A DNA stretch of 64,000 nt, from positions 1-64,000 of the forward strand of contig NZ_BSOB01000062.1 in NCBI RefSeq assembly GCF_030160295.1, read 5' to 3'. Position numbers and translations under genes: made by a program. This DNA comes from Dyella acidisoli (GTDB lineage: Bacteria > Pseudomonadota > Gammaproteobacteria > Xanthomonadales > Rhodanobacteraceae). This document shows, piece by piece, positions 1 to 64,000 of the stretch. The stretch's first letter is position 1. Each line of letters begins with the position of its first letter. The notes under the pieces were generated by a model. It had not been told where the DNA came from and ran no database searches. It saw only the letters and a program-made list of their open reading frames with translations.

Positions 1-99
1 TTCATGGACTCGCCCTCGCTCGTTACAGAACGGTGGATAGTTTTACTCTCCACCGCTGGCCCATGAGGCCTTATTTAGCGCGGGGGCGAGTCCATGTAA

Positions 100-1029
100 T
101 TACGGGTTGCTTACCCCATGCGGCACATGCCCTGTCGCGACATGCTTGCGCGCAGATTCCACATTCGCCGGCGAGTCATCGAAAAAGATATCTGCGCCAA
201 AAGCATCCAGGAACGGCCCTTTGTCGCGCCCACCGAGAAACAGCGCCTCGTCGATGCGCACACCCCAGCGGCGCAAGGTAAGAATCACGCGCTTATGCGC
301 AGGCGCGGAACGCGCGGTAACCAACGCGGTGCGAATGGGGGAGTTCTCTGCAGGAAACGCCGCCTGAAGGCGATGCACCGCGGTAAGAAAACCGCGGAAC
401 GGTCCAACCGACAGCGGCTGTTCGGCCAGCTCGGTTTCGTTGCGATGAAAGGCTTCCAGACCTTCTTCGCGCGAAACACGTTCGCCTTCATCGCCGAAGA
501 TCACCGCATCGCCATCGAACGCGATACGCAGCTGCTCGCTGGCACGCGGCGGCGCAGTGGAAGGCAGAATCGTTGCGGCTGCCACGCCCGCCTTCAACGC
601 ACGACCAACATCTTCGGCATTGGCTGAAAGAAAAAGATCCGTCTTGAACGGTGCAATGTAGTCGGACGTCGGCGCACCGCTAGTGAATGCCGCACGGCTG
701 ATCTCCAACCCGTAATGCTGGATGGAATTGAAAATGCGCAGCCCCGTGTCACCCGAATTGCGCGACAACAGGATGACCTCGACCGGTGGCACGTCACCTG
801 CGAGCTTGTTGAGGCCCAGCAGTTTCTGCACCAGCGGAAACGCCACACCAGGTTGCAGAATCTCGTCCTCGTGTTCGATCTGGAAACCGCGGTAGGCATC
901 CAGCCCTTCCCGTTCGAACAAGGCATGGCTATCACCAAGGTCGAACAACGCGCGCGATGAAATGGCGACGACCAGCTGGTTATCGCCGTTGGTGTTGGAA
1001 TCCTGAGTGGTTTTGGTCGAGCGTGCCAT
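100..1029 (-). CDS. Cytosolic 5'-nucleotidase (PF06189-type)
   Basis: Predicted 309-residue soluble enzyme removing the 5' phosphate from nucleoside monophosphates. The protein has the 5'-nucleotidase family layout: an N-terminal region beginning MARSTKTTQDSN and leading into LVVAISSRALFDL, and C-terminal FFDDSPANVESARKH, which resembles the late acidic motif of HAD-like phosphatases. The frame stays open another 75 codons upstream into nadK, but that extension is Cys/Trp/Ser-rich and looks like antisense of nadK, so I chose the ATG at 1029. The gene follows nadK on the same strand after 52 bases that hold a GTAGGTTGGGGT inverted repeat. Both genes deal with nucleotides, but co-regulation is only inferred from position. 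Family assignment is by recognition of the sequence; substrate preference cannot be read. Confidence 0.85.
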   Translation of the reverse strand: MARSTKTTQDSNTNGDNQLVVAISSRALFDLGDSHALFEREGLDAYRGFQIEHEDEILQPGVAFPLVQKLLGLNKLAGDVPPVEVILLSRNSGDTGLRIFNSIQHYGLEISRAAFTSGAPTSDYIAPFKTDLFLSANAEDVGRALKAGVAAATILPSTAPPRASEQLRIAFDGDAVIFGDEGERVSREEGLEAFHRNETELAEQPLSVGPFRGFLTAVHRLQAAFPAENSPIRTALVTARSAPAHKRVILTLRRWGVRIDEALFLGGRDKGPFLDAFGADIFFDDSPANVESARKHVATGHVPHGVSNP

Positions 1030-1052
1030 GAGGATCAATCTAGCGCAAAAGC

Positions 1053-1076
1053 GTAGGTTGGGGTGCAAACCCCAAC
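1053..1076. repeat. GTAGGTTGGGGT-type inverted repeat
   Basis: GTAGGTTGGGGT, four bases, then ACCCCAAC: a short hairpin between nadK and the nucleotidase gene. The same unit recurs near 12000, at 19035 and at 47633, so it is a dispersed REP-like family rather than a gene-specific signal. Confidence 0.8.
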
Positions 1077-1081
1077 CGACA

Positions 1082-1843
1082 TCAGTCCTGCGCGAATTGT
1101 TCGTCCAGGATGCGCTGCTCCAGATTGTGCTCCGGATCAAACAGCAGCCGAACACCCTGCTCACGGGACTGACGCACTTCCACCGAGCGCACGTTGCGCA
1201 CTTCCAGAAAATCCGCGGTGGCACTGACTGGGCGCTTGCCGGGATCGAGTACACGCAGACTCACCAGCGTGCGATGCGGCAGGATTGCGCCACGCCAGCG
1301 GCGTGGACGAAACGGACTGATGGGCGTAAGCGCCAGCACGTTGGCGTCCAGCGGAAGAATCGGACCGTGTGCGGAAAGGTTATAGGCGGTGGAGCCGGCG
1401 GGCGTGGACACCAGGATGCCGTCGCACACCAGGTTCGGCAGCTTCACAATGCCATTGAGCTTCACTTCGACGTGCGCGGCCTGGTTGGTCTGCCGCAACA
1501 GGGATACTTCGTTGAAAGCGAGGGCGTTGCGCGTTTGGCCATCGCCATCGATCGCTTCCATCTCCAACGGAAATAGCTCCGCCGCGTGGGCACGTGCGAT
1601 GCGTTCGGGGAGCTCATCCAGATGATGCTTGTTCATCAGAAAACCGACGCGTCCCAGCTTCATCCCATATACCGGTATGCCAACTGCGCGATGAGCATGC
1701 AAGGTGCGCAGCATGAAACCGTCGCCGCCAAGCGCGACGATCACCTCTGCATCGGCAGCGGGCACGTCGCCATAGCGTTCCACGAGTTTGCGGCGCGCTT
1801 GCTGGGCAATGTTGGTTTCGCTGGCGACGAACGCAAGACGCAT
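1082..1843 (-). CDS. nadK: NAD kinase
   Basis: 253 residues, phosphorylating NAD to NADP in the cytoplasm with ATP or polyphosphate. The diagnostic GGDG nucleotide-binding motif is at residues 39-42 ([11 protein letters not shown]), and the second conserved loop, [16 protein letters not shown], lies around residue 155. The length is slightly short of the 290-residue E. coli enzyme, but the N-terminus begins directly in the first strand of the Rossmann-like domain, MRLAFVASE, as in other Xanthomonadales copies. It lies upstream of the 5'-nucleotidase gene on the same strand and may be co-transcribed with it. No unusual residues were seen in the two motifs. Confidence 0.93.
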
Positions 1844-1917
1844 GGCTTGAGATCCATCTGTTTGCTTAGGCGATCGAGCTTACGATACGTAGCGTGAGCT
1901 GACTATGCTTGGGCTCA

Positions 1918-2051
1918 TGCTCCCTCCCCTGCGTGCAGGGGAGGGTTGGGGTGGGGTCGCGTCAGCTTGCCGTATAGCTTGAACTCACCGCGAGGTTGAA
2001 GACTTCACCCCACCCCAGCCCTCCCCTACTGCACGTAGGGGAGGGAGCAAT
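1918..2051. repeat. Paired CTCCCCT/TTGGGGTGGGG repeats (REPIN-like)
   Basis: Two hairpin-forming units in opposite orientation fill the space between nadK and gdhB. The left unit contains CCCTCCCCTGCGTGCAGGGG followed by TTGGGGTGGGGT; the right contains ACCCCACCCCAGCCCTCCCC and a TACTGCACGTA loop. The arrangement is repeated almost exactly at 53891-54019. The pair lies between the start of nadK and the stop of gdhB and may also terminate transcription, but there is no U-tract. Confidence 0.8.
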
Positions 2052-2073
2052 GTTCGGCGAGAGTGAACACCAC

Positions 2074-5000
2074 TTATGTCACTGGCACCTGCGCCAACTG
2101 CGCCAAACGACGCACCGCCACCGAAGCAATCGGGTAATCCGCATTCTGCGTGAGGATCTCCGCCAGCATGCTGCGGGTGTACTTCAACGTGGCGTCATCG
2201 CGGTTGAGCCATGCCTGCACCGGCGACACGTCGCTGCTGCTACCGGTCAACCCCAACACCTGGATCGCCAGCGCGCGATGCTGGTGACTGAGTTCGTCCA
2301 GCAGCGAGCCGCGTGCCTGTGCATGCCAATGGCCTTCGACCGGCAACGCTTCGATCTGGCCGCGCAGCCATTCCAGGTCCAGTGCCTGGCCGAGTTCGAA
2401 GAACACATTGGCCACCTTGGCGATCGGCTGTCCGGTCTGCCGCGCCACTTCCACCATGTCGAGCATGGCGCGCAATTCCGGAAGCTTCGCCAGACGCAGT
2501 GCGAGATCAGTGGGCAGGCCCAAGCCTTCCCATTTCTCCTGGCTGGTGGCGAAGTCGGCTTTGCCGGCCGGTGTCAGCACGTCGGGAAGCGTGGCGCTGA
2601 GCTCGGCCACCGCGGACTGATAGCGCTCGACGTTGGCAGCGATTTCCAGCGTGCCGCTCGGGCGGCTGAGCAGCCAGCGCGTGAGATGCCGCAGCTGCGA
2701 CCAAACCTGCATGATCGCATCGACCTGTGTGCTCTCGGCGACCTTGCTGTCCTGCGCTTCGATCTCGGCCCACAGCTCGCGCGCGCCAAGAATTTCGCGC
2801 ACTGCTGTATACGCCTTGGCGATCGCTGCCGGTCCCTGCCCCGTGTCTTCCTGCATGCGCATCATGAAAGTGGCGCCCATACGGTTGAGGGTGGAGTTGG
2901 TTACCGCGGTGGCGATGATTTCGCGTTTCAGGCGATGGCGCTGCATGTGCGCGGCGTACTTCTCGTGCAACGGACGCGGGAAATAACGCACCAGTTCCTT
3001 CGACAGGAACGGATCTTCCGGCACGTCTGAATCCAATAGCTGCTGATACAGACGAATCTTGTCGTACGACAACAGCACTGACAGTTCAGGACGCGTCATG
3101 CCCTGGCCGCGCGTCTTGCGATCCGTAAGCTCCGCTTCGCTGGGCAGATTTTCCACCTGGCGATCGAGCAAGCCTTCGCTTTCCAGCGTGCGGATGAAGT
3201 GCGCCATCGAGCCAAGACGCTTCACCGACTGACGCTCCATCAGCGTGATGGCTTGGTTCTGGCGATAGTTGTCCCACAGCACTAGATCGCCGACCTCATC
3301 CGTCATGACCGCAAGCTGGCGATTGCGATCATCGACGCTCATCTCGCCGCGCTGCACGGCATCGCTGAGCAGGATCTTGATGTTCACCTCGTGGTCGGAG
3401 GTGTCCACACCGGCGGAGTTGTCGATGAAGTCGGTATTGAGCAGCACGCCATGCTGCGCAGCCTCGATGCGGCCCTTCTGTGTGAAGCCGAGATTGCCGC
3501 CCTCGCCCACGGTTTTGCAACGCAGTTCCGCGCCGTTGATGCGCAGCGCGTTGTTGGCGCGATCGCCCACGTCGCCATGCGTTTCGCTAGCCGCTTTCAC
3601 GTACGTGCCGATGCCGCCGTTCCAAAGCAGATCCACCGGCGCCTTGAGAATGGCGCTCATCAATTCGTTCGGCGCCATGTGCTGCACATCGGCTCGCAAG
3701 CCAAGGGCCGCACGCACTTCCGGCGAAATCGGAATCGACTTCACGCTGCGCGGCCACACTCCGCCGCCGGTGGAGATCAGCGATTTGTCGTAGTCATCCC
3801 AGCTCGAACGCGGCAGCTTGAACATGCGTTCCCGCTCGACGAAGGATTTGGCCGTATCGGGTTTGGGATCGAGGAAGATGTGACGATGATCGAACGCGGC
3901 CACCATGAGGATGTGCCGCGACAGCAGCATGCCGTTGCCGAACACGTCGCCCGACATGTCGCCGATACCTACGCAGGTGAAATCTTCGCTCTGGCAGTCG
4001 CGGCCCAGTGCACGGAAGTGGCGCTTCACCGATTCCCACGCACCCTTGGCGGTGATGCCCATGCCCTTGTGGTCGTAGCCATTCGAGCCGCCGGATGCGA
4101 ACGCATCGCCCAGCCAGAAGCCGTGTTCGATCGAGATCGCATTGGCGATATCCGAGAACGTAGCCGTGCCCTTGTCGGCCGCCACCACCAGATACGGATC
4201 GTCATCGTCGTGACGCACGACATCGTGCGGTGCCACCACCTTGCCCTCCACCAGGTTGTCGGTGATGTCGAGCAGCCCGTTGATGAACAGGCGATAGCAA
4301 GCAATGCCTTCCGCCAGCTGTGCATCGCGATCGCCGCCCACCGGCGGATGCTTGACGAAGAAACCGCCCTTCGAACCCACCGGCACGATCACGGTGTTCT
4401 TCACCATCTGCGCCTTCACCAGGCCCAGCACTTCAGTGCGGAAGTCTTCACGGCGATCCGACCAGCGCAGACCGCCACGCGCCACCGGGCCGAAGCGCAA
4501 ATGCACGCCTTCCACGCGTGGCGAGTACACGAAGATCTCGCGATACGGCACCGGCTTGGGCGCGTCCGGCACCTGCTTCGAATCGAACTTGAAGCTGATG
4601 TAATGACGATGCGCATCGTCCCATTTCTGATAGAAGCTGGTGCGCAACGTGGCGCGGATCGTATTCATGAAGCTGAGCACGATGCGCTCGTCGTCGAGGC
4701 TGGCGACGTCATCCAGCAGCGACTTCAGTGCCTGCCACAGCTCGTGGATCTGCTGGTCGCGCTTCTCGGCCAGCGCCTTGACGATCCCTTCGATCAGCTC
4801 CGGCTTGGTCTTCTGAGTCTCGACCGGAATCAACGCCTGCATCTCGCGGCGCAGATCGGCCTGGGCCTTTTCCAGCTCAGCAGCGCCAAGCAGTTCGCGG
4901 CGCGGATCAAACTTCGCGCCGAACAGCTCAATCAGGAGCCCGGCAATCGCCGGATAACGATTGAGCGTCTCCTCCATGTAGCTCTGCGAGAACGCGATGC

Positions 5001-6996
5001 CAACTTGCTGCAGGTACTTGCAGTAGCCGCGCAGCATGGCGACCTGACGCCAGTCGGCCTGCGCCAGCAGCACGAGGTTGTTGAAGCCATCGCTTTCGGC
5101 CTGGCCGCGCCACAGTGCCTCGAAACCGCGCTCGAAACGATCGCGCAGATGCGTCAGGTCGAACTTCAGCGAGTGCTTTGTCTTCAGCTCGAAGTCGTGG
5201 ATGGTGAGCGTGCGGCCTTCGCTTTCCAACGTGTAGACATGCTCGGCCAGCATGCGCACGCCCATGTTTTCCAGCATCGGCAGTGCTTCGGACAGCGGTA
5301 TTGGCGCGCCGACGTGGATCACCTTGAAACGCAGGCTCTGGTCGCGGGCGTCTTCGTACAGATGCAGGTGAATCGAATCGTCGCTCTTGAGCGTGGTGAG
5401 TGCGGTCACGTCCAGCGCAGCTTGTTCCGGCGCCACATCTTCGATGTAGCCCGCCGGCAACAGTTTGCCGAAGCGGTTGAACAACGCCACGCCTTGCGCC
5501 TCGCCCACTTGGCCAATCAGGCTGTCGCGCAACCCGTCGTACCAGTTGCGCACGATGTGCTGCAGGCGCGCCTCCAGTTCCTGCACATTGAATTTCGGAT
5601 GTTCGCCCAAGTGCGGACGCACGGTGACGTGCAGACGCGCCAAGGCGGATTCGCCCATCAGCACGTTGGAATCCAGGCTCTCGCCGTGGAACACGTCGAG
5701 CAGCATGGCTTCGATACGCTCGCGCACCGATGTGTTGAAACGCTCGCGCGGCACAAATGCCAGGCAGGTGAAGAAGCGGCCATAGCGATCGCGGCGCACG
5801 AACAACCGCGTGCGGGCACGCTGCTGCAACTCCAGGATGCCGGTGGCGGTAGCGAACAGCTCGTCTTCCGTGCTCTGGAACAGCTCTTCCGGCGGCAAGG
5901 TTTCCAGGATGTGGCGCAACGCTTTGCCGGAATACGCATCACGCTTCAGGCCCGAGCGCGCCATCACCGCTTCCACGCGCTGACGCACCAGCGGCACGTC
6001 CTGCGTACGTGTCATGTAGGCATTGGAGGTGAACAGACCGAGGAAGCGCTGCTCGGAAACCGGTGTGCCGTTGGCGTCGAACTTCAGCACGCCCACGTAA
6101 TCCATGTTGCCGGCGCGATGCACGTGCGAGCGCGCATTGGTCTTGGTCAGGATAATCGCGTCGTATGAACCGGATTGCGGCAGGTCGTGCGCGGCCAGCG
6201 AACGCAAGGAACGCGGCGCTAGCGAGCGCTCGCTCTTGTGCAGAATGCCCAGGCCCGACTCTTCGATGGGACGCAACACTTCGTCGTCGCCGGCTTTCGC
6301 CACTTCGTATTCGCGATAGCCCAGGAAGGTGAAATTTTCGTCCGCCAGCCAGCGCAGGAATTCGCTCGCCTCTTGAATTGAAGCCGCATCCAGCGGCAGC
6401 TTGCGATTGGGCAGATCCGCTGCAATCGACAGCGCCTTCTCGCCCATGGCACGCCAGTCGCGCACGGCTGCGCGCACATCGTCCAATGCGTCTTCGATAC
6501 GCTTCTTGAGCTGCGCCTGGATGGTTTCGTCGAGGATGCTGTCCACCTCGAAATGCATCACGGATTCTGGCGCGCCGTTATCGTCGCCAATGCGTTGCAG
6601 CTGGCCGCTCGCATCGCGGCTCACCTTCACCACCGGATGCAGCACCAGGTGGATCTGCGAATACTCGGACAGGATCATGCTCGTCGTGTCGACCAGGAAC
6701 GGCATGTCGTCGGTGATGATTTCCACCGCGCTACGCGCCGTATGCGCCGCGCTGATGACACGTACCGCTGCGCGCTGGGGTGTGCGCTGCTGCAGGAAAT
6801 CGAGCAACCCGGTGATCACCTGGGCCCACTCGGCGGGCGTGTGCAGGTCGACGTCGGTGCTGGCGATGCGCGCGAAAAAGGCGCCGATAAAAAATTGCGC
6901 CTCATCAAGGCGCTTGGTCGGATAACCGCTTTTTTTCAACTCTTCGAATACGACAGACACAAGAGGAATGTCGTTGGCCGCACGGATCGCATTCAT
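2074..6996 (-). CDS. gdhB: NAD-specific glutamate dehydrogenase, 180-kDa class
   Basis: 1640-residue cytoplasmic enzyme oxidising L-glutamate to 2-oxoglutarate and ammonia with NAD, normally catabolic. The size matches the large L-GDH180 family of Streptomyces and Pseudomonas (about 1620-1650 residues) and is far above the roughly 450-residue ordinary enzymes. The core signature is present at about residues 790-850: GGLRWSDRREDFRTE, then QMVKNTVIVPVGSKGGF with the conserved lysines, then FVKHPP. A long N-terminal regulatory region (residues 1-700) with ACT-like segments and a C-terminal tail flank the core. The reading frame is intact. The large open frames on the opposite strand are codon-bias shadows. 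The gene stands alone, bounded by repeats downstream and about 490 bases of non-coding DNA upstream. Confidence 0.95.
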   Translation of the reverse strand: MNAIRAANDIPLVSVVFEELKKSGYPTKRLDEAQFFIGAFFARIASTDVDLHTPAEWAQVITGLLDFLQQRTPQRAAVRVISAAHTARSAVEIITDDMPFLVDTTSMILSEYSQIHLVLHPVVKVSRDASGQLQRIGDDNGAPESVMHFEVDSILDETIQAQLKKRIEDALDDVRAAVRDWRAMGEKALSIAADLPNRKLPLDAASIQEASEFLRWLADENFTFLGYREYEVAKAGDDEVLRPIEESGLGILHKSERSLAPRSLRSLAAHDLPQSGSYDAIILTKTNARSHVHRAGNMDYVGVLKFDANGTPVSEQRFLGLFTSNAYMTRTQDVPLVRQRVEAVMARSGLKRDAYSGKALRHILETLPPEELFQSTEDELFATATGILELQQRARTRLFVRRDRYGRFFTCLAFVPRERFNTSVRERIEAMLLDVFHGESLDSNVLMGESALARLHVTVRPHLGEHPKFNVQELEARLQHIVRNWYDGLRDSLIGQVGEAQGVALFNRFGKLLPAGYIEDVAPEQAALDVTALTTLKSDDSIHLHLYEDARDQSLRFKVIHVGAPIPLSEALPMLENMGVRMLAEHVYTLESEGRTLTIHDFELKTKHSLKFDLTHLRDRFERGFEALWRGQAESDGFNNLVLLAQADWRQVAMLRGYCKYLQQVGIAFSQSYMEETLNRYPAIAGLLIELFGAKFDPRRELLGAAELEKAQADLRREMQALIPVETQKTKPELIEGIVKALAEKRDQQIHELWQALKSLLDDVASLDDERIVLSFMNTIRATLRTSFYQKWDDAHRHYISFKFDSKQVPDAPKPVPYREIFVYSPRVEGVHLRFGPVARGGLRWSDRREDFRTEVLGLVKAQMVKNTVIVPVGSKGGFFVKHPPVGGDRDAQLAEGIACYRLFINGLLDITDNLVEGKVVAPHDVVRHDDDDPYLVVAADKGTATFSDIANAISIEHGFWLGDAFASGGSNGYDHKGMGITAKGAWESVKRHFRALGRDCQSEDFTCVGIGDMSGDVFGNGMLLSRHILMVAAFDHRHIFLDPKPDTAKSFVERERMFKLPRSSWDDYDKSLISTGGGVWPRSVKSIPISPEVRAALGLRADVQHMAPNELMSAILKAPVDLLWNGGIGTYVKAASETHGDVGDRANNALRINGAELRCKTVGEGGNLGFTQKGRIEAAQHGVLLNTDFIDNSAGVDTSDHEVNIKILLSDAVQRGEMSVDDRNRQLAVMTDEVGDLVLWDNYRQNQAITLMERQSVKRLGSMAHFIRTLESEGLLDRQVENLPSEAELTDRKTRGQGMTRPELSVLLSYDKIRLYQQLLDSDVPEDPFLSKELVRYFPRPLHEKYAAHMQRHRLKREIIATAVTNSTLNRMGATFMMRMQEDTGQGPAAIAKAYTAVREILGARELWAEIEAQDSKVAESTQVDAIMQVWSQLRHLTRWLLSRPSGTLEIAANVERYQSAVAELSATLPDVLTPAGKADFATSQEKWEGLGLPTDLALRLAKLPELRAMLDMVEVARQTGQPIAKVANVFFELGQALDLEWLRGQIEALPVEGHWHAQARGSLLDELSHQHRALAIQVLGLTGSSSDVSPVQAWLNRDDATLKYTRSMLAEILTQNADYPIASVAVRRLAQLAQVPVT

Positions 6997-7490
6997 GGCT
7001 TCTACTTAAGAAGTGGAGATGATGGGGTATGTGGAGCAGAAAGCCTTAAAAGGATACGCTTCGTGTTGCACTGAATCTATCGGCAGCGCAGCAACACGCG
7101 TTGTGCAAATCTCTTCCCATTGCGGTGCAGCTCGATCGAATGTCGCTGTTGTGCGTGCGTCATGACCGTCATTTCCGCGCGCGTAGGAACGACGGCCATG
7201 AGGGTTTCACTGCACGGTCTGATGAGCCACTGCCCAGCCTTTGCTTTGTTCACAACAAGGCAATCGATCGCCCGTGCCGCAAGTCATCCTCGCGAAAGGC
7301 TGGATTCCCGTGAAGAATAAATTGTAAACTGACCGGTATAGTCTTGTTCGGATGTCCGCTTGGCGGGACCATCGACACAGGAAAAGTAAACCCGAATCCT
7401 ATAAACGTAAGCCTTTCCGGCCGGAACAGCCGGGCGCCGGGCGAGCTACGCCCGTCCACCATCCCGATTTACGCAAGTCATGGAGTTCTC
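6997..7490. other. Long intergenic region, divergent promoters expected
   Basis: Separates the divergently transcribed gdhB and RND efflux genes. No convincing open frame was found. A degenerate copy of the GTCATTCCCGCG repeat lies near 7167-7201. A TATAGT hexamer at 7337-7342 could be a -10 box for the efflux operon, but no good -35 is seen at 17 bases. The AT-rich stretch 7310-7340 is the likeliest control region. Confidence 0.4.
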
Positions 7491-8684
7491 ATGAAGTCGA
7501 CGTCAACGCGCACCCCGGTGCTGTGCCTGAGCCTGCTGGCACTGGCTGCCTGCAGCAGCAAGACGCAAGGTCCGCCCCAGATGCCGCCGCCGACGGTAGG
7601 GGTGGTTGAAGCCCAGTCGCAGAACGTGCCGCTGACCAAGGACCTGGTGGGTCGCCTGTCCGCGTATCGCAGTGCCGACGTGCGCGCCCGCGTATCGGGC
7701 GTACTGCTCAAGCGCGTCTATACCGAAGGCACGGACGTGAAGCAGGGCCAGTTGCTGTTCCAAATCGATCCGGCAACCTACAAGGCCGCCCTCGCTAACG
7801 CCGAGGCATCGCTGGCCTCCGCCCAGGCCAGCTACACCAACGCCCATGTCATCGCCAACCGCGATCGCCAACTGGTGCCGCAGGGCTACATCTCGCACCA
7901 GCAGGTGGATACCGATGAGGCCAACGAGCGCTCGGCACAAGCCGCGGTCAGGCAGGCCCAAGCCAACGTGCAGACTGCCCGGGTCAATCTCGGCTACACC
8001 GACGTAACTTCTCCGATCGACGGCCGGGCCGGCGAGCAACAGGTGACCGAAGGCGCGATCGTCGGCAATAGCACTACCGATGCGGGCGCCAACGCCACCT
8101 TGCTGACCACCGTGGACCAGCTCGACCCGCTGTACGTGAACTTCACCCTTAGCGCCGCCGACCTCGACACGCTGCGCCACGCTCAGGCCAAGGGCAACGT
8201 ACAGCTGGCTGCGCAGGACAAGACCACAGTGCAGATCACCCTGCCCAGCGGCGCCAAGTACGATCAGCCCGGCACGCTCAACTTCTCCGACACCTCGGTC
8301 AATCCGACCACCGGCGCGATCAACCTGCGCGCCGTGGTGCCGAACGCCGACCGCCGCCTGCTACCAGGTATGTACGTCACACTCACCGCCAACATGGGTG
8401 CGCTGAACAAGGTGTTCCTGATTCCGCAGGCTGGCATCCAGCGTGATCCCGGCGGCGCCTACGCCCTGGTGGTCGGCAAGGATGGCAACGTCGCGCAGAA
8501 GCGCGTTACGGCGGACACCATGCTTGGCCATGACTGGATCGTCAGCAACGGCCTGGACTCGGGTGACCAGGTAATCGTTTCGGGCGTCCAGGGCGTCAAG
8601 CCAGGCGCGCCCGCCAAGGCGACCCCGTGGAAGCCTGATCAGGCGCCGGCCGGCCAGGGTCCTGCTGCCGCTGGTCATCAGTAA
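7491..8684 (+). CDS. RND efflux periplasmic adaptor (AcrA/MexA-like lipoprotein)
   Basis: 397-residue membrane-fusion protein that bridges an inner-membrane RND pump to an outer-membrane channel. The start at 7491 follows a GGAG ribosome site and gives a lipoprotein signal peptide ending LLALAAC, so Cys21 is the predicted lipidated residue. After it come the barrel-sandwich half VRARVSGVLLKRVYTEG, an alpha-helical hairpin rich in Ala/Gln (about residues 100-170), the returning lipoyl half TSPIDGRAGEQQVTEG, and the beta-barrel and membrane-proximal domains. The frame is open to 7344, but the extra residues lack signal-peptide character. The pump gene follows after 11 bases. No regulator or outer-membrane factor is adjacent. 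Confidence 0.93.
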   Translation: MKSTSTRTPVLCLSLLALAACSSKTQGPPQMPPPTVGVVEAQSQNVPLTKDLVGRLSAYRSADVRARVSGVLLKRVYTEGTDVKQGQLLFQIDPATYKAALANAEASLASAQASYTNAHVIANRDRQLVPQGYISHQQVDTDEANERSAQAAVRQAQANVQTARVNLGYTDVTSPIDGRAGEQQVTEGAIVGNSTTDAGANATLLTTVDQLDPLYVNFTLSAADLDTLRHAQAKGNVQLAAQDKTTVQITLPSGAKYDQPGTLNFSDTSVNPTTGAINLRAVVPNADRRLLPGMYVTLTANMGALNKVFLIPQAGIQRDPGGAYALVVGKDGNVAQKRVTADTMLGHDWIVSNGLDSGDQVIVSGVQGVKPGAPAKATPWKPDQAPAGQGPAAAGHQ

Positions 8685-8695
8685 GGAGAACACTG

Positions 8696-11600
8696 ATGCC
8701 GAGTTTCTTTATCGATCGCCCCATTTTTGCTTGGGTGGTCGCCATTCTGATCACCCTGGTCGGCATCATTTCGGTGCTGGGCATGGGTGTGGAGTCCTAC
8801 CCCAACATCGCGCCGCCACAGGTGACGGTAACGGCCACCTTCCCGGGTGCCAGCGCCCAGACCATGGAAGATACGGTCACCAAGGTGATCGAGCAGCAGC
8901 TCACCGGCGTCGATAACCTGCTGTATTTCAGTTCGGCATCGAACTCGAACGGCACATCCACGATCACGCTGAGCTTCGCCACCGGCACCAACCCTGACAT
9001 CGCGCAGGTGCAGGTGCAGAACAAAGTGTCGCTGGCGCAGCCGCAGTTGCCGGCCGCGGTGACGCAGCAGGGCGTGGTGGTGGCCAAGGCCAACCCGGAC
9101 TTCCTGATGTTCGTGGGTCTGATCTCCAACAATCCGGAGATCGACAGCAACCGCCTCAGTGACATCGTCGGTTCGCAGGTGATCAACCAGATCGGCCGTA
9201 TTCCCGGCGTGGGCAGCACCTTCCAGGTGGGCTCCGAGTACGGCATGCGTGTGTGGTTGAACCCGGACAAGATGCAGGGTTACGGCCTTTCGGCTTCCCA
9301 GGTGGAAGGCGCGATCTCCGCCCAGAACGTGCAGTTCGCTGCCGGCTCGCTGGGCTCCGATCCCGCCCCCAACGGGCAGAGCTTCACCGCCACGGTGTCG
9401 GCCGAGGGGCTGTTCAACACGCCCGAGCAGTTCGGCAACATCATCCTGCGTGCCAATCCGGACGGCACCGTGGTGCGCATGAAGGACATTGCACGCATCG
9501 AATTTGGTCCGCAGACCTATGGCTTCGTCTCCACCTGGAGCGGTCAGCCAGTGGGCGGCTTCGGTGTGCAGTTGCTGCCGGGTGCGAACGCGCTGCAAGT
9601 GGCCGAGGCCGTGCGCTCGAAGATGGACGAACTGTCCAAGGACTTCCCGCAGGGCGTTACCTGGTTCGCGCCGTACGACAGCACGCCGTTCGTGCGCGTG
9701 TCGATCAATGAAGTGGTACACACGCTGATCGAGGCGATCATCCTCGTCTTCTTCGTGATGCTGATCTTCCTGCAGAACATCCGCGCCACGATCATCCCTA
9801 CTTTGGTGATTCCGGTTGCTCTGCTCGGCACCTTCATCGGCTTGGCTCCAATGGGTTTCACCATCAACCAGCTCACCCTGTTCGGCATGGTGCTGGCTAT
9901 CGGTATCGTGGTGGACGACGCGATCGTGGTGATCGAGAACGTCGAACGCATCATGACCGAGGAAAACCTGCCTCCGAAGGAAGCCACGCGCAAGGCAATG
10001 GGCCAGATCACCGGCGCCATTGTGGCCATCACGGTGGTGTTGGCGGCCGTGTTCGTGCCCTCTGCCCTGCAGCCGGGCGCTACCGGCGTGATCTACAAGC
10101 AGTTCGCGCTGACCATCGCAGTATCGATGGGCTTCTCCGCGTTCCTCGCGCTGTCGTTCACCCCTGCACTGTGCGCGACCATCCTCAAGCCCACGCACGA
10201 GGAAAAGAAGAACTTCATCTATCGCTGGTTCAACAAGACCTTCGACTGGGTCACGCACACCTATCAAGGTCACATCGGCAGTGCGGCCCGCCACGCTCCT
10301 CGCTGGATGATCGTGTTCGCGCTGATCGCCATGCTGGCTGGCTTCCTCTACACCAAGCTACCCACCGGCTTCGTGCCTAACGAAGACCAGGGCTTCGCGT
10401 TGGCCATCGTCAGCCTGCCGCCCGGCGCCTCCCTCGAGCGCTCCGAACAGGTCATGAAGGAGGTCAAGGACACGCTGGACCACAGCCCGCTGAAAGATGA
10501 TTACGTCGGCATGTACCAGATCAGCGGCTTCAGCTTCGTGGGCCGCAGTGAAAATGCCGGCATGGTGTTCATCAAGCTCAAGGACTGGAGCGAGCGCTCG
10601 ATCACCGCTGATGATTTCATCCGCCAAGCCAACGGCGTGCTGCATTTTGGCATTCGGGACGCGGTCATCTTCGTGGTGAACCTGCCGACCATCCGCGGCC
10701 TCAGCCAGTTCGGTGGCCTGGACATGTACCTGCAGGCACGCAACGGCCAGTCGCGCGCCGAGTTGGGTCAGGCCATGGGCATGTTGCTTGGCAAGGCGTC
10801 CCAGAGCCCCGTGCTGTTCGGCACCCGGCCGAACATCCTGCCGGATGCACCGCAGTACAACCTCGCCGTGGACCGCGTGCAGTCCGGGGCACTTGGACTG
10901 TCGGTAAGTGACGTGTACACCGCCATCCAGCTGATGCTGGCGCCGGTCTACATCAACAACTTCATCTACGAAGACCGCGTGAAGCGCGTGATGGTGCAGG
11001 CTGATGCAGCGTATCGCATGGATACGGATGCGCTTAGCCACATCTACACGCCCAGCTCGCTGAGTACCAGCACCACGTCGAGTACATCATCAAGCACGTC
11101 GAACAGCACGAACTCGCCGTACGGCCCGTACAACATGATTCCGCTGTCCAGCGTGGTGCATTCCACGTGGAGCATGGCCGCACCCTCGCTCACTCGCTAT
11201 AACGGCTACCCCGCAATCGAAATCGTGGGTGATTCCAATAAGGGCTACTCCACCGGCCAAGCCATGGGGACCTTGCAGGGCTTTGTGAGCAACGACCTGC
11301 CCCACGGCTTCGGCGCTGACTGGACCGGCCAGTCGTACCAGGAACTGCTGGCCGGCAACTCGGCCACGCTGTTGATGATTCTGTCGATCTTCATCGTGTT
11401 CCTGTGCTTGTCAGCCCTGTATGAAAGCTGGTCGATTCCGGTGGCGGTGCTGTTGGTCGTGCCCCTGGGCCTCTTGGGCATGGTGCTCGCATCCATGCTG
11501 CGCGGCTTTCCGAACGACATCTATTTCAAGATCGGCATGGTGACGGTGATCGGTCTTGCCGCGAAGAACGCGATCCTGATCGTGGAATTCGCGGTAGAGC

Positions 11601-11929
11601 AGCAGGCCGCAGGCCAGACGCTGTTCAACGCCGTGGTCACCGCGGCCCGCCTGCGACTTCGCCCGATCCTAATGACCTCGATGGCCTTCATCCTGGGCGT
11701 GCTGCCGCTGGTGACGTCCACCGGTGCCGGGTCCAACTCCCGCCACGAAATCGGTACCGGCGTGATCGGCGGCATGCTGTTCGCCACCTTCCTCGGCCTG
11801 CTGCTGATTCCGGTGTTCTACGTCAGCGTGCGTCGCATGCTTGGCGACAAGATGGACGAAACCACGCACAAGCTGGCTCGCCATGAGCATCAGCAGCCCC
11901 TCGATCCGGACCCGACTCGCGGGCATTGA
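8696..11929 (+). CDS. RND multidrug efflux pump (AcrB/MexB-like, HAE1)
   Basis: 1077-residue inner-membrane proton/drug antiporter. It begins MPSFFIDRPIFAWVVAILI, the standard first membrane helix. The TM4 relay motif GIVVDDAIVVIENVER, with its paired Asp, is at about residue 405, and helices 10-12 (MLILSIFIVF to LLLIPVFYVSVRRML) close the protein. It is somewhat longer than E. coli AcrB (1049). Part of the excess is a Ser/Thr-rich low-complexity stretch near residues 785-805 (STSTTSSTSSSTSNST) within a periplasmic loop. AAGGAG lies just before the start, overlapping the end of the adaptor gene. A strong terminator follows. Because no outer-membrane factor is encoded here, it probably pairs with a TolC/OprM-type channel from elsewhere. 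Confidence 0.95.
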   Translation: MPSFFIDRPIFAWVVAILITLVGIISVLGMGVESYPNIAPPQVTVTATFPGASAQTMEDTVTKVIEQQLTGVDNLLYFSSASNSNGTSTITLSFATGTNPDIAQVQVQNKVSLAQPQLPAAVTQQGVVVAKANPDFLMFVGLISNNPEIDSNRLSDIVGSQVINQIGRIPGVGSTFQVGSEYGMRVWLNPDKMQGYGLSASQVEGAISAQNVQFAAGSLGSDPAPNGQSFTATVSAEGLFNTPEQFGNIILRANPDGTVVRMKDIARIEFGPQTYGFVSTWSGQPVGGFGVQLLPGANALQVAEAVRSKMDELSKDFPQGVTWFAPYDSTPFVRVSINEVVHTLIEAIILVFFVMLIFLQNIRATIIPTLVIPVALLGTFIGLAPMGFTINQLTLFGMVLAIGIVVDDAIVVIENVERIMTEENLPPKEATRKAMGQITGAIVAITVVLAAVFVPSALQPGATGVIYKQFALTIAVSMGFSAFLALSFTPALCATILKPTHEEKKNFIYRWFNKTFDWVTHTYQGHIGSAARHAPRWMIVFALIAMLAGFLYTKLPTGFVPNEDQGFALAIVSLPPGASLERSEQVMKEVKDTLDHSPLKDDYVGMYQISGFSFVGRSENAGMVFIKLKDWSERSITADDFIRQANGVLHFGIRDAVIFVVNLPTIRGLSQFGGLDMYLQARNGQSRAELGQAMGMLLGKASQSPVLFGTRPNILPDAPQYNLAVDRVQSGALGLSVSDVYTAIQLMLAPVYINNFIYEDRVKRVMVQADAAYRMDTDALSHIYTPSSLSTSTTSSTSSSTSNSTNSPYGPYNMIPLSSVVHSTWSMAAPSLTRYNGYPAIEIVGDSNKGYSTGQAMGTLQGFVSNDLPHGFGADWTGQSYQELLAGNSATLLMILSIFIVFLCLSALYESWSIPVAVLLVVPLGLLGMVLASMLRGFPNDIYFKIGMVTVIGLAAKNAILIVEFAVEQQAAGQTLFNAVVTAARLRLRPILMTSMAFILGVLPLVTSTGAGSNSRHEIGTGVIGGMLFATFLGLLLIPVFYVSVRRMLGDKMDETTHKLARHEHQQPLDPDPTRGH

Positions 11930-11952
11930 GGCGGAAGCTGAAGCGTCAACGG

Positions 11953-11982
11953 AAAAGCCCCGGCACTGCCGGGGCTTTTTTT
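11953..11982 (+). terminator. Rho-independent terminator of the RND operon
   Basis: Stem AAAGCCCCGGCA / TGCCGGGGCTTT with a very tight loop followed by a run of T, 23 bases after the pump stop codon. This is a clean intrinsic terminator; its A-tract also makes it potentially usable on the other strand. Confidence 0.9.
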
Positions 11983-11994
11983 ATCGCTGTTTAT

Positions 11995-12062
11995 GTAAGC
12001 TGGGGAACCCCAACATCGCGATACTTGCGCGTGTCGAAGCTGGGGCTTGCTCCCCACCCTAC
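11995..12062. repeat. Degenerate pair of GTAGGTTGGGGT-type repeats
   Basis: GTAAGCTGGGG...CCCCAACATCGCGAT and a second inverted GCTGGGG...CCCCACCCTAC. It matches the arrangement at 47633-47706, including the ACATCGCGAT spacer start, but with many substitutions, so it is an older decayed copy. Confidence 0.65.
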
Positions 12063-12066
12063 ATGA

Positions 12067-13227
12067 TCAACGCAAGCCCGTTTCCGCGCGAGCAATCACC
12101 AAACGCTGGATCTCGCTAGTGCCTTCGTAGATTTCCGTGATCTTCGCGTCGCGGAAGTAACGCTCCAGTGGCATTTCTTTCGAATAGCCCATGCCACCGT
12201 GAATTTGCACCGCCTGATGCGAAATCCACATCGCCGCCTCGGAAGCGACCAGCTTGGCAACGGAGGCTTCAGTGCCGAAACGTCCACCGTTCTTTTCCGC
12301 TTCGCCCTTCGCCCACGCAGCACGCAGCGTCAGCAGTGTGGCGGCATCCAGCTTGCACTTCATGTCGGCGATCTTGGCCTGCGTCATCTGGAACGTACCG
12401 ATCGGCTGACCGAACGCCTTGCGATCGCGCGACCACTGCAGCGTCGCTTCGTATGCAGCGCGTGCGATACCCACCGCCTGCGAAGCGATGCCGATGCGGC
12501 CGGCGTCGAGTACGCCCATCGCGATCGAAAAGCCCTTGCCTTCCTCGCCCAGTAGATCGTCCTTCGGGCAGACGTACTCGTTGAGTTCGATTTCACAGGT
12601 CGCCGATGCACGGATGCCAAGTTTCGGCTCCGTCTTGCCTGCATGGAACCCAGGGCGCTGCGTATCGATGATGAAAGCCGACACGCCTTTCGCGCCAATG
12701 CCCGGCGTGGTGATCGCAAACAGCACGATGTAGCGCGCTACCGGACCGGACGTGATCCAGCTCTTCTTGCCGTTGATTATCCAGTCGCCATCGGCATTCT
12801 TCGATGCGCGCGTGTGCATGGCCGAGGCATCCGAACCTGATTGCGGCTCCGTCAGCGCGTATGCACCGATCGCATCGCCCTGCGCAATTGCACGCACATA
12901 CTTTTGCTTCTGTTCTTCCGTACCGTGCTTGAGGATGCCGTTGCAGAACAGCGAATTGTTCACCGACATGATGGTGGAGGTGGCCGCATCCGCCGCGGCG
13001 ATCTCGATCACCGCCAGCGCGTAGCCGATCGGATCCAGCCCCGCGCCGCCATATTCATGCGGCACCTCGATGCCCATCAGGCCGAGCTGACCCATTTCGC
13101 GAATGTTGTCCAGCGGAAACTCGCCCTTGGCATCGAGTTCGGCCGCCACCGGGACGATGCGCTTCTGCGCGAAATCGCGCGCGATGGACTGGATGGACAA
13201 CTGGTCTTCGGTGAAACGGAAATCCAT
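12067..13227 (-). CDS. Acyl-CoA dehydrogenase (short/branched-chain type)
   Basis: 386-residue FAD flavoprotein catalysing alpha,beta-dehydrogenation of acyl-CoA, with electrons passing to ETF. It has the three-domain ACAD layout: helical N-terminus (MDFRFTEDQLSIQSIARDFA), central beta domain with AYALTEPQSGSDASAM and NGKKSWITSG, and C-terminal helical domain with VQIHGGMGYSKEMPLERYFRDAKITEIYEGTSEI written across residues 340-373. The Glu in the IYEGTSE motif is the expected catalytic base of short-chain enzymes. The start at 13227 is preceded by a GGGAG ribosome site. The gene is single, convergent with the RND operon, and lies next to a toxin-antitoxin pair. The exact acyl substrate cannot be told from sequence. 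Confidence 0.93.
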   Translation of the reverse strand: MDFRFTEDQLSIQSIARDFAQKRIVPVAAELDAKGEFPLDNIREMGQLGLMGIEVPHEYGGAGLDPIGYALAVIEIAAADAATSTIMSVNNSLFCNGILKHGTEEQKQKYVRAIAQGDAIGAYALTEPQSGSDASAMHTRASKNADGDWIINGKKSWITSGPVARYIVLFAITTPGIGAKGVSAFIIDTQRPGFHAGKTEPKLGIRASATCEIELNEYVCPKDDLLGEEGKGFSIAMGVLDAGRIGIASQAVGIARAAYEATLQWSRDRKAFGQPIGTFQMTQAKIADMKCKLDAATLLTLRAAWAKGEAEKNGGRFGTEASVAKLVASEAAMWISHQAVQIHGGMGYSKEMPLERYFRDAKITEIYEGTSEIQRLVIARAETGLR

Positions 13228-13317
13228 GAACGGCTCCCGGGGGATAAGGTGGGGAAAGCCGCTTATTTTAGCTGCGGGGGATGTGCAGGCCTTGCTGCGG
13301 GGCAGCAGAGCGCAACG

Positions 13318-13722
13318 CTAGCCCAAAAATGGATTAAGTAATGGCACTTGAAAGCGCTCGAAATCCCGTGTGTTGCGAGTGACGACCGTCAGCTTATGGA
13401 CGATTGCCGTAGCAGCGATCATGGCATCTTCATTCGTAGTATCCGACTGCCGATGCATAAGGTTGGCCCAACAGCGGAATGTAGCGACATCCATGGGCAG
13501 CACGTTATAGGTCGCAACCACTTGTTCAAGCCACGTCTCAATGATCGTAGCCTTGCTTAGATCCTGTTCGCGCGTGAGTTCAACACCCGCCTGAATTTCG
13601 CCCAATGTGACGGCGCTTAAATGCAGATCGGTTTCGCCAATACCTTCAATCCATGCAACGACTGCACCGTGCGGACGCGGTTTGCGCAACTCCGAAACAA
13701 TATTGGTATCCAGCAAAAACAC
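13318..13722 (-). CDS. PIN-domain toxin (VapC/FitB family)
   Basis: 134-residue predicted endoribonuclease toxin. The acidic PIN residues are in place: Asp5 in MFLLDTNIVSELRK, Glu42 in VTLGEIQAGVE, Asp99 in TTNEDAMIAATA and Asp120 in TRNTRDFERF. The NIVSELRKPRP start is typical of the FitB-like subgroup. It lies 12 bases downstream of a Phd/YefM-type antitoxin gene on the same strand, antitoxin first, the usual order for this pair. Target RNA cannot be inferred. All catalytic residues are intact, so the toxin is probably functional. Confidence 0.9.
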   Translation of the reverse strand: MFLLDTNIVSELRKPRPHGAVVAWIEGIGETDLHLSAVTLGEIQAGVELTREQDLSKATIIETWLEQVVATYNVLPMDVATFRCWANLMHRQSDTTNEDAMIAATAIVHKLTVVTRNTRDFERFQVPLLNPFLG

Positions 13723-13734
13723 GCATATCCCCGC

Positions 13735-13986
13735 TTAGGTCGAAGGCGGTCGGCGACGGTGTGCGCCGCGTTTGGGAAGATCGAAATCTACGCGGCCGAC
13801 ATCAGAGAGAAGCAGCGCCTTTAGCGAAGGACGTGCCGTCTCTACCAGTCGTCGCCATTCGGCAATGGGAATCAGCACTGCGGTTTCCTCACCGCGTCGG
13901 GTGATCAGTTGCGCGCCTTCCACAGTGCAAGCATCGAGCAGTTCGCTGAAACGGGCTTTCGCATCTTGTACTGGCCAGGTGTGCAT
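13735..13986 (-). CDS. Phd/YefM-type antitoxin partner of the PIN toxin
   Basis: 83 residues. The N-terminal half, MHTWPVQDAKARFSELLD then LITRRGEETAVLIPIAEW, is the standard Phd/YefM DNA-binding fold. The C-terminal part, with RPSLKALLLSDVGRVDFDLP and a basic tail, is the expected toxin-binding segment. The frame extends eight codons further upstream into the operator, but the ATG at 13986 has GAGGG at a good distance and matches the family start. It probably represses its own operon through the palindrome at 14002-14019. Confidence 0.9.
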   Translation of the reverse strand: MHTWPVQDAKARFSELLDACTVEGAQLITRRGEETAVLIPIAEWRRLVETARPSLKALLLSDVGRVDFDLPKRGAHRRRPPST

Positions 13987-14001
13987 AAGGATCACCCTCA
14001 A

Positions 14002-14019
14002 ACTAGTCATGTGACTAGT
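14002..14019. promoter_or_regulatory. Operator palindrome of the toxin-antitoxin operon
   Basis: ACTAGTCA, two bases, TGACTAGT: a perfect 8+8 inverted repeat just upstream of the antitoxin start. Its placement and symmetry fit the binding site of the Phd/YefM dimer. It also lies about 100 bases before the plus-strand regulator gene. Confidence 0.7.
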
Positions 14020-14095
14020 CTATCATCCCTATCCAGGTCACAGCCCTTCAACCCTTGACGCTTCATCATCTCGCGCCTAACCTTACGCATCTCTC

Positions 14096-14105
14096 TATCG
14101 CGATA
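14096..14105. promoter_or_regulatory. Candidate operator TATCGCGATA before the metH regulator
   Basis: A perfect 10-base palindrome 12 bases before the start of the ArsR-type gene. ArsR-family proteins usually bind such symmetric sites over their own promoters, so autoregulation is plausible. The assignment rests on position and symmetry only. Confidence 0.35.
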
Positions 14106-14117
14106 TAAGGATGCACG

Positions 14118-15044
14118 ATGGATCTGGCCACCGCCTCCAGCGTGTTGCGCCTGCTGGCGGACCCCACTCGCGTACGGCTGTTGGCCCTGCTTGACCGGGA
14201 GGAGCTGACCGTGGCCGAGCTGGCTGCGGTACTGCACTTGGCGCAGCCGCGTGTATCCACCCATTTGGCCAAACTGAAAGAAGCCGAGCTGGTGCGCGAT
14301 CGCCGCGCGGGTGTTTCGGCCTATTACCGTGCCAACAGTGAAGGCGACGAGCGCCAGCACGCCCTGATCCGCTCGTTGCGCGAAAGCATCGACGACGCCC
14401 TTCTGCGCGAAGATGCCGCACGTCTGACTGCCGTCCTGGCCCAGCGTGCCAATCAACATGGCTGGGCCGACACGGTGGCCGGCGACATGGAGCGTCATTA
14501 CTCGCCCGGCCGCACCTGGGAAACGCTCACGCGCTCGCTGCTGCAGTTGCTGGAAACCGGTGATGTGTTGGATATCGCCTCCGGCGACGGCGTCACGGCT
14601 GAACTGCTTGCGCCGCATGCACGCTCGATCGTTTGCGTGGATGCCAGCGAACGGGTGGTGGAAGCCGCGGCCAAGCGACTTGCCCCGTTCCGCAACGTGG
14701 AAGTGCACTTCGGCGACATGCATGCCTTGACATTGGAAGCCGGGCGCTTCGACCTGGTGTTGATGCTGCACGCGCTTACCTATTCCGAACACCCCGCCAA
14801 AGCCGTGGCCGAAGCAGCACGTGTACTGCGATCCGGCGGAAAATTGCTGGCCGCGACGCTGGGCAAACACGATCATCGCGCCGTGGTAGAGCCATTCGAC
14901 CACCGCAACCTCGGCTTCACCGAGCACGATCTGCGCAAGCTGGCCACACAGGCCAAGCTCGATGTGATCAGTTGCAATCGCCTCAGCCGCGAGCGCAAGG
15001 CGCCACATTTCGAAGTGATCAGCTTGCTGGCGCGCAAACCTTAA
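14118..15044 (+). CDS. ArsR-family regulator fused to SAM-binding methyltransferase domain (SahR-like)
   Basis: 308 residues. Residues 1-90 form an ArsR-type winged helix: LLADPTRVRLLALL, then LTVAELAAVLHLAQPRVSTH as the recognition helix. Residues 140-300 form a class I methyltransferase-like domain with motif I VLDIASGDGVTAELLA and post-I IVCVDASERVVEAA. No metal-binding cysteine pair of the classical ArsR type is seen. The stop overlaps the AAGGAG site of metH part 1, twelve bases before its start, so the three genes probably form an operon. SahR regulators of the methionine cycle are known to have this architecture and to respond to S-adenosylhomocysteine. I infer the same role here from architecture and position. 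Confidence 0.85.
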   Translation: MDLATASSVLRLLADPTRVRLLALLDREELTVAELAAVLHLAQPRVSTHLAKLKEAELVRDRRAGVSAYYRANSEGDERQHALIRSLRESIDDALLREDAARLTAVLAQRANQHGWADTVAGDMERHYSPGRTWETLTRSLLQLLETGDVLDIASGDGVTAELLAPHARSIVCVDASERVVEAAAKRLAPFRNVEVHFGDMHALTLEAGRFDLVLMLHALTYSEHPAKAVAEAARVLRSGGKLLAATLGKHDHRAVVEPFDHRNLGFTEHDLRKLATQAKLDVISCNRLSRERKAPHFEVISLLARKP

Positions 15045-15056
15045 GGAGCCCTCCAA

Positions 15057-16142
15057 ATGAGCACCCTACCCTGGCGTCATGCCGATCGCGTTGCTTCGTT
15101 GGAAGCTGCGCTGCGCGAACGCATCCTGATTCTTGACGGTGGCATGGGCACAATGCTGCAAGGTCATCAACTGGACGAAGCCGGCTTTCGTGGCGAGCGC
15201 TTTGCGGAAGGCCGCGACGGCCAGCATGCGCACGCACACGATCACCCGGGCGCGTGCGATCTGAAAGGCAACAACGACCTGCTCACCTTGACCAAGCCGG
15301 AGATCATTCGCGGCGTCCACGAAGCTTATCTGGAAGCCGGTGCCGACCTGGTTGAAACCAACACCTTCAACTCCACTCGCATCAGCCAGGCTGATTACCA
15401 TCTCGAACATCTCGCGTATGAGTTGAATCGCGAAGGCGCCACACTCGCCCGTGCCGCCTGCGATGCGTATACCGCGAAAAATCCAGCCAAACCGCGTTTT
15501 GCGATCGGCGTTCTCGGCCCGACCAGCCGCACGGCTTCGCTGTCGCCCGACGTCAACGATCCCGGTTTTCGCAACGTCACGTTCGAAGAATTGGTCGACA
15601 ACTACACCGAAGCCGCCAGTGGTCTGCTCGATGGTGGTGCCGACATGATCATGGTGGAAACCATCTTCGACACGCTCAACGCCAAGGCGGCACTGTTCGC
15701 GTTGAGCGGGCTGTTCCGCACGCGCGGCAGCCGCGTGCCAGTAATGATCTCCGGCACCATCACCGATCGCTCCGGCCGCACGCTATCGGGCCAGACTGCC
15801 GAGGCGTTCTATTACTCGGTCAAGCACATCCGTCCGCTTTCTGTAGGCTTGAACTGCGCACTGGGCGCAGCCGATCTGCGCCCGCATGTGCAGACGCTGG
15901 CCAATGTTTCCGATTGCTACGTCAGCACACATCCGAATGCTGGCTTGCCCAATGCGTTCGGCGAATATGACGAAACACCGGCGCAGATGGCTGTGGTGAT
16001 CGGCGGTTTTGCGCGAGATGGGTTGCTCAATATGGTGGGCGGCTGTTGTGGAACGACGCCTGCGCATATCAAGGCGATTGCGGAGGCGGTGAGTAAGTAT
16101 GCGCCTCGCGCTCTGTCGGTTGAAAAGAAAGAAGCGGCATGA
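15057..16142 (+). CDS. metH: Methionine synthase, homocysteine-binding part
   Basis: 361 residues corresponding only to the N-terminal homocysteine S-methyltransferase barrel of B12-dependent methionine synthase. It opens with [15 protein letters not shown]. The zinc ligands are visible as the Cys in [15 protein letters not shown] and the paired Cys in [15 protein letters not shown]. The protein ends soon after this barrel, where E. coli MetH (1227 residues) would continue into the pterin domain. The rest is encoded by the next gene after 211 bases filled with palindromic repeats. Both halves are intact, so this is a genuine two-gene enzyme rather than a recent break. It follows the SahR-like regulator in the same probable operon. 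Confidence 0.93.
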
Positions 16143-16176
16143 GCAGAAGACTGAGTACCCCGCTCATCTTCATGGT

Positions 16177-16258
16177 CGTCATTCCCGCGAAAGCGGGAAT
16201 CCATCTTCGCCTTTTGCATCAGGGCAACATGGATTCCCGCTTTCGCGGGAATGACGGC
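16177..16258. repeat. GTCATTCCCGCGAAAGCGGG repeat pair (REPIN)
   Basis: Two inverted units, GTCATTCCCGCGAAAGCGGG at left and CCCGCTTTCGCGGGAATGAC at right, separated by a spacer containing TTTTGCATCAGGGCAACATG. The spacer is also shared, in inverse orientation, by the copy at 60231-60314, so the whole roughly 82-base unit is one element. Confidence 0.88.
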
Positions 16259-16292
16259 CTCATAGGCTACCGCTGCTATTCCGCAAGATTCA

Positions 16293-16328
16293 TCCCTCAC
16301 CCCAACCCTCTCACCTAAGGGAGAGGGA
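16293..16328. repeat. CCCTCACCCC...GGGAGAGGG repeat, single unit
   Basis: CCCTCACCCCAACCCTCTC then GGGAGAGGG: a lone half of the paired element seen at 45705 and 51672. It lies immediately upstream of metH part 2 and could influence its translation or mRNA stability. Confidence 0.75.
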
Positions 16329-16353
16329 ACTGTCCGGCGCAAGATTCCCCTTC

Positions 16354-19038
16354 ATGAACACCACCCGCCACACCCGCCTCTCCGGCCTCGAGCCCCTGGT
16401 CATCACACCAGATCTGCTGTTCGTCAACGTCGGCGAACGCACCAACGTCACCGGCTCTGCGCAATTCAAAAAGCTCATCAAGGAAGATCGCTACGAAGAA
16501 GCCGTGGAAGTTGCGCGCCAGCAGGTGGCGAACGGTGCGCAGATCATCGACGTGAACATGGACGAAGGATTGATCGATTCGGAAGCCGCCATGACGCGCT
16601 TCCTCAATCTGATCGCGGCCGAACCGGACATCGCGCGCGTGCCGGTGATGGTGGACTCGTCCAAATGGAGCGTGATCGAAGCCGGCCTGCGGTGCCTGCA
16701 GGGTAAAGGCGTGGTCAATTCCATCTCCATGAAAGAAGGCGAGGACATATTCCTCGAACACGCGCGCAAAGTGCTCGAATACGGCGCCGCCGTCGTGGTG
16801 ATGGCATTCGACGAGCAAGGCCAGGCCGATACCTGTGAGCGCAAGGTGGAGATCAGTTCGCGCGCCTACAAACTGCTCACCGAAAAGCTGGACTTCCCAC
16901 CCGAAGACATCATCTTTGACCCCAACATCTTTGCCATCGCTACCGGCATCGAAGAACACAACAACTACGCAGTGGATTTTATCGAAGCCACACGTGAGTT
17001 GAAGAAACGCTTTCCGCTTAGCCACGTGTCTGGCGGCGTATCCAACGTCTCATTCTCGTTCCGCGGCAACAACACCGTGCGCGAAGCGATTCACTCCGTG
17101 TTCCTGTATCACGCCATCAAAGCCGGCATGGACATGGGCATCGTCAATGCCGGCGCGTTGATGATCTATGACGACGTACCGGAAGAACTGCGCGAGCGCG
17201 TAGAAGACGTCGTGCTCAATCTCCGTCCCGACGCGACCGAGCGCCTGCTCGAAATCGCCGACCGCTACAAGGCGAAGAAAGGCGAAACGATCACCGAAAG
17301 CCTCGCCTGGCGCGAAAAACCGGTCCACGAACGCCTCGCCCACGCACTCGTGCATGGCATCGACCAGTTCGTTGACGAAGACACCGAAGAAGCACGCCAA
17401 CAAACCACTCGCCCACTCGACGTGATCGAAGGCCCGCTGATGGCGGGCATGAACATCGTCGGCGACCTGTTCGGCGCCGGCAAAATGTTCTTGCCGCAGG
17501 TGGTGAAGTCTGCGCGTGTGATGAAGAAGGCAGTGGCTTATCTGCTGCCGTATATCGAAGAGGAAAAACTGCGCACCGGCGACGCCGGCAAGAACAACGG
17601 CACCATCGTGATGGCAACGGTGAAGGGCGACGTACACGACATCGGCAAAAACATTGTCGGCGTAGTGCTCCGCTGCAATAACTTCGAAGTGATCGACCTG
17701 GGCGTGATGGTGCCTGCACAAAAGATCCTGGATACCGCGCGCGAACATAACGCCGATCTGATCGGCCTGTCCGGCCTGATCACGCCGTCGCTGGAAGAAA
17801 TGAGCCAGGTTGCGCGCGAGATGCAGCGCCAGGAGTTTCACATTCCACTGCTAATTGGCGGCGCCACGACTTCGCGCGCGCATACGGCATTAAAGATCGA
17901 GCCGCACTACAAAGCTCCAACGGTGTGGGTGAAGGATGCCTCGCGCGCCGTCGGCGTAGCGCAGTCGCTGGTAAGCAAAGAATTGGTTGACAACTTCATG
18001 GCGAAGATCCGCGCCGAGTACGCGGATATTCGCGAACGCCACAAGCAGCGTGGCGCCGCCAAGACGTTGGTCCCGCTGGAACACGCACGCAAACAGCGTT
18101 TTACCTGCGACTGGGCGAACTACACGCCGCCGCAACCGAACAAACCCGGCATCACCGTGTTCGACGATTACGACTTGGCCGAACTGCGCACGTACATTGA
18201 TTGGACACCCTTCTTCCAGGCATGGGAATTGGCTGGGCGCTATCCCGCCATTCTTAAAGACGACGTAGTCGGCAAGCAGGCCAGCGAGCTGTTCGCCGAT
18301 GCCCAGACCATGCTCGATAAAATCATTGCCGAGCGCTGGCTGACGGCCCGCGCAGTGATCGGTTTCTGGCCCGCCTTCAGTACCCGCGATGACATTGAAA
18401 TCCGGCTGACGGAAGGAACGCGCCACCTTCATCATCTGCGCCAGCAAGCCGAAAAACCCGTAGAGCGCCCGGACTTCTGCCTCGCCGATTTCATCACGCC
18501 GAAGGAAGCCGGCAAGCAGGACTGGATCGGTGCGTTCGCCGTGACGGCCGGCATCGGAATCGAAGCGCACGTGGCGCGCTTCGAAGCAGCACATGACGAT
18601 TACTCCGCCATCCTGCTCAAGGCACTCGCCGACCGCCTTGCCGAAGCCTTCGCCGAGCGCATGCACGAACGCGTGCGTCGCGAGTTCTGGGGCTACCAGC
18701 CGGACGAGGCACTGAACAACGAAGCGCTGATCGACGAGCAGTACCGCGGCATCCGCCCTGCTCCTGGCTATCCCGCTTGTCCGGATCACACAGAGAAAGC
18801 CACGCTGTTCGAGCTGCTCAACGCCACGCACAACGCCGGCATCCAGCTGACTGACGGCTTTGCGATGTATCCCACTGCAGCCGTTTCCGGCTGGTATTTC
18901 TCACACCCGAATAGTCAGTATTTCGTAGTGGGACGTGTCACGCGCGAGCAAGTGGACGATTACGCAAAGCGCAAAGGATGGACGCGCGAGCAAGCAGAGC
19001 GTTGGCTGGCGCCTAATCTCGATTACGACCCAGAGTAG
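16354..19038 (+). CDS. metH: Methionine synthase, pterin/cobalamin/activation part
   Basis: 894 residues carrying the remaining three domains of B12-dependent methionine synthase. They are the methyltetrahydrofolate barrel ([19 protein letters not shown], residues 20-280), the cobalamin cap and Rossmann domain with the His ligand in [16 protein letters not shown] (about residue 430) and [14 protein letters not shown], and the AdoMet-dependent reactivation domain with [15 protein letters not shown]. Together with the preceding gene it restores a complete MetH. The product transfers methyl from methyl-THF to homocysteine via cob(I)alamin. The stop codon TAG lies inside a GTAGGCTGGGGT repeat, so the repeat supplies the end of the gene. 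I recall similar splitting in other Xanthomonadales but cannot verify it here. Confidence 0.94.
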
Positions 19039-19062
19039 GCTGGGGTGACAACCCCAGCCTAC
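19035..19062. repeat. GTAGGCTGGGGT inverted repeat containing metH stop
   Basis: GTAGGCTGGGGT, loop GACA, ACCCCAGCCTAC: perfect 12-base arms. Bases 19036-19038 are the TAG stop of metH part 2. It can act as a stem-loop at the end of the metH mRNA. Confidence 0.88.
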
Positions 19063-19080
19063 CGTCCGCTGACAAACCGG

Positions 19081-19410
19081 TTACACCTCGCCCCCAACCT
19101 CATCCCTTCCGTGATGCCGCAAATGCGTCACCAGGTTGTACACCGATACGAACACCGGGAAGAAGTTGGAAAGAATACCCACCGAATCGTTCTTGCCGAA
19201 CACAAAGTAGGCCAGCAACAGCGCACTGCCCGTTACCGACATCCACCAGAACGATAGCGGCATCACCACGCGCTTGTATTTGCGCGTGTAATACAACTGC
19301 ACGAACCAGCGGCCGGTGAACATCAACGTCCCCATGTAGCCGATGACCTTCCACGGTGTTACGTGGAAGTTCTGCAGGGATTGCAGGATGTGCGAGAGAT
19401 CGAAGTGCAT
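19081..19410 (-). CDS. LAB_N-domain small membrane protein
   Basis: 109-residue integral membrane protein resembling the N-terminal domain found fused to lipid-A-disaccharide synthase in some bacteria (LAB_N). The sequence has conserved WKVIGYMGTLMFTGRWFVQL at residues 20-39, basic YYTRKYKRVVMP, then SFWWMSVTGSALLLAYFVF and a third hydrophobic stretch SNFFPVFVSVYNLV, giving three predicted membrane helices. Stand-alone copies are common in Xanthomonadales and often sit near glycosyltransferase genes, although none is adjacent here. No catalytic role is established for the isolated domain. It is convergent with metH, with only the repeat between. Confidence 0.85.
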   Translation of the reverse strand: MHFDLSHILQSLQNFHVTPWKVIGYMGTLMFTGRWFVQLYYTRKYKRVVMPLSFWWMSVTGSALLLAYFVFGKNDSVGILSNFFPVFVSVYNLVTHLRHHGRDEVGGEV

Positions 19411-19466
19411 GGGACGCGGCCGGTTGGCAAAGGGGAACGGGGCATTTTAGCCGCCCCGCGGTGTGA

Positions 19467-19620
19467 GAGCCTGTTCAATATCTCCCCGTGGTTTGCATAG
19501 CCCCTGAGTGATTGGGTGGTTGTGCGTGGCACGGCGCCAGACTGTGTCTGATCAAGCCGTGCGGCCGCATGGCGGCCACTCAGAGGCTATGCGAGCCGCG
19601 GGGAGATATTGAACGGGCTC
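19467..19620 (+). other. 154-nt near-perfect hairpin element
   Basis: Bases 19467-19502 and 19585-19620 form 36-base inverted arms (GTTCAATATCTCCCCG ... CGGGGAGATATTGAAC) with only four mismatches. All four are T on the left opposite G on the right, so the plus-strand RNA would pair throughout with G-U wobbles. Pairing resumes inside as CTGAGTG/CACTCAG, GCACGGC/GCCGTGC and CAGAC/GTCTG. The element lies just before tRNA-Val. It may be a MITE-like element or a structured RNA; no coding potential was seen. Confidence 0.6.
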
Positions 19621-19654
19621 TTGGCCTACGAGAAACGCGTCAGCCCCCCGGCTG

Positions 19655-19683
19655 TTGACGTTCCGCCCCCTAATCCGTATAGT
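19655..19683 (+). promoter_or_regulatory. Sigma-70 promoter of tRNA-Val
   Basis: TTGACG at 19655-19660 and TATAGT at 19678-19683 with an exact 17-base spacer. The tRNA begins 15 bases after the -10 box, giving a short 5' leader. Confidence 0.85.
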
Positions 19684-19697
19684 TTCGCGTTCCCGGC

Positions 19698-19772
19698 GGG
19701 CGGTTAGCTCAGCGGTAGAGCACTGCCTTCACACGGCAGGTGTCACAAGTTCGATCCTTGTACCGCCCACCA
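19698..19772 (+). tRNA. tRNA-Val (anticodon CAC)
   Basis: 75 bases including an encoded CCA end. The acceptor stem GGGCGGT pairs with ACCGCCC. The D arm is GCTCAGCGGTAGAGC, the anticodon stem CTGCC/GGCAG encloses loop TTCACAC with anticodon CAC, and the T arm is ACAAG-TTCGATC-CTTGT. It reads the GUG codon. A strong promoter precedes and a terminator follows, so it is a single-gene unit. The zone after it is rich in small unfamiliar genes, but I found no duplicate of its 3' end that would mark an integrated element. Confidence 0.97.
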
Positions 19773-19783
19773 TCCTATTTCAG

Positions 19784-19814
19784 AAAAACGCCACCTCCCG
19801 GGTGGCGTTTTTTT
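19784..19814 (+). terminator. Terminator after tRNA-Val
   Basis: AAAAACGCCACC / GGTGGCGTTTTT stem with a short TCCC loop and a seven-T tail, twelve bases after the tRNA. Confidence 0.92.
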
Positions 19815-20201
19815 ATTGCGACTTGCAACAGATACCCTCTGCCTTTGAGCACCGCCCGCCACTCGGACTGCACACCTTTTTCGATCTGGCCGCAGACACG
19901 GCCGCTTTCATTCAGACCGGCTCCCCAATAGCGCTCCAACCCAGCGTGCGCACATGATCTGCGCACGGCCGACGCATCCTCACCACAAAAACAAACCATG
20001 CACCGAACGCGATACGTGCAAGACGTTCTTCATGGAACTGACATACCGCATGATCATTCTTGAGGGGTGCGTGATCACCACCATGCCAGACATTTTTCGC
20101 GAGAACTCTCGTGAAGAAAATCATTGACGTATCATGCGCGTCCTTTTCAAGCACCCTCTGCAAGGGTGCGCAGCATTGTCTTCTGCCTTTCAGTAAGCAT
20201 C
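19815..20201. other. Intergenic stretch without convincing gene
   Basis: About 390 bases between the tRNA terminator and a small basic-protein gene. The only structure noticed is a 7-base stem GCACCCT/AGGGTGC at 20151-20169 in the leader of that small gene. Confidence 0.5.
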
Positions 20202-20381
20202 ATGAGCATCCGCAACGCCACCATCGCCATGCGTAAACGCAAAATCGGCCTGTTCGAACAGGAACACGTCGCGTACATGAATGACGGACTGCCACGCCAC
20301 AACGGCACGCCACGCAAGACCAGGAAAAAGGACGGTGCGCAGCCAAAGAAGACGGCAAGAGCGCTCTGGCAGGACAACTAA
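20202..20381 (+). CDS. Small basic hypothetical protein
   Basis: 59 residues starting MSIRNATIAMRKRKIGLFEQ and ending in a Lys/Arg-rich tail (RKTRKKDGAQPKKTARALW). No domain recognised. The high positive charge suggests nucleic-acid or ribosome association, but this is only a guess. Ribosome site is weak. A hairpin with GCACCC/GGGTGC arms lies about 33 bases upstream. Real gene status is uncertain. Confidence 0.35.
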   Translation: MSIRNATIAMRKRKIGLFEQEHVAYMNDGLPRHNGTPRKTRKKDGAQPKKTARALWQDN

Positions 20382-20418
20382 GGAAGGTTCGTACTGTTCG
20401 TACTGCACGAGGCGATCG

Positions 20419-20613
20419 TCAAATCAACTCTGCCTCATGCAATAGCTCACCCAGCGTCGACTCGAGCTTCGGCCCGACGAAATGGTCATCCGCCATCCAG
20501 TGCAAGGTCGCCAGCAGCGCCGGGTCGGAACTCACCACCAGCGTTCCGCGATCACGACATTCGTTGCCCGCTGTACCGCGGTCGGCCAGATATTTGTTCT
20601 GCATTGGGTTCAT
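20419..20613 (-). CDS. Small hypothetical protein
   Basis: 64 residues from the ATG at 20613 (MNPMQNKYLADRG), ending GPKLESTLGELLHEAELI. No signal peptide, no known domain. The frame is open a further 18 codons upstream but overlaps the glycine-zipper gene's end. No good ribosome site is visible, so gene status is doubtful. Confidence 0.3.
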   Translation of the reverse strand: MNPMQNKYLADRGTAGNECRDRGTLVVSSDPALLATLHWMADDHFVGPKLESTLGELLHEAELI

Positions 20614-20645
20614 GAAATCGACCGTAACTGAAGTGCGCAAGCAAG

Positions 20646-20996
20646 TCATTGCCGCGCGTTGTAGCACCGCTCCTCATAGTGATACGTAGCGTTGTTCGCC
20701 TGATGGGCCTCCTGCACCTTTTTGCCCGCGTAACCCCCAGCCACTACACCTCCAGCCGTGGTCAGCACCTTGCCCTTGCCGCTGCCAAACTGATTGCCGA
20801 GCAAGCCGCCTGCTGCGGCACCAACCAATGTTCCCGCAATCTGGTGGCTGTCCTTCGGGTGGTCCTGCACCCTAACCCGGTGACATACCTGGTGCGGGCT
20901 AGTGGCGGGTGCGCCGCCATTGTCCTGCGCGATGGCCGTGGCCGAGAGCATCAGCCAACCGATCAATCCGAGACTTGCGGTCATTCGCATGTTCAT
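20646..20996 (-). CDS. Glycine-zipper 2TM envelope protein
   Basis: 116 residues beginning MNMRMTASLGLIGWLM with a signal peptide cleaved near TAIAQD. The core, IAGTLVGAAAGGLLGNQFGS followed by TTAGGVVAGGYAGKKVQE, is a glycine-zipper 2TM domain of the Rickettsia 17-kDa antigen type, found in outer-membrane or periplasmic proteins. Two cysteines remain in the mature protein (CHRVRV and ERCYN), possibly disulfide-linked. The start at 20996 was chosen over an upstream in-frame ATG because it opens the signal peptide and follows AGAGGTG. Likely a stress-related envelope protein. Confidence 0.8.
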   Translation of the reverse strand: MNMRMTASLGLIGWLMLSATAIAQDNGGAPATSPHQVCHRVRVQDHPKDSHQIAGTLVGAAAGGLLGNQFGSGKGKVLTTAGGVVAGGYAGKKVQEAHQANNATYHYEERCYNARQ

Positions 20997-21112
20997 GGGA
21001 CAGCACCTCTCTTCAGACGAGGTAGCAGTATTATTTTTCGACACGTGTGAGCCAGCCGTAATACCTTTGTTAGCGTATTCAGGCTGGATATTTTCACGCC
21101 GTATAGCGTTAC

Positions 21113-22963
21113 CTAGTGCACCGCGCCATTCGCAACGATGGCCGCACGCAGTTCGCGCGATAATTCATCGACGGTGAAAGGCTTGGAAATGAGCCGCACT
21201 CCTGCTTCCAGCACACCGTTACGCATGATCGCGTTCCGCGAGTATCCCGTCATGAACAGCACCGTCATATCGGGCCGTGCACCGCGGACGTCGTCGTACA
21301 ACTCCCTGCCATTGGCGCCCGGCATCACCACGTCAGTCAGCATGACGTCGATCCGGTGATCATTAGCTAGCACCCTGCGTGCCGATTCGGCGTTATCGGC
21401 GGCAACCGCTTCGTAGCCTAGGTCCTGCAGCACAGAAACAACGAACGCGCGCACATCGGCATCGTCTTCCACCACCAGCACCTTGCGATGCGGCACGGTG
21501 GACGATGGTTCTGCCACAGACAGTCCTGGCTTTTCCTCTTCTTTCGAAGTATCCATCGGCAGATAGAGCTTCACCGTCGTTCCCACGTCAGGCTCGCTGT
21601 AGATCTTCACGTGCCCAAGCGATTGCTTGGCAAACCCGTGCACCTGGCTGAGTCCAAGGCCGGTACCCTGCCCCACTTCCTTGGTGGTGAAGAAGGGATC
21701 GAAGGCGCGGCTCATTACTTCCGCGGGCATACCGCAACCGGTGTCAGTCATGGCGACCATCACGTATGGGCCTGGCGCCACGCCGTCGTGCGCATCAGCA
21801 TAAGCACGGTCCAGAAGGACATTGGCAGTTTCGATAGTAAGCTTGCCTACGCCCTTCATCGCGTCACGCGCATTCACCGCCAGGTTGAGAATGGCGCTCT
21901 CCAATTGCGGTTTATCGATGAAGGCGCGCCACAGTTCGCCACCTTGCACCGTTTCGATCTGGATGTTCTCGCCGAGCGAGCGACGCAACATCACCGAGAC
22001 CTCATGCACGCATTGATTGACGTCGACCGATTTGGGCTGCAAGGGTTGCTGGCGCGAAAACGCAAGCAGCCGTTTGGTAAGTTCTGCCGCACGTTGTGCA
22101 CCGGTCAGGGCATTGTTGGCCAGCGCGCGATGACGGCCTTCGCTTTCGGGCAAACGCCTGATCAGCATTTCCAGGTTGCCGACGATAATGGCGAGCATAT
22201 TGTTGAAGTCGTGCGCCACGCCACCGGTCAGCTGACCCAACGCCTCCATTTTCTGGGCTTGCCGCAATTGCAATTCCGCTGCTTCGCGTTGCTCGATCTC
22301 TTCTCGCAAGGTCTGATTTTTGTCACGCATGTCGTTGGCATAACGGCGCGCCTTCACCACGACCACGAAACCAAGCACGCCTGCGAGCAGCGTCACCAGT
22401 ATTGTCACTGTCGTGAGAAACGTGCGGTGAAGTGCAGCGACCGCACTGCGGTCATGCAGCATATCCAGCTCAGTACGATCGAAATCAGCGCCCAGATCCT
22501 TGATACGACGCATCAGGTTGCGCCCCAGGCTGGCCTTTACCAACCGCATGGCTGCCACTGTATGACCCGCCTGCCGTCGCTCGATGGTGCTGGAAAGCTC
22601 GTCCATCTTCGACGCTATCAGCGGATAAAGCGCATCCAGTTGCTTCTGGTGCGCAGGACTTTTTTCAGTGAGCTGGCGCAGCTCACCTTCCAGCACAGGC
22701 AGCTGTGTCTTCGCCTTGTCGAACGGTTCGAGGTAGCCGGAATCGCCGGTGAGCAGATACCCGCCTTGTGCCGTTTCGGCTTCCTTCAAGGTGCCAAGCA
22801 GCTGCTGGAGGGTTTGCCTGACCTGCATGGAGTGCTCGACCAACCGGTCGGCTCCCATGCTGGATGAGGCGGCGATAATCACCAACGCGCATACGCAAAG
22901 CAGCAATGCGAATCCGCCGATGGGCCCCAGGCGAATGCGCACTTGCGCCGATTCGTGCTCCAT
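21113..22963 (-). CDS. CHASE3 hybrid sensor histidine kinase
   Basis: 616 residues. First membrane helix is at about residues 13-35. A CHASE3 sensor follows ([35 protein letters not shown]). The second membrane helix is near 183-205 and a short coiled coil precedes the kinase. The phospho-acceptor His is in [20 protein letters not shown], and the ATPase has [13 protein letters not shown] and [14 protein letters not shown]-terminal receiver ([14 protein letters not shown], acceptor Asp in [10 protein letters not shown], Lys in LISKPF) makes it a hybrid kinase. It transfers phosphate internally and must hand it on to a phosphotransfer protein or regulator elsewhere. A lone receiver gene lies just upstream on the same strand, 113 bases away, and is a likely partner. 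Signal unknown. Confidence 0.92.
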
Positions 22964-23076
22964 ACGTCAAGCCTTTGATCATACCGGACCGCAGGCTTGC
23001 ATCCGTGCGCGCTTGTTCCGGATCGTTACGGCGATCCCTGCCAGCAAACCGATGTATCAACGCCATCGACGATGAG

Positions 23077-23427
23077 TTACGCGTATTCGGTGATAGCTGC
23101 CAGCAAGGTTTTGCGATCAAACGGCTTAGGCAGATATGTCATCCACGAGCGCAAACCTTTTTCCGGCGGCTCGCAATCGCCGGACATCACGATCATGGGG
23201 CATATGAGCCCTTCCTCGTGCATGGCCATGCCCATTTCGATGCCAGTCATGCCCTGCTTCAGATTCAGGTCGGTGACGATGACACCAATATCGGGGCGTA
23301 CGGAAGCAACCTGCAACGCTTGCTCGGAACTGCTGGCAGCCACCACTTCGTAACCCGCATCTTCAAGCATGAATGCGGTCACTTCGAGCACATCCCGATT
23401 GTCGTCGACGAGCAGAACAGTCTTCAT
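23077..23427 (-). CDS. Single-domain response regulator
   Basis: 116 residues consisting only of a receiver domain. Asp8/Asp9 form the acidic pocket (VLLVDDNRD), Asp53 is the acceptor (IVTDLNL), Ser82 and Lys101 complete the switch set (VMSGD, LPKPFD). There is no output domain, so it must act by protein interaction or phosphate relay. The following hybrid kinase gene is probably its partner. Ribosome site GGTGGGGAT precedes the start. Confidence 0.9.
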   Translation of the reverse strand: MKTVLLVDDNRDVLEVTAFMLEDAGYEVVAASSSEQALQVASVRPDIGVIVTDLNLKQGMTGIEMGMAMHEEGLICPMIVMSGDCEPPEKGLRSWMTYLPKPFDRKTLLAAITEYA

Positions 23428-23500
23428 GCCATCCCCACCCGATTCCTCATGCCGTTCCCGGCGATCTGTTGAACCTATTCGGCTTCAACACAACGGATAA

Positions 23501-23523
23501 TGAATATGCATCCAGAATATTCA
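23501..23523. promoter_or_regulatory. Inverted repeat upstream of the receiver gene
   Basis: TGAATAT, nine bases, ATATTCA in an AT-rich patch 74 bases before the receiver start codon. It could be an operator; no binding protein can be named. Confidence 0.3.
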
Positions 23524-23537
23524 CAATAACGAAAACA

Positions 23538-23565
23538 AAAATAGACAATGTGAAGCCAAGGTCAA
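23538..23565 (-). promoter_or_regulatory. Candidate promoter for receiver/kinase genes
   Basis: Reading the minus strand, TTGACC and TATTTT are separated by 16 bases, about 110 bases before the receiver start and just upstream of the inverted repeat. Confidence 0.35.
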
Positions 23566-23657
23566 AATGAGCTGATTCGTTCGTCAACGAAAACGCGTTC
23601 GCGAGTGAGCGACTTATACCTGTCTAGGTTGGTTCAGCCTTTACCCCCAACGGTGCA

Positions 23658-23783
23658 TTGAAGCGAATAGGCTGGATCGTGTTCGTATTGCTGCTGGCGG
23701 GAATCATCTTTGTCGGCGCTTACCGCGCGGCACGCCAACAAGAGGCGCGGTCGCCCACACTCCTTGCGCCACCCTATCGGTGA
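23658..23783 (+). CDS. Possible single-helix mini membrane protein
   Basis: 41 codons from a TTG start, reading KRIGWIVFVLLLAGIIFVGA, one strong hydrophobic helix, then a polar tail ending LLAPPYR. The composition is what one expects of a small membrane protein, but there is no ribosome site and the start is non-ATG. It sits in a 395-base gap between the receiver gene and the DUF2383-type gene. Confidence 0.3.
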   Translation: MKRIGWIVFVLLLAGIIFVGAYRAARQQEARSPTLLAPPYR

Positions 23784-23822
23784 CAACAAGGCTCACCACT
23801 ATTCGAGCCGTTCGCTGTGACT

Positions 23823-24272
23823 TTACGCAGCGCGCGGATAGCGTTTCAGCGTTTGCATTTCGTCGAAACCTTCCCGCACCGAAGCGTATGCGCTCTGCAC
23901 CACCGTGCGCGAAAACCAGGAGAGCCGTCCGTCCTCCAAGGCGCACTCATACTTCGCCTTGACGTGCTCTTCGCCACGCTCCACTTCGTCAACCAACGCA
24001 CTGTAGCCATAGTCCATCGCGTGACGAAGATTACCGAACACATGGCATGCACGGACCGCAGACGCCCCCTCCACCCGGCGATCATCGCTGATCGCCTCAA
24101 GCCGATGCTGCAAGGTCTGTGCAACCTTCCTGCGTTGCGTCGAAAGATCCTCGAACACGGCACGAATGCGTGGATTGCCGATATTGCACGCCACTTTCCG
24201 ATAGTGTCTGGAGCTTTCCAGTGTCGCACCCACCAGGCCATGGAGGATGCTGACGTCATCATCTGCGTTCAT
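23823..24272 (-). CDS. PA2169/DUF2383-type four-helix protein
   Basis: 149 residues beginning MNADDDVSILHGLVGATLES. The pattern of an N-terminal DDVSILHGLV helix, internal FEDLSTQRRKVAQTL, and a C-terminal segment with ARTVVQ/ASVREGFDEMQ-like helices is that of the PA2169 family of ferritin-like helical bundles (DUF2383). Members are usually stress-induced and of unknown biochemical role. The start at 24272 was chosen because the family begins at this motif; eight upstream codons are probably untranslated. It lies alone in the small-gene zone. Confidence 0.75.
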   Translation of the reverse strand: MNADDDVSILHGLVGATLESSRHYRKVACNIGNPRIRAVFEDLSTQRRKVAQTLQHRLEAISDDRRVEGASAVRACHVFGNLRHAMDYGYSALVDEVERGEEHVKAKYECALEDGRLSWFSRTVVQSAYASVREGFDEMQTLKRYPRAA

Positions 24273-24943
24273 AAGCTTACTCCCCAGGTAGAACATTGCT
24301 GGCTTGGTACGCTGATAGTGAATCCACCGCTGTTTAGCAGTGGATTACAAGACGTAAAAATTCTTCTTATAGGCGAAATATCTGCACGTTTTAGCCCTCG
24401 CCAAGCGTCATCTTTATCAGCATCTACCTTCGGGAAAGCGCAGCTTTCATCGCAACGTTTCCTTGGGTAATAAGCACCTACTGTTTTTGCAGGATCAAAG
24501 ACGAAACCGGAAAGCAATTCCTCCTGGCAGGCAGAGAGGAAGACGTTCCTCGCATGTGTACAGATATCTGTACCCCGGGAATGGGGGAGACTCACGTCAG
24601 ATATCGTTCCAACGCAACAAGGCAGTGCAGCTGAGAGCAACGACGAATGACGCTGCGTTCGGCACGCTAGTGGTAAACGCTAAGACAGTTCCCGCGAATG
24701 ACGGCCGCCCTCACCCCCATGCAGCCGGGACCATGACATACGATATTTGGAAGCTGCAGATGCTGCGGCGCGTGGTCAAACGTCAACCGACCAACACGTG
24801 AAAGTGGGCCGTGGACAGAGGCCGTAGGAAGCAATGATGCCTCCCACGGCCTCATCTCGTTTCGGCACCTGGACCGATATATACGCGCGCCAATCCGCCT
24901 CCTCCCCATTCGAGGAAGCGGATCGGCCGCGCTGGCTTTTCGC
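24273..24943. other. Intergenic region with a 16-base palindrome
   Basis: About 670 bases with no supportable gene. It contains the perfect palindrome GTACAGATATCTGTAC at 24559-24574 and a hairpin GAGGCCGT/ACGGCCTC at 24818-24853. The short open frames here have neither ribosome sites nor recognisable products. Confidence 0.5.
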
Positions 24944-25192
24944 TTAGTGCGCGGGAGCCGTCGAAGCCGGTGCTGGCGCAGGTGCAGCGCCTGCTGCAGT
25001 ACCGCTGGCCGGTGGCGTCATGGCGGTGTGCGAAGGCGCCGGTGCTGCGGGAGGCGGATTAGCGGGCGCTGCCGGTGTAGCCGCGGTAGACGAACTGCCT
25101 GGCGCAGCCCCGCCGCCATTGTTCGGGTTGTTGCATCCGCCGATGGCCAAGCCAATACAGGCGACTGCGATACCAAGTGCCGTGCGATTCAT
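24944..25192 (-). CDS. Small Ala/Pro-rich lipoprotein
   Basis: 82 residues starting MNRTALGIAVACIGLAIGGC, a lipoprotein signal with the lipidated Cys at position 20. The mature part is almost wholly low complexity (Gly, Ala, Pro, Ser, Thr), probably an extended surface or periplasmic tether. AGGAGA precedes the start at 25192; seven more codons are open upstream but lack support. No function can be given. Confidence 0.7.
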   Translation of the reverse strand: MNRTALGIAVACIGLAIGGCNNPNNGGGAAPGSSSTAATPAAPANPPPAAPAPSHTAMTPPASGTAAGAAPAPAPASTAPAH

Positions 25193-25434
25193 GATTTTCT
25201 CCTGACGTGACATGTGATTTTTCGCGTCTTGGCCGAATGGGCCGTAACCGCCTTCGACTGCTTCTCACGGCCTCGGCCGTGCATCTCACTTAACGATTAC
25301 CAGCCTCACCTTGATCTCCTTGTATGCAAGGCTTTGTGCAGTAATTGTCAACGTACCGTTGCAAAAACAGAATGAAAGCTAACAAATCGCCCGATTTACC
25401 CCGCTAGAAGGGGTTTTAACTGAACGGATACTCA
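25193..25434. other. Upstream region of the lipoprotein gene
   Basis: No gene found. AT-rich patches at 25330-25390 may hold promoters, and a weak ACCCC/GGGGT hairpin followed by TTTT lies at 25398-25417. Confidence 0.35.
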
Positions 25435-25662
25435 TCACGTATGTACCGCTGCCCGTCTGTAAACAAATCGTAACGCCAGATCCGCTCCCCCACGGGCACT
25501 GACCTTGTCGCCCCTGATCTGCGGCAGGGGAGCAAACCGTTCCAGGGCTATCGGCACAACACCGAGCGGCAAACCAGGATGTCCACTGTCGGCCTTCTGC
25601 ATCACGTCGACGGTCAGAAGATGGATCGTATCGATGCAGGACTGATCGAGCTGAGAAAACAT
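25435..25662 (-). pseudogene. Transketolase N-terminal remnant
   Basis: The 75-codon frame begins MFSQLDQSCIDTIHLLTVDV and continues MQKADSGHPGLPLGVVPIAL, which matches the N-terminus of transketolases, including the SGHPG substrate-binding motif. After about residue 40 similarity stops and the rest looks like random translation, whereas the true enzyme needs about 650 residues. Only roughly bases 25543-25650 are recognisable. It is therefore a decayed fragment, left by a deletion or a partial transfer. It lies 29 bases downstream of the metallothionein-like gene on the same strand. Confidence 0.7.
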
Positions 25663-25691
25663 GTCGGGATATAAAAATAGAAGTAGACGAA

Positions 25692-25853
25692 TCAGACGCT
25701 CTGCTCAGCGTTGCACTCTTCGTGCTCACAACTGCATGGTTTACCTTCCGCGGGCAGTTTGTCGGCCTCAAGGCAGTAATCGCTGCAATACTGCCCTGCT
25801 TCTGGCACCTTGCACACGCAAGGTCCGTAGGCGCACTTGTGATCGATCTGCAT
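25692..25853 (-). CDS. Metallothionein-like cysteine-rich small protein
   Basis: 53 residues. The start is MQIDHKCAYGPCVCKV, followed by QYCSDYCLEADK, with KPCSCEHEECNAEQSV at the end. Eight cysteines (7, 12, 14, 23, 27, 40, 42, 47) and two histidines lie in the order of bacterial SmtA/BmtA metallothioneins: a CxxxxCxC knuckle, the central YCSxxC of the zinc-finger-like part, and a late CxCxHxxC. Such proteins sequester zinc, cadmium or copper in the cytoplasm. A stop codon precedes the ATG in frame and no other start exists. The ribosome site is poor. It is shorter than usual gene-calling limits and lies opposite an unrelated longer open frame, so it is easily missed. Confidence 0.72.
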   Translation of the reverse strand: MQIDHKCAYGPCVCKVPEAGQYCSDYCLEADKLPAEGKPCSCEHEECNAEQSV

Positions 25854-26032
25854 GCCGAGGGTGCCTCTAATCTACCGGAGCATCTAGCTACAGATGCACA
25901 ATGCAATGCGGGTAGTTTTTATGAAGTGAAGATGAGATCGCCGCAATGGAGACCGTGGTGCTGGCGCTTTGCGAAAAATTCGGCCCGATCCTGTTGCAGC
26001 GTCCACCCAGTCTTCGTTAAGACAAGGAGACG

Positions 26033-26161
26033 ATGGAATCATTTCTGTTGCAGCTTCCGCATGACAGCGAAAAGTTGGCCGATGTAGAACGGAATCACGA
26101 CCACAGCATTGCTAAAGCTGTGGTGAAAGCAGACCGCAAGCGCACCCCTGAACCCAGGTAA
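26033..26161 (+). CDS. Small hypothetical protein
   Basis: 42 residues, MESFLLQLPHDSEKLADVER and a Lys/Arg-rich end (KAVVKADRKRTPEPR). No domain is recognised. The AAGGAGA ribosome site five bases before the ATG is strong, which favours a real gene despite its length. Confidence 0.45.
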   Translation: MESFLLQLPHDSEKLADVERNHDHSIAKAVVKADRKRTPEPR

Positions 26162-26428
26162 TAATCCAGGACACGTAAAACATCCCGGTCACATTTGCTT
26201 GCCTTGTTCTTGACATATCCCGTTGCAAGTTAGCCTCGACAGTGTGCAGGCGCCCCATCGTGCCGTTCGCGCAATACCTTTCTTTGCTCGTGCACCAGGA
26301 TCGCTACGCCACGCGAAACGGCTGTTTCCCAAGTACACCGTGCCCATTTCGTGGGGCAATCATTCAACACAGTAATCGTGCAATTGAACAACGGCTAATG
26401 ATTTTTCCATCGACCCGGAGGTTCGCAC

Positions 26429-26632
26429 ATGACGACCACGCTAGATAAACCCTTGAGGCGCGAAATCGACGTGGAAGGACAGGCTTACACGGTAGTGCTC
26501 GATGCCCAAGGCCTCAAGATTACGCGTAAGGCTCACCGCAAAGGCATCGAGCTTAAATGGACCGATATGATCAATGGCGATGCGGGCGCTGCAGAGGCCA
26601 TGAATGAGTCGGTAGCAGGCGAAGACGGATAG
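26429..26632 (+). CDS. Small conserved-looking hypothetical protein
   Basis: 67 residues starting MTTTLDKPLRREIDVEGQAY, with a core TVVLDAQGLKITRKAHRKGI followed by ELKWTDMI. The alternating hydrophobic pattern suggests a small beta-sheet domain. GGAGG lies nine bases before the ATG, so expression is likely. No function assigned; no signal peptide. Confidence 0.65.
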   Translation: MTTTLDKPLRREIDVEGQAYTVVLDAQGLKITRKAHRKGIELKWTDMINGDAGAAEAMNESVAGEDG

Positions 26633-26674
26633 CGATGCGACACGCCAAGCGCCTAAATAAATCCTTTTCCTCTC

Positions 26675-26707
26675 AGTGGAGGATAGGGGGAGAGCCTATC
26701 CTCCACT
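26675..26707. terminator. Long perfect hairpin, possible terminator
   Basis: AGTGGAGGATAGG / CCTATCCTCCACT, 13-base perfect stem with a 7-base loop, 43 bases after the 67-residue gene. There is no immediate U-tract on plus, so its action as an intrinsic terminator is uncertain. Confidence 0.45.
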
Positions 26708-26915
26708 CGTGCGACTCCGATTTTTGCGAAACCGTTGCTGCAGGCATTTAGCCGAAGCAGACGCTCTGTTCAGTATGCGCAATCGGCACACCAACGGCGT
26801 GCACGTCACTCGATGCACCGCCTAGCGCCCATCTATCGACTCCGTCGCCAATCACGTTCGAATTATGCGCATTGTTCTACAGTGCCACCGACGAACGACC
26901 TTACGGAGGCACGTC

Positions 26916-27437
26916 ATGGTCGAGCTAGTCGTCGCATGTTTCGATACGCAATTCGAGGCCAATGCCGCCGCTGAAAGGCTATTGTCCCGAGGATTGCAGC
27001 GCGAACAGATCGTGCTGAGCTTCGACGAGAGCGTTGATCATTCCGCCTCCAGTTCCAGCGCACCGACCACCGTGGTTTCCAAGGCCAGCCATACCGGGCG
27101 CATGGACACCAGTACCGGACGCAAAAAAAGAAAAAGTCTGCCGTCGCTATTGTTTGCATCATCACGCACGCCACCGCTGCCCGATCCGTCCTTGATCGGC
27201 CACACCACGCTGATCGTCGAATTGCACGGCGAGATGTCGATGGATGACGCATGCACCTTGCTCGATATCGCAGGCGCAAGCTCTGTCCGTTCGCAGCAAC
27301 ATGCCAAGAAGCCCATCGAGGAAAATCCGGAGATGTGGCCTTCGGTCGGCCACGCATCTCGCGAAGATGTCCAACGCAGTATTGAAGCGGCCAAAGGTGG
27401 CGCAACGTTGAGAACGCGCACTCCCGGAAAAACGTGA
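26916..27437 (+). CDS. Hypothetical protein, stress-protein-17M-like N-terminus
   Basis: 173 residues beginning MVELVVACFDTQFEANAAAE, then RLLSRGLQREQIVLSFDE, the pattern of proteins related to general stress protein 17M/YflT, in which an alpha-beta half binds itself or a partner. The middle is Ser/Thr/Lys-rich and disordered. A second half-domain, GHTTLIVELHGEMSMDDACT, resembles the first and may be a duplicated fold. GGAGG precedes the ATG at 26916. Ends just before the convergent ABC transporter gene. Function unknown. Confidence 0.6.
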   Translation: MVELVVACFDTQFEANAAAERLLSRGLQREQIVLSFDESVDHSASSSSAPTTVVSKASHTGRMDTSTGRKKRKSLPSLLFASSRTPPLPDPSLIGHTTLIVELHGEMSMDDACTLLDIAGASSVRSQQHAKKPIEENPEMWPSVGHASREDVQRSIEAAKGGATLRTRTPGKT

Positions 27438-28922
27438 TTACTGCCGTGCTTCCAGGCGCATACCGCGCGGCGTCAACCAGCGCTCCACACCTTCGAACAA
27501 GCCTTGCACGACCAGCGCCATGCACGCGGCAGGAATGGCGCCTTCCAGAATCAAACCCGTATCGTCCAGACGGATGCCGGTCACGATAGGTTGCCCGTAG
27601 CCGCCCGCGCCAATCAGCGCGCCTAGAGTCGCCGTACCCACATTGATCACAGCAGCCGTCTTGATGCCCGCAAGAATGCTGCGCATCGCCATCGGCAATT
27701 CCACGCGGCGCAGCCGCACGCCGCGTGGCAGGCCCAAGGCTGCGGCGGACTCGCGCAGATCCGGCGGAATGCTGGTAAGGCCGGCATAAGTGTTGCGCAC
27801 GATCGGCAGCAGGCTATACAGAAACAGCGCTGCGATGGCCGGCCACGTGCCGATGCCGAAAAGGGGAATCATGAACACGAACATCGCCAGCGATGGGATG
27901 GTCTGCAGCACGCCGCTCAACGCCATGATGAGGTGACCCAGCCGCTTCGTACGCGCCGACCACACACCCAGCGGGATCGCGATCAGCACCGCCGCCATCA
28001 GTGAAATCAGCACCAGGCGCAGATGCTCCACCGTACGTAGCCACAGCCGCTTCCACATATTCGCGCCATCGCCATCCGGTTGTACGCCGAGGAAATCCGC
28101 CGCTGCAACGGTTTCCTTTTCACCGTGCAGTTTCACCATGGCATTCATTTGACGCATCGCATCCGCACTGATACGCCCGGCGAGGCTCTTCAGCACGTTG
28201 ACGAAAGCCGGCGAACTGCCTTCCAAATCAAGTCGGTACACATAGACCGCGTCGTAGTGCGGAAAGTAGTGCCGGTCATCATCAAGCGTACGCAGATGGT
28301 AGTAAGGGATCTCTGCATCCGTACTGTAGAGATCGATCGCATCCACGGCGCCGCTGGCCAGCGCGCGATACGAGAGCACGTGATCCAGCCCGCGAACCTG
28401 CGTTTGCGGCAAGCCATAGCGCTGCCGCAAGCCTGGCCAGCCATCACTGCGAGCCATGAACTCGTTGGAAAAGCCCAAGCGCAATTCGGGATGCGCCGCC
28501 AGATCCGAAAGGCTGCGAATGCCCAACTGTTTGGCGCGATCTTCGCGCATGCCGACGGCGTAGGTGTCATCGAAGCCCAACGAATCGGTGATGCCGACGC
28601 CGAGCGGCTTTAGCGCAGCGCGCAGGATAGGAATATCCGCATCGGGCGGCACGTTCTTCAGCAGCTCATGTGTGAGTGTGCCGGTGTATTCGGGATACGC
28701 ATCGATGTCGCCATGCTGAAGCGCACTCCACAAGATGGCAGTACCACCTAACTCGCGCTGATGCACCACCGACACACCCTGCTGCCGCGCCGCCAAGCGC
28801 GCCATTTCACCAAGGAGCACCGATTCGGTGAACTGCTTGGAGCCGATGCGCACTGGCGACGCATGCAGCCACGCTGGCATCAGCAGCAACATCATCGTGA
28901 TAGCTAGCCAAGCGCGCTTCAT
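27438..28922 (-). CDS. Osmoprotectant-type ABC importer, fused binding protein and permease
   Basis: 494 residues. A signal peptide (MKRAWLAITMMLLLMPAWLH) leads into an OpuAC-type glycine-betaine/choline-binding domain (IGSKQFTESVLLGEMARLAA, residues 25-290). A membrane permease domain with about six helices follows (LVLISLMAAVLIAIPLGVWS onward), with the coupling-loop region GLPRGVRLRRVELPMAMRSI. Here the order is binding protein first, permease second. The ATG at 28922 overlaps the stop of the ATPase gene (ATGA), so the two are translationally coupled. Substrate is probably a quaternary amine, by family only. Confidence 0.9.
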   Translation of the reverse strand: MKRAWLAITMMLLLMPAWLHASPVRIGSKQFTESVLLGEMARLAARQQGVSVVHQRELGGTAILWSALQHGDIDAYPEYTGTLTHELLKNVPPDADIPILRAALKPLGVGITDSLGFDDTYAVGMREDRAKQLGIRSLSDLAAHPELRLGFSNEFMARSDGWPGLRQRYGLPQTQVRGLDHVLSYRALASGAVDAIDLYSTDAEIPYYHLRTLDDDRHYFPHYDAVYVYRLDLEGSSPAFVNVLKSLAGRISADAMRQMNAMVKLHGEKETVAAADFLGVQPDGDGANMWKRLWLRTVEHLRLVLISLMAAVLIAIPLGVWSARTKRLGHLIMALSGVLQTIPSLAMFVFMIPLFGIGTWPAIAALFLYSLLPIVRNTYAGLTSIPPDLRESAAALGLPRGVRLRRVELPMAMRSILAGIKTAAVINVGTATLGALIGAGGYGQPIVTGIRLDDTGLILEGAIPAACMALVVQGLFEGVERWLTPRGMRLEARQ

Positions 28923-29689
28923 GATGCAGCTCCACGCAGGGTGCGCTGCGCTTGCACGAAACGTGTCACGAAGGAATCGGCAGGCCGCTGGCACAAATCA
29001 TCCAGACGGCCATCTTGCACGACCTTGCCATGGCGCATTAATACCAGCCGATCGGCAAACCAGGCCGCTTCGGCCATATCGTGCGTAACCACAATGACCG
29101 TCTTGCCGAGCTGGTCGAAGATCGCTTTCAGCTCGTCCTGCAATTCGTGACGCACGATGGGGTCGAGTGCGCCCAACGGTTCGTCCAATAGCAAGGCGTC
29201 GGGGTTGAGCATCAATCCGCGCATCAATGCAACGCGTTGGCGTTGGCCGCCCGACAATTCCGCCGGATAACGCTCCAATGCACCTGGCGGCAGATGCGTG
29301 AGCCCGGAAAGTTCCTCGGCGCGCTGGCGAATGCGGTCGCGACTCCAACCGAGGTGATGCGGCAACAGCGCGAGATTGCCCAGTGCGGTGAGATGCGGAA
29401 ACAGGCCGCCTTCCTGGATCACGTAGCCGACGCGCCGGCGCAGCGCCAAGACGTGTGTGGGTCCCAGTACCGATCCATCCACCCATATTTCGCCGCTGTC
29501 CGGCCATTCCAGCCCCAGCAATACGCGCAGCAAAGTGGACTTTCCGGAACCGCTGCTGCCAATCAAGGCGGTGTTGCTGCCGGCTGGAAAGCGCAGCGTG
29601 ACATCGTCCAACGCAGGGATAACGCCGTAGCGTTTGCTGACGCCGCGGAGCTCGAACGCTTCGGTGGAGGCGTTGCTGGTGAATGGCAT
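28919..29689 (-). CDS. Osmoprotectant-type ABC importer ATPase
   Basis: 256 residues from the ATG at 29689 (MPFTSNASTEAFELRGVSKR). Walker A is GSSGSGKST, the signature is ELSGGQRQRVALMRG, and Walker B is ALLLDEPLGALDP followed by the switch His in VIVVTHDMAEA. It energises the fused permease encoded by the next gene, overlapping it by four bases. No CBS domains follow, so the ionic-strength sensor of OpuA-type ATPases is absent. The first 20 codons of the longer open frame begin with TTG and lack a ribosome site, so they were excluded. Confidence 0.9.
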   Translation of the reverse strand: MPFTSNASTEAFELRGVSKRYGVIPALDDVTLRFPAGSNTALIGSSGSGKSTLLRVLLGLEWPDSGEIWVDGSVLGPTHVLALRRRVGYVIQEGGLFPHLTALGNLALLPHHLGWSRDRIRQRAEELSGLTHLPPGALERYPAELSGGQRQRVALMRGLMLNPDALLLDEPLGALDPIVRHELQDELKAIFDQLGKTVIVVTHDMAEAAWFADRLVLMRHGKVVQDGRLDDLCQRPADSFVTRFVQAQRTLRGAAS

Positions 29690-29991
29690 GCAGGCAACGT
29701 ATGACGGAGGAGGGAGCTTGAATCTACCAGCCCGAAGGACTTTCCCCAAAAAACACGACTAGCATCGCTAGAAATGCAGGCAAGATGGCAGGCATAACCC
29801 GTATGAAAGAAGCTCCGAAGGACGCCAGCGCACCGGATTTCAAGTATCGTGGTATCTGGCCCAGATGCCATTGTGGATACACCAGCTATGGCATCGACCT
29901 GATTCACCGATGTCAGCCTCCATAGCTTTCATCAGGTACGTAGGCACTGCAAATTTCTTCCAGCACCTGGTGCGAACGCAGTGAGCATAGT

Positions 29992-31164
29992 GTGACCACC
30001 GAAAGACGCAATGCAGATATTGAATGCCTGCGCGCTATGGCAGTCCTGGGTGTCGCATTCCTTCACCTGCAAGGCAATCTGTTCCATCCGGAACTGTCCT
30101 GGCTTCATCGGTTCCTGCAGCATTCCAGCTATTGGTCCGGGGTCGACCTGTTCTTTGCGATTTCCGGCTTCGTGATTGGGCGCAGCCTTTTGCCACCGAT
30201 GCTAGAACACCAACATCACCTGAGAAATCAATTAAGAACCATCTGGGCTTTTTGGATTCGTCGCGTATGGCGATTGCTTCCGTCTGCCTGGCTATGGCTG
30301 ATGCTCATTCTCGTAGCAAGTATTTTCTTCAATGAAAGTGGTGTCTTTGGCACTCCACATGCGAATGCGATGGCCGCTTTGGCCGGTATGTTGAATATTG
30401 CCAACGCGCGCGGTTTCGGTGGCGCCTTCTTCCAGTATGAAAATGGTGCCAGCTTTGTATATTGGAGCCTGTCACTGGAAGAACAATTCTATTTTCTGTT
30501 ACCCATACTCGCGCTATGCCTGCGCAAAAGAATTGGCGCGTTGATGATCGTGCTCTTCCTGATTCAGCTTTTTCTTGTTCGCACTCCGCTTTTGATGTCG
30601 TTCCGAAACGGCGCCATCGCCCTGGGCGTATTGCTCTCCATCGCGGAATCCGGCATTGCCTATCGCGTTGCCAACCCCAGTTGGCTTCTGCACTTGGGAG
30701 GGATGCGTTGGATAGTCCCGCTAATGCTGTTCGGACTGCTTTCGGTGTTGGCCTCCCCGGATTTGCAAAACTGGAGGTGGCGAATCAGTGCCATAGCGGT
30801 AGTGTCAGCCACGTTGGTATGGCTAGCCTCCTATGACAGTGACTATTTGTTTCCCACGGGCCGCTTCAAGCAAGCACTCGTTTGGGTCGGCGTCCGATCC
30901 TACGCCATCTATCTGATACATATCCCTGCGTATTACTTCATACGCGAAGCCGCATTCCGCCTTGGTATCCAGATAGCCAATGCGGACTTCGCGCATACGG
31001 CGCTGCTGTTCATGGCAGCCGTCGCTGTGATGACGGCGCTAGCCGATCTCAACTATCGCGTTATTGAGCGCCCGTTGCGTCGCTACGGCAGATCTCTCGC
31101 AAACAGATGCCTGAATCGGAATACGCCACCTATCGTGTTGCCGACACCTTTGCACCCTTCTTGA
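29992..31164 (+). CDS. Membrane acyltransferase (acyltransferase 3 / OafA family)
   Basis: 390-residue multi-span protein that probably transfers an acyl group to a surface glycan or lipid. It starts at GTG 29992 with TTERRNADIECLRAMAVLGV and the conserved His in VAFLHLQGN. The family landmarks GVDLFFAISGFVIGRSL and YWSLSLEEQFYFLLPI follow, with about ten membrane helices. No ribosome site is obvious. The gene is visibly less GC-rich than its neighbours and is unrelated to them, which suggests acquisition by transfer. No O-antigen genes are near, so the acceptor is unknown. Confidence 0.88.
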   Translation: MTTERRNADIECLRAMAVLGVAFLHLQGNLFHPELSWLHRFLQHSSYWSGVDLFFAISGFVIGRSLLPPMLEHQHHLRNQLRTIWAFWIRRVWRLLPSAWLWLMLILVASIFFNESGVFGTPHANAMAALAGMLNIANARGFGGAFFQYENGASFVYWSLSLEEQFYFLLPILALCLRKRIGALMIVLFLIQLFLVRTPLLMSFRNGAIALGVLLSIAESGIAYRVANPSWLLHLGGMRWIVPLMLFGLLSVLASPDLQNWRWRISAIAVVSATLVWLASYDSDYLFPTGRFKQALVWVGVRSYAIYLIHIPAYYFIREAAFRLGIQIANADFAHTALLFMAAVAVMTALADLNYRVIERPLRRYGRSLANRCLNRNTPPIVLPTPLHPS

Positions 31165-31340
31165 TCAGACAACGGAAAATCCGTACTGATCTTTATCCAG
31201 AACACGCTGGCTTCGCGCCATGTGGGCGCCAGCGGCCAGGGCTGTAACGATCCCGGCTCGACCTCTCCGAGGGAGGAGAGGTCGCAAAAAAACGGTGTGT
31301 GAAAGATTGATGTTGCATAGCAGCATGTATCCTTACCCCC

Positions 31341-33500
31341 ATGCTCTCCCACGCCACACTTCTCCACTACTGGCGCCGCCTGCGCGGCTCGGATCGTTTC
31401 GCCGAATGCCAGCGGGTGCTGCTCGCGCTCGGCGGCGTGATTCTCTATTGCCTTTGGCGCAATCATGCCGCCGCGATGATCCCGGCCATGCTTGGCGTGA
31501 TCGCCTGTGCGCTGACCGAAACGGAAGACCATTGGCGCAGCCGCCTCACCACCCTGCTGATCACGCTGTTCTGCTTCGCGAGCGTGGCTTTTGCCGTGGA
31601 GCGTCTACTGCCCCTTACCCTGCCATTCACCCTGACCCTGGGCGTGATGACTTTCGTGCTGGTGATGCTCGGCTCGATCAGCGCGCGCTACGCAACCATC
31701 GCGGGCGGCACGCTGATTTTGGCCGTCTATACGATGATCGGCACCGATCAGCCGCATCCATCTGGATCGTTCTTCATCGAGCCCTTGCAATTGCTGGCCG
31801 GCGCCGCTTGGTACGGTGCCCTTTCGCTGCTGTGGAGCGTGCTTTCGCCGCAATTGGCCGTACGCCACGCACTGGCTCGCGTGTTCGATGCGCTCGGCGA
31901 CTACCTGGAAACCAAGTCCGCGCTATTCACGCCGGTCCACGGCATCGATCGCGATGCGCTGCTTCTCACGTTGGCCATGCAGAACGAGCAAGTGGTGGAA
32001 GCCCTCAACGACACGCGCATCGTGTTGATCGACCGCATCGGCATGCGTCGCCCACGCGGCGCCACGGCTGCGCGACTGCAGCTCTACTTCAAAGCGCAGG
32101 ATATCCACGAACGCGTCAGTTCTTCACATTATCCGTACGCTGAGCTGGCCGAAGCGTTCTATCACAGTGATGTGCTGTTCCGCTGTGAACACATCCTGCG
32201 TCTGCAAGCACGCCAGTGCCGTAAACAGGCCCATGCGTTGCGCCTGCGCACCTCGCTCGCGGCGACCACCGACATGAGCGCCGCACACAATGATCTGCGC
32301 AACGCCATCTACGCGCTGCGCAGCACGCCGTCGAGTCCCTCCGAACAACTGCTGCGATCGCTCGATGCCCTGCTGCGCAATATCGCGGCCATCCAGTCCC
32401 TGCTGGAGAACGACCACACGCCGATGACACTCGATGGCGAAGACGTCGCACTGCAAAATCCCGGCCCGCAATCGTTGTCCGAAGCCTGGGACCGCATCAC
32501 CATCCAGCTCAGCTCGCGCTCCTCGCGCTTCCGCCATGCAATCCGTCTTTCCATTGCGCTGATGGCCGGGTTCGGCGTGCTGCGCGTCGTGCATCCCCAG
32601 CATGGTTATTGGATCTTGCTGACCACGCTGCTGATCTGCCAGCCAAGCTACGGCGCCACGCTTTCCCGCCTGCTGCAACGCGTATCCGGCACGGTGATCG
32701 GCGTGGTGATCGGCTGGGCCACGCTGCGATTGCTGCCGGCTGCACCGTGGCAGCTGTTGCTGATCGTGCTGTCTGGCGTGGCGTTCTTCGCGGCGCGGCT
32801 GCGGCGATACACCATCGCCACCGCGTCCATCACTCTGTTCGTGGTGCTGTGCTTCAACCAGGCCGGCAATGGCTATGAAGTAATGTGGCCGCGCCTGCTC
32901 GATACCCTGATCGGTGCTGCCATCGCCGCGTTGTCGATCTACCTGGTGCTGCCCGACTGGCAAGGGCGTCAACTCGATCAGGTGCTGTCCAACACCCTGC
33001 GCAACGACGCGCGCTACTTGCAGCAGATCATTGCGCAATATGTACACGGCAAGCGCGACGACCTCCCCTACCGCATCGCTCGCCGCGAAGCCCACAACGC
33101 CGACGCTGCCCTAAGCGGCATGCTCGCCAACATGCTGCGCGAACCCGGCCGACAGCAACGCGGCAACGAAGACCTGCTGCGCTTCCTCACCCTCGCGCAC
33201 ACCATGCTGGGACATATTTCCGCGCTTGGCGCGCATCGCCAGGCCATCGACAGCACCCCGGCCCGCGACACCGTCACGCTTGCCGGCAACCTGATCGTGA
33301 CCAAGCTGGAACACCTGGCCGACGCCCTGCTCGCCAATATGCCTGCAACAGTGCCGGACAGCGAGGCAGAACAAAGCACGATGCCACATGCGGATGGTGT
33401 GCAGGATGAAACAGCGCGGCTAGTGTTGGGGCAGCTTGCGTTGATCTTGACCTTGCGGGATCGCCTGGCGAGTGTGATGAAGGATATGCGCAGTGAATGA
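31341..33500 (+). CDS. FUSC/YccS-like inner-membrane protein
   Basis: 719 residues with two membrane blocks of several helices: residues 20-150 (VLLALGGVILYCLWRN onward) and about 395-535 (LSIALMAGFGVLRVVHPQHG, TLLICQPSYGATLSRLLQRV). Each is followed by a soluble helical domain. This duplicated layout is that of the YccS/YhfK branch of the FUSC family, related to aromatic-acid exporter AaeB. The TLLICQPSYGAT and GTVIGVVIG motifs are typical. Transport function is inferred, substrate unknown. No AaeA-like adaptor is adjacent. It converges with the NodT gene. Confidence 0.88.
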   Translation: MLSHATLLHYWRRLRGSDRFAECQRVLLALGGVILYCLWRNHAAAMIPAMLGVIACALTETEDHWRSRLTTLLITLFCFASVAFAVERLLPLTLPFTLTLGVMTFVLVMLGSISARYATIAGGTLILAVYTMIGTDQPHPSGSFFIEPLQLLAGAAWYGALSLLWSVLSPQLAVRHALARVFDALGDYLETKSALFTPVHGIDRDALLLTLAMQNEQVVEALNDTRIVLIDRIGMRRPRGATAARLQLYFKAQDIHERVSSSHYPYAELAEAFYHSDVLFRCEHILRLQARQCRKQAHALRLRTSLAATTDMSAAHNDLRNAIYALRSTPSSPSEQLLRSLDALLRNIAAIQSLLENDHTPMTLDGEDVALQNPGPQSLSEAWDRITIQLSSRSSRFRHAIRLSIALMAGFGVLRVVHPQHGYWILLTTLLICQPSYGATLSRLLQRVSGTVIGVVIGWATLRLLPAAPWQLLLIVLSGVAFFAARLRRYTIATASITLFVVLCFNQAGNGYEVMWPRLLDTLIGAAIAALSIYLVLPDWQGRQLDQVLSNTLRNDARYLQQIIAQYVHGKRDDLPYRIARREAHNADAALSGMLANMLREPGRQQRGNEDLLRFLTLAHTMLGHISALGAHRQAIDSTPARDTVTLAGNLIVTKLEHLADALLANMPATVPDSEAEQSTMPHADGVQDETARLVLGQLALILTLRDRLASVMKDMRSE

Positions 33501-33540
33501 GTACTGGAAATGCCGAGCTAAGGCTTGACGTTCCCAGGTT

Positions 33541-34989
33541 TCACCGCATCCAACCAAGCCCAAGACTCTTCTGCAACGACACGAAATCCTTCAACAGATC
33601 AGCCTGCCCCGCGACAAGATTCTGCTGTGCGGAGAACTGCGCTCGCTGCGTATCCAACAGATCGATCAACGAAGACGCACCGGCTTCGTAACGCTGATGC
33701 ATCAAGTTCGCGGAGCGATCCGCCGATACTTCGATCTGTTGCAGACGCTGCACGCTGTCGCGCTGATGGCCGTAGCGGGACAGCGCATTGTTGGCATCCT
33801 GTAACGCGCCGAGCACGGTTTGCGTATAGCGGGCGATGGCTTCGTCACGACTCGCTTCAGCCTGGCGAATGCTGCCGCGCGTGCGCCCGAAATCCAACAC
33901 ATCCCATTGCAGGTAGGGCACCCCCAGCCAGGTGAATGCGCTTTTCCGCGCCAGATGCCCGGGATCGCCGGCGTTGGAACCGATAAAGCCCAGCATCGTC
34001 ACCTTGGGAAACAGGTCGGCTGTGTGTTCGCCGATCTGCGCGTTGCTGGCGGCAAGCCTGCGCTCGGCAGCGCGGATGTCCGGTCGTTGCTGCAGCATCG
34101 TGGCCGGATCGTCGATCGGCACTGACGCCGGCAACGCAGGCAACGGTGCGGGCGTCGACAATTCGCTATCCAGCGCGCCAGGCGCCTGGCCGGTAAGCAT
34201 CGCGAGCTGATCCAACGATTCGGTGATCTGCTCGTCCAGCGGAATCAGCGTCGCGCGGGTGTTTTCCACCTGCGTGGTCTGTCGCTCGACATCTGCATCG
34301 GTGCCGACGCCACGCGCGCGACGCTGTTGTATCAATGCGAGTGTCTGCTGCTGCAGGTCGGCGGACTTATTGGCCAACGCCAAACGCCGCTGCTGATCGC
34401 GCAGACCGATATAGGCCTGCGCTACCTCGGCGGCAAGCGTCACCTGCGTATCCGCGAGATCGGCATCCACCGCTTCGGCCTGGGCCGATGCCGTTTCGAT
34501 GGCGCGGCGCGTGCCGCCGAACAGATCGATTTCCCAGGACGCATCGAAGCCCGCCGAATACAGTTGCAGCGGACCGCCCCCGCTCGACGTATTGGACGAT
34601 TGCGATGACCGCAAGATGGACACATTCGGCTCACGCATGCGCAACGCCGCCGCATCCGCCGAAGCCGTCGGAAGTTCCTTGGCGCGCTGCTGCAGCAACT
34701 GCGCGCGTGATTCGAGCAGGCGCGCCTGTGCGGCATGCAGATCCGAGTTGTGCGCTAGCGCCGCGTCGATCAAGGCATCCAGCTTGGGATCGCCCAGCGT
34801 CGTCCACCACTGGCTGGGGGCATGCGTCGTGGTGATACCAGTCACTGGCGTACGCACGAAAGCATTCGCATGGGTCACGTGCGGCGCACCGTGGTAATCG
34901 GGGCCGACGGTGCAGCCAGACAACGCTGTGAGCGTGGTGATCAGCACCGCAAGCAAAACACGCGGCGAGCTTATGCCGGTTGTAGACAT
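33541..34989 (-). CDS. Outer-membrane efflux lipoprotein (NodT/OprM family)
   Basis: 482 residues, starting at 34989 after TGAGG. The lipoprotein signal ends LTALSGC, Cys26, followed by TVGPDYHGAP as in NodT-family channels. Two homologous halves contain long amphipathic helices and the beta strands of the shared trimeric barrel; FDASWEIDLFGGTRRAIETA and LQWDVLDFGRTRGSIRQAEA are the paired repeats. It forms the outer-membrane duct for the EmrA/EmrB pair encoded 11 bases upstream in the same operon. It might also serve the orphan RND pump at 7.5-12 kb. Confidence 0.93.
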   Translation of the reverse strand: MSTTGISSPRVLLAVLITTLTALSGCTVGPDYHGAPHVTHANAFVRTPVTGITTTHAPSQWWTTLGDPKLDALIDAALAHNSDLHAAQARLLESRAQLLQQRAKELPTASADAAALRMREPNVSILRSSQSSNTSSGGGPLQLYSAGFDASWEIDLFGGTRRAIETASAQAEAVDADLADTQVTLAAEVAQAYIGLRDQQRRLALANKSADLQQQTLALIQQRRARGVGTDADVERQTTQVENTRATLIPLDEQITESLDQLAMLTGQAPGALDSELSTPAPLPALPASVPIDDPATMLQQRPDIRAAERRLAASNAQIGEHTADLFPKVTMLGFIGSNAGDPGHLARKSAFTWLGVPYLQWDVLDFGRTRGSIRQAEASRDEAIARYTQTVLGALQDANNALSRYGHQRDSVQRLQQIEVSADRSANLMHQRYEAGASSLIDLLDTQRAQFSAQQNLVAGQADLLKDFVSLQKSLGLGWMR

Positions 34990-35000
34990 GTCAAACATCC

Positions 35001-36572
35001 TCAATGACTCTCGCTCACCGGTGCGTGATAGCGCGGCGTCTTCAGCAACAACGCCAGCGGTATGCAACACGCCAGCGCAACGGCAAGCACGTAAAAGGTT
35101 TCCGAAAAAGTCATCACCAGCGCTTGCTGCTGAATCTGTGCCGCAAGCTGGCCGAGCGCGCGCATCTTGGAATACGCGATATCACCCGTGCGCGCGAACC
35201 CATTGGCCGCATAGGCTGCCATACGCTCCTGGCCAAGCAGCGAGTTCGCGGTGAGTGACTCGCGTATCGCCGCCACATGAAATGTATTGCGGCGATCGAT
35301 TACCGTGCCGATGATCGCCAAGCCAATCGAGCCGCCGAGGTTGCGCGCCATGTTGTACACGCCAGCCGCGTCGCCCGCTTCTTCGCGCGATACCGCCGCC
35401 ATCGAGGCTTGATTCAAGGGCATGAACACCAGCATCTGGCCTGCGCCACGAATCAACTGCGACCACAGGAAATCGTGTCCTACGCTTTGCGCCGTGAGAT
35501 GGATATCCAACAGGCAACTGGCCACGAAACACAGCAATCCGACGATGGCGAGGATGCGGAAATCAACCTTCGCCAGCAAACGTGGCAGCAAGGGCATCAC
35601 CAGAAAAGCCGGCACACCGGCTGCCAGCATGATCCAGCCGGATTGTTCCGCGTTGTAGCCTGCGATCAAGCCGAGGAATTGCGGGATCAGATAGATCACC
35701 CCGTAAAACACGCCGCCGACCACCGACACGATGAGGATCACGCTGGCATAGCGTGGATTGCGCAACAGGCTCAGGCGCATCACCGGCTTTTTGGCAGTGA
35801 ACTGCGAGATCGCGATCAACACCATGCCCGCCAGCGACAACAGGCTGAGCCACACGATCATGTTCGATTCGAACCAGCGTTCACGCTGCCCTTCTTCCAG
35901 CACCACCGTCAACGAGCTGAGGCCAGCCGACAGCCCAACGATCCCGACCCAGTCCGCCTGCTTCACCGCATCCCAATGCGGACGATCCGACGGCAGGCCG
36001 ATCAGCAACAGCGCAATCAAGCCCATGCACACCGGCAGATTGATGAAGAAGCACCAGCTCCAGCTGATGTTTTCCGTCAGCCATCCGCCCAGCACTGGGC
36101 CGAGCAACGGGCCGAGCAACACGATCAAACCGAAGATGGTCATGCCCACCGGCAACTGCGACATCGGCAAGCGGCTGCGGATGATGGTTTGCCCGGTCGG
36201 AATCATCGCGCCGCCGGTCAGTCCTTGGCCGATGCGGCCTATGATCATCGCCGTCAAGGTGTGCGACATGCCGCACATCATCGAAAACAGGATGAAGAGC
36301 ACCGAACCACCAAGCAGAAAGTTGCGCAGGCCGAACACTCGCGTCAGCCACGCAGCCAGTGGAATGATCACGATTTCCGACATCAGGTATCCGGTGGAAA
36401 TCCAGGTGCCTTCCGTGCCGGTGGCGCCGATTTCACCCTGGATTTGCGGCAATGCCGAATTGGTGATGGAGATGTCGAGCGTCGCCATCAAGGCGCCCAG
36501 CGCGCCCGCCGCCACGGCGACCCAGTCGGCCGCACTGGCGCGTTCCGGATGAGCGGCGGCAGTCTCAGCCAC
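35001..36572 (-). CDS. emrB: EmrB/QacA-type MFS drug exporter (DHA2, 14 helices)
   Basis: 523 residues from GTG 36572, which overlaps the emrA stop by eight bases; an ATG at 36617 is possible but would overlap emrA by 53. It is an inner-membrane proton-driven multidrug exporter. Family motifs: LMATLDISITNSALPQIQGE at the start (motif D1 of DHA2), GRIGQGLTGGAMIPTGQTII near residue 110, and PLLGPVLGGWLTENISWSWC, motif C of antiporters. About fourteen hydrophobic segments are seen. It works with the EmrA adaptor and NodT channel. Confidence 0.93.
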   Translation of the reverse strand: MAETAAAHPERASAADWVAVAAGALGALMATLDISITNSALPQIQGEIGATGTEGTWISTGYLMSEIVIIPLAAWLTRVFGLRNFLLGGSVLFILFSMMCGMSHTLTAMIIGRIGQGLTGGAMIPTGQTIIRSRLPMSQLPVGMTIFGLIVLLGPLLGPVLGGWLTENISWSWCFFINLPVCMGLIALLLIGLPSDRPHWDAVKQADWVGIVGLSAGLSSLTVVLEEGQRERWFESNMIVWLSLLSLAGMVLIAISQFTAKKPVMRLSLLRNPRYASVILIVSVVGGVFYGVIYLIPQFLGLIAGYNAEQSGWIMLAAGVPAFLVMPLLPRLLAKVDFRILAIVGLLCFVASCLLDIHLTAQSVGHDFLWSQLIRGAGQMLVFMPLNQASMAAVSREEAGDAAGVYNMARNLGGSIGLAIIGTVIDRRNTFHVAAIRESLTANSLLGQERMAAYAANGFARTGDIAYSKMRALGQLAAQIQQQALVMTFSETFYVLAVALACCIPLALLLKTPRYHAPVSESH

Positions 36573-37692
36573 GGCTATTGACCGCCGTGGAAGACGACGC
36601 CTGCTCGCCAGGCTCACGCGTATCCACTTCCACCGTCACCGACAAACCGGGCAGCAGCAACTTGCGCGTCTTCTCATCGGTATCGAGGCGGATACGCACC
36701 GGCACACGTTGCACGATCTTGGTGAAGTTGCCGGTGGCGTTCTCCGGCGGCAGCAACGCGAATTGCGAACCCGTGCCGGGCGCAAAACTGTCGACCACGC
36801 CATGCAGCTCCGTGCCGGACAGCGCATCCACATGCACGCTCGCACCCTGGCCCGCACGCATCCGGCCGATCTGGGTTTCCTTGAAATTGGCGGTGAGGTA
36901 GACGCTTTGCACCGGCACGATCGTCATCATGCGCGTGCCCGGTTGCGCATACTGCCCCACGCGCACTGTGCGATCGCCCACCCGGCCCGCCAGTGAACTG
37001 CGCACCAACGTATCCTGCAGATCGAGCCGCGCCTGCCGCGCGGACGCCTGCGCCGCTTCCAACTGCGCACGCGCCTGCGCAATCTGCGCATCGAGATCGG
37101 CCATTCGCGCCTGCGCCTGATCGAGTGCCGCGGCATCCGCCGCCAGGGTTGCGCGGGCCTGATCGCGATTGCTGGTCAGCACCGACAACTGATCGCCGCT
37201 TTCGGCGCCCGTCGTTGCCAGCGGCGCGTAGCGATGCACTTCGTCCTCGGCATGACGGCTACTGATCTGCGCCACCTGCAACTGCGCTTTGGCCTGCTCG
37301 ATCGCCGCGCGTTGCTGCAGAATGCCGGCCTGCGCGCGCTGGATATCTGCCTGGCGCGCATCGATGGTCGCCTGCGCCTGATCCAGCGTGGCCTGGTATT
37401 GACGGCCATCGAGCCGCACCAGCGGATCGCCCGGCTTCACGGCCACGTTGTCACCCACGTATACGTCAGTGACATAGCCGCTGACCTTGGGCGCGACCGT
37501 CACGCTGTCCGCCTGCAGATAGGCATCGTCGGTGCTTTGCACGAAGCGACCCACCAGCCACCAGTAACCCAGCGCGAGCACGGCCGCGACGAGCAGCAGC
37601 GCGCCAACCGGTAACAAGATGCGCCCGGCGTTCGAGCGGCGCGAGGACGGTGCGGCGGCATCCTTCGATACGGCGCCTGATGGTACGGACAT
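36565..37692 (-). CDS. emrA: EmrA-type membrane-fusion protein
   Basis: 375 residues. The cytoplasmic N-terminus is followed by one membrane helix (ILLPVGALLLVAAVLALGYW, residues 25-44) and a periplasmic body. The body has the lipoyl halves VAPKVSGYVTDVYVGDNVAV and LAGRVGDRTVRVGQYAQPG separated by a long coiled-coil hairpin rich in Ala, Gln and Arg. It connects EmrB to NodT across the periplasm. It is the first gene of the operon, beginning 18 bases from the double operator shared with the TetR gene. Confidence 0.93.
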   Translation of the reverse strand: MSVPSGAVSKDAAAPSSRRSNAGRILLPVGALLLVAAVLALGYWWLVGRFVQSTDDAYLQADSVTVAPKVSGYVTDVYVGDNVAVKPGDPLVRLDGRQYQATLDQAQATIDARQADIQRAQAGILQQRAAIEQAKAQLQVAQISSRHAEDEVHRYAPLATTGAESGDQLSVLTSNRDQARATLAADAAALDQAQARMADLDAQIAQARAQLEAAQASARQARLDLQDTLVRSSLAGRVGDRTVRVGQYAQPGTRMMTIVPVQSVYLTANFKETQIGRMRAGQGASVHVDALSGTELHGVVDSFAPGTGSQFALLPPENATGNFTKIVQRVPVRIRLDTDEKTRKLLLPGLSVTVEVDTREPGEQASSSTAVNSRG

Positions 37693-37705
37693 GCCCTAAT
37701 CCCCA

Positions 37706-37747
37706 AAATTATTCCGAGTGGAATATTTATTCCGATTGGAATAATTT
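37706..37747. promoter_or_regulatory. Double palindromic operator between emrA and tetR
   Basis: ATTCCGAGTGGAAT (37711-37724) and ATTCCGATTGGAAT (37729-37742) are two near-identical palindromes 18 bases apart, flanked by AAAATT/AATTTT so that the whole is itself symmetric. The position between divergent genes fits repression of both by the TetR protein, two dimers bound on nearly the same helical face. Confidence 0.85.
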
Positions 37748-37790
37748 TGTCAAATGGTATCTTTGGGGAGAAACCCGCAGAGATTTACGA

Positions 37791-38486
37791 ATGAGCCAAG
37801 TCAAACGACTTCGCCGCCCGCCAGCCGGCGGCTACGCACGCGGTGACGAAACGCGTGAACGGATCATCGCCGCGGCGGTGACGCTGTTTGGCGAGCGCGG
37901 TTTCGCCGGCGCCTCCACCCGTGACATCGCCACCGCCGCGGGCGTAAATGCCCCCGCGCTGCAGTACTACTTCGAAAACAAGGAAGGGCTTTATCAAGCC
38001 TGCGCCGAACACATCGCCAACGACTTGAAGGCCCGTTTCGAGCCGGCCATGCGGCAAGCTCGTGATGCACTGAAAAACGAAGCCAGCACGGATGCCTTGA
38101 TCGAGGCTTTCCTCGGCATCAAGGCAGTGATGCTGGAATCCGTGCTCATGCAACCCTTCGCCTCAAGCCGCCGCCTGTTCGTCGCGCGCGAACTCGCCGA
38201 CGAGGAACCGCAACTGGCATCCAAACTGCTGCATCGACGCTTGAAACAACCGCTGAACAAAATCAGCGCCGATTTGCTTGCGCGCATCACCGGCGTCGGC
38301 CCCAATGATTCGATAACCCGCATCCGGCTACTTACACTGAAAGGCCAGGTGATGCCGTTCTACCACCCGCCTGGCGCATGCCTGGACGTGCTGGGATGGA
38401 AGGAAATCGATGCAGCCAAAGGCGAGTTGATCAAGACGACCGTACTCGAGCAGACGCGCGCGTTGTTGCAGGCGTGGCGGGTCTAG
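37791..38486 (+). CDS. TetR-family repressor, CerR-like
   Basis: 231 residues. An N-terminal helix-turn-helix is clear: RERIIAAAVTLFGERGFAGA, STRDIATAAGVNAPALQYYF, ENKEGLYQACAEH. The C-terminal effector domain has the pattern of the CerR/YbiH group (QPFASSRRLFVARELADEEP, KGQVMPFYH). It most likely represses the divergent emrA-emrB-nodT operon through the double operator, with a drug or metabolite as inducer. The open frame begins earlier, but the ATG at 37791 matches the family N-terminus. Confidence 0.9.
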   Translation: MSQVKRLRRPPAGGYARGDETRERIIAAAVTLFGERGFAGASTRDIATAAGVNAPALQYYFENKEGLYQACAEHIANDLKARFEPAMRQARDALKNEASTDALIEAFLGIKAVMLESVLMQPFASSRRLFVARELADEEPQLASKLLHRRLKQPLNKISADLLARITGVGPNDSITRIRLLTLKGQVMPFYHPPGACLDVLGWKEIDAAKGELIKTTVLEQTRALLQAWRV

Positions 38487-38521
38487 AGAACGCCCAAGGA
38501 CATTTACGCAGGAAGACGTCC

Positions 38522-39409
38522 ATGCTCGGCAAAATCGCTGACATTCATTCGCTCGACCTCAACACCATCGACACCTTGGTCTTTGCCGGTGGCGGCAACC
38601 GCTGCTGGTGGCAGATGGGCGCACTGAGCTTTTTGACGGAACGCGGCATGCGCCTGCCCGCGCAGTTGGTAGGAACCAGCGCTGGCGCTGCCGTGGCTAC
38701 CTCGTTTCTGGTGCAAGGCACCGAGAAAGCGCGGCAAGCCTGCCTGAAACTCTATGCCGGCAACCCAAGGATTTTCGACTGGTCCGCGCTGACGGCATTC
38801 AAGCTGAAATTCGCACACCAGCACATCTATCCCGCGTGGGTCGATGCATTCTTGAACGCAGCCACATTCACCACGCTGCGCGACGCATCGTCACGTCTTA
38901 CCGTGGGCCTTACGCGGCCGGCGCGATGGCTGGGCATGGGTGGCTCCGTCGCCGCGGGCACGCTGGCCTACCTGGTGGACAAATACCTGTGGAACAGCAT
39001 TCATCCGCGACTTCCCGCATGGCTGGGGCTGCGGCAGGATTTCATGGTTTTAAATGATTGTCCCGATATCGATACGGCGCAGTCGCTGCTCATTGCCGCG
39101 GCATCGGCGCCACCGATCATGTCGGCGCGCCCTGCCGGGGGTGCGCACGCCATTGACGGCGGTTATACCGATAACGCGCCGATTCCTGCCCAATCCGATG
39201 CGGAACGATCGAAGACTCTGGTGATGCTTACCCGTCACTATCCGAAGCTGCCGCCGCTGTTCACCTGGCAGGGGCGGGCGTATTGGCAGCCGAGCCAACG
39301 CATTCCCGTGTCCACCTGGGATTGCACGCCAAAGACAACGGTGGACCAAGCTTACGATCTGGGCACGCAGGATGGTGCATACGCGTTGCGAAGCGGCCTG
39401 CTTCGATAA
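38522..39409 (+). CDS. Patatin-like phospholipase
   Basis: 295-residue predicted lipid acyl hydrolase. The oxyanion hole is VFAGGGNRCWWQ (about residue 23), the nucleophile Ser is in LVGTSAGAAVAT (GxSxG, about residue 55), and the catalytic Asp is in AIDGGYTDNAPIP (about residue 218), so the Ser-Asp dyad is complete. No signal peptide is seen. It starts 35 bases after the TetR gene on the same strand and could be co-transcribed, but a functional link is unproven. AGGAAG precedes the start. Confidence 0.9.
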   Translation: MLGKIADIHSLDLNTIDTLVFAGGGNRCWWQMGALSFLTERGMRLPAQLVGTSAGAAVATSFLVQGTEKARQACLKLYAGNPRIFDWSALTAFKLKFAHQHIYPAWVDAFLNAATFTTLRDASSRLTVGLTRPARWLGMGGSVAAGTLAYLVDKYLWNSIHPRLPAWLGLRQDFMVLNDCPDIDTAQSLLIAAASAPPIMSARPAGGAHAIDGGYTDNAPIPAQSDAERSKTLVMLTRHYPKLPPLFTWQGRAYWQPSQRIPVSTWDCTPKTTVDQAYDLGTQDGAYALRSGLLR

Positions 39410-39488
39410 ACGCTAAGCCGCCCGTGACAAAACCGTAATAGACATATCTCCCCACCCAGGGGATAGTTACACTAACTGAACACTCACA

Positions 39489-39604
39489 ACTCCGAGGCGC
39501 CCAGCCTGCGGTTCCCTCATCGGAATACGGCCTGGCGCCCGTGATCTCTCAAGGATCACCAGGGTGGACGTGGAAACGCGTTCGCCTCCCCGGCTTGGAA
39601 AGGA
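39489..39604 (+). ncRNA. Candidate molybdenum-cofactor (Moco) riboswitch
   Basis: Structured leader of moaA. CCGAGGCG at 39492-39499 can pair with CGCCTCCCCGG at 39583-39593 as a closing stem. Within it, GCGCCCAGCC faces GGCCTGGCGC, and GTGATC/GATCAC forms a hairpin at 39541-39558. CCAGGGTGGA and GGAAACG stretches resemble the conserved part of the Moco RNA motif as I remember it. The closing stem ends five bases before the AAAGGAG ribosome site of moaA, which suits control of translation by the cofactor. Identification is by location, fold and recalled consensus. Confidence 0.75.
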
Positions 39605-39615
39605 GCACAAACACC

Positions 39616-40599
39616 ATGTCCCCGCTGGCTGACCGATACGGCCGTCGGTTTCCGTATTTGCGGTTATCGGTCATTCCCGCGTGCAACTTCCGTTGCACGT
39701 ATTGCCTGCCGCACGGCTACCACGCCGATGCGAAGGCGGCTGCGCCACTGTCGCTGCCAGAAATTACGCGCCTGCTGCGCGGGTTCACGGAACTTGGCAT
39801 GCACAAGCTGCGCATCACGGGTGGCGAGCCCAGTGTGCGGCACGATCTCACCGAGATCCTGCGCACCGCTGCAGCGGTGCCCGGCATTACCAAGCTGGCG
39901 ATGACCACCAACGGCACCTTGCTCAGCAAACGCCTGCACGAGTGGATGGATGCCGGCCTCAATGCGATCAACGTCAGCGTGGATAGCCTGGACCGAGCGG
40001 CGTTCGCGCGCATCACGGGCCATGATCGGTTGGAAGATATCCTGCACGGCGTAGACATGGCACTGGAAGCCGATCTGGCTTCGGTAAAGCTCAACGCCGT
40101 CCTGATGCGTGACGTCAACGACCGCGAGTTGCCCACATGGCTGGATTACTTGCGCGACCGGCACATCGGCGTGCGCTTTATCGAACTGATGCAAACCGGC
40201 GATAACCTCGCATTCTTCCGCGACCATCATGTGCGTGCGGAAACACTGGAAGCCGAATTGCTGGATGCCGGCTGGCAATTGCTGCCGCGTGCTGCCGATG
40301 CAGGCCCCGCACGCGAATACCGCCACGCGGAATACGCCGGCCGAATCGGCATCATCGCGCCCTATTCCAAGGATTTCTGCGCCGGATGCAACCGCCTGCG
40401 CGTGACCGCCACCGGCGATCTGCGCCTGTGCCTCTTCGGCGAATTCGGCATCCCGTTGCGTCCGCTTCTGCAGTCGGACGATCAGCTGGAAGAGCTGGTG
40501 CGCGCTGTCGGCGGCCAGATCGGCCGCAAGGAACAGGGGCATTTCCTGCACGAAGGCCGCACCGGCATCACACCCCATCTCGCATCCACCGGAGGCTGA
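39616..40599 (+). CDS. moaA: GTP 3',8-cyclase
   Basis: 327-residue radical-SAM enzyme performing the first step of molybdenum-cofactor synthesis, GTP to 3',8-cyclo-7,8-dihydro-GTP. The SAM cluster cysteines are Cys23, Cys27 and Cys30 in PACNFRCTYCLPHG. The second cluster that binds GTP has its Cys in FCAGCNRLRVT and later DLRLC. ITGGEPSVRHDL is the SAM-binding motif. The start at 39616 follows AAAGGAG; 25 upstream in-frame codons belong to the riboswitch. First gene of the Moco operon. Confidence 0.96.
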   Translation: MSPLADRYGRRFPYLRLSVIPACNFRCTYCLPHGYHADAKAAAPLSLPEITRLLRGFTELGMHKLRITGGEPSVRHDLTEILRTAAAVPGITKLAMTTNGTLLSKRLHEWMDAGLNAINVSVDSLDRAAFARITGHDRLEDILHGVDMALEADLASVKLNAVLMRDVNDRELPTWLDYLRDRHIGVRFIELMQTGDNLAFFRDHHVRAETLEAELLDAGWQLLPRAADAGPAREYRHAEYAGRIGIIAPYSKDFCAGCNRLRVTATGDLRLCLFGEFGIPLRPLLQSDDQLEELVRAVGGQIGRKEQGHFLHEGRTGITPHLASTGG

Positions 40600-40602
40600 T
40601 TC

Positions 40603-41604
40603 ATGCACGAGCGCGGGGAAAGCGCCCATTTTCATATGGCCGACGTGCGTCGCAAGCGCATTACGGGTCGCCGTGCAGTGGCGGTCGGTGAATTGAGCGC
40701 AGGTGCCGATGCATTCACGCAGATCGTCGAACGCCGCTTGCCGAAAGGCGACGCGATGGTGATGGCCGAAATCGCCGGCCTGCAAGGCGCGAAGAACGCC
40801 TCGCAGCTGATGCCGCTATGCCATCCACTTCCGCTGGAATACATCGACGTGCGCTGCGAACCCGTTGCTGAGCGCCACGCCATTCGCGTCTATTGCGAAG
40901 TGGCGACGTTTGCGCGCACCGGCGTGGAGATGGAAGCGCTCGCCGGTGCCAGTGCGGCGTTGCTCACGCTGTATGACCTCACCAAACCGGTGGAACCGGC
41001 GCTTTCCTTTGGCGGTGTGCGGCTGCTGTTCAAGGAAGGCGGCAAGAAAGGGCTGTGGCTGCATCCGGAGGGCATGAGCGACGCCGAGCGCGAACGTTAC
41101 AAGCCACGCCATGTAGCAAAGCTGGATAACGTCAGTGCCGCGGTCATCACGCTCAGCGACCGCGCCAGCCGCGGCGAATATGCCGATGCATCGGGGCCGG
41201 TATTGGTGGAACGCTTGCGCGAACTTGGCGCAAACGTGAGCGACGTCGAGCTGCATCCGGACGAACCTGGACCACTGGCCGAGCGCCTGCGCGAACTTTC
41301 CGAACAAGGTGTGCAGCTGATTCTCTGCACCGGCGGAACCGGCCTCGGTCCACGCGATCGCACGCCGGAAGCACTGGCGATCGTGGCAGACCGCCATGTC
41401 GACGGTATCGGCGAACTATTCCGCAGCGAAAGCAGCCAGCACACGCCCATGGCCTGGCTGAGTCGCGCGCATGCCGTGCTGATCGGCCATACGTTGGTGA
41501 TTGCCTTGCCCGGCAGCGCCAAGGCAGTGGCGCAAGGCATGGACATTCTCGCGCCGATTCTCGCGCATGCTCTGAGCATGGCTGCTGGCGGAGGGCATGC
41601 ATGA
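40603..41604 (+). CDS. moaCB: MoaC-MoaB fusion protein
   Basis: 333 residues. Residues 1-160 are MoaC, cyclic pyranopterin monophosphate synthase: RRKRITGRRAVAVGEL, KGDAMVMAEIAGLQGAKNAS, LMPLCHPLPLEYIDV. Residues 170-333 are a MoaB/MogA-type domain: AAVITLSDRASRGEYAD, LILCTGGTGLGPRDRTPEAL, the latter adenylylating molybdopterin. The two activities catalyse separated steps (second, and the MPT-adenylylation step). Starts three bases after moaA and ends in an ATGA overlap with moeA. Fusion is known in some bacteria. Confidence 0.94.
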   Translation: MHERGESAHFHMADVRRKRITGRRAVAVGELSAGADAFTQIVERRLPKGDAMVMAEIAGLQGAKNASQLMPLCHPLPLEYIDVRCEPVAERHAIRVYCEVATFARTGVEMEALAGASAALLTLYDLTKPVEPALSFGGVRLLFKEGGKKGLWLHPEGMSDAERERYKPRHVAKLDNVSAAVITLSDRASRGEYADASGPVLVERLRELGANVSDVELHPDEPGPLAERLRELSEQGVQLILCTGGTGLGPRDRTPEALAIVADRHVDGIGELFRSESSQHTPMAWLSRAHAVLIGHTLVIALPGSAKAVAQGMDILAPILAHALSMAAGGGHA

Positions 41605-42848
41605 GTCAGGAAACGCTCGCCTATGAAGACGCACTGCGGATCGTGCTTGGCGCGAGTACCAGGCTGCCGGCCGAAGATTGCCCGACGCGTGCATGCTTAG
41701 GGCGCGTGTTAGCCACGCCCGTCATCAGCGACGCCGACCTGCCTCCGTTTGACAATTCCGCGATGGATGGCTTTGCCTTGTGCGGCAACTCCACCGTCCC
41801 TGCCGGCATCGAGCTGGACATCGAAGGCGAACAGGCCGCAGGCGATGGCATTGCGCATGCTCGCAATGGTGCGTGGGAAATCATGACCGGTGCGCGCCTG
41901 CCGGATGGGCTCGACCGTGTCATCCCGGTGGAACAAACCGAGCGGCTATCGAGTAAGCGCGTCCGATTGCTTGCGGATGTAGAAACCGGACAAAACGTGC
42001 GCAACGCAGGTTCGGACGTGGCGGAGGGTGAAAACGTGCTGGCCGCCGGTACGGTGCTGCAGCCGCAACACTTGATGCTGCTTGCCGCACTCGGTGTAGG
42101 AAACGTGTCGGTCGCTGAGCGTCCACGCGTAGCGGTGTTGTGCACCGGTCGCGAACTGATCGACGACCCCGCGCAAATGCTCGCGCCCGGACAAATCCGC
42201 AATTCCAACGGGCCATTCCTCGCCGCTCGTTTGCCGCTTGCCGGCGCCGACGTCGTGCACGTGGAAACGGTAGGCGACGATGCCGCCGCGTTCGAGGCAG
42301 CCTTGCGCCGCGCGTTGAGCGCCGGCGCAAAAGTCATCGTGACCAGCGGTGCGGTTTCCATGGGCCGCTACGATTTCGTACCGCAGGCGCTGGAACGCCT
42401 TGGCGCGCAAACGCTGTTCCATAAGGTGGCCATACGCCCCGGCAAACCACTGCTGTTTGCGAAGTTGCCGGGAGATGTGTTGCTGTTCGGTTTGCCGGGA
42501 AATCCGATCGCCGTCGCCGTTGGCCTGCGTTTCTTCGTGGAGCCGGCGCTGCGCGTCATGCTGGGTTTGTCGCAGGAAACGCCGCGCCGCGTACCGCTCA
42601 GCAAGCCGTACAGCAAGAAGCCGCGCCTGCGTTTTCATCTCAAAAGCTGCCTGCACATCGACATCCAGGGCCGTCTGGCGCTGGAGGTGCTGGAAGGCCA
42701 GGAGTCCTATCGCATCCGTCCGCTGTCCGACGCCAACGCCTGGGCGGTGGTGCCCGCAGATGTCGATGCATTGCCTGCCGGCGCGCTGGTCGACGTCCAT
42801 GGCGTGGGCCACCTTGAGTTTCCCTTGCCTTGCGAGGGCATCGCATGA
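41601..42848 (+). CDS. moeA: Molybdopterin molybdenumtransferase
   Basis: 415 residues, inserts molybdenum into adenylylated molybdopterin. The N-terminal domain has LPPFDNSAMDGFAL and GARLPDGLDRVIPVE. The MoCF-fold domain has RVAVLCTGRELIDDP, SGAVSMGRYDFVPQ and LFGLPGNPIAVAVGL. A C-terminal beta domain ends with LVDVHGVGHLEF. Completeness and length agree with E. coli MoeA (411). ATGA overlaps at both ends couple it to moaCB and moaD. Confidence 0.95.
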   Translation: MSQETLAYEDALRIVLGASTRLPAEDCPTRACLGRVLATPVISDADLPPFDNSAMDGFALCGNSTVPAGIELDIEGEQAAGDGIAHARNGAWEIMTGARLPDGLDRVIPVEQTERLSSKRVRLLADVETGQNVRNAGSDVAEGENVLAAGTVLQPQHLMLLAALGVGNVSVAERPRVAVLCTGRELIDDPAQMLAPGQIRNSNGPFLAARLPLAGADVVHVETVGDDAAAFEAALRRALSAGAKVIVTSGAVSMGRYDFVPQALERLGAQTLFHKVAIRPGKPLLFAKLPGDVLLFGLPGNPIAVAVGLRFFVEPALRVMLGLSQETPRRVPLSKPYSKKPRLRFHLKSCLHIDIQGRLALEVLEGQESYRIRPLSDANAWAVVPADVDALPAGALVDVHGVGHLEFPLPCEGIA

Positions 42849-43105
42849 AGGTTCACATCAGCTTGTTCGGCGCTTTGCGCGATGCCGATCCGCGCGGCTT
42901 CATCGAGCTGGAAGCACCTGAGCCATGCACGATCGGCGAACTGCGCGAATTGTTACGCGATCATTTGCGCGAGCATGCGCCGAACATCAGCGCGGGTTTG
43001 ATACAACGCTCCGCATTCGCCAGTGAGAATGAGATTCTGCATAACCATCGCGCGTTGCCGGAGAATGGGCAGCTGGCGGTGTTGCCGCCGGTGAGTGGGG
43101 GGTGA
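42845..43105 (+). CDS. moaD: Molybdopterin synthase sulfur carrier subunit
   Basis: 86 residues with the ubiquitin-like fold, starting MKVHISLFGALRDADPRG and ending PVSGG, the C-terminal Gly-Gly that is thiocarboxylated to deliver sulfur. It forms the synthase heterotetramer with MoaE. The start at 42845 overlaps the moeA stop by ATGA. Confidence 0.93.
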   Translation: MKVHISLFGALRDADPRGFIELEAPEPCTIGELRELLRDHLREHAPNISAGLIQRSAFASENEILHNHRALPENGQLAVLPPVSGG

Positions 43106-43148
43106 GTGCGATGCATGATCAACCCTGCCCGATGGCTGACTGTTCCTT

Positions 43149-43230
43149 GCCGTCATTCCCGCGAAAGCCAGAATCCATTTGCTCTGAGGTAAAGGCAAAG
43201 ATGGATTCCCGCTTTCGCGGGAATGACGGC
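43149..43230. repeat. GTCATTCCCGCGAAAGC repeat pair (REPIN) in Moco operon
   Basis: Left arm CGTCATTCCCGCGAAAGC and right arm GCTTTCGCGGGAATGACGG with a spacer unlike that of the 16-kb copy. It lies between moaD and moaE inside the operon. Confidence 0.88.
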
Positions 43231-43270
43231 AAGGCAAAATATCCTGCTTTCAATGACATCATCTACACGT

Positions 43271-43786
43271 ATGACTGACCTCCACACCGCCGTCATCGAC
43301 ATCTGCGACGGAGTACTGACACCCGCCGACGCCCTCGCCTTCGTATCCGATCCACGCTTCGGTGGCATCGACATGTTCATCGGCAAGGTGCGCGAGCACA
43401 ACCTCGGCCGTGTCGTCACCGGCATCAGTTACGACTTGTTCGAACCGCTGGCGCTACGCACGTTCGAGGAGATCGGTGAACGCGCGCGCAGAAAATTCGG
43501 CGCCCCGATGAAGCTGTATATCGCGCATGCCAAAGGCGAGCTGCGTATCGGCGATATCGCTGTGATCGTCGCCGCCGGCACGCCACATCGCGACGAAGCG
43601 TTCAAGGCTTGTCGACTAGCCATCGAAGCAGTCAAACACGAAGCACCGATCTGGAAACAGGAGCACTACATCGACGGCGACAGCGAATGGAGCGAAGGTT
43701 GCTCCCTGTGCGAGGAACAGCGTGAAGCCGAAGATGCGGCAAAACGCGGAGCAGCGCATGGGCACGACCACCATCACGGCCGCTAA
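43271..43786 (+). CDS. moaE: Molybdopterin synthase catalytic subunit
   Basis: 171 residues from ATG 43271 (MTDLHTAVIDICDG); an ATG at 43253 is equally possible, neither having a good ribosome site. MoaE landmarks: GGIDMFIGKVREHNLGR, ISYDLFEPLALRTFEE, AHAKGELRIGDIAV and catalytic Lys in EAPIWKQEHYIDGDSEW. The C-terminus has an additional acidic and His-rich tail (HGHDHHHGR) that might bind metal. Makes molybdopterin with MoaD. The REPIN between moaD and moaE explains the loss of tight spacing. Confidence 0.93.
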   Translation: MTDLHTAVIDICDGVLTPADALAFVSDPRFGGIDMFIGKVREHNLGRVVTGISYDLFEPLALRTFEEIGERARRKFGAPMKLYIAHAKGELRIGDIAVIVAAGTPHRDEAFKACRLAIEAVKHEAPIWKQEHYIDGDSEWSEGCSLCEEQREAEDAAKRGAAHGHDHHHGR

Positions 43787-44339
43787 GTCATTGCCGTGCA
43801 TCGGCGTGGTGCTGGCCGGCGGGCTTTCCTCCCGCATGGGACGCGATAAAGCATTGTTGCCATGGAACGGGCATCCGTTGATCGAACATCAGATCGCCGT
43901 ACTGCAGGCCACCGGAGTGCGCGAGGTGAAAGTGAGCGGTGATCGTCCCAACTATCACGGTGTCATCGATCCGGTGCCGCAGGCTGGCCCAGTGGGCGGC
44001 ATCGCCGGCATCGCGGCGACGTGCGAAGACAGCGAGCTGTTGATCGTTCCGGTCGACATGCCGCAGCTGCAGCCTTCGTTATTGCAGCGCTTGCTCACCG
44101 CAGCGAGCACCAGCGGCTGCGTGCGCTTCACCGATCACGTGCTGCCCATGCGTCTACGGCTGGATTCGCATTGCCGCGACGCGCTAGATGCTCTGCTTGC
44201 CGCAAACGATAAACGCTACCGCTCCTTGCGCGCACTGCAGGAACGCGTGGGCATACATGAAATCTCCCTGTCTGCTGCCGAAGTCACACAACTGATTGAC
44301 TGCAATACGGAAGAAACCTGGCGGGAGTTGAACACATGA
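43758..44339 (+). CDS. mobA: Molybdenum cofactor guanylyltransferase
   Basis: 193 residues. The nucleotidyltransferase signature is IGVVLAGGLSSRMGRDKALL, with the metal-binding Asp in LLIVPVDMPQL. It joins GMP to the cofactor to give the bis-MGD form used by enzymes of the DMSO reductase family, such as the formate dehydrogenase encoded opposite. Overlaps moaE by 29 bases, CGGAG upstream of the ATG at 43758. Confidence 0.93.
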   Translation: MGTTTITAAKSLPCIGVVLAGGLSSRMGRDKALLPWNGHPLIEHQIAVLQATGVREVKVSGDRPNYHGVIDPVPQAGPVGGIAGIAATCEDSELLIVPVDMPQLQPSLLQRLLTAASTSGCVRFTDHVLPMRLRLDSHCRDALDALLAANDKRYRSLRALQERVGIHEISLSAAEVTQLIDCNTEETWRELNT

Positions 44340-44692
44340 GAGTGCAACTGGAAGGCCAGAGCCTGCGATTGCGCATCGATGAAGGTGAGCTGGCGCGACT
44401 GCTGGATGGTGATTCGGTAGTCAATCGCACCGATCTGCCCGACGGCCATGTCGAGATGCAGCAAATCAGCCTGACACCTCGCATCGATTGGCGGCGCGAG
44501 CAAACCGTGTGGCATATCTGTTTGCCAGAGGCCGACGTGCGCGCACTGAGTCAACGCTTGCCTTCGCGCGATGGCTTGCAATTCTCACTCTCGACGCCGC
44601 ACGGCGATACGTTGGTGATCGTGTTCGATGTGGATGTGCGCGATAGTGCTCGCAAGCGGTTGCATAAATCCTCGGAAGGAGATGCTTCGTGA
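44336..44692 (+). CDS. DUF7009-like protein of the Moco operon
   Basis: 118 residues, MRVQLEGQSLRLRIDEGELA and TPHGDTLVIVFDVDVRDSAR. The start resembles proteins grouped as DUF7009, which I recall from molybdenum-cofactor loci; no biochemical role is established. It has no signal peptide or cysteines of note beyond one at residue 61. ATGA overlap with mobA and a GTGA overlap with the next gene tie it firmly to the operon, so a role in molybdenum uptake or cofactor delivery is likely but inferred. Confidence 0.7.
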   Translation: MRVQLEGQSLRLRIDEGELARLLDGDSVVNRTDLPDGHVEMQQISLTPRIDWRREQTVWHICLPEADVRALSQRLPSRDGLQFSLSTPHGDTLVIVFDVDVRDSARKRLHKSSEGDAS

Positions 44693-45672
44693 TGAAGTCA
44701 GCAATGGTTGCCTTTCTGCGCCGTCGTTCCCGCTTTCGCGGGAATGACGGCAAGGGAAAAGTAGACTTCAAAAGACCCTGCATGGCGTTCTTAGCGCTGG
44801 TGTTGAGCATAATGGGGACGACAGCCTTTGCGCAGACCAACCCCGTGTTGCGCATCGCCTACGCCGGCTCCATGGGCGTAGTCATGGACAACGCTGCCGG
44901 TCCCGCTTTCACCAAAACTCACCAAGCCACTTATCAAGGCATCGGCCAAGGCTCCTACGCATTGGCACGATTGCTTGCCGCGCATCAACTGCAGGCGGAT
45001 GTGTTCGTCACCATCACGCCCGGACCCATGGAAGTGCTCAAGCAGGCCGGGTTGGTCATCGGCGCCGTGCCGGTGGCCAGCACACAGATGGTGGTCGTCT
45101 ACAGTCCGCATAGCCGCTTTGCCGCCGATTTCGCTGCCGCGTCGCGCGGAGAAAAGAAGTGGTACGAGGTGCTAAGCCAACAAGGCGTGCGCCTGGGTCG
45201 CACGGATCCGGCGATCGATCCGCAGGGCGCAAACGTGTTGCTGACTCTGCAGTTGGCCGCGGATTACTACCACCAGCCTGATCTGCTGAAAACCATCGCC
45301 GGTGCACCGCAGAATCCTTCGCAGATCTTCACTGAGCCGTCCTTGATGTCGAGGCTTGAAGCGGGTCAGATCGATGCAGCCATCGGCTATGCAAGCGCTG
45401 CGCAATCGCATCATCTACCGACGATTGCACTGCCCGGCGAGATCAATCTCGGCAATCCGGAGTTGCAGAAGTCGTGGTACGACCGCGCTTCCATTGCGCT
45501 GGACAATGGCAAGACATTACGCGTGCAGTCGCTGGTGTTCTATGCCGGCGTGCTGATCAATGCACAGCAGCTTCAGCTTGGGCATGATTTCGTGACTTTC
45601 CTGCAAGGGCCGCAAGGACAGGCGCTGTTTCGCGAGCATGGATACAGTGCGCCGCGTGGGAATGGGTTGTGA
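44689..45672 (+). CDS. Molybdate/tungstate-binding periplasmic protein (WtpA/TupA-like)
   Basis: 327 residues. A binding protein of the WtpA type: LRIAYAGSMGVVMDNAAGPA, GRTDPAIDPQGANVLL and IGYASAAQSHHLPTIALP. Start GTG 44689 overlaps the previous gene's stop and is preceded by AAGGAG at the right distance. The signal peptide core is MAFLALVLSIMGTTAFA only from residue 32. The preceding residues, [14 protein letters not shown], are the translation of a GTCATTCCCGCG repeat unit. So the repeat has been absorbed into the n-region of the signal peptide; internal start 44782 is an alternative. Confidence 0.88.
   Translation: MMKSAMVAFLRRRSRFRGNDGKGKVDFKRPCMAFLALVLSIMGTTAFAQTNPVLRIAYAGSMGVVMDNAAGPAFTKTHQATYQGIGQGSYALARLLAAHQLQADVFVTITPGPMEVLKQAGLVIGAVPVASTQMVVVYSPHSRFAADFAAASRGEKKWYEVLSQQGVRLGRTDPAIDPQGANVLLTLQLAADYYHQPDLLKTIAGAPQNPSQIFTEPSLMSRLEAGQIDAAIGYASAAQSHHLPTIALPGEINLGNPELQKSWYDRASIALDNGKTLRVQSLVFYAGVLINAQQLQLGHDFVTFLQGPQGQALFREHGYSAPRGNGL
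44721..44754. repeat. REP unit inside the binding-protein gene
   Basis: CCCGCTTTCGCGGGAATGACG preceded by CCGTCGTT, a single arm of the GTCATTCCCGCG family, read in frame within the 5' end of the molybdate-binding protein gene. Confidence 0.85.
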
Positions 45673-45704
45673 TTGCGTTGATGCGAAACCTCGCGAAAAC
45701 ATTG

Positions 45705-45870
45705 CACCCTCTCCCCTCCGGGGAGAGGGTTGGGGTGAGGGGCCAAGGCTTGCGGAGAACGTCCGCTGTGTACGTGATGGCCACTAAAGTTTCTATCGCA
45801 TGATCCAGCATCTGGCGAGGCTGCCCCCTCACCCCAGCCCTCTCCCCGGAGGGGAGAGGGAGTCGTTACG
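45705..45870. repeat. CCCTCTCCCC...GGGGAGAGGG paired repeat
   Basis: Two inverted hairpins (CCCTCTCCCCTCCGGGGAGA... and CCCCTCACCCCAGCCCTCTC...) separated by about 80 bases. GGTTGGGGTGAGGGGCCAAG followed by GCTTGC is shared with the copy at 51672. It separates the binding-protein and permease genes of the molybdate transporter. Confidence 0.85.
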
Positions 45871-45891
45871 GCAAGCTCGAGAGTTGTACGC

Positions 45892-46659
45892 ATGAGCCAT
45901 CGTCCAATGCGCCTGCCTGCACTTGCCAGCTTCCTGACGCTACTCCTGCTCGCCGCACCCTTCATCGACCTCGCCTTCGTCACCTCATGGCACAGCTTCG
46001 GCTTCACCGAAGGTGACGGGAGCGCCATCGTCGTATCACTTTGCTACAGCCTGCTCGCGCTGATCCTGATCATCGCGCTGGGCACGCCGCTGGCCTGGTG
46101 GCTGGCGCGTCATCGCGTGCGCGGTTTGTGGCTGGTCGATGCATTGCTGCTACTCGCCCTGCTCACGCCCCCCCTGGCGATGGGTCTGCTGTTGGCTTCC
46201 ATCTACGGTCCTTATGGAGCGGCCGGCAGCCTGCTGGAACACGCAGGGTTGGTGCTTACCAATTCCGGCCCTGCATTCGTGCTGGCGCAGTTCTACAGCG
46301 CTCTGCCCTATTACGTGATCGCTGCACGCGCCGCGTTTGAAGGCGTGCCGCGCGAATTGGAACAGATCGCGCTTACGCTCGGTCACTCGCCATGGCGCAG
46401 TTTTTTGCATGTCAGCTTGCCGCTGGCGCGATTGGGGTTGGCAGCCGCCATTGCACTGGCCTGGGTGCGCGCGCTGGGTGAATTCGGCGCAGTGTTGATC
46501 GTGGCGTATTACCCGCAAGGTATTCCGGTAAAGCTGTGGGTGAACTTGCAGAACATCGGCCTCGGCGCGGTGTATCCGTTGCTGTGGGCATTTTTCCTGA
46601 TCGCCATGCCGCTACCGCTTGTGCTTGGCCTGGCCGCTCGCCGCAGGCACTTGATCTGA
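45892..46659 (+). CDS. Molybdate/tungstate ABC transporter permease
   Basis: 255 residues with about six membrane helices. The cytoplasmic coupling motif is HSPWRSFLHVSLPLARLGL preceded by ELEQIALTLG, and ALAWVRALGEFGAVLIVAYY is typical of ModB/CysT-type permeases. It forms the channel for the substrate delivered by the binding protein and powered by the next gene. Its stop overlaps the ATPase start by one base (TGATG). Starts about 220 bases after the binding protein, across a paired repeat. Confidence 0.92.
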   Translation: MSHRPMRLPALASFLTLLLLAAPFIDLAFVTSWHSFGFTEGDGSAIVVSLCYSLLALILIIALGTPLAWWLARHRVRGLWLVDALLLLALLTPPLAMGLLLASIYGPYGAAGSLLEHAGLVLTNSGPAFVLAQFYSALPYYVIAARAAFEGVPRELEQIALTLGHSPWRSFLHVSLPLARLGLAAAIALAWVRALGEFGAVLIVAYYPQGIPVKLWVNLQNIGLGAVYPLLWAFFLIAMPLPLVLGLAARRRHLI

Positions 46660-47636
46660 TGCGTGTCGATTACCATATCGAGCAGCCTATTGCTTTGCAT
46701 GCCGCCTTCGATGTCGAAGGCTTCACGGTATTACTTGGTACTAGCGGTGAAGGCAAATCGCTGTTGTTGCGCGCCATTGCCGGGCTTACACCGGCGCGCG
46801 GTGAACCATTCGACGGAATGGATGCTCAACACCGTGCCGTAGGCTATTTGCCGCAAGGGTATGCGTTGTTTCCCCACCTCAATGCATGGCAGAACGTGGC
46901 GTTTGCATTGCGTGGCTCACAGCGGCGAGCACAAGCCATGCAATTGCTGGAGCGCGTGCATATGGCGGAGTTCGCCGAACGCTATCCGGCCACGCTATCG
47001 GGCGGACAACAGCAACGCGTGGCATTGGCCCGCGCACTGGCGCGCAGACCGCAGTTGCTGCTGCTGGATGAGCCTACTTCGGCGCTCGATCCCGTCACGC
47101 GCGACGACGTCATCGCCGAATTGATCGGCGAAGTGCACGAGTTCGGCATTCCCGCTTTGGCCGTGAGTCATGACCCACACTTGGCCGCCGTTGCGGACCG
47201 GTTGGTGTTGATGCATGGGCGACGCGTCATCCAGATCGGTTCACCGGCCGAGGTTTATGCGAATCCGGTGAATGGCGCGGCGGCACGATTGCTTGGGCAT
47301 CGCAATGTGCATCGCGGGCGGATCGAAGCTGCGAAGCTGGTGTGGCCGGACGGTGGTATGGCCTTTGCCATCGATGGTCGCGTCGGTGCGGATATGAACG
47401 TTGATTGGACCATCGATCCGGAGGCGATTCGCGTGGTGGATGTGCGTGATGGTTTGTCGGACGTCATCGATGCATCGATCGAGGTGCGTCAGGTGATCGG
47501 ACGTGTTACGCAGTTGGGGTTGCGATGCGGGCGTGGGCGACTATGGGTGTCGGTGCCTCAAGATAAGGCGATTCCGGAATCGGTAGCTTTGCAATTACCC
47601 GCTGAAGCAATTCGCTGGTGGGAGAGGGATACGTAG
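46659..47636 (+). CDS. Molybdate/tungstate ABC transporter ATPase
   Basis: 325 residues. Walker A is GTSGEGKS (a Glu replaces the second Ser of GSGKS), the signature is LSGGQQQRVALARALA, and Walker B is LLLLDEPTSALDPVTRDD. A C-terminal 120-residue part (RLLGHRNVHRGRIEAAKLVW onward) is a degenerate MOBE/TOBE-type oxyanion-binding domain that may sense molybdate. The TAG stop at 47634-47636 lies inside the 26-base inverted repeat that separates this operon from the convergent fds operon. Confidence 0.9.
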   Translation: MRVDYHIEQPIALHAAFDVEGFTVLLGTSGEGKSLLLRAIAGLTPARGEPFDGMDAQHRAVGYLPQGYALFPHLNAWQNVAFALRGSQRRAQAMQLLERVHMAEFAERYPATLSGGQQQRVALARALARRPQLLLLDEPTSALDPVTRDDVIAELIGEVHEFGIPALAVSHDPHLAAVADRLVLMHGRRVIQIGSPAEVYANPVNGAAARLLGHRNVHRGRIEAAKLVWPDGGMAFAIDGRVGADMNVDWTIDPEAIRVVDVRDGLSDVIDASIEVRQVIGRVTQLGLRCGRGRLWVSVPQDKAIPESVALQLPAEAIRWWERDT

Positions 47637-47706
47637 GTTGGGGTGCAAACCCCAACATCGCGATGTATGTGTGCATGGCAATGTTGGGGTTTGCACCCCA
47701 ACCTAC
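47633..47706. repeat. Perfect 26-base inverted repeat between convergent operons
   Basis: Arms 47633-47658 and 47681-47706 are exact inverse copies, each GTAGGTTGGGGTGCAAACCCC plus five more bases, with a 22-base loop. The left arm supplies the modC-like stop codon. As an RNA it would make a 26-bp stem on either strand, so it may end both operons. Confidence 0.93.
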
Positions 47707-47712
47707 AAAAGC

Positions 47713-47946
47713 TCATGCACGCAGCTTGCTATCAATCTCCACCAACCGCTCAACCCCTTTCTTTGCCAGCGGCTCCAACCCAGCACCACCCGCCGCCAGA
47801 TGCGCTGCAATCTGCTTGCGCATACCCGGCTCCCAGAACCGCTTCAAATGATCGGCCACACCTGCCGCGCCAACCACCTGATCCGGCTCGGAGGCAAAGT
47901 AGCGGCCGATGTCATTGGCCATCGCGACCAGGCGTTCGATATTCAT
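47713..47946 (-). CDS. fdsD: Formate dehydrogenase delta subunit
   Basis: 77 residues, MNIERLVAMANDIGRYFASE, HLKRFWEPGMRKQIAAHL. This is the small subunit encoded last in fdsGBACD operons; its role in assembly or stability of the soluble enzyme is not well defined. ATGA overlap with fdhD upstream. Confidence 0.92.
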   Translation of the reverse strand: MNIERLVAMANDIGRYFASEPDQVVGAAGVADHLKRFWEPGMRKQIAAHLAAGGAGLEPLAKKGVERLVEIDSKLRA

Positions 47947-48785
47947 GCAGTAGCTCCTGCAGCGTGAAGCAGCCGCTGCGGGTGAGTGTAGACGACGTAA
48001 CTGCCCGGTCGCGCAAAACCGACCAGGGTCATACGCGTGCTTTCGGCCAAGTGAATCGCCAGCGCTGTCGGCGCGGAGATCGCGGCCATCAGGGTGATGC
48101 CGGCGCTGGCCGCCTTGGTCACCATTTCATAGCTGGCACGGCTGGTGACGAGCAGAAAACCGCGCTCCGCATCGATGTGTGCCTTGACCATCGCGCCAAT
48201 CAGTTTGTCCAGCGCGTTGTGGCGACCGACGTCTTCGCGCACCAGCACGATGGCGCCGTCGACATCGACCCATGCCGCTGCATGTACTGAACCCGTAGCG
48301 CTATTCACCGGTTGCGCAGCCTGCAGTGATTCGAGCGCACGTTGCAACGCAGGTGCTTCGATACGCAACCCAGTGCCTACGGGTGCGGGATGACGCACCG
48401 CGTCTTCCAGCATGCGCGCACCGCACAGTCCGCAACCGCTGCGGCCGGGCAACAGGCGTTCGCCACCGTTACCAGCGCGCTGCTCGACTTTATCGGAAGC
48501 CACCTGCATCGCCAGTTCGATGCCTTCCAGGCGCGTGCGCACTTCGACGGTTTGCAAGTCCGCGGGCTTTGCCACCAGACCTTCGCTAAGCGAGAAGCCC
48601 AGTGCGAAATCTTCCAGGTCCAGCGGCGTCACCATCATCACGGCGAAGGGTACGTCGTTGTAAACCATCGCCACAGGCACTTCTTCGGTGATGGCATCGC
48701 TGGTGTATTCGTGTTCGCCGTGCCGATAGCGGTCGACGCGGCGAGTCACGTAGCCAACGCCCTGATCAGGAAGTTTCGGCTGCAT
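47943..48785 (-). CDS. fdhD: Sulfur carrier FdhD (FdsC) for formate dehydrogenase
   Basis: 280 residues. FdhD transfers sulfur from a cysteine desulfurase to the molybdenum cofactor and is needed for formate dehydrogenase activity. The paired cysteines lie in RSGCGLCGARMLED (CxxC, about residue 122), and conserved VREDVGRHNALDKLIG and VTSRASYEMVTKAA follow. The start overlaps the end of fdsA by 20 bases. It is the C gene of the classical fdsGBACD set. Confidence 0.95.
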   Translation of the reverse strand: MQPKLPDQGVGYVTRRVDRYRHGEHEYTSDAITEEVPVAMVYNDVPFAVMMVTPLDLEDFALGFSLSEGLVAKPADLQTVEVRTRLEGIELAMQVASDKVEQRAGNGGERLLPGRSGCGLCGARMLEDAVRHPAPVGTGLRIEAPALQRALESLQAAQPVNSATGSVHAAAWVDVDGAIVLVREDVGRHNALDKLIGAMVKAHIDAERGFLLVTSRASYEMVTKAASAGITLMAAISAPTALAIHLAESTRMTLVGFARPGSYVVYTHPQRLLHAAGATA

Positions 48786-51645
48786 CCAGCAACGCCTTCT
48801 GCGCTTGAGAAAAGGCTTCGTAACGCTTCTGCCAGGCCGATGGCTGGTTGACGCGCGTTACTTGCACCGCTGTCACCTTGTATTCGGGGCAGTTGGTAGC
48901 CCAGTCCGAATTCTCTGTGGTGATGACGTTGGCGCCGGAGCCAGGAAAATGGAAGGTGGTATAGACCACGCCCGGTTGCATGCGCTCGGAAATGCGCGCG
49001 CGCAACACGGTTTGGCCGGCACGGCTTTCGATGCCGACCCAATCACCCTCATTGATGCCACGCTCCTCCGCATCATGCGGATGGATTTCCAACCGATCCT
49101 CCTCATGCCACGCCACGTTGGCGGTGCGGCGCGTCTGTGCGCCCACGTTGTACTGGCTGAGGATGCGGCCGGTCGTAAGAATCAATGGATGGGTTGCGTT
49201 GACCTTTTCCGAGGTCGGCACGTATTCGGTGAGCATGAAGCGGCCCTTGCCGCGCACGAACTCGTCCACGTGCATCACGGGCGTGCCTTCCGGATGCTGT
49301 TCATTGCATGGCCACTGGATGGAGCCCAGCTGGTCGATCTTATCGAAGCTCACGCCATGGAACGTGGGTGTGAGCCGCGCGATCTCATCCATGATCTCGG
49401 ACGGATGCCGGTAGTTCATGGGATACCCCATGGCATTGGCCAGCAGCTGGGTGACCTCCCAATCCGCATAACCGCTCTTGGGCTCCATTACCTTGCACAC
49501 GCGCGAAATGCGGCGCTCGGCGTTGGTGAAGGTGCCGTCCTTTTCCAGGAACGAACAGCCGGGCAGGAACACGTGCGCGAACTTGGCCGTTTCGTTGAGA
49601 AACAGATCCTGCACCACCACGCATTCCATCGCCTCCAGTGCGGCGGTGACGTGCTGCGTATTCGGATCGGATTGCGCGATGTCCTCGCCTTCGATGTACA
49701 AACCCTTGAAGCTGCCGTCGATGGCTGCTTCGAACATGTTGGGAATGCGCAGACCCGGTTCGTCGTGCAGATGCACGCCCCAAGCTGCTTCGAACGATGC
49801 ACGCACGGTAGCATCACCTACGTGGCGATAACCTGGGAATTCATGCGGGAACGAACCCATGTCACACGAACCCTGCACGTTGTTCTGCCCGCGCAGCGGA
49901 TTCACGCCCACGCCTTCGCGGCCGATGTTGCCGGTAGCCATGGCAAGGTTCGCGATGCCCATTACAGCCGTAGAGCCTTGCGAGTGCTCGGTCACGCCCA
50001 GGCCGTAGTAGATGGCCGCGTTGCCACCGGTGGCATACAAGCGTGCTGCGCTACGGATCAGTGCCGCGGGTACACCGGTTTCGGCTTCGGTCGCTTCGGG
50101 GCTGTGCTTCTCCAATGCGACGAATGTGCGCCATTTTTCGAAGGCTTCGGGCTCGCAACGTACAGTGACAAAAGCTTCGTCGACCAGCCCTTCGGTCACG
50201 ATCACGTAAGCCAGCGCATTGAGCACGGCCACGTTGGTGCCCGGCTTGAGCTTGAGATGGTAATCGGCCGTGATGTGCGGCGTGCGCACCAGATCGATGC
50301 GGCGCGGATCGACCACGATCAGCTTGGCACCCGCACGCAGACGACGCTTCATCTGCGAACCGAACACCGGATGCGCGTCGGTGGGATTGGCGCCGATCAC
50401 CAACACGACGTCGGTGTATTCGATGGAATCGAAATCCTGGGTACCGGCCGACTCGCCCATCGTCGCCTTCAGTCCATAACCGGTAGGCGAATGACAGACG
50501 CGCGCACAGGTATCCACATTGTTGTTGCCGAAGCCAGCGCGAACCAGCTTCTGTACCAGATAGGTTTCTTCGTTCGTGCAGCGTGAGGACGTAATGCCGC
50601 CGACGGAGAACTTGCCATACGTGCCCTGCAGCCGCTTGAACTCGCTGGCGACATGCGCGATCGCCTCGTCCCAGCTCGCGATGCGCCACGGGTCGGTGAT
50701 CTTCTTGCGGATCATCGGCGTATTGATGCGATCCGGATGCGTGGCATAGCCGATCGCGAAACGCCCCTTCACACAGGAATGCCCATGATTGGCGTGGCCA
50801 TCCTTGTTCGGCACCATGCGCACGATTTCCTCACCCTTCATCTCGGCGCGGAAGCTGCAGCCGACGCCGCAATAGGCGCAGGTAGTGATCACGCTATGTT
50901 CGGCCTGACCGCGTTCGATCAACGTATTTTCCGACAGCGTGGCGGTGGGGCAAGCCTGCACGCAGGCGCCGCAGGACACGCATTCGGAATCGAGGAAGGC
51001 ATTGTTCTGGCTGGCCGATACTTTCGATTCGAAGCCGCGCCCTTGAATGGTGAGCGCAAAGGTACCCTGTACTTCCTCGCAGGCGCGCACGCAGCGCGAG
51101 CAGACGATGCACTTGGAAGGGTCGAAGGTGAAGTAAGGATTGGATTCGTCCTTAGCCACGAAATGCGGATTGACTTCGCCATCCTTAGTTTTCGCGAAGA
51201 CATGATTCTCACCGTCGTAGCCGTAACGCACTTCGCGCAAGCCGACGACGCCCGCCATATCCTGCAGTTCGCAATGACCATTGGCGGGACAGGTCAAGCA
51301 ATCCAGCGGGTGATCAGAGATGTACAGCTCCATCACGCCACGACGGATCTCCGCCAGCTTAGTGGTCTGCGTACTGACCTTCATGCCCTCCGTGACCGGC
51401 GTGGTGCACGAAGCGGGATAACCCTTGCGCCCTTCAATCTCCACCAGGCACAAACGGCAGGAACCGAACGCCTCCAGCATGTCGGTGGCGCACAGCTTCG
51501 GGATATTGATGCCAGCCTGCGAGGCAGCGCGCATCACGGACGTACCTTCCGGCACGCGAATACTGCGGCCATCGATTTCCAGCGTGACGTGCTTGTCCGT
51601 TTTGACAGCGGGCGTACCGCGGTCGATTTCGACGATGGACAGCAT
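48766..51645 (-). CDS. fdsA: NAD-linked formate dehydrogenase, molybdenum-containing alpha subunit
   Basis: 959 residues. From the N-terminus: a 2Fe-2S ferredoxin domain (LEIDGRSIRVPEGTSVMRAA, CRLCLVEIEGRKG), a His-ligated cluster region (DCLTCPANGHCELQ), two 4Fe-4S clusters (CIVCSRCVRACEE, CVSCGACVQACPTAT), then the molybdopterin enzyme body beginning with CAYCGVGCSF. The catalytic residue is the Cys followed by His in CARVCHSPTGYGL, so this is the cysteine rather than the selenocysteine form. The C-terminal MGD-binding domain ends with FHFPGSGANVITTEN. GAGGAGG lies before the start. It oxidises formate to CO2 and passes electrons to FdsB. Confidence 0.97.
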   Translation of the reverse strand: MLSIVEIDRGTPAVKTDKHVTLEIDGRSIRVPEGTSVMRAASQAGINIPKLCATDMLEAFGSCRLCLVEIEGRKGYPASCTTPVTEGMKVSTQTTKLAEIRRGVMELYISDHPLDCLTCPANGHCELQDMAGVVGLREVRYGYDGENHVFAKTKDGEVNPHFVAKDESNPYFTFDPSKCIVCSRCVRACEEVQGTFALTIQGRGFESKVSASQNNAFLDSECVSCGACVQACPTATLSENTLIERGQAEHSVITTCAYCGVGCSFRAEMKGEEIVRMVPNKDGHANHGHSCVKGRFAIGYATHPDRINTPMIRKKITDPWRIASWDEAIAHVASEFKRLQGTYGKFSVGGITSSRCTNEETYLVQKLVRAGFGNNNVDTCARVCHSPTGYGLKATMGESAGTQDFDSIEYTDVVLVIGANPTDAHPVFGSQMKRRLRAGAKLIVVDPRRIDLVRTPHITADYHLKLKPGTNVAVLNALAYVIVTEGLVDEAFVTVRCEPEAFEKWRTFVALEKHSPEATEAETGVPAALIRSAARLYATGGNAAIYYGLGVTEHSQGSTAVMGIANLAMATGNIGREGVGVNPLRGQNNVQGSCDMGSFPHEFPGYRHVGDATVRASFEAAWGVHLHDEPGLRIPNMFEAAIDGSFKGLYIEGEDIAQSDPNTQHVTAALEAMECVVVQDLFLNETAKFAHVFLPGCSFLEKDGTFTNAERRISRVCKVMEPKSGYADWEVTQLLANAMGYPMNYRHPSEIMDEIARLTPTFHGVSFDKIDQLGSIQWPCNEQHPEGTPVMHVDEFVRGKGRFMLTEYVPTSEKVNATHPLILTTGRILSQYNVGAQTRRTANVAWHEEDRLEIHPHDAEERGINEGDWVGIESRAGQTVLRARISERMQPGVVYTTFHFPGSGANVITTENSDWATNCPEYKVTAVQVTRVNQPSAWQKRYEAFSQAQKALLDAAETS

Positions 51646-51671
51646 GATGAAGCTACCTCCTCAGCGAGACG

Positions 51672-51815
51672 TAGCCCCTCCCCCCTTCGGGGAGAGGGGT
51701 TGGGGTGAGGGGCCAAGGCTTGCCGGAAACACCAACCAAGCAGCTGCCCACACCTACAGAACCTTGCGGCAAGATTTTCCCCTCACCCTACCCTCTCCCC
51801 AAAGGGGAGAGGGTT
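51672..51815. repeat. CCCTCTCCCC...GGGGAGAGG paired repeat, overlapping fdsB end
   Basis: Inverted hairpin pair like that at 45705-45870, with the shared GGTTGGGGTGAGGGGCCAAG. The right unit CCCTACCCTCTCCCCAAAGG is translated as the last residues of FdsB. Confidence 0.85.
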
Positions 51816-53369
51816 CAAAAGCGAGGGAGCCGAACGGTCAAAATCCTCATGAAAATGATCCAACGCACTCAGCACCGGAAACGGCGCCATGCCACCCAGC
51901 GCACATAGCGAGCCGGCCACCATGGTCTGACACAGATCGCGCAACAGCACTTCATTGCGCGCACGCTCCGCCATGTCACCGGCAATGATGCGATCGATCA
52001 CCTCCACACCACGCGTCGAACCAATACGGCACGGTGTGCATTTGCCGCAGGACTCGATCGCACAGAATTCCATCGCGAAACGCGCCTGTGCGGCCATGTC
52101 CACCGTATCGTCGAACACCACTACGCCGCCGTGACCCACCATGCCGCCGATTGCCGCAAAGGCTTCGTAGTCGATCGGCGTATCCAGCTGTGACGCAGGA
52201 ATATAAGCACCCAACGGACCGCCCACTTGCACGGCGCGCACTGGGCGACCGCTGGCGGTGCCGCCGCCGTACTCCTCGATAAGCTCACGCAGCGTGACGC
52301 CGAATGCGCGCTCCACCAATCCCGTCCGCTTCACATTGCCGGCGAGCTGCAACGGCAGCGTGCCACGCGAGCGACCCATGCCGTAATCGCGATAGAACGC
52401 TGCACCACGATCAAGAATGATCGGCACGGTCGCCAGCGTGATCACGTTGTTGATCACCGTAGGCTTGCCGAACAATCCCTGGATGGCTGGCAGCGGTGGC
52501 TTGAAGCGCACCTGCCCGCGCTTGCCTTCCAGGCTTTCCAGCAATGAGGTTTCCTCACCGCATATGTAAGCGCCGGCGGCCATGCGTACTTCCAGATGGA
52601 AGGCTTTGCCGCTACCACAGATATTGTCGCCGAGATAACCACGCGCCTTGGCCGCTTCGATCGCCGCTTCCAACGCGCGCTGCGCATGCGGGTATTCGAT
52701 GCGTAGATAGATATAACCATGCGTTGCGCCGACGGCCAGTCCTGCGATGCTCATGCCTTCGATCAGCACGAACGGGTCGCCTTCCATGATCATGCGATCG
52801 GAGAACGTGCCCGAATCGCCTTCGTCGGCATTGCAGACGATGTATTTCTGATCGGCTGCGGCGTCCAGACAAGTTTTCCATTTGATGCCAGCCGGAAACG
52901 CTGCACCACCACGGCCACGCAAGCCGGAATCCGTCACCGCCTGTACGATAGCCGCTGGCTCCATCTTCAAGGCCGCGGCAAGGCCGCGATAACCGTCGTG
53001 CGCGAGGTAATCGTCGAGGCTGCGCGGATCGATGATGCCCATGCGTGCGAAGGTAAGGCGCTGCTGGGATTTCAGCCAAGAGATGTCTTCGGTGAGTCCC
53101 AACTTCAATACATCTTCGCCACCATGCAGAAAATGGGCGTCAAACAAACCCATCACATCGGTAGGCTGTACTGGACCGTAAGCGACGCGGCCTGCCGATG
53201 TTTCCACTTCAACCATCGGTTCCAGCCAGTACAAACCACGCGAACCATTGCGCACGATGCGTACATCTAGATTGCGCGACGCGGCTTCTGCCCCGATGGC
53301 CTTGGCAACGGCATCTGCACCCAGCGACAAGGCGCTGGCATCGCGCGGGACGTAGACGGTAATGCTCAT
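51783..53369 (-). CDS. fdsB: Formate dehydrogenase beta subunit (NADH-binding, FMN)
   Basis: 528 residues. After an N-terminal thioredoxin-like part (1-120) there is a NuoF-type module: [20 protein letters not shown] (NADH/FMN), [14 protein letters not shown] and the 4Fe-4S cluster cysteines in [16 protein letters not shown] with the fourth Cys in [11 protein letters not shown]. It transfers electrons from FdsA to NAD. The last ten residues, [10 protein letters not shown], are encoded by a repeat element, so the natural C-terminus has been replaced or extended. ATGA overlap with fdsG. Confidence 0.95.
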
Positions 53370-53866
53370 TTCGCCTCCGACAGCAGCCAAGCGTCGAAGC
53401 TTTCGGGCGTCACGCGGCCCTTCAGTTCATCATCGACCATCATGGCGGGCGAACATGCGCAATTGCCCAGGCAGTAGACGGGCTCCAGCGTCCATGCACC
53501 ATCCGTCGTGGTTTCGTGAAAATCCACGCCCAGCCGTTGCTTCACGTGTTGCTCCAGTTTCGCTGCACCCATCGACTGGCACGATTCCGCACGACAGAGA
53601 TAAATGACGCGCTTGCCCGCCGGACGCGTGCGGAAAAAGTGATAGAACGACACTACACCGTGCACGTCAGCGCGTGACAGGTTCATCTCGCGCGCGATCA
53701 GCGGAATGACTTCCTCAGGCACGTAGCCCAAGGAAGCCTGTACGCCATGCAGAATGGGAAGTAATGCGCCAGGTTGGTCCTTCAGCCGGGCAGTCACATC
53801 GAGTACGGCGTCGCGGACCTTGTCATCGATCGGCGGCAACGATGCGACGTTTTTAGCGGGTTTCAT
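53366..53866 (-). CDS. fdsG: Formate dehydrogenase gamma subunit (NuoE-like)
   Basis: 166 residues. A helical N-terminal part is followed by a thioredoxin-like 2Fe-2S domain whose ligands are Cys in [11 protein letters not shown] and [13 protein letters not shown], the C-x4-C...C-x3-C pattern of NuoE. Also [20 protein letters not shown] and [14 protein letters not shown] as in NuoE. The start at 53866 was chosen because 28 upstream codons are translation of a repeat ([13 protein letters not shown]). First enzyme gene of the fds operon. Confidence 0.95.
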
Positions 53867-53890
53867 AACAAGTAAGTCCTTACCGGAGGG

Positions 53891-54019
53891 CTGCCCCCTC
53901 CCCTGCTTGGCAGGGGAGGGTTGGGGTGGGGTTGCACGAGCTTGCGGCATAACTCGAATCTATCGCGAGGTCGCTTCACCCCACCCCAGCCCTCCCCTAC
54001 TGCACGTAGGGGAGGGAGC
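53891..54019. repeat. Paired CTCCCCT/TTGGGGTGGGG repeats upstream of fdsG
   Basis: Same composition as the element at 1918-2051, including TTCACCCCACCCCAGCCCTC and TACTGCACGTAGGGGAGGGA on the right. Lies between the OFA transporter and fdsG. Confidence 0.85.
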
Positions 54020-54057
54020 GGATATCGCACAGCCGAACATCAAAACCATCGAACACC

Positions 54058-55701
54058 TCAAAACAGCGCGGCAGCCTTGCTAAGCGCAATCCACACGCCG
54101 ATCAGGAACGGAATGCCAACCAGCGCCCAGGCGACGATACCTACGATGCCAAACCCACCGCGCGCCGCCTGATCGGCGTTCGCCACGACATGAGGCGCTT
54201 CGTGCTGCAGCGAGCGCTCGCGTGCCAGTTCCTCTTCGGTCATATGGTGCTCTTCCTTGACCGGCCTGACCATTAAATTGGCGATAAGGCCAACCAGCAG
54301 CAAGCCGGCCAGAATGTAGAGCGTGCGGTCATAGACCAGATTCTTGGCGACGCCAGCGTTCAATTGCGCCTCGCGTATTGCCGCGATCAGGAACGGCCCC
54401 GCAACGCCCGCCACCGACCACGCCGTCAGCAGGCGGCCGTGAATGGCACCGACCATTTGTGTACCGAAAATGTCTGCCAGGTAAGCCGGCACCGTGGAGA
54501 AGCCACCGCCGTACATCGACATGATCACGCACACGGCGATCACGAATACGCCGGCCAAGCCCATATGCCCCAGCGTCGGCAGACTGCAATACAAAAGGAT
54601 GCCGAGCACGAAGAACACCACATACGTGGTCTTGCGGCCGATGAAGTCGGACGTGGATGCCCAGAAAATGCGGCCAAGGCTGTTGAACAAGCTGATCAGG
54701 CCCACCAGGCCGGCCGCCGCAGCAGCGATCGATGCCTTCTGCGCTGTGGTAAGCACCGTGGCTGCATCGACGCCCAGCAAGCGTCCGCCAAACACCTCCT
54801 GGAACATCGGGCTGGCCATGGCAAGCACGCCGATGCCTGCTGTCACGTTCATGCACAACACAACCCAGAGCATCCAGAACTGCGGCGTTTTCCATGCACG
54901 GTTCAGATGCACGTGCTTGGTGGTGATCAAACTGTTGGTGGAGGCCGGCGCATTCCATCCGGCCGGCTTCCAGCCACTCGGCGGCACCCGAAAACCGAAC
55001 GCACCCGCCGACATCGCAATGAAATAGAGCACGCCCATCACCATCAACGTGCTAGCCACGCCAGGTACATCACCGTTGGTAAAGCGCGCCATCAAGGCCA
55101 CCGCGATCGGCGCACCGATCATCGCTCCACCACCGAAACCCATGATCGCGAAACCGGTCGCGAGGCCGCGGCGATCGGGGAACCACTTGATCAGCGTCGA
55201 CACCGGCGAAATGTAGCCCAACCCCAGGCCAATGCCGCCCAGCACACCGCAACCAACAAACACCAGCCACAACTGATGCATCGATACGCCGATGCCGCCG
55301 ATCACCAACCCACCACCCCAGCACAGTGCAGAAATGAAACCCGCCTTGCGCGGCCCGGCATGCTCCAGCCATCCACCCCAGATAGCCGCAGAAATGCCAA
55401 GCATGGCGATGAAGGTTTCGAAAATATGCGTAACCGCAGGCACCGTCCAATTGCACGATCCTGCAAACAACTGCGCGAAGAAACCGAGATTCGCGCAACT
55501 TGCCGCGCCCGGCACGAGCTTGCTCATTGGCAGCCAGAACACGGAAAAACCATAAGCCATGCCGATGCATAGATGGATGGCCAAGGCAGCAGGCGGCACC
55601 AGCCAGCGGTTGAAACGCGGCCCTGCAATCGTGCGTTCCCTCGCCAACCAGCCGGACGCCGTTCCCTTCGACGCCCCTGCATCTTCAGATACCACCGTCA
55701 T
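54058..55701 (-). CDS. OFA-family MFS transporter (oxalate/formate-type antiporter)
   Basis: 547 residues, twelve or more membrane helices. It begins MTVVSEDAGASKGTASG, then LAIHLCIGMAYGFSVFWLPM, which is typical of the oxalate:formate antiporter family. GLGLGYISPVSTLIKWFPDR followed by RGLATGFAIMGFGGGAMIG is the classic OFA signature. The C-terminal part has a longer cytosolic loop (EEHHMTEEELARERSLQHEA) before one final helix. An excellent ribosome site (GAGGAG) precedes ATG 55701. It begins the fds operon, so import of formate, or exchange for oxalate, is the likely role, by context. Confidence 0.88.
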   Translation of the reverse strand: MTVVSEDAGASKGTASGWLARERTIAGPRFNRWLVPPAALAIHLCIGMAYGFSVFWLPMSKLVPGAASCANLGFFAQLFAGSCNWTVPAVTHIFETFIAMLGISAAIWGGWLEHAGPRKAGFISALCWGGGLVIGGIGVSMHQLWLVFVGCGVLGGIGLGLGYISPVSTLIKWFPDRRGLATGFAIMGFGGGAMIGAPIAVALMARFTNGDVPGVASTLMVMGVLYFIAMSAGAFGFRVPPSGWKPAGWNAPASTNSLITTKHVHLNRAWKTPQFWMLWVVLCMNVTAGIGVLAMASPMFQEVFGGRLLGVDAATVLTTAQKASIAAAAAGLVGLISLFNSLGRIFWASTSDFIGRKTTYVVFFVLGILLYCSLPTLGHMGLAGVFVIAVCVIMSMYGGGFSTVPAYLADIFGTQMVGAIHGRLLTAWSVAGVAGPFLIAAIREAQLNAGVAKNLVYDRTLYILAGLLLVGLIANLMVRPVKEEHHMTEEELARERSLQHEAPHVVANADQAARGGFGIVGIVAWALVGIPFLIGVWIALSKAAALF

Positions 55702-56031
55702 ACTCCTCTCCCCCGGTTGACTCGACACAACAAACCGATCGCATCGGCGATGCGACGGACTCTAACGCAAAAGCGTGGAATCGATGATTACAGTTGCGAA
55801 ATTTTGCTGCTGGGCAGCATGACGCTCGCCTATGGCGCTGTAGTGCGGTGTGTCACAGATTGCCGGCCGGAGGTTGCGTGCTTGATGGGGGCTCGCCGAG
55901 ATCTGCCAAACGGCAGATAACCCGACACCGAGAAGGCACTACGTAAGTTGCGATCCAATTAGTCAGTTTGATCATCGAGTCATGCGAGAAGCACACATCT
56001 CGAAATGTTTCTGCCAGCCCACGCATTGCGG
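55702..56031. other. Upstream region of the formate operon
   Basis: 330 bases between the OFA gene start and the antitoxin gene end. No gene or clear promoter seen; should hold the promoter of the fds operon. Contains short inverted segments (CGATCGCATCGGCGATGCG). Confidence 0.4.
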
Positions 56032-56373
56032 CTAAACAGCCCGATGCCTCTCTTTTCGCTTTACCGCCAGCGTTATGCGGAGCTCGCAACCCACTGCATC
56101 GGCATAACGCCGCAGGGTAGCCATCGACGGAGCATGTTTGCGACTGCCTGCACTGGCTTCTAACCGCGCAACCGACGCTTGCGCCACACCCATGCGCTCG
56201 GCCACATCCGCCTGTGTCAGCTCAGCACGTTGGCGCGCACGCACCAGTTCGGCCAGCGCCGCAAACTCATCAGCCAGCGCATCATAGGCTGACGCAAAAG
56301 CGGGTTCCTTGCGCCAACGCTTGCGCGTAGCCTCAACGTTCAGCGCAACCGGCTCGTATTGTTCGCGCGTCAT
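56032..56373 (-). CDS. Helix-turn-helix antitoxin (HigA-like)
   Basis: 113 residues. XRE-type helix-turn-helix: ELTQADVAERMGVAQASVAR, LEASAGSRKHAPSMATLRRY, ending GCELRITLAVKRKER. N-terminal EEFAALAEL-type helices are of the HigA kind. It probably neutralises the preceding toxin and represses the operon. ATGA overlap with the toxin gene. Confidence 0.88.
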   Translation of the reverse strand: MTREQYEPVALNVEATRKRWRKEPAFASAYDALADEFAALAELVRARQRAELTQADVAERMGVAQASVARLEASAGSRKHAPSMATLRRYADAVGCELRITLAVKRKERHRAV

Positions 56374-56693
56374 GCCTTGACCTCCTTCAACCTGGCCCGC
56401 GCAACGTCCAGGTCATGCGACGGGGTCTTTTCTGTTTTCTTGATGATGGCGTGCAGGATCACGATGCGCCGTCCCACAATTGAGCAATAGAACGCGCGCC
56501 CGATGCCTTCGCGCCCTTTTGCTCGAACCTCGAACAAACCCGCTCCCATCGCCCGCGTGTGAGGCATGCCGATGTCCGGGCCAAGTTCCGCCATCACTTC
56601 AACAATGCGCAAGAAATTGGCACGCACACCTGACGGCCAGCCCTCTATGTGAGCTGCGACCTTTGCGTTGTAGTAGCTGATTTGCCATGCCAC
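56370..56693 (-). CDS. RelE/ParE-superfamily toxin (HigB / Gp49-like)
   Basis: 107 residues from GTG 56693, read AWQISYYNAKVAAHIEGWPS. The typical HigB pattern follows: FEVRAKGREGIGRAFYCSIV, GRRIVILHAIIKKTEKTPSH. It is a predicted ribosome-dependent mRNA endonuclease. GTG was chosen because AAGGA lies ten bases before it; the upstream extension has no family similarity. Toxin-before-antitoxin order is typical of higBA. Confidence 0.85.
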   Translation of the reverse strand: MAWQISYYNAKVAAHIEGWPSGVRANFLRIVEVMAELGPDIGMPHTRAMGAGLFEVRAKGREGIGRAFYCSIVGRRIVILHAIIKKTEKTPSHDLDVARARLKEVKA

Positions 56694-56836
56694 AAATATA
56701 ACATCCTTGTTATTAATAAAAAGTCTTCGACCAACTCGAAATTGGAGGACAGAGCATGCGCTCACCTATGCCCCTCCCTGCAATCAGGAAAAGGAGCAAG
56801 GTGCTGTGGGTAACGGGAGAGGGAGCTTCGCCTCAT

Positions 56837-56935
56837 CGTCATTGCCGCGAGCGGAGATGCTTTCGCGGAAATGACAGCTTCAGGAGGGAGCAAGACTTTT
56901 TGCGAGATTGGCCCTCTCCCCGAAGGGAGAGGGGG
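56837..56935. repeat. Degenerate GTCATT/CCCTCTCCCC repeats
   Basis: CGTCATTGCCGCGAGCGGAG...TTTCGCGGAAATGACAG, a decayed REPIN, followed by CCCTCTCCCCGAAGGGAGAG, a single unit of the other family. They fill the gap between the toxin-antitoxin pair and the propeller gene. Confidence 0.7.
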
Positions 56936-56951
56936 CTTGCGTGTCGCTACA

Positions 56952-59900
56952 TTAAGGAATGTCGTCCGAATCAGCCGATGCTTCGGCATGAATCTGATTC
57001 GCCGCGGGCACAGTGATCGCCTTGATTCCCGCAGCATGCAGATGGGCGTTCAACGTCGCCAAGTCTGCGCCACGAATCGATTGCCATTGCGAGGTCGCTT
57101 TGTCGAGATTCGTTTTGAATTGCGCGAACGCCTGCCGCTGCCCATCCGTTGGCGCACGATCAGCACCTTCCAGATCGGAGGCGATGGCGGTGAGCGCATC
57201 GTTCATCGCTTCGAGGTTGGTGGACATTTCGCCGTCGCCGGAGACAAGCGGACCGGTTTTCTTGCGGAAAGCTTCGATCTCGTCATGCTGGGATTTGTGG
57301 CTGGCGTCGTCGCCGAGTTTTTTCTCGGCTTCATCGAGCTGGTTGCGTACGGCATCCACTTCGCCGTGGGTTTGCCAGACTTGCTGCAACGCTGCACCAA
57401 CTTCGCGTGAGAAGGCGAGGCCTTCGGTGAGTGCGTTTTGATCGATGGATACGCGCGGGTCTGCCACGACGTTCAGCGGCGCGCGGTAGGACTTGCCGTC
57501 GACAGTGAGCACAACCTGGTATTTACCAGGCAGTGCAAGCGGGCCTTCCGGGGTGAGCGGCGTGTCGGAGTCCCACGTGGCTGCGATGCTGTAGCCGTAC
57601 TGCAAGGCTTGCGGACGCGGATAACGCAGGTTCCACACGAATCGATGCGCACCGGCACTAGTGCCCAGCATTTCCGGTGAGCCTAGCCACCCTTTCTGGA
57701 AATAGCGTTCCGCTGGGAGATTTTCTGGCTTGTCAGCGCTGGAGAAATGGCGGACCACTTTGCCGTCGCCATCGAGAATATCCAGCGTGACGGTCTTCGC
57801 CGCACTCGCCAATTGATAATCGATGACCGCGCCGGCAGGCGGGTTCTTGCCCAGCGGCTCGTCGGGCGGCAGTGGTGTGTCTTTGTTTTCGTTGGCGCGC
57901 ACACGCACGGCATCGGCAGGTGTGTAGAGCACGGTCTTGCGTGCACCATCAGCAGTGGCTTGGCGCAATGGCGTAATGTCGTCGAGTATCCAGATCGCCC
58001 TGCCCTGCGTGCCAGCAATCAGATCGCTGCCGTGAATTGTCAGATCGCGCACCCAAGCGGTGGGCAGATTGCGTTGCAGCGATTGCCAATGCGCGCCGTC
58101 ATCGAGCGATACGTAGACGCCACGATCGGTACCAGCAAAGAGCAAACCTTCGCGCTGCGTATCGGTACGCACCACGCTTACGAAATCGTCTTCCGGCAAA
58201 CCGGCTGAGATATCCGTCCAGGTTTTGCCGTAGTCGTGCGTGCGCCACACGTGCGGACGGAAATCGTCCTGGCGATGGTTATCGACAGCCGCATACGCAG
58301 TACCCTGCTGAACCGCGGAAAGATCGAGCGAACTGACGATGCCCCAGTTCGGCAGATCCTTCGGTGTAACGTTCTGCCAGCTCTTGCCGCCATTGCGAGT
58401 GAGTTGAATGGAACCGTCATCGGTACCGATCCAGATTTCGTCGTTGGTGAAAGGCGAAGGCGCAATGCTGTAGACCACGCCGTAACCGCAATCGCGCGCT
58501 TGCTGCGCAGTGGGATTGCCTTTGCAACCTTCGGTAGCACCTTCCTTCTTCGCGCTAAGGTCGGGGCTGATGACCTCCCAATGCTGACCTTGGTCGGTGG
58601 TACGGAACAACACCTGCGCACCAAGATAAAGCGCATAAGGTGCCTTGGCAGAAAACGCGATCGGCGTGATCCACGTGTAGTGGTATTTGAAATCCGTGGG
58701 ACGCATACCGTAGCTGCTTACCGGCCACGCGGTGACGTTCTGCACGACGCCGGTGCGGCGATCCCAGCGCGATACGCGACCGCCAAGTCCAGAGCCGAAC
58801 ACGATGTTGGGATCGTCCGGATACGGCAGATCGTAATCGCGCTCATCGCCGCCAACCGGGCGCCAGTCGCGATAGGAAAGCGCGCCGTAGTCGCTACGGC
58901 TGGCGACACCGACCGTGCCCGAATCCTGCTGCCCGGAATAAATCCAATACGGGAACTGATTGTCGGTGGCGAGGTGATAGAACTGGCCGGTCGGCTGGTT
59001 GTACCAACTGCTCCAGGTTTTGCCGCCATTGACGGTAACGACGGCACCTTGATCGCCGGCGGCAATCATGCGTTGCGAATCACGCGGGTCGATCCACAAG
59101 AAGTGGTAATCATCGCCGCCCGGTGCACCTTTGAAAATTTCCCAATGCTTGCCGCCATCATCAGAGCGGCGGATGGACTGCCCCGCCGAATAAAGGCGAT
59201 CGCGGTTCTGCGGATCGACGGTGGTACGGCTGAAGTAATCGTTCGGCAGCCAGGATTCATGGCTTACCGCCTGCCACGTGGTACCGCCGTCGTCGGAACG
59301 ATACAAGCCACTGTCCTTGCCCGGATCGGCGGAATGCACCACGGCGTACACGCGATTGCCGCTTGTAGTGGCAATACCGATGCGCGCCAGCTGGCCGTTC
59401 GGCCAACCGTTGCCACTGATGCGCTTCCAGGTGAGGCCGCCGTCAGTGGATTTATAGAGGCCACTCCCAGGTCCGGCATTCGGCTGGAAGTACGATAGCC
59501 ACGGATAGTTGCGTACTTGCCACGCCGCGGCGTACACGATGCTCGGATTGGACGGATCAGCGGCCAGATCCACTACGCCCGTATCGGCGTCGACGAACAA
59601 GGTTTGCTGCCACGTCTTGCCGCCGTCGGTGGAACGATAAACACCACGTTCCTTGTTCGGACCGAAGTAATGGCCGAGCACGCCAACCAGCAGCGTGTTC
59701 GCATCATGTGGATCGACCAGGATGCGGCCGATGTGCTTGCTCTCCGTGAGGCCGATGTGCTGCCACGTTTTGCCGGTGTCATCGGAGCGGTACATGCCGT
59801 TGCCGGCTGCCACGTCATAGCGTGCAGCAACTTGACCGGAGCCGGCATAGATCACGTTGGGGTTGGATGGCGCCAAGGTGATTGCACCGATGGATGCAGC

Positions 59901-60176
59901 CGGCATCGTGTCGAAAGTCGGTTGCCAAGTGCGGCCTGCATCCGTCGTTTTCCACACGCCGCCGCCCGCGGTGCCGATGTAGAACGTGTCGGCCTTACCG
60001 GGATCGCCCGCGGCCATGGTGGCCCAGCCGCCACGGAAAGGACCTATTTGACGCCATTCAAGCGCGTTGCTTGCGCTGTTCGGTACCGACGGCGTATCTG
60101 CGTGCAACGGTGCAACGCCGGCGAGCAGCAATGCAGTAGTGAAGACTGAGAGACGGAGGAGAGAGCGTACGGACAT
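56952..60176 (-). CDS. Secreted Asp-box (sortilin/VPS10-like) propeller protein
   Basis: 1074 residues with a signal peptide (MSVRSLLRLSVFTTALLLAG). The body contains at least ten Asp-box turns (KTTDAGRTW, RSDDTGKTW, RSTDGGKTW, KSTDGGLTW, RSDDGGTTW, RSDDGGKHW, THDYGKTW), indicating a ten-bladed or double beta-propeller as in VPS10/sortilin-like and BNR-repeat proteins, then a C-terminal domain with LPGKYQVVLTVDGKSYRAPL and a helical end. Databases often label these glycosyl hydrolases without support; no catalytic site can be assigned. Start 60176 follows GGGAG; upstream codons come from a REPIN. It is downstream of the TonB receptor on the same strand. Confidence 0.88.
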   Translation of the reverse strand: MSVRSLLRLSVFTTALLLAGVAPLHADTPSVPNSASNALEWRQIGPFRGGWATMAAGDPGKADTFYIGTAGGGVWKTTDAGRTWQPTFDTMPAASIGAITLAPSNPNVIYAGSGQVAARYDVAAGNGMYRSDDTGKTWQHIGLTESKHIGRILVDPHDANTLLVGVLGHYFGPNKERGVYRSTDGGKTWQQTLFVDADTGVVDLAADPSNPSIVYAAAWQVRNYPWLSYFQPNAGPGSGLYKSTDGGLTWKRISGNGWPNGQLARIGIATTSGNRVYAVVHSADPGKDSGLYRSDDGGTTWQAVSHESWLPNDYFSRTTVDPQNRDRLYSAGQSIRRSDDGGKHWEIFKGAPGGDDYHFLWIDPRDSQRMIAAGDQGAVVTVNGGKTWSSWYNQPTGQFYHLATDNQFPYWIYSGQQDSGTVGVASRSDYGALSYRDWRPVGGDERDYDLPYPDDPNIVFGSGLGGRVSRWDRRTGVVQNVTAWPVSSYGMRPTDFKYHYTWITPIAFSAKAPYALYLGAQVLFRTTDQGQHWEVISPDLSAKKEGATEGCKGNPTAQQARDCGYGVVYSIAPSPFTNDEIWIGTDDGSIQLTRNGGKSWQNVTPKDLPNWGIVSSLDLSAVQQGTAYAAVDNHRQDDFRPHVWRTHDYGKTWTDISAGLPEDDFVSVVRTDTQREGLLFAGTDRGVYVSLDDGAHWQSLQRNLPTAWVRDLTIHGSDLIAGTQGRAIWILDDITPLRQATADGARKTVLYTPADAVRVRANENKDTPLPPDEPLGKNPPAGAVIDYQLASAAKTVTLDILDGDGKVVRHFSSADKPENLPAERYFQKGWLGSPEMLGTSAGAHRFVWNLRYPRPQALQYGYSIAATWDSDTPLTPEGPLALPGKYQVVLTVDGKSYRAPLNVVADPRVSIDQNALTEGLAFSREVGAALQQVWQTHGEVDAVRNQLDEAEKKLGDDASHKSQHDEIEAFRKKTGPLVSGDGEMSTNLEAMNDALTAIASDLEGADRAPTDGQRQAFAQFKTNLDKATSQWQSIRGADLATLNAHLHAAGIKAITVPAANQIHAEASADSDDIP

Positions 60177-60230
60177 GGATGACTCCCGCTGCAAAGTTAG
60201 TGAACCACCCAAGCTCCTTGATGCTTCCTT

Positions 60231-60314
60231 GCCGTCATTCCCGCGAAAGCGGGAATCCATGTTGCCCTGATGCAAAAAGCAAAGATGGATTCCCGCTTTC
60301 GCGGGAATGACGGC
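60231..60314. repeat. GTCATTCCCGCGAAAGCGGG repeat pair (REPIN)
   Basis: Left arm GTCATTCCCGCGAAAGCGGG, spacer ATGTTGCCCTGATGCAAAAA, right arm CCCGCTTTCGCGGGAATGAC. It is an inverse-orientation copy of the element at 16177-16258 including its spacer. It lies between the TonB receptor and propeller genes. Confidence 0.9.
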
Positions 60315-60374
60315 CGGGCAAGATGGAGTCGTTCGGGATTATGTTTAGATAGCTGCCCCAACAGAAACGAATGC

Positions 60375-62546
60375 TTAGTAACTAAGCGCAAAACCCGTGT
60401 ACCACGTCCGCCCCACTGCCGGCTCCAGCCCATTCTGCCAAACGCGATCAAAGTACCGCCGATCGCCCAGATTGCTGATACCCGCAAGCAAGCGCAACGA
60501 ATGATTCAACTGCCAGTCCGACGCCACATCCACCACTGTATATGCTGGAATACGCGCCGGCATATAGGTCAGGCCGCTACCGTAGGCCTGATCGGAATCC
60601 TGCCAATATTGCGCCGCGGATGAGACTGCGGTCAGACTCAGCTTGACGCGCTCGTTACGCCAGGTGATACCGGTTTTCAGCAGATAATCCGGCGAGAACG
60701 CCGGTGTCTTGCCCACCTGCCCCGCAATGCGGCTTGCGGTGAAGCGCGCGTTGAGCAAGCTGACGTTGACGAAGGCTTCCAGGTGCTGACCCTGCGTGGC
60801 GTAATTCGTGGGCGCGAAGAAATCGTAATCGAGCTGCCCCTCAAAGCCGCGGCTGCGCGTGTCGCCCGTGTTCACGTAAACGGTGTCGATCGCGTTGATG
60901 TACTGCGTTTCCAGGCGATTGCGGAAGTTGATCCAGAACACGCTCACGTCGTAATACAAGCCGGTGACGGGCGCGCCATGCACACCGGCCTCCCACGATA
61001 CGGAGTTGGAAAGCTGCGCAGCATGCCCTTGCTGGAGGTTGCTGAAAGGCGGTGCAATGTCGAAGAAGCGCAACGGACGCCAGCCTTGCGACACGTTGAA
61101 ATAGGTTTCGTTGCCGTGACCAAAATCGTTGCCCAGGCCGAGACCGAACAGCGGCTTATGCCGCGCATCAGCTTCATGGATCAGCGGACGCGAAAGGAAT
61201 GGCGGACGTACCGTTTCATCCACCGCAACGCGTTCGCGTTCCAGGCGCAAGGACGGCACGATGTGAATGCGATGCGGCAGACGGAATACGTTCTCCGCGA
61301 ACAACGAAGCATATTGCGAGCTGCGGCGCTGGTTCAGTATCTGTGTACCGCTGTGATCATCACGCGCGACGGCAAGGTCTGGCGTGCTCCACTGGCGGAA
61401 CGGATCGCTGCCATGGAACAAGACCGTGCCGACCGTGAATGCATTGCCCCGCCCCCAGTTTTTGCGCAGGCGCACATCGGTGCCATAGGTGCGGAAGGCT
61501 TCGTCCTGCAGTGTGGTGGTGCTCGGCGGTGCCTGCCCGGGCAGTTGTGCTTTCGCTGCACGGCTGACCAGGTCTTGATAGGTGAACCACAGTTTGGCTT
61601 CCAGCGACCAGTGATTGCCGAATTCATGCGTGTGGCCCAGCACGAGTTGATCGCGGTTGACCCAGTCGCGGTTGTACGGCGTGGTCACCGTGCGTGGATC
61701 ATTCTGCCATTGTGTGTAGCTCAACCGTCCCGGATCGCCGGATACGGCGCTGATGGCATGAAAATCGAACCACCACTGCTGGTGATCATCCGGTTTGTAG
61801 GCAAGATACAGATCAGCCTGCCGATTCTGCGAGCCGTCGTTTGCGCGCGTGCCGTCGCTGTGCACATAGCCGGTATCGGCACGGAATGCCCACGCGCCTT
61901 GGTTGCGCTCGATCACGTTGTAGCTGGAGAACAAACCGTGCTCGCCCACGACGTTCTCGGTGCTCACCGTAAGTGGCGTACCGGGCGCGGGGCGCTTGGA
62001 TACCAGATTGATCACCGGCGCCGGCTCAGGCCCGTACAGCAGGCTGGAGCCACCGCGGATGAGTTGCACCTCTGACAAGCTTTGCGTGAGCGGAAAGGCA
62101 TACAGCGTGGGGAAGCCGATCCAGTCGCCCTCCATCGGGATGCCATCCTGCATCACCAGTACGTATTCCGATTCCTGCGGATTGCCGATGCCGCGATAGT
62201 TGAAGTTGAACTGCGTGGGCGTGGGTTGCTCGGAAACCACCACGCCCGGCGTGCGTGCCAGCGCCTGGTTGAGGTTGTTGCCGATCACCGTGGGCTGGCT
62301 TTCCAGATGCGTGACCGTGGTTTTCTTGGTCACGGTGATCTTGGGGCCGTCCACCTCCGGCATCTGGTATTGCAGCTTGGCTTTGAGGTATTTGCGCCAA
62401 TCGTCCGCGTGGACCTTCACCATGGGCAGGTTGGTGGGCTTACGGCTATTGACGCCTTGTTGATCGTCGTCCTGCGCGTAGGCCGAGAGGGAAAGCAGCG
62501 AAAGCAACAGGCAAAACGGCAACGCGGCGCGGCGCAACGGCGACAT
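60375..62546 (-). CDS. TonB-dependent outer-membrane receptor (FecA-like)
   Basis: 723 residues. Signal peptide MSPLRRAALPFCLLLSLLSL; plug domain with TVIGNNLNQALARTPGVVVS and YVLVMQDGIPMEGDWIGFPT, SEVQLIRGGSSLLYGPEPAP; barrel strands ending in aromatic residue (WYTGFALSY). No TonB box is obvious from reading. No N-terminal signalling extension of true FecA is present. The substrate, perhaps an iron complex or a peptide, is unknown. It is divergent from a second propeller gene and followed by the first, suggesting a joint uptake/processing locus. Confidence 0.92.
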   Translation of the reverse strand: MSPLRRAALPFCLLLSLLSLSAYAQDDDQQGVNSRKPTNLPMVKVHADDWRKYLKAKLQYQMPEVDGPKITVTKKTTVTHLESQPTVIGNNLNQALARTPGVVVSEQPTPTQFNFNYRGIGNPQESEYVLVMQDGIPMEGDWIGFPTLYAFPLTQSLSEVQLIRGGSSLLYGPEPAPVINLVSKRPAPGTPLTVSTENVVGEHGLFSSYNVIERNQGAWAFRADTGYVHSDGTRANDGSQNRQADLYLAYKPDDHQQWWFDFHAISAVSGDPGRLSYTQWQNDPRTVTTPYNRDWVNRDQLVLGHTHEFGNHWSLEAKLWFTYQDLVSRAAKAQLPGQAPPSTTTLQDEAFRTYGTDVRLRKNWGRGNAFTVGTVLFHGSDPFRQWSTPDLAVARDDHSGTQILNQRRSSQYASLFAENVFRLPHRIHIVPSLRLERERVAVDETVRPPFLSRPLIHEADARHKPLFGLGLGNDFGHGNETYFNVSQGWRPLRFFDIAPPFSNLQQGHAAQLSNSVSWEAGVHGAPVTGLYYDVSVFWINFRNRLETQYINAIDTVYVNTGDTRSRGFEGQLDYDFFAPTNYATQGQHLEAFVNVSLLNARFTASRIAGQVGKTPAFSPDYLLKTGITWRNERVKLSLTAVSSAAQYWQDSDQAYGSGLTYMPARIPAYTVVDVASDWQLNHSLRLLAGISNLGDRRYFDRVWQNGLEPAVGRTWYTGFALSY

Positions 62547-62771
62547 GCGACATCCAGGCAACAGTAGGGCAGCCGTGTTTTATCGCGCATAGGCGCGCGT
62601 CTGGCTATATGCCATCGGTTTACCCTTTGGGATGCGTGTCTCTAGCGTTACATTGCAGTGACCGCTCCCTCTCCTTTTGTGCAGCATTGCTCCCTCCCCT
62701 GCAAGCAGGGGGAGGAGAATGATGTTCCGAAGAGGGCGAAAAACAACACTCCCCGCAAGAGATACCGCCCC
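62547..62771. promoter_or_regulatory. Divergent promoter region of the receptor/propeller locus
   Basis: 225 bases between the receptor start and the second propeller start. It contains one unit of the CTCCCCT repeat (CTCCCTCCCCTGCAAGCAGG, 62690-62710) and a GGAGGAGA motif at 62710. No operator can be assigned. Confidence 0.45.
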
Positions 62772-64000
62772 GTGCACCTGCGTCGCCTCGCTTTATTCTC
62801 CCTCGGCCTATCCACTGCATTCGCTGCCCACGCCACGGTCGATCCCTCGTTGTACCAGGACCTGCACTGGCGCCTGATTGGCCCCTTCCGTGGCGGCCGT
62901 GTGTTGGCCGTCAGCGGCATTCCCGGTGATGACCGGCATTTCTATTTCGGTGCGGTCGACGGTGGCGTGTGGAAAACCAATGATGCCGGCCGTACCTGGC
63001 AGCCCATTTTCGACGATCAGCATGTGGGCTCGATCGGCGCGCTTGCGGTGGCGCCCTCACGGCAGGACACGGTTTATGTAGGCACCGGCGAAGCCGACAT
63101 GCGCTCGGATATCGCACACGGCAACGGCATGTACAAGTCCACCGATGGCGGCAAGCACTGGAGCCGCATCGGCCTGGAAGACAGCCGGCAGATCGGGCGC
63201 ATCCTGATCGATCCGCACAATCCCGATGTGGTGTACGTGGCTGCGCTTGGCCATGCCTATGGCCCGAATGCAGAGCGCGGCGTATTTCGTTCCACCGACG
63301 GCGGCCAGCACTGGGAGAAAGTGCTGTTCAAGGACAACGATACCGGTGCGATCGATCTTGCGTTCAAGCCGGATGATCCGAACACGATCTATGCGTCGCT
63401 GTGGCAGACGCGCCGGCCGCCGTGGAGCGTGTATCCGCCGTCGAACGGCCCCGGCAGCGGCCTGTATGTCACGCATGATGGCGGTTCGCATTGGACGCAG
63501 GTCCAGGGCAATGGTTTTGCCGCGCATCCCGGGCGCATCGGCCTGGCTACCGCGTTGAGTGAACCGAATCGCGTCTATGCGCTGGTCGATGCCGCAGATG
63601 GCGAAGGTGGCCTTTATCGTTCCGACGACGGCGGCGCACATTGGAAGCACGTCACCGATGATCAACGCATCTGGCAGCGCGGCTGGTATTTCAATCGCCT
63701 CACTGTGGATCCCAAGAACGCCGATCGCGTGTATGTGATGAACACCATCGTGCTGCGCTCGGATGATGGCGGCAAGCAGTTCATGGCGTTGAAAGGTGAT
63801 CCCACCGGCGATGATTTCCATGAAATGTGGATCGACCCGACCAACTCGAATCGCCAGATTCTCGGCGTCGACCAAGGCACGCTGATCACGCTCAACGGTG
63901 GCGCGACCTGGAGCAGCTGGTACAACCAGCCGACGGCGCAGATCTATCACGTCAGCACTGACAATCGTTTCCCGTATTGGGTGTATGGCGCGCAGCAGGA
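62772..64000 (+). CDS. Second Asp-box (sortilin/VPS10-like) propeller protein, partial
   Basis: Open to the end of the window (409 codons seen). GTG 62772 gives signal peptide HLRRLALFSLGLSTAFAAHA, followed by WRLIGPFRGGRVLAVSGIPG, equivalent to WRQIGPFRGG of the first propeller gene. Asp boxes KTNDAGRTW, KSTDGGKHW, RSTDGGQHW, VTHDGGSHW and RSDDGGAHW recur. It is a paralogue of the gene at 56952-60176 on the opposite strand. ATG codons near 62719 are in another frame. The ribosome site is weak, and the C-terminus lies outside the window. Confidence 0.82.
   Translation, partial: MHLRRLALFSLGLSTAFAAHATVDPSLYQDLHWRLIGPFRGGRVLAVSGIPGDDRHFYFGAVDGGVWKTNDAGRTWQPIFDDQHVGSIGALAVAPSRQDTVYVGTGEADMRSDIAHGNGMYKSTDGGKHWSRIGLEDSRQIGRILIDPHNPDVVYVAALGHAYGPNAERGVFRSTDGGQHWEKVLFKDNDTGAIDLAFKPDDPNTIYASLWQTRRPPWSVYPPSNGPGSGLYVTHDGGSHWTQVQGNGFAAHPGRIGLATALSEPNRVYALVDAADGEGGLYRSDDGGAHWKHVTDDQRIWQRGWYFNRLTVDPKNADRVYVMNTIVLRSDDGGKQFMALKGDPTGDDFHEMWIDPTNSNRQILGVDQGTLITLNGGATWSSWYNQPTAQIYHVSTDNRFPYWVYGAQQ

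Follow-up and report, generated by a model that had tools for sequence, protein, structure and literature searches.

A conserved gene for a small cysteine-rich protein in Dyella acidisoli, related to SmtA-type bacterial metallothioneins

Within a stretch of 64,000 nucleotides from Dyella acidisoli (the window), a short open reading frame encodes a protein unusually rich in cysteine. The locus raises the question of whether this frame, which is overlain by longer ones, is a gene, and if so whether its product is a bacterial metallothionein. The frame lies on the minus strand, and its translation from ATG to TGA is MQIDHKCAYGPCVCKVPEAGQYCSDYCLEADKLPAEGKPCSCEHEECNAEQSV. The 53-residue protein has cysteines at positions 7, 12, 14, 23, 27, 40, 42, and 47 and a histidine at position 44, in the order C-x4-C-x-C ... 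YC-x3-C ... C-x-C-x-H-x2-C. The first-pass annotation had located the gene correctly without naming a strand, and a new reading of the minus strand gave exactly the 53 residues and eight cysteines that it described. The longer frame that it reported on the opposite strand is also present, and its remark that such a short frame falls below the usual length cut-offs is plausible. The plus strand over 25692-25853 encodes an unrelated frame. The 121-residue frame on that strand has SLT_3 as its best Pfam match, which is sub-threshold (E 0.0029), and the 175-residue frame on the gene's own strand gave no match in a Pfam search. All features are listed in Table 1.

Table 1. Position of the gene, its putative signals, the overlying frames and the neighboring features in the window.
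Feature	Position	Strand	Basis or remark
Metallothionein-like gene, 53 codons	25692..25853	minus	Frame list and conservation in relatives
Start codon ATG; stop codon TGA of the metallothionein-like gene	25853-25851; 25694-25692	minus	Read from the sequence
AGAGG, Shine-Dalgarno-like	25864..25868	minus	10 nt ahead of the ATG; read directly from the sequence
Upstream element CTTCACTYCANNNAAACNNNCNNCNTNGCAT, 31 bases	25901..25931	minus	Comparison of four Dyella orthologues
Overlying longer frame, 121 aa	25722-26087	plus	Frame list
Overlying longer frame, 175 aa	25379-25906	minus (the gene's own strand)	Frame list
Transketolase relic, first 40 residues only	25543..25662	minus	Matched to the full-length D. 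monticola gene
DUF72 relic, residues 102-164 only	25958..26146	plus	52% identity to the DUF72 protein near the D. monticola orthologue
Small proline/alanine-rich lipoprotein-like frame	24944..25213	minus	Named by eye; no Pfam match; gene order the same in D. monticola
DUF2383 protein, syntenic neighbor	23823..24296	minus	PF09537, E 3.3e-12

Evidence for a gene comes from its relatives. A search of 100 genomes (that of D. acidisoli and 99 relatives) gave 23 matches, and the eight cysteines and His44 are kept in all of them, although the mean column identity is only 30%. In the alignment behind the family profile (A1), which contains all 23 matches, the only invariant columns are the start methionine, the eight cysteines and His44, and in a further alignment (A5) they are the eight cysteines and His44 alone. 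The loci retrieved by the searches with A1, a subset of all family matches, gave 43 distinct sequences. The full pattern is present in 41 of these, and one other has all eight cysteines plus an extra one but lacks the aromatic residue before C23. The last, from genome G006 of the window's own genus, is disrupted by a change of frame past its first codons. The adjacent transketolase gene is intact, and the break is either a sequencing error or a recent loss.

Four Dyella orthologues could be compared codon by codon. The six pairs among them have dN/dS of 0.11-0.19 (Nei-Gojobori), and the differences between G000 and G004 fall mostly on third codon positions (9, 11, and 22 at positions 1, 2, and 3). 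No replacement is found in the nine presumed ligand codons in any of the six pairs, compared with pN of 0.14-0.24 and pS of 0.48-0.69 in the other codons. One frame opposite the gene also stays open in all four orthologues, and an open frame alone could therefore not discriminate; the codon-position pattern did. These comparisons show purifying selection on the gene.

The region ahead of the gene is conserved as well. The Shine-Dalgarno-like AGAGG is found at an equal distance in G004 and G012, and G014 has GGAAG. Three of the four Dyella orthologues have the upstream element without a mismatch, and G004 differs from it only at the first base. The element occurs as a single copy in the D. acidisoli genome, and no known promoter type was recognized in it. 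It is a candidate promoter or regulator site.

A chance open frame without function might have been suspected here, as the frame is short, shares its place with longer frames on both strands, and encodes a protein that itself matches no profile. This reading is already refuted by the conservation data: it would have to account for relatives in at least 89 of 233 Rhodanobacteraceae genomes, for the low dN/dS, and for a Shine-Dalgarno-like site and an upstream element common to four orthologues. The first-pass annotation had named lack of conservation, lost cysteines or in-frame stops in related species as evidence that would speak against the gene. What was found is a frame kept in relatives together with its eight cysteines, and 25692-25853 is a genuine gene.

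The distribution of the gene is narrow. The window's own family is Rhodanobacteraceae, the D. acidisoli genome is counted in every survey made with A1 and A5, and all occurrence counts from these two profiles are lower bounds. The 23 matches in the 100 genomes come from 17 genomes, all of them among the 60 of the same family, with none in the 40 from other families of the order. With A1, the gene was found in at least 89 of 233 genomes and 14 of 26 genera of Rhodanobacteraceae, in at least 38 of 299 genomes in a sample of the order, and in at least 3 of 398 in a sample of the phylum; all 38 and all 3 belong to Rhodanobacteraceae. A sample of the class searched with A5 gave at least 7 of 369 genomes, namely the D. 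acidisoli genome and six weak matches outside the family (E 1e-4 to 9e-3). These six were rejected, as they lack the eight-cysteine pattern even when it is relaxed. The A1 set is too little conserved for a DNA-pattern scan, for which the closer set A2 was used. This gave six named loci, in Dyella nitratireducens, D. monticola, D. acidiphila (two loci), Frateuria sp., and Rhodanobacter sp. Within the samples searched, the family is found only in Rhodanobacteraceae. No relatives were found in plasmid, phage and IMG/VR collections, and there is thus no sign of a mobile gene. The gene is not described in the titles and abstract openings of open-licence papers on metallothionein with Rhodanobacter or Dyella. 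By the same parts of the papers, it is also absent among the matches listed for metallothionein, Rhodanobacteraceae, Luteibacter, and Frateuria. In another family of the class, a short frame (L097, genome G1124) has the first half of the motif only, C-x4-C-x-C ... YC-x3-C, and is possibly a minimal zinc knuckle.

The surroundings of the gene have changed more than the gene. In D. monticola, a full-length transketolase gene (681 codons) lies 36 nt downstream on the same strand. The two genes are also adjacent in G012, in G006, and at both loci of D. acidiphila. Tests of seven further loci found no transketolase; two of these loci are from the window's genus, and two (L053 and L060) are the same place. 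Only residues 619-678 of transketolase remain in D. nitratireducens. The window thus keeps the start of transketolase and D. nitratireducens its end, the opposite part being lost in each, while the small gene stayed intact. A tblastn search of the 64-kb window with Ku and LigD from D. monticola gave no match. Together with the DUF72 relic, this makes it seem that an island has been eroded around the gene.

A survey of neighbors covered 22 regions, nine of them from the window's genus including the window, using BLAST grouping with Pfam names for some members. In raw counts, DUF2383-like and DUF4142-like proteins each recur in seven of the 22 regions, in three genera each. The DUF2383-like cluster had at first been counted in nine regions, and was reduced to seven because two long frames had probably been linked by chance. 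DUF892, Ku, DUF72, Nramp and a pyruvate-oxidase-like enzyme are neighbors in single or few regions. Of these neighbors, DUF2383, DUF4142, DUF892, Ku, and DUF72 are of a stress type, and on the raw counts the surroundings have the flavor of a general-stress island. No metal transporter or metal regulator was recognized near the gene in the window, where eight frames were compared with Pfam and the others were inspected by eye.

Profile libraries do not recognize the protein: neither Pfam nor NCBIfam gave a match at E≤10. The first-pass annotation had proposed a search with the bacterial metallothionein family PF02069 (Metallothio_Pro). At E≤10 this profile does not match the protein, which does not reach the curated cut-off of 33 bits; 13 of the 23 family members match it weakly, with a best E of 0.039. 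In the protein's own genome PF02069 matches two other places only (E 3.0 and 3.9). No genome of 230 Rhodanobacteraceae has a match over the cut-off, with two matches below it, and two of 274 do in a sample of the class. The best Pfam E among the 23 relatives is 0.0068, for zf-FLZ in a single member. When the family profile was compared with structures in the PDB, its best match was SmtA (1jjd), with E 0.56 for the whole sequence and 3.4 for the best stretch. Seven cysteines and His44 are in register in this alignment, and C40 is unpaired.

Cysteine-rich proteins look alike by composition, and two controls were therefore run, one on profile scores and the other on hhalign alignments, each with full shuffles and with shuffles that keep the cysteines fixed. 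Four true metallothioneins score 30.2-36.7 bits with the A1 profile, SmtA having 31.4 and L064 36.7. No full shuffle attains the real score (2000 per metallothionein), and with the cysteines fixed it is attained by 0/2000 for SmtA, 0/2000 for L064, 8/2000 for L065, and 4/2000 for L073. In the reverse test, with a profile of the four metallothioneins, 18 of the 23 family members score above all 300 of their cysteine-fixed shuffles, and for the other five between 1 and 16 of the 300 reach the real score. Against full shuffles, 22 of the 23 members have 0/300 and one has 1/300. Alignment of the family with the four metallothioneins by hhalign gives a probability of 95.4 and a score of 44.2. The best score after column shuffling is 30.7 in 150 cysteine-fixed shuffles and 17.9 in 150 full shuffles, so that none of the 300 reaches the real one. 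By these two controls, it is well supported that the family shares ancestry with SmtA-type metallothioneins, beyond what its cysteine content would give.

The family nevertheless differs from SmtA in three respects. SmtA from Synechococcus (PDB 1JJD, PF02069) has the motifs C-x-C-x2-C-x-C, a 15-residue linker, YC-x3-C, and C-x-H-x2-C near the end, and shares with the family its small size, the YCxxxC motif, the first and third cysteines of the first motif, and C-x-H-x2-C near the end. The central motif is retained here as YCSDYC; an aromatic residue precedes its first cysteine in 42 of the 43 distinct sequences, of which 41 were picked by a pattern requiring it and the other is the G006 copy. 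The linker between CxC and YC is shortened from 15 to 8 residues in 36 of 41 family sequences and 9 in the other 5. At the C-terminus, we take SmtA to end its motif with a further cysteine (C-x-H-x2-C-x-C). Compared with this CxHxxCxC, the protein here has CSCEHEEC (CxCxHxxC), the last cysteine being lost and one gained two residues earlier. It has eight cysteines in all, compared with nine in SmtA.

The remaining difference is in the first motif, where CxCxxCxC in SmtA corresponds to CAYGPCVC here, with tyrosine in place of the second cysteine. Of 42 readable family sequences, 33 have His at this position, 7 have Tyr, 1 has Asn, and 1 has Arg. All eight sequences of the Tyr or Asn types have a histidine two residues before the first cysteine, compared with 1 of 32 His types. 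This suggests that the conserved histidine may be a substitute ligand in the Tyr types. The eight sequences are related to each other, so the co-variation may reflect one event.

Comparison with other metallothioneins places these changes in context. L064 (genome G863, from the window's class) matches PF02069 over the cut-off with 48.9 bits and starts with CAHVECRC, so the change from Cys to His is not foreign to that family; unlike the proteins described here, it keeps the long linker and ends with CAHAGCEC. The mycobacterial copper metallothionein MymT (NF052418) is small and cysteine-rich, like the present protein, and has a different cysteine spacing. The Pseudomonas metallothioneins (PflQ2 MT and PmtA) have a long linker, and share the SmtA-type cysteine order with the family. 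They have nine cysteines (PMC7387436), compared with eight here, and the Zn3Cys9His cluster of PflQ2 MT is described as a case where a ligand set with one histidine works (PMC7387436).

AlphaFold was used to predict the structure of the protein, based on 38 of 41 family sequences. The model has a mean pLDDT of 81.9 and a pTM of 0.60, and contains short predicted strands at 5-6 and 15-16 and helices at 25-32 and 45-51. A Foldseek search of the model against the PDB found no metallothionein, and gave five matches, all with E 7 to 10 (best E 7.0). As a yardstick, a true metallothionein (L073 with two relatives) was modeled, with pLDDT 65.0. Its matches ranked 1-4 in the PDB are three Pseudomonas metallothionein entries and SmtA, with E 0.02-0.06; these share 38-50% residue identity with it, which accounts for part of the success since Foldseek also weighs identity. 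Because the control succeeded, the negative result is informative, and tends to speak against a close SmtA fold. Strands 21-23 and 26-28 of the control are absent from the window model, which matches the shortened linker, and the second helix of the window model is absent from the control. The models suggest that the fold may have diverged from that of SmtA; on this contrast, it would retain the knuckle and first helix of SmtA and lack the linker hairpin. The proposal in the first-pass annotation of a bacterial metallothionein with altered spacing stands in part: the shuffle controls and hhalign support relatedness to SmtA beyond cysteine content, but PF02069 does not match, two of the three cysteine motifs differ, and the structure comparison did not retrieve SmtA. 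The gene is real, conserved and SmtA-related, and is not a formal member of PF02069.

Nine invariant ligands, with little else conserved, and SmtA ancestry point to a miniprotein that holds zinc or cadmium. Judged from its sequence, the protein is probably a diverged SmtA-type bacterial metallothionein, which would act as a Zn/Cd buffer, perhaps in starved cells. The pairs C7/C12 and C23/C27 would be the counterparts of the cysteines framing what we take to be the zinc-finger site of SmtA, and C14, C40, C42, H44, and C47 would form a second, probably clustered site. Histidine takes the place of the second SmtA cysteine in most sequences; in the Dyella type it is tyrosine, with the histidine two before C7 perhaps substituting. 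SmtA holds Zn4 with Cys9His2 (PMC10119931). Set against this and the Zn3/Cys9His of PflQ2 MT, the Cys8His available here would be expected to bind about two to three Zn(II) or Cd(II) ions in total.

The main rival is a small two-zinc finger of SmtA ancestry, treble-clef-like, in which a Cys4 site (C7, C12, C23, and C27) and a Cys/His site drawn from C14, C40, C42, H44, and C47 would belong to a structural or regulatory adaptor and not to a metal buffer. We regard it as a serious rival, if an unlikely one. Nine invariant ligands are enough for two four-ligand sites, and the predicted model shows a knuckle hairpin and two helices, which begin just past C23 and just past H44. The five Foldseek matches include YacG and zinc-finger domains, but every one of them has E of 7 or more. 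Weak Pfam matches point the same way, with DUF2116 ('probable treble clef') in 4 of 23 members (best E 0.26) and the zf-FLZ match in one. Almost nothing is conserved beyond the ligands, which favors the holding of metal over a surface for binding a partner. It is far less probable that the protein is a Cu(I)-binding metallothionein like MymT rather than one for Zn/Cd. It is certainly cysteine-rich, and MymT NF052418 matches more family members than any other NCBIfam model, but only weakly (3 of 23, best E 0.59), and it does not match the 53-residue protein. In its conserved histidine ligand and its spacing the protein resembles the Zn/Cd type of SmtA, and no copper gene was recognized by eye beside the gene.

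For the preferred reading, a Zn/Cd-binding metallothionein, the closest precedent for a function is in Pseudomonas. The metallothionein of P. fluorescens is induced in stationary phase and aids survival of long-term starvation, and is reported not to be involved in resistance to metals or in the response to oxidative or nitrosative stress (PMC7387436). The precedent therefore supports a function in starvation and not in general stress. By this analogy, use of the protein in stationary phase or starvation is most likely. From the neighbors and the Pseudomonas metallothionein, it would be a small zinc/thiolate buffer of stationary phase, and not part of a metal-efflux operon. The zinc binding of bacterial metallothioneins is stated to be in the picomolar to femtomolar range (PMC10612145), as would be fitting for a store of the metal. 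The chances are about even that the family is a separate Rhodanobacteraceae subfamily of SmtA-derived metallothioneins, missed by current profile libraries, which would serve as a stationary-phase zinc buffer replacing the canonical metallothionein. In such a subfamily the linker hairpin would have been lost and the ligands reshuffled: Cys would have given way to His and then to Tyr, compensated by a His two residues ahead of the first Cys, and the last Cys would have moved upstream.

Few bacterial metallothioneins have a tested function; the 2020 account of the P. fluorescens protein names two before its own (PMC7387436). A profile search may undercount them, as PF02069 finds two of 274 genomes in the class and none of 230 in the family, compared with the 89 or more of 233 family genomes that carry the related gene. 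Studies of how the ligand determines zinc affinity and stoichiometry could also make use of the series of natural ligand swaps in this family (Cys, His, and Tyr with a distal His).

Rhodanobacter, another host of the gene, is known from metal-contaminated ground. In Rhodanobacter sp. T12-5 (L060:5378-8204), the family member is divergent from an operon led by an ArsR-type regulator. Behind the regulator lie genes for a glyoxalase-fold protein and an SBF (ACR3-like) transporter, with an arsenate-reductase-like frame between them. We read this as an operon of the arsenic type, and the names ArsC and ACR3 are part of that reading. The glyoxalase-fold protein has a cysteine-rich tail of its own, SCCGP...CGPSSGCC.
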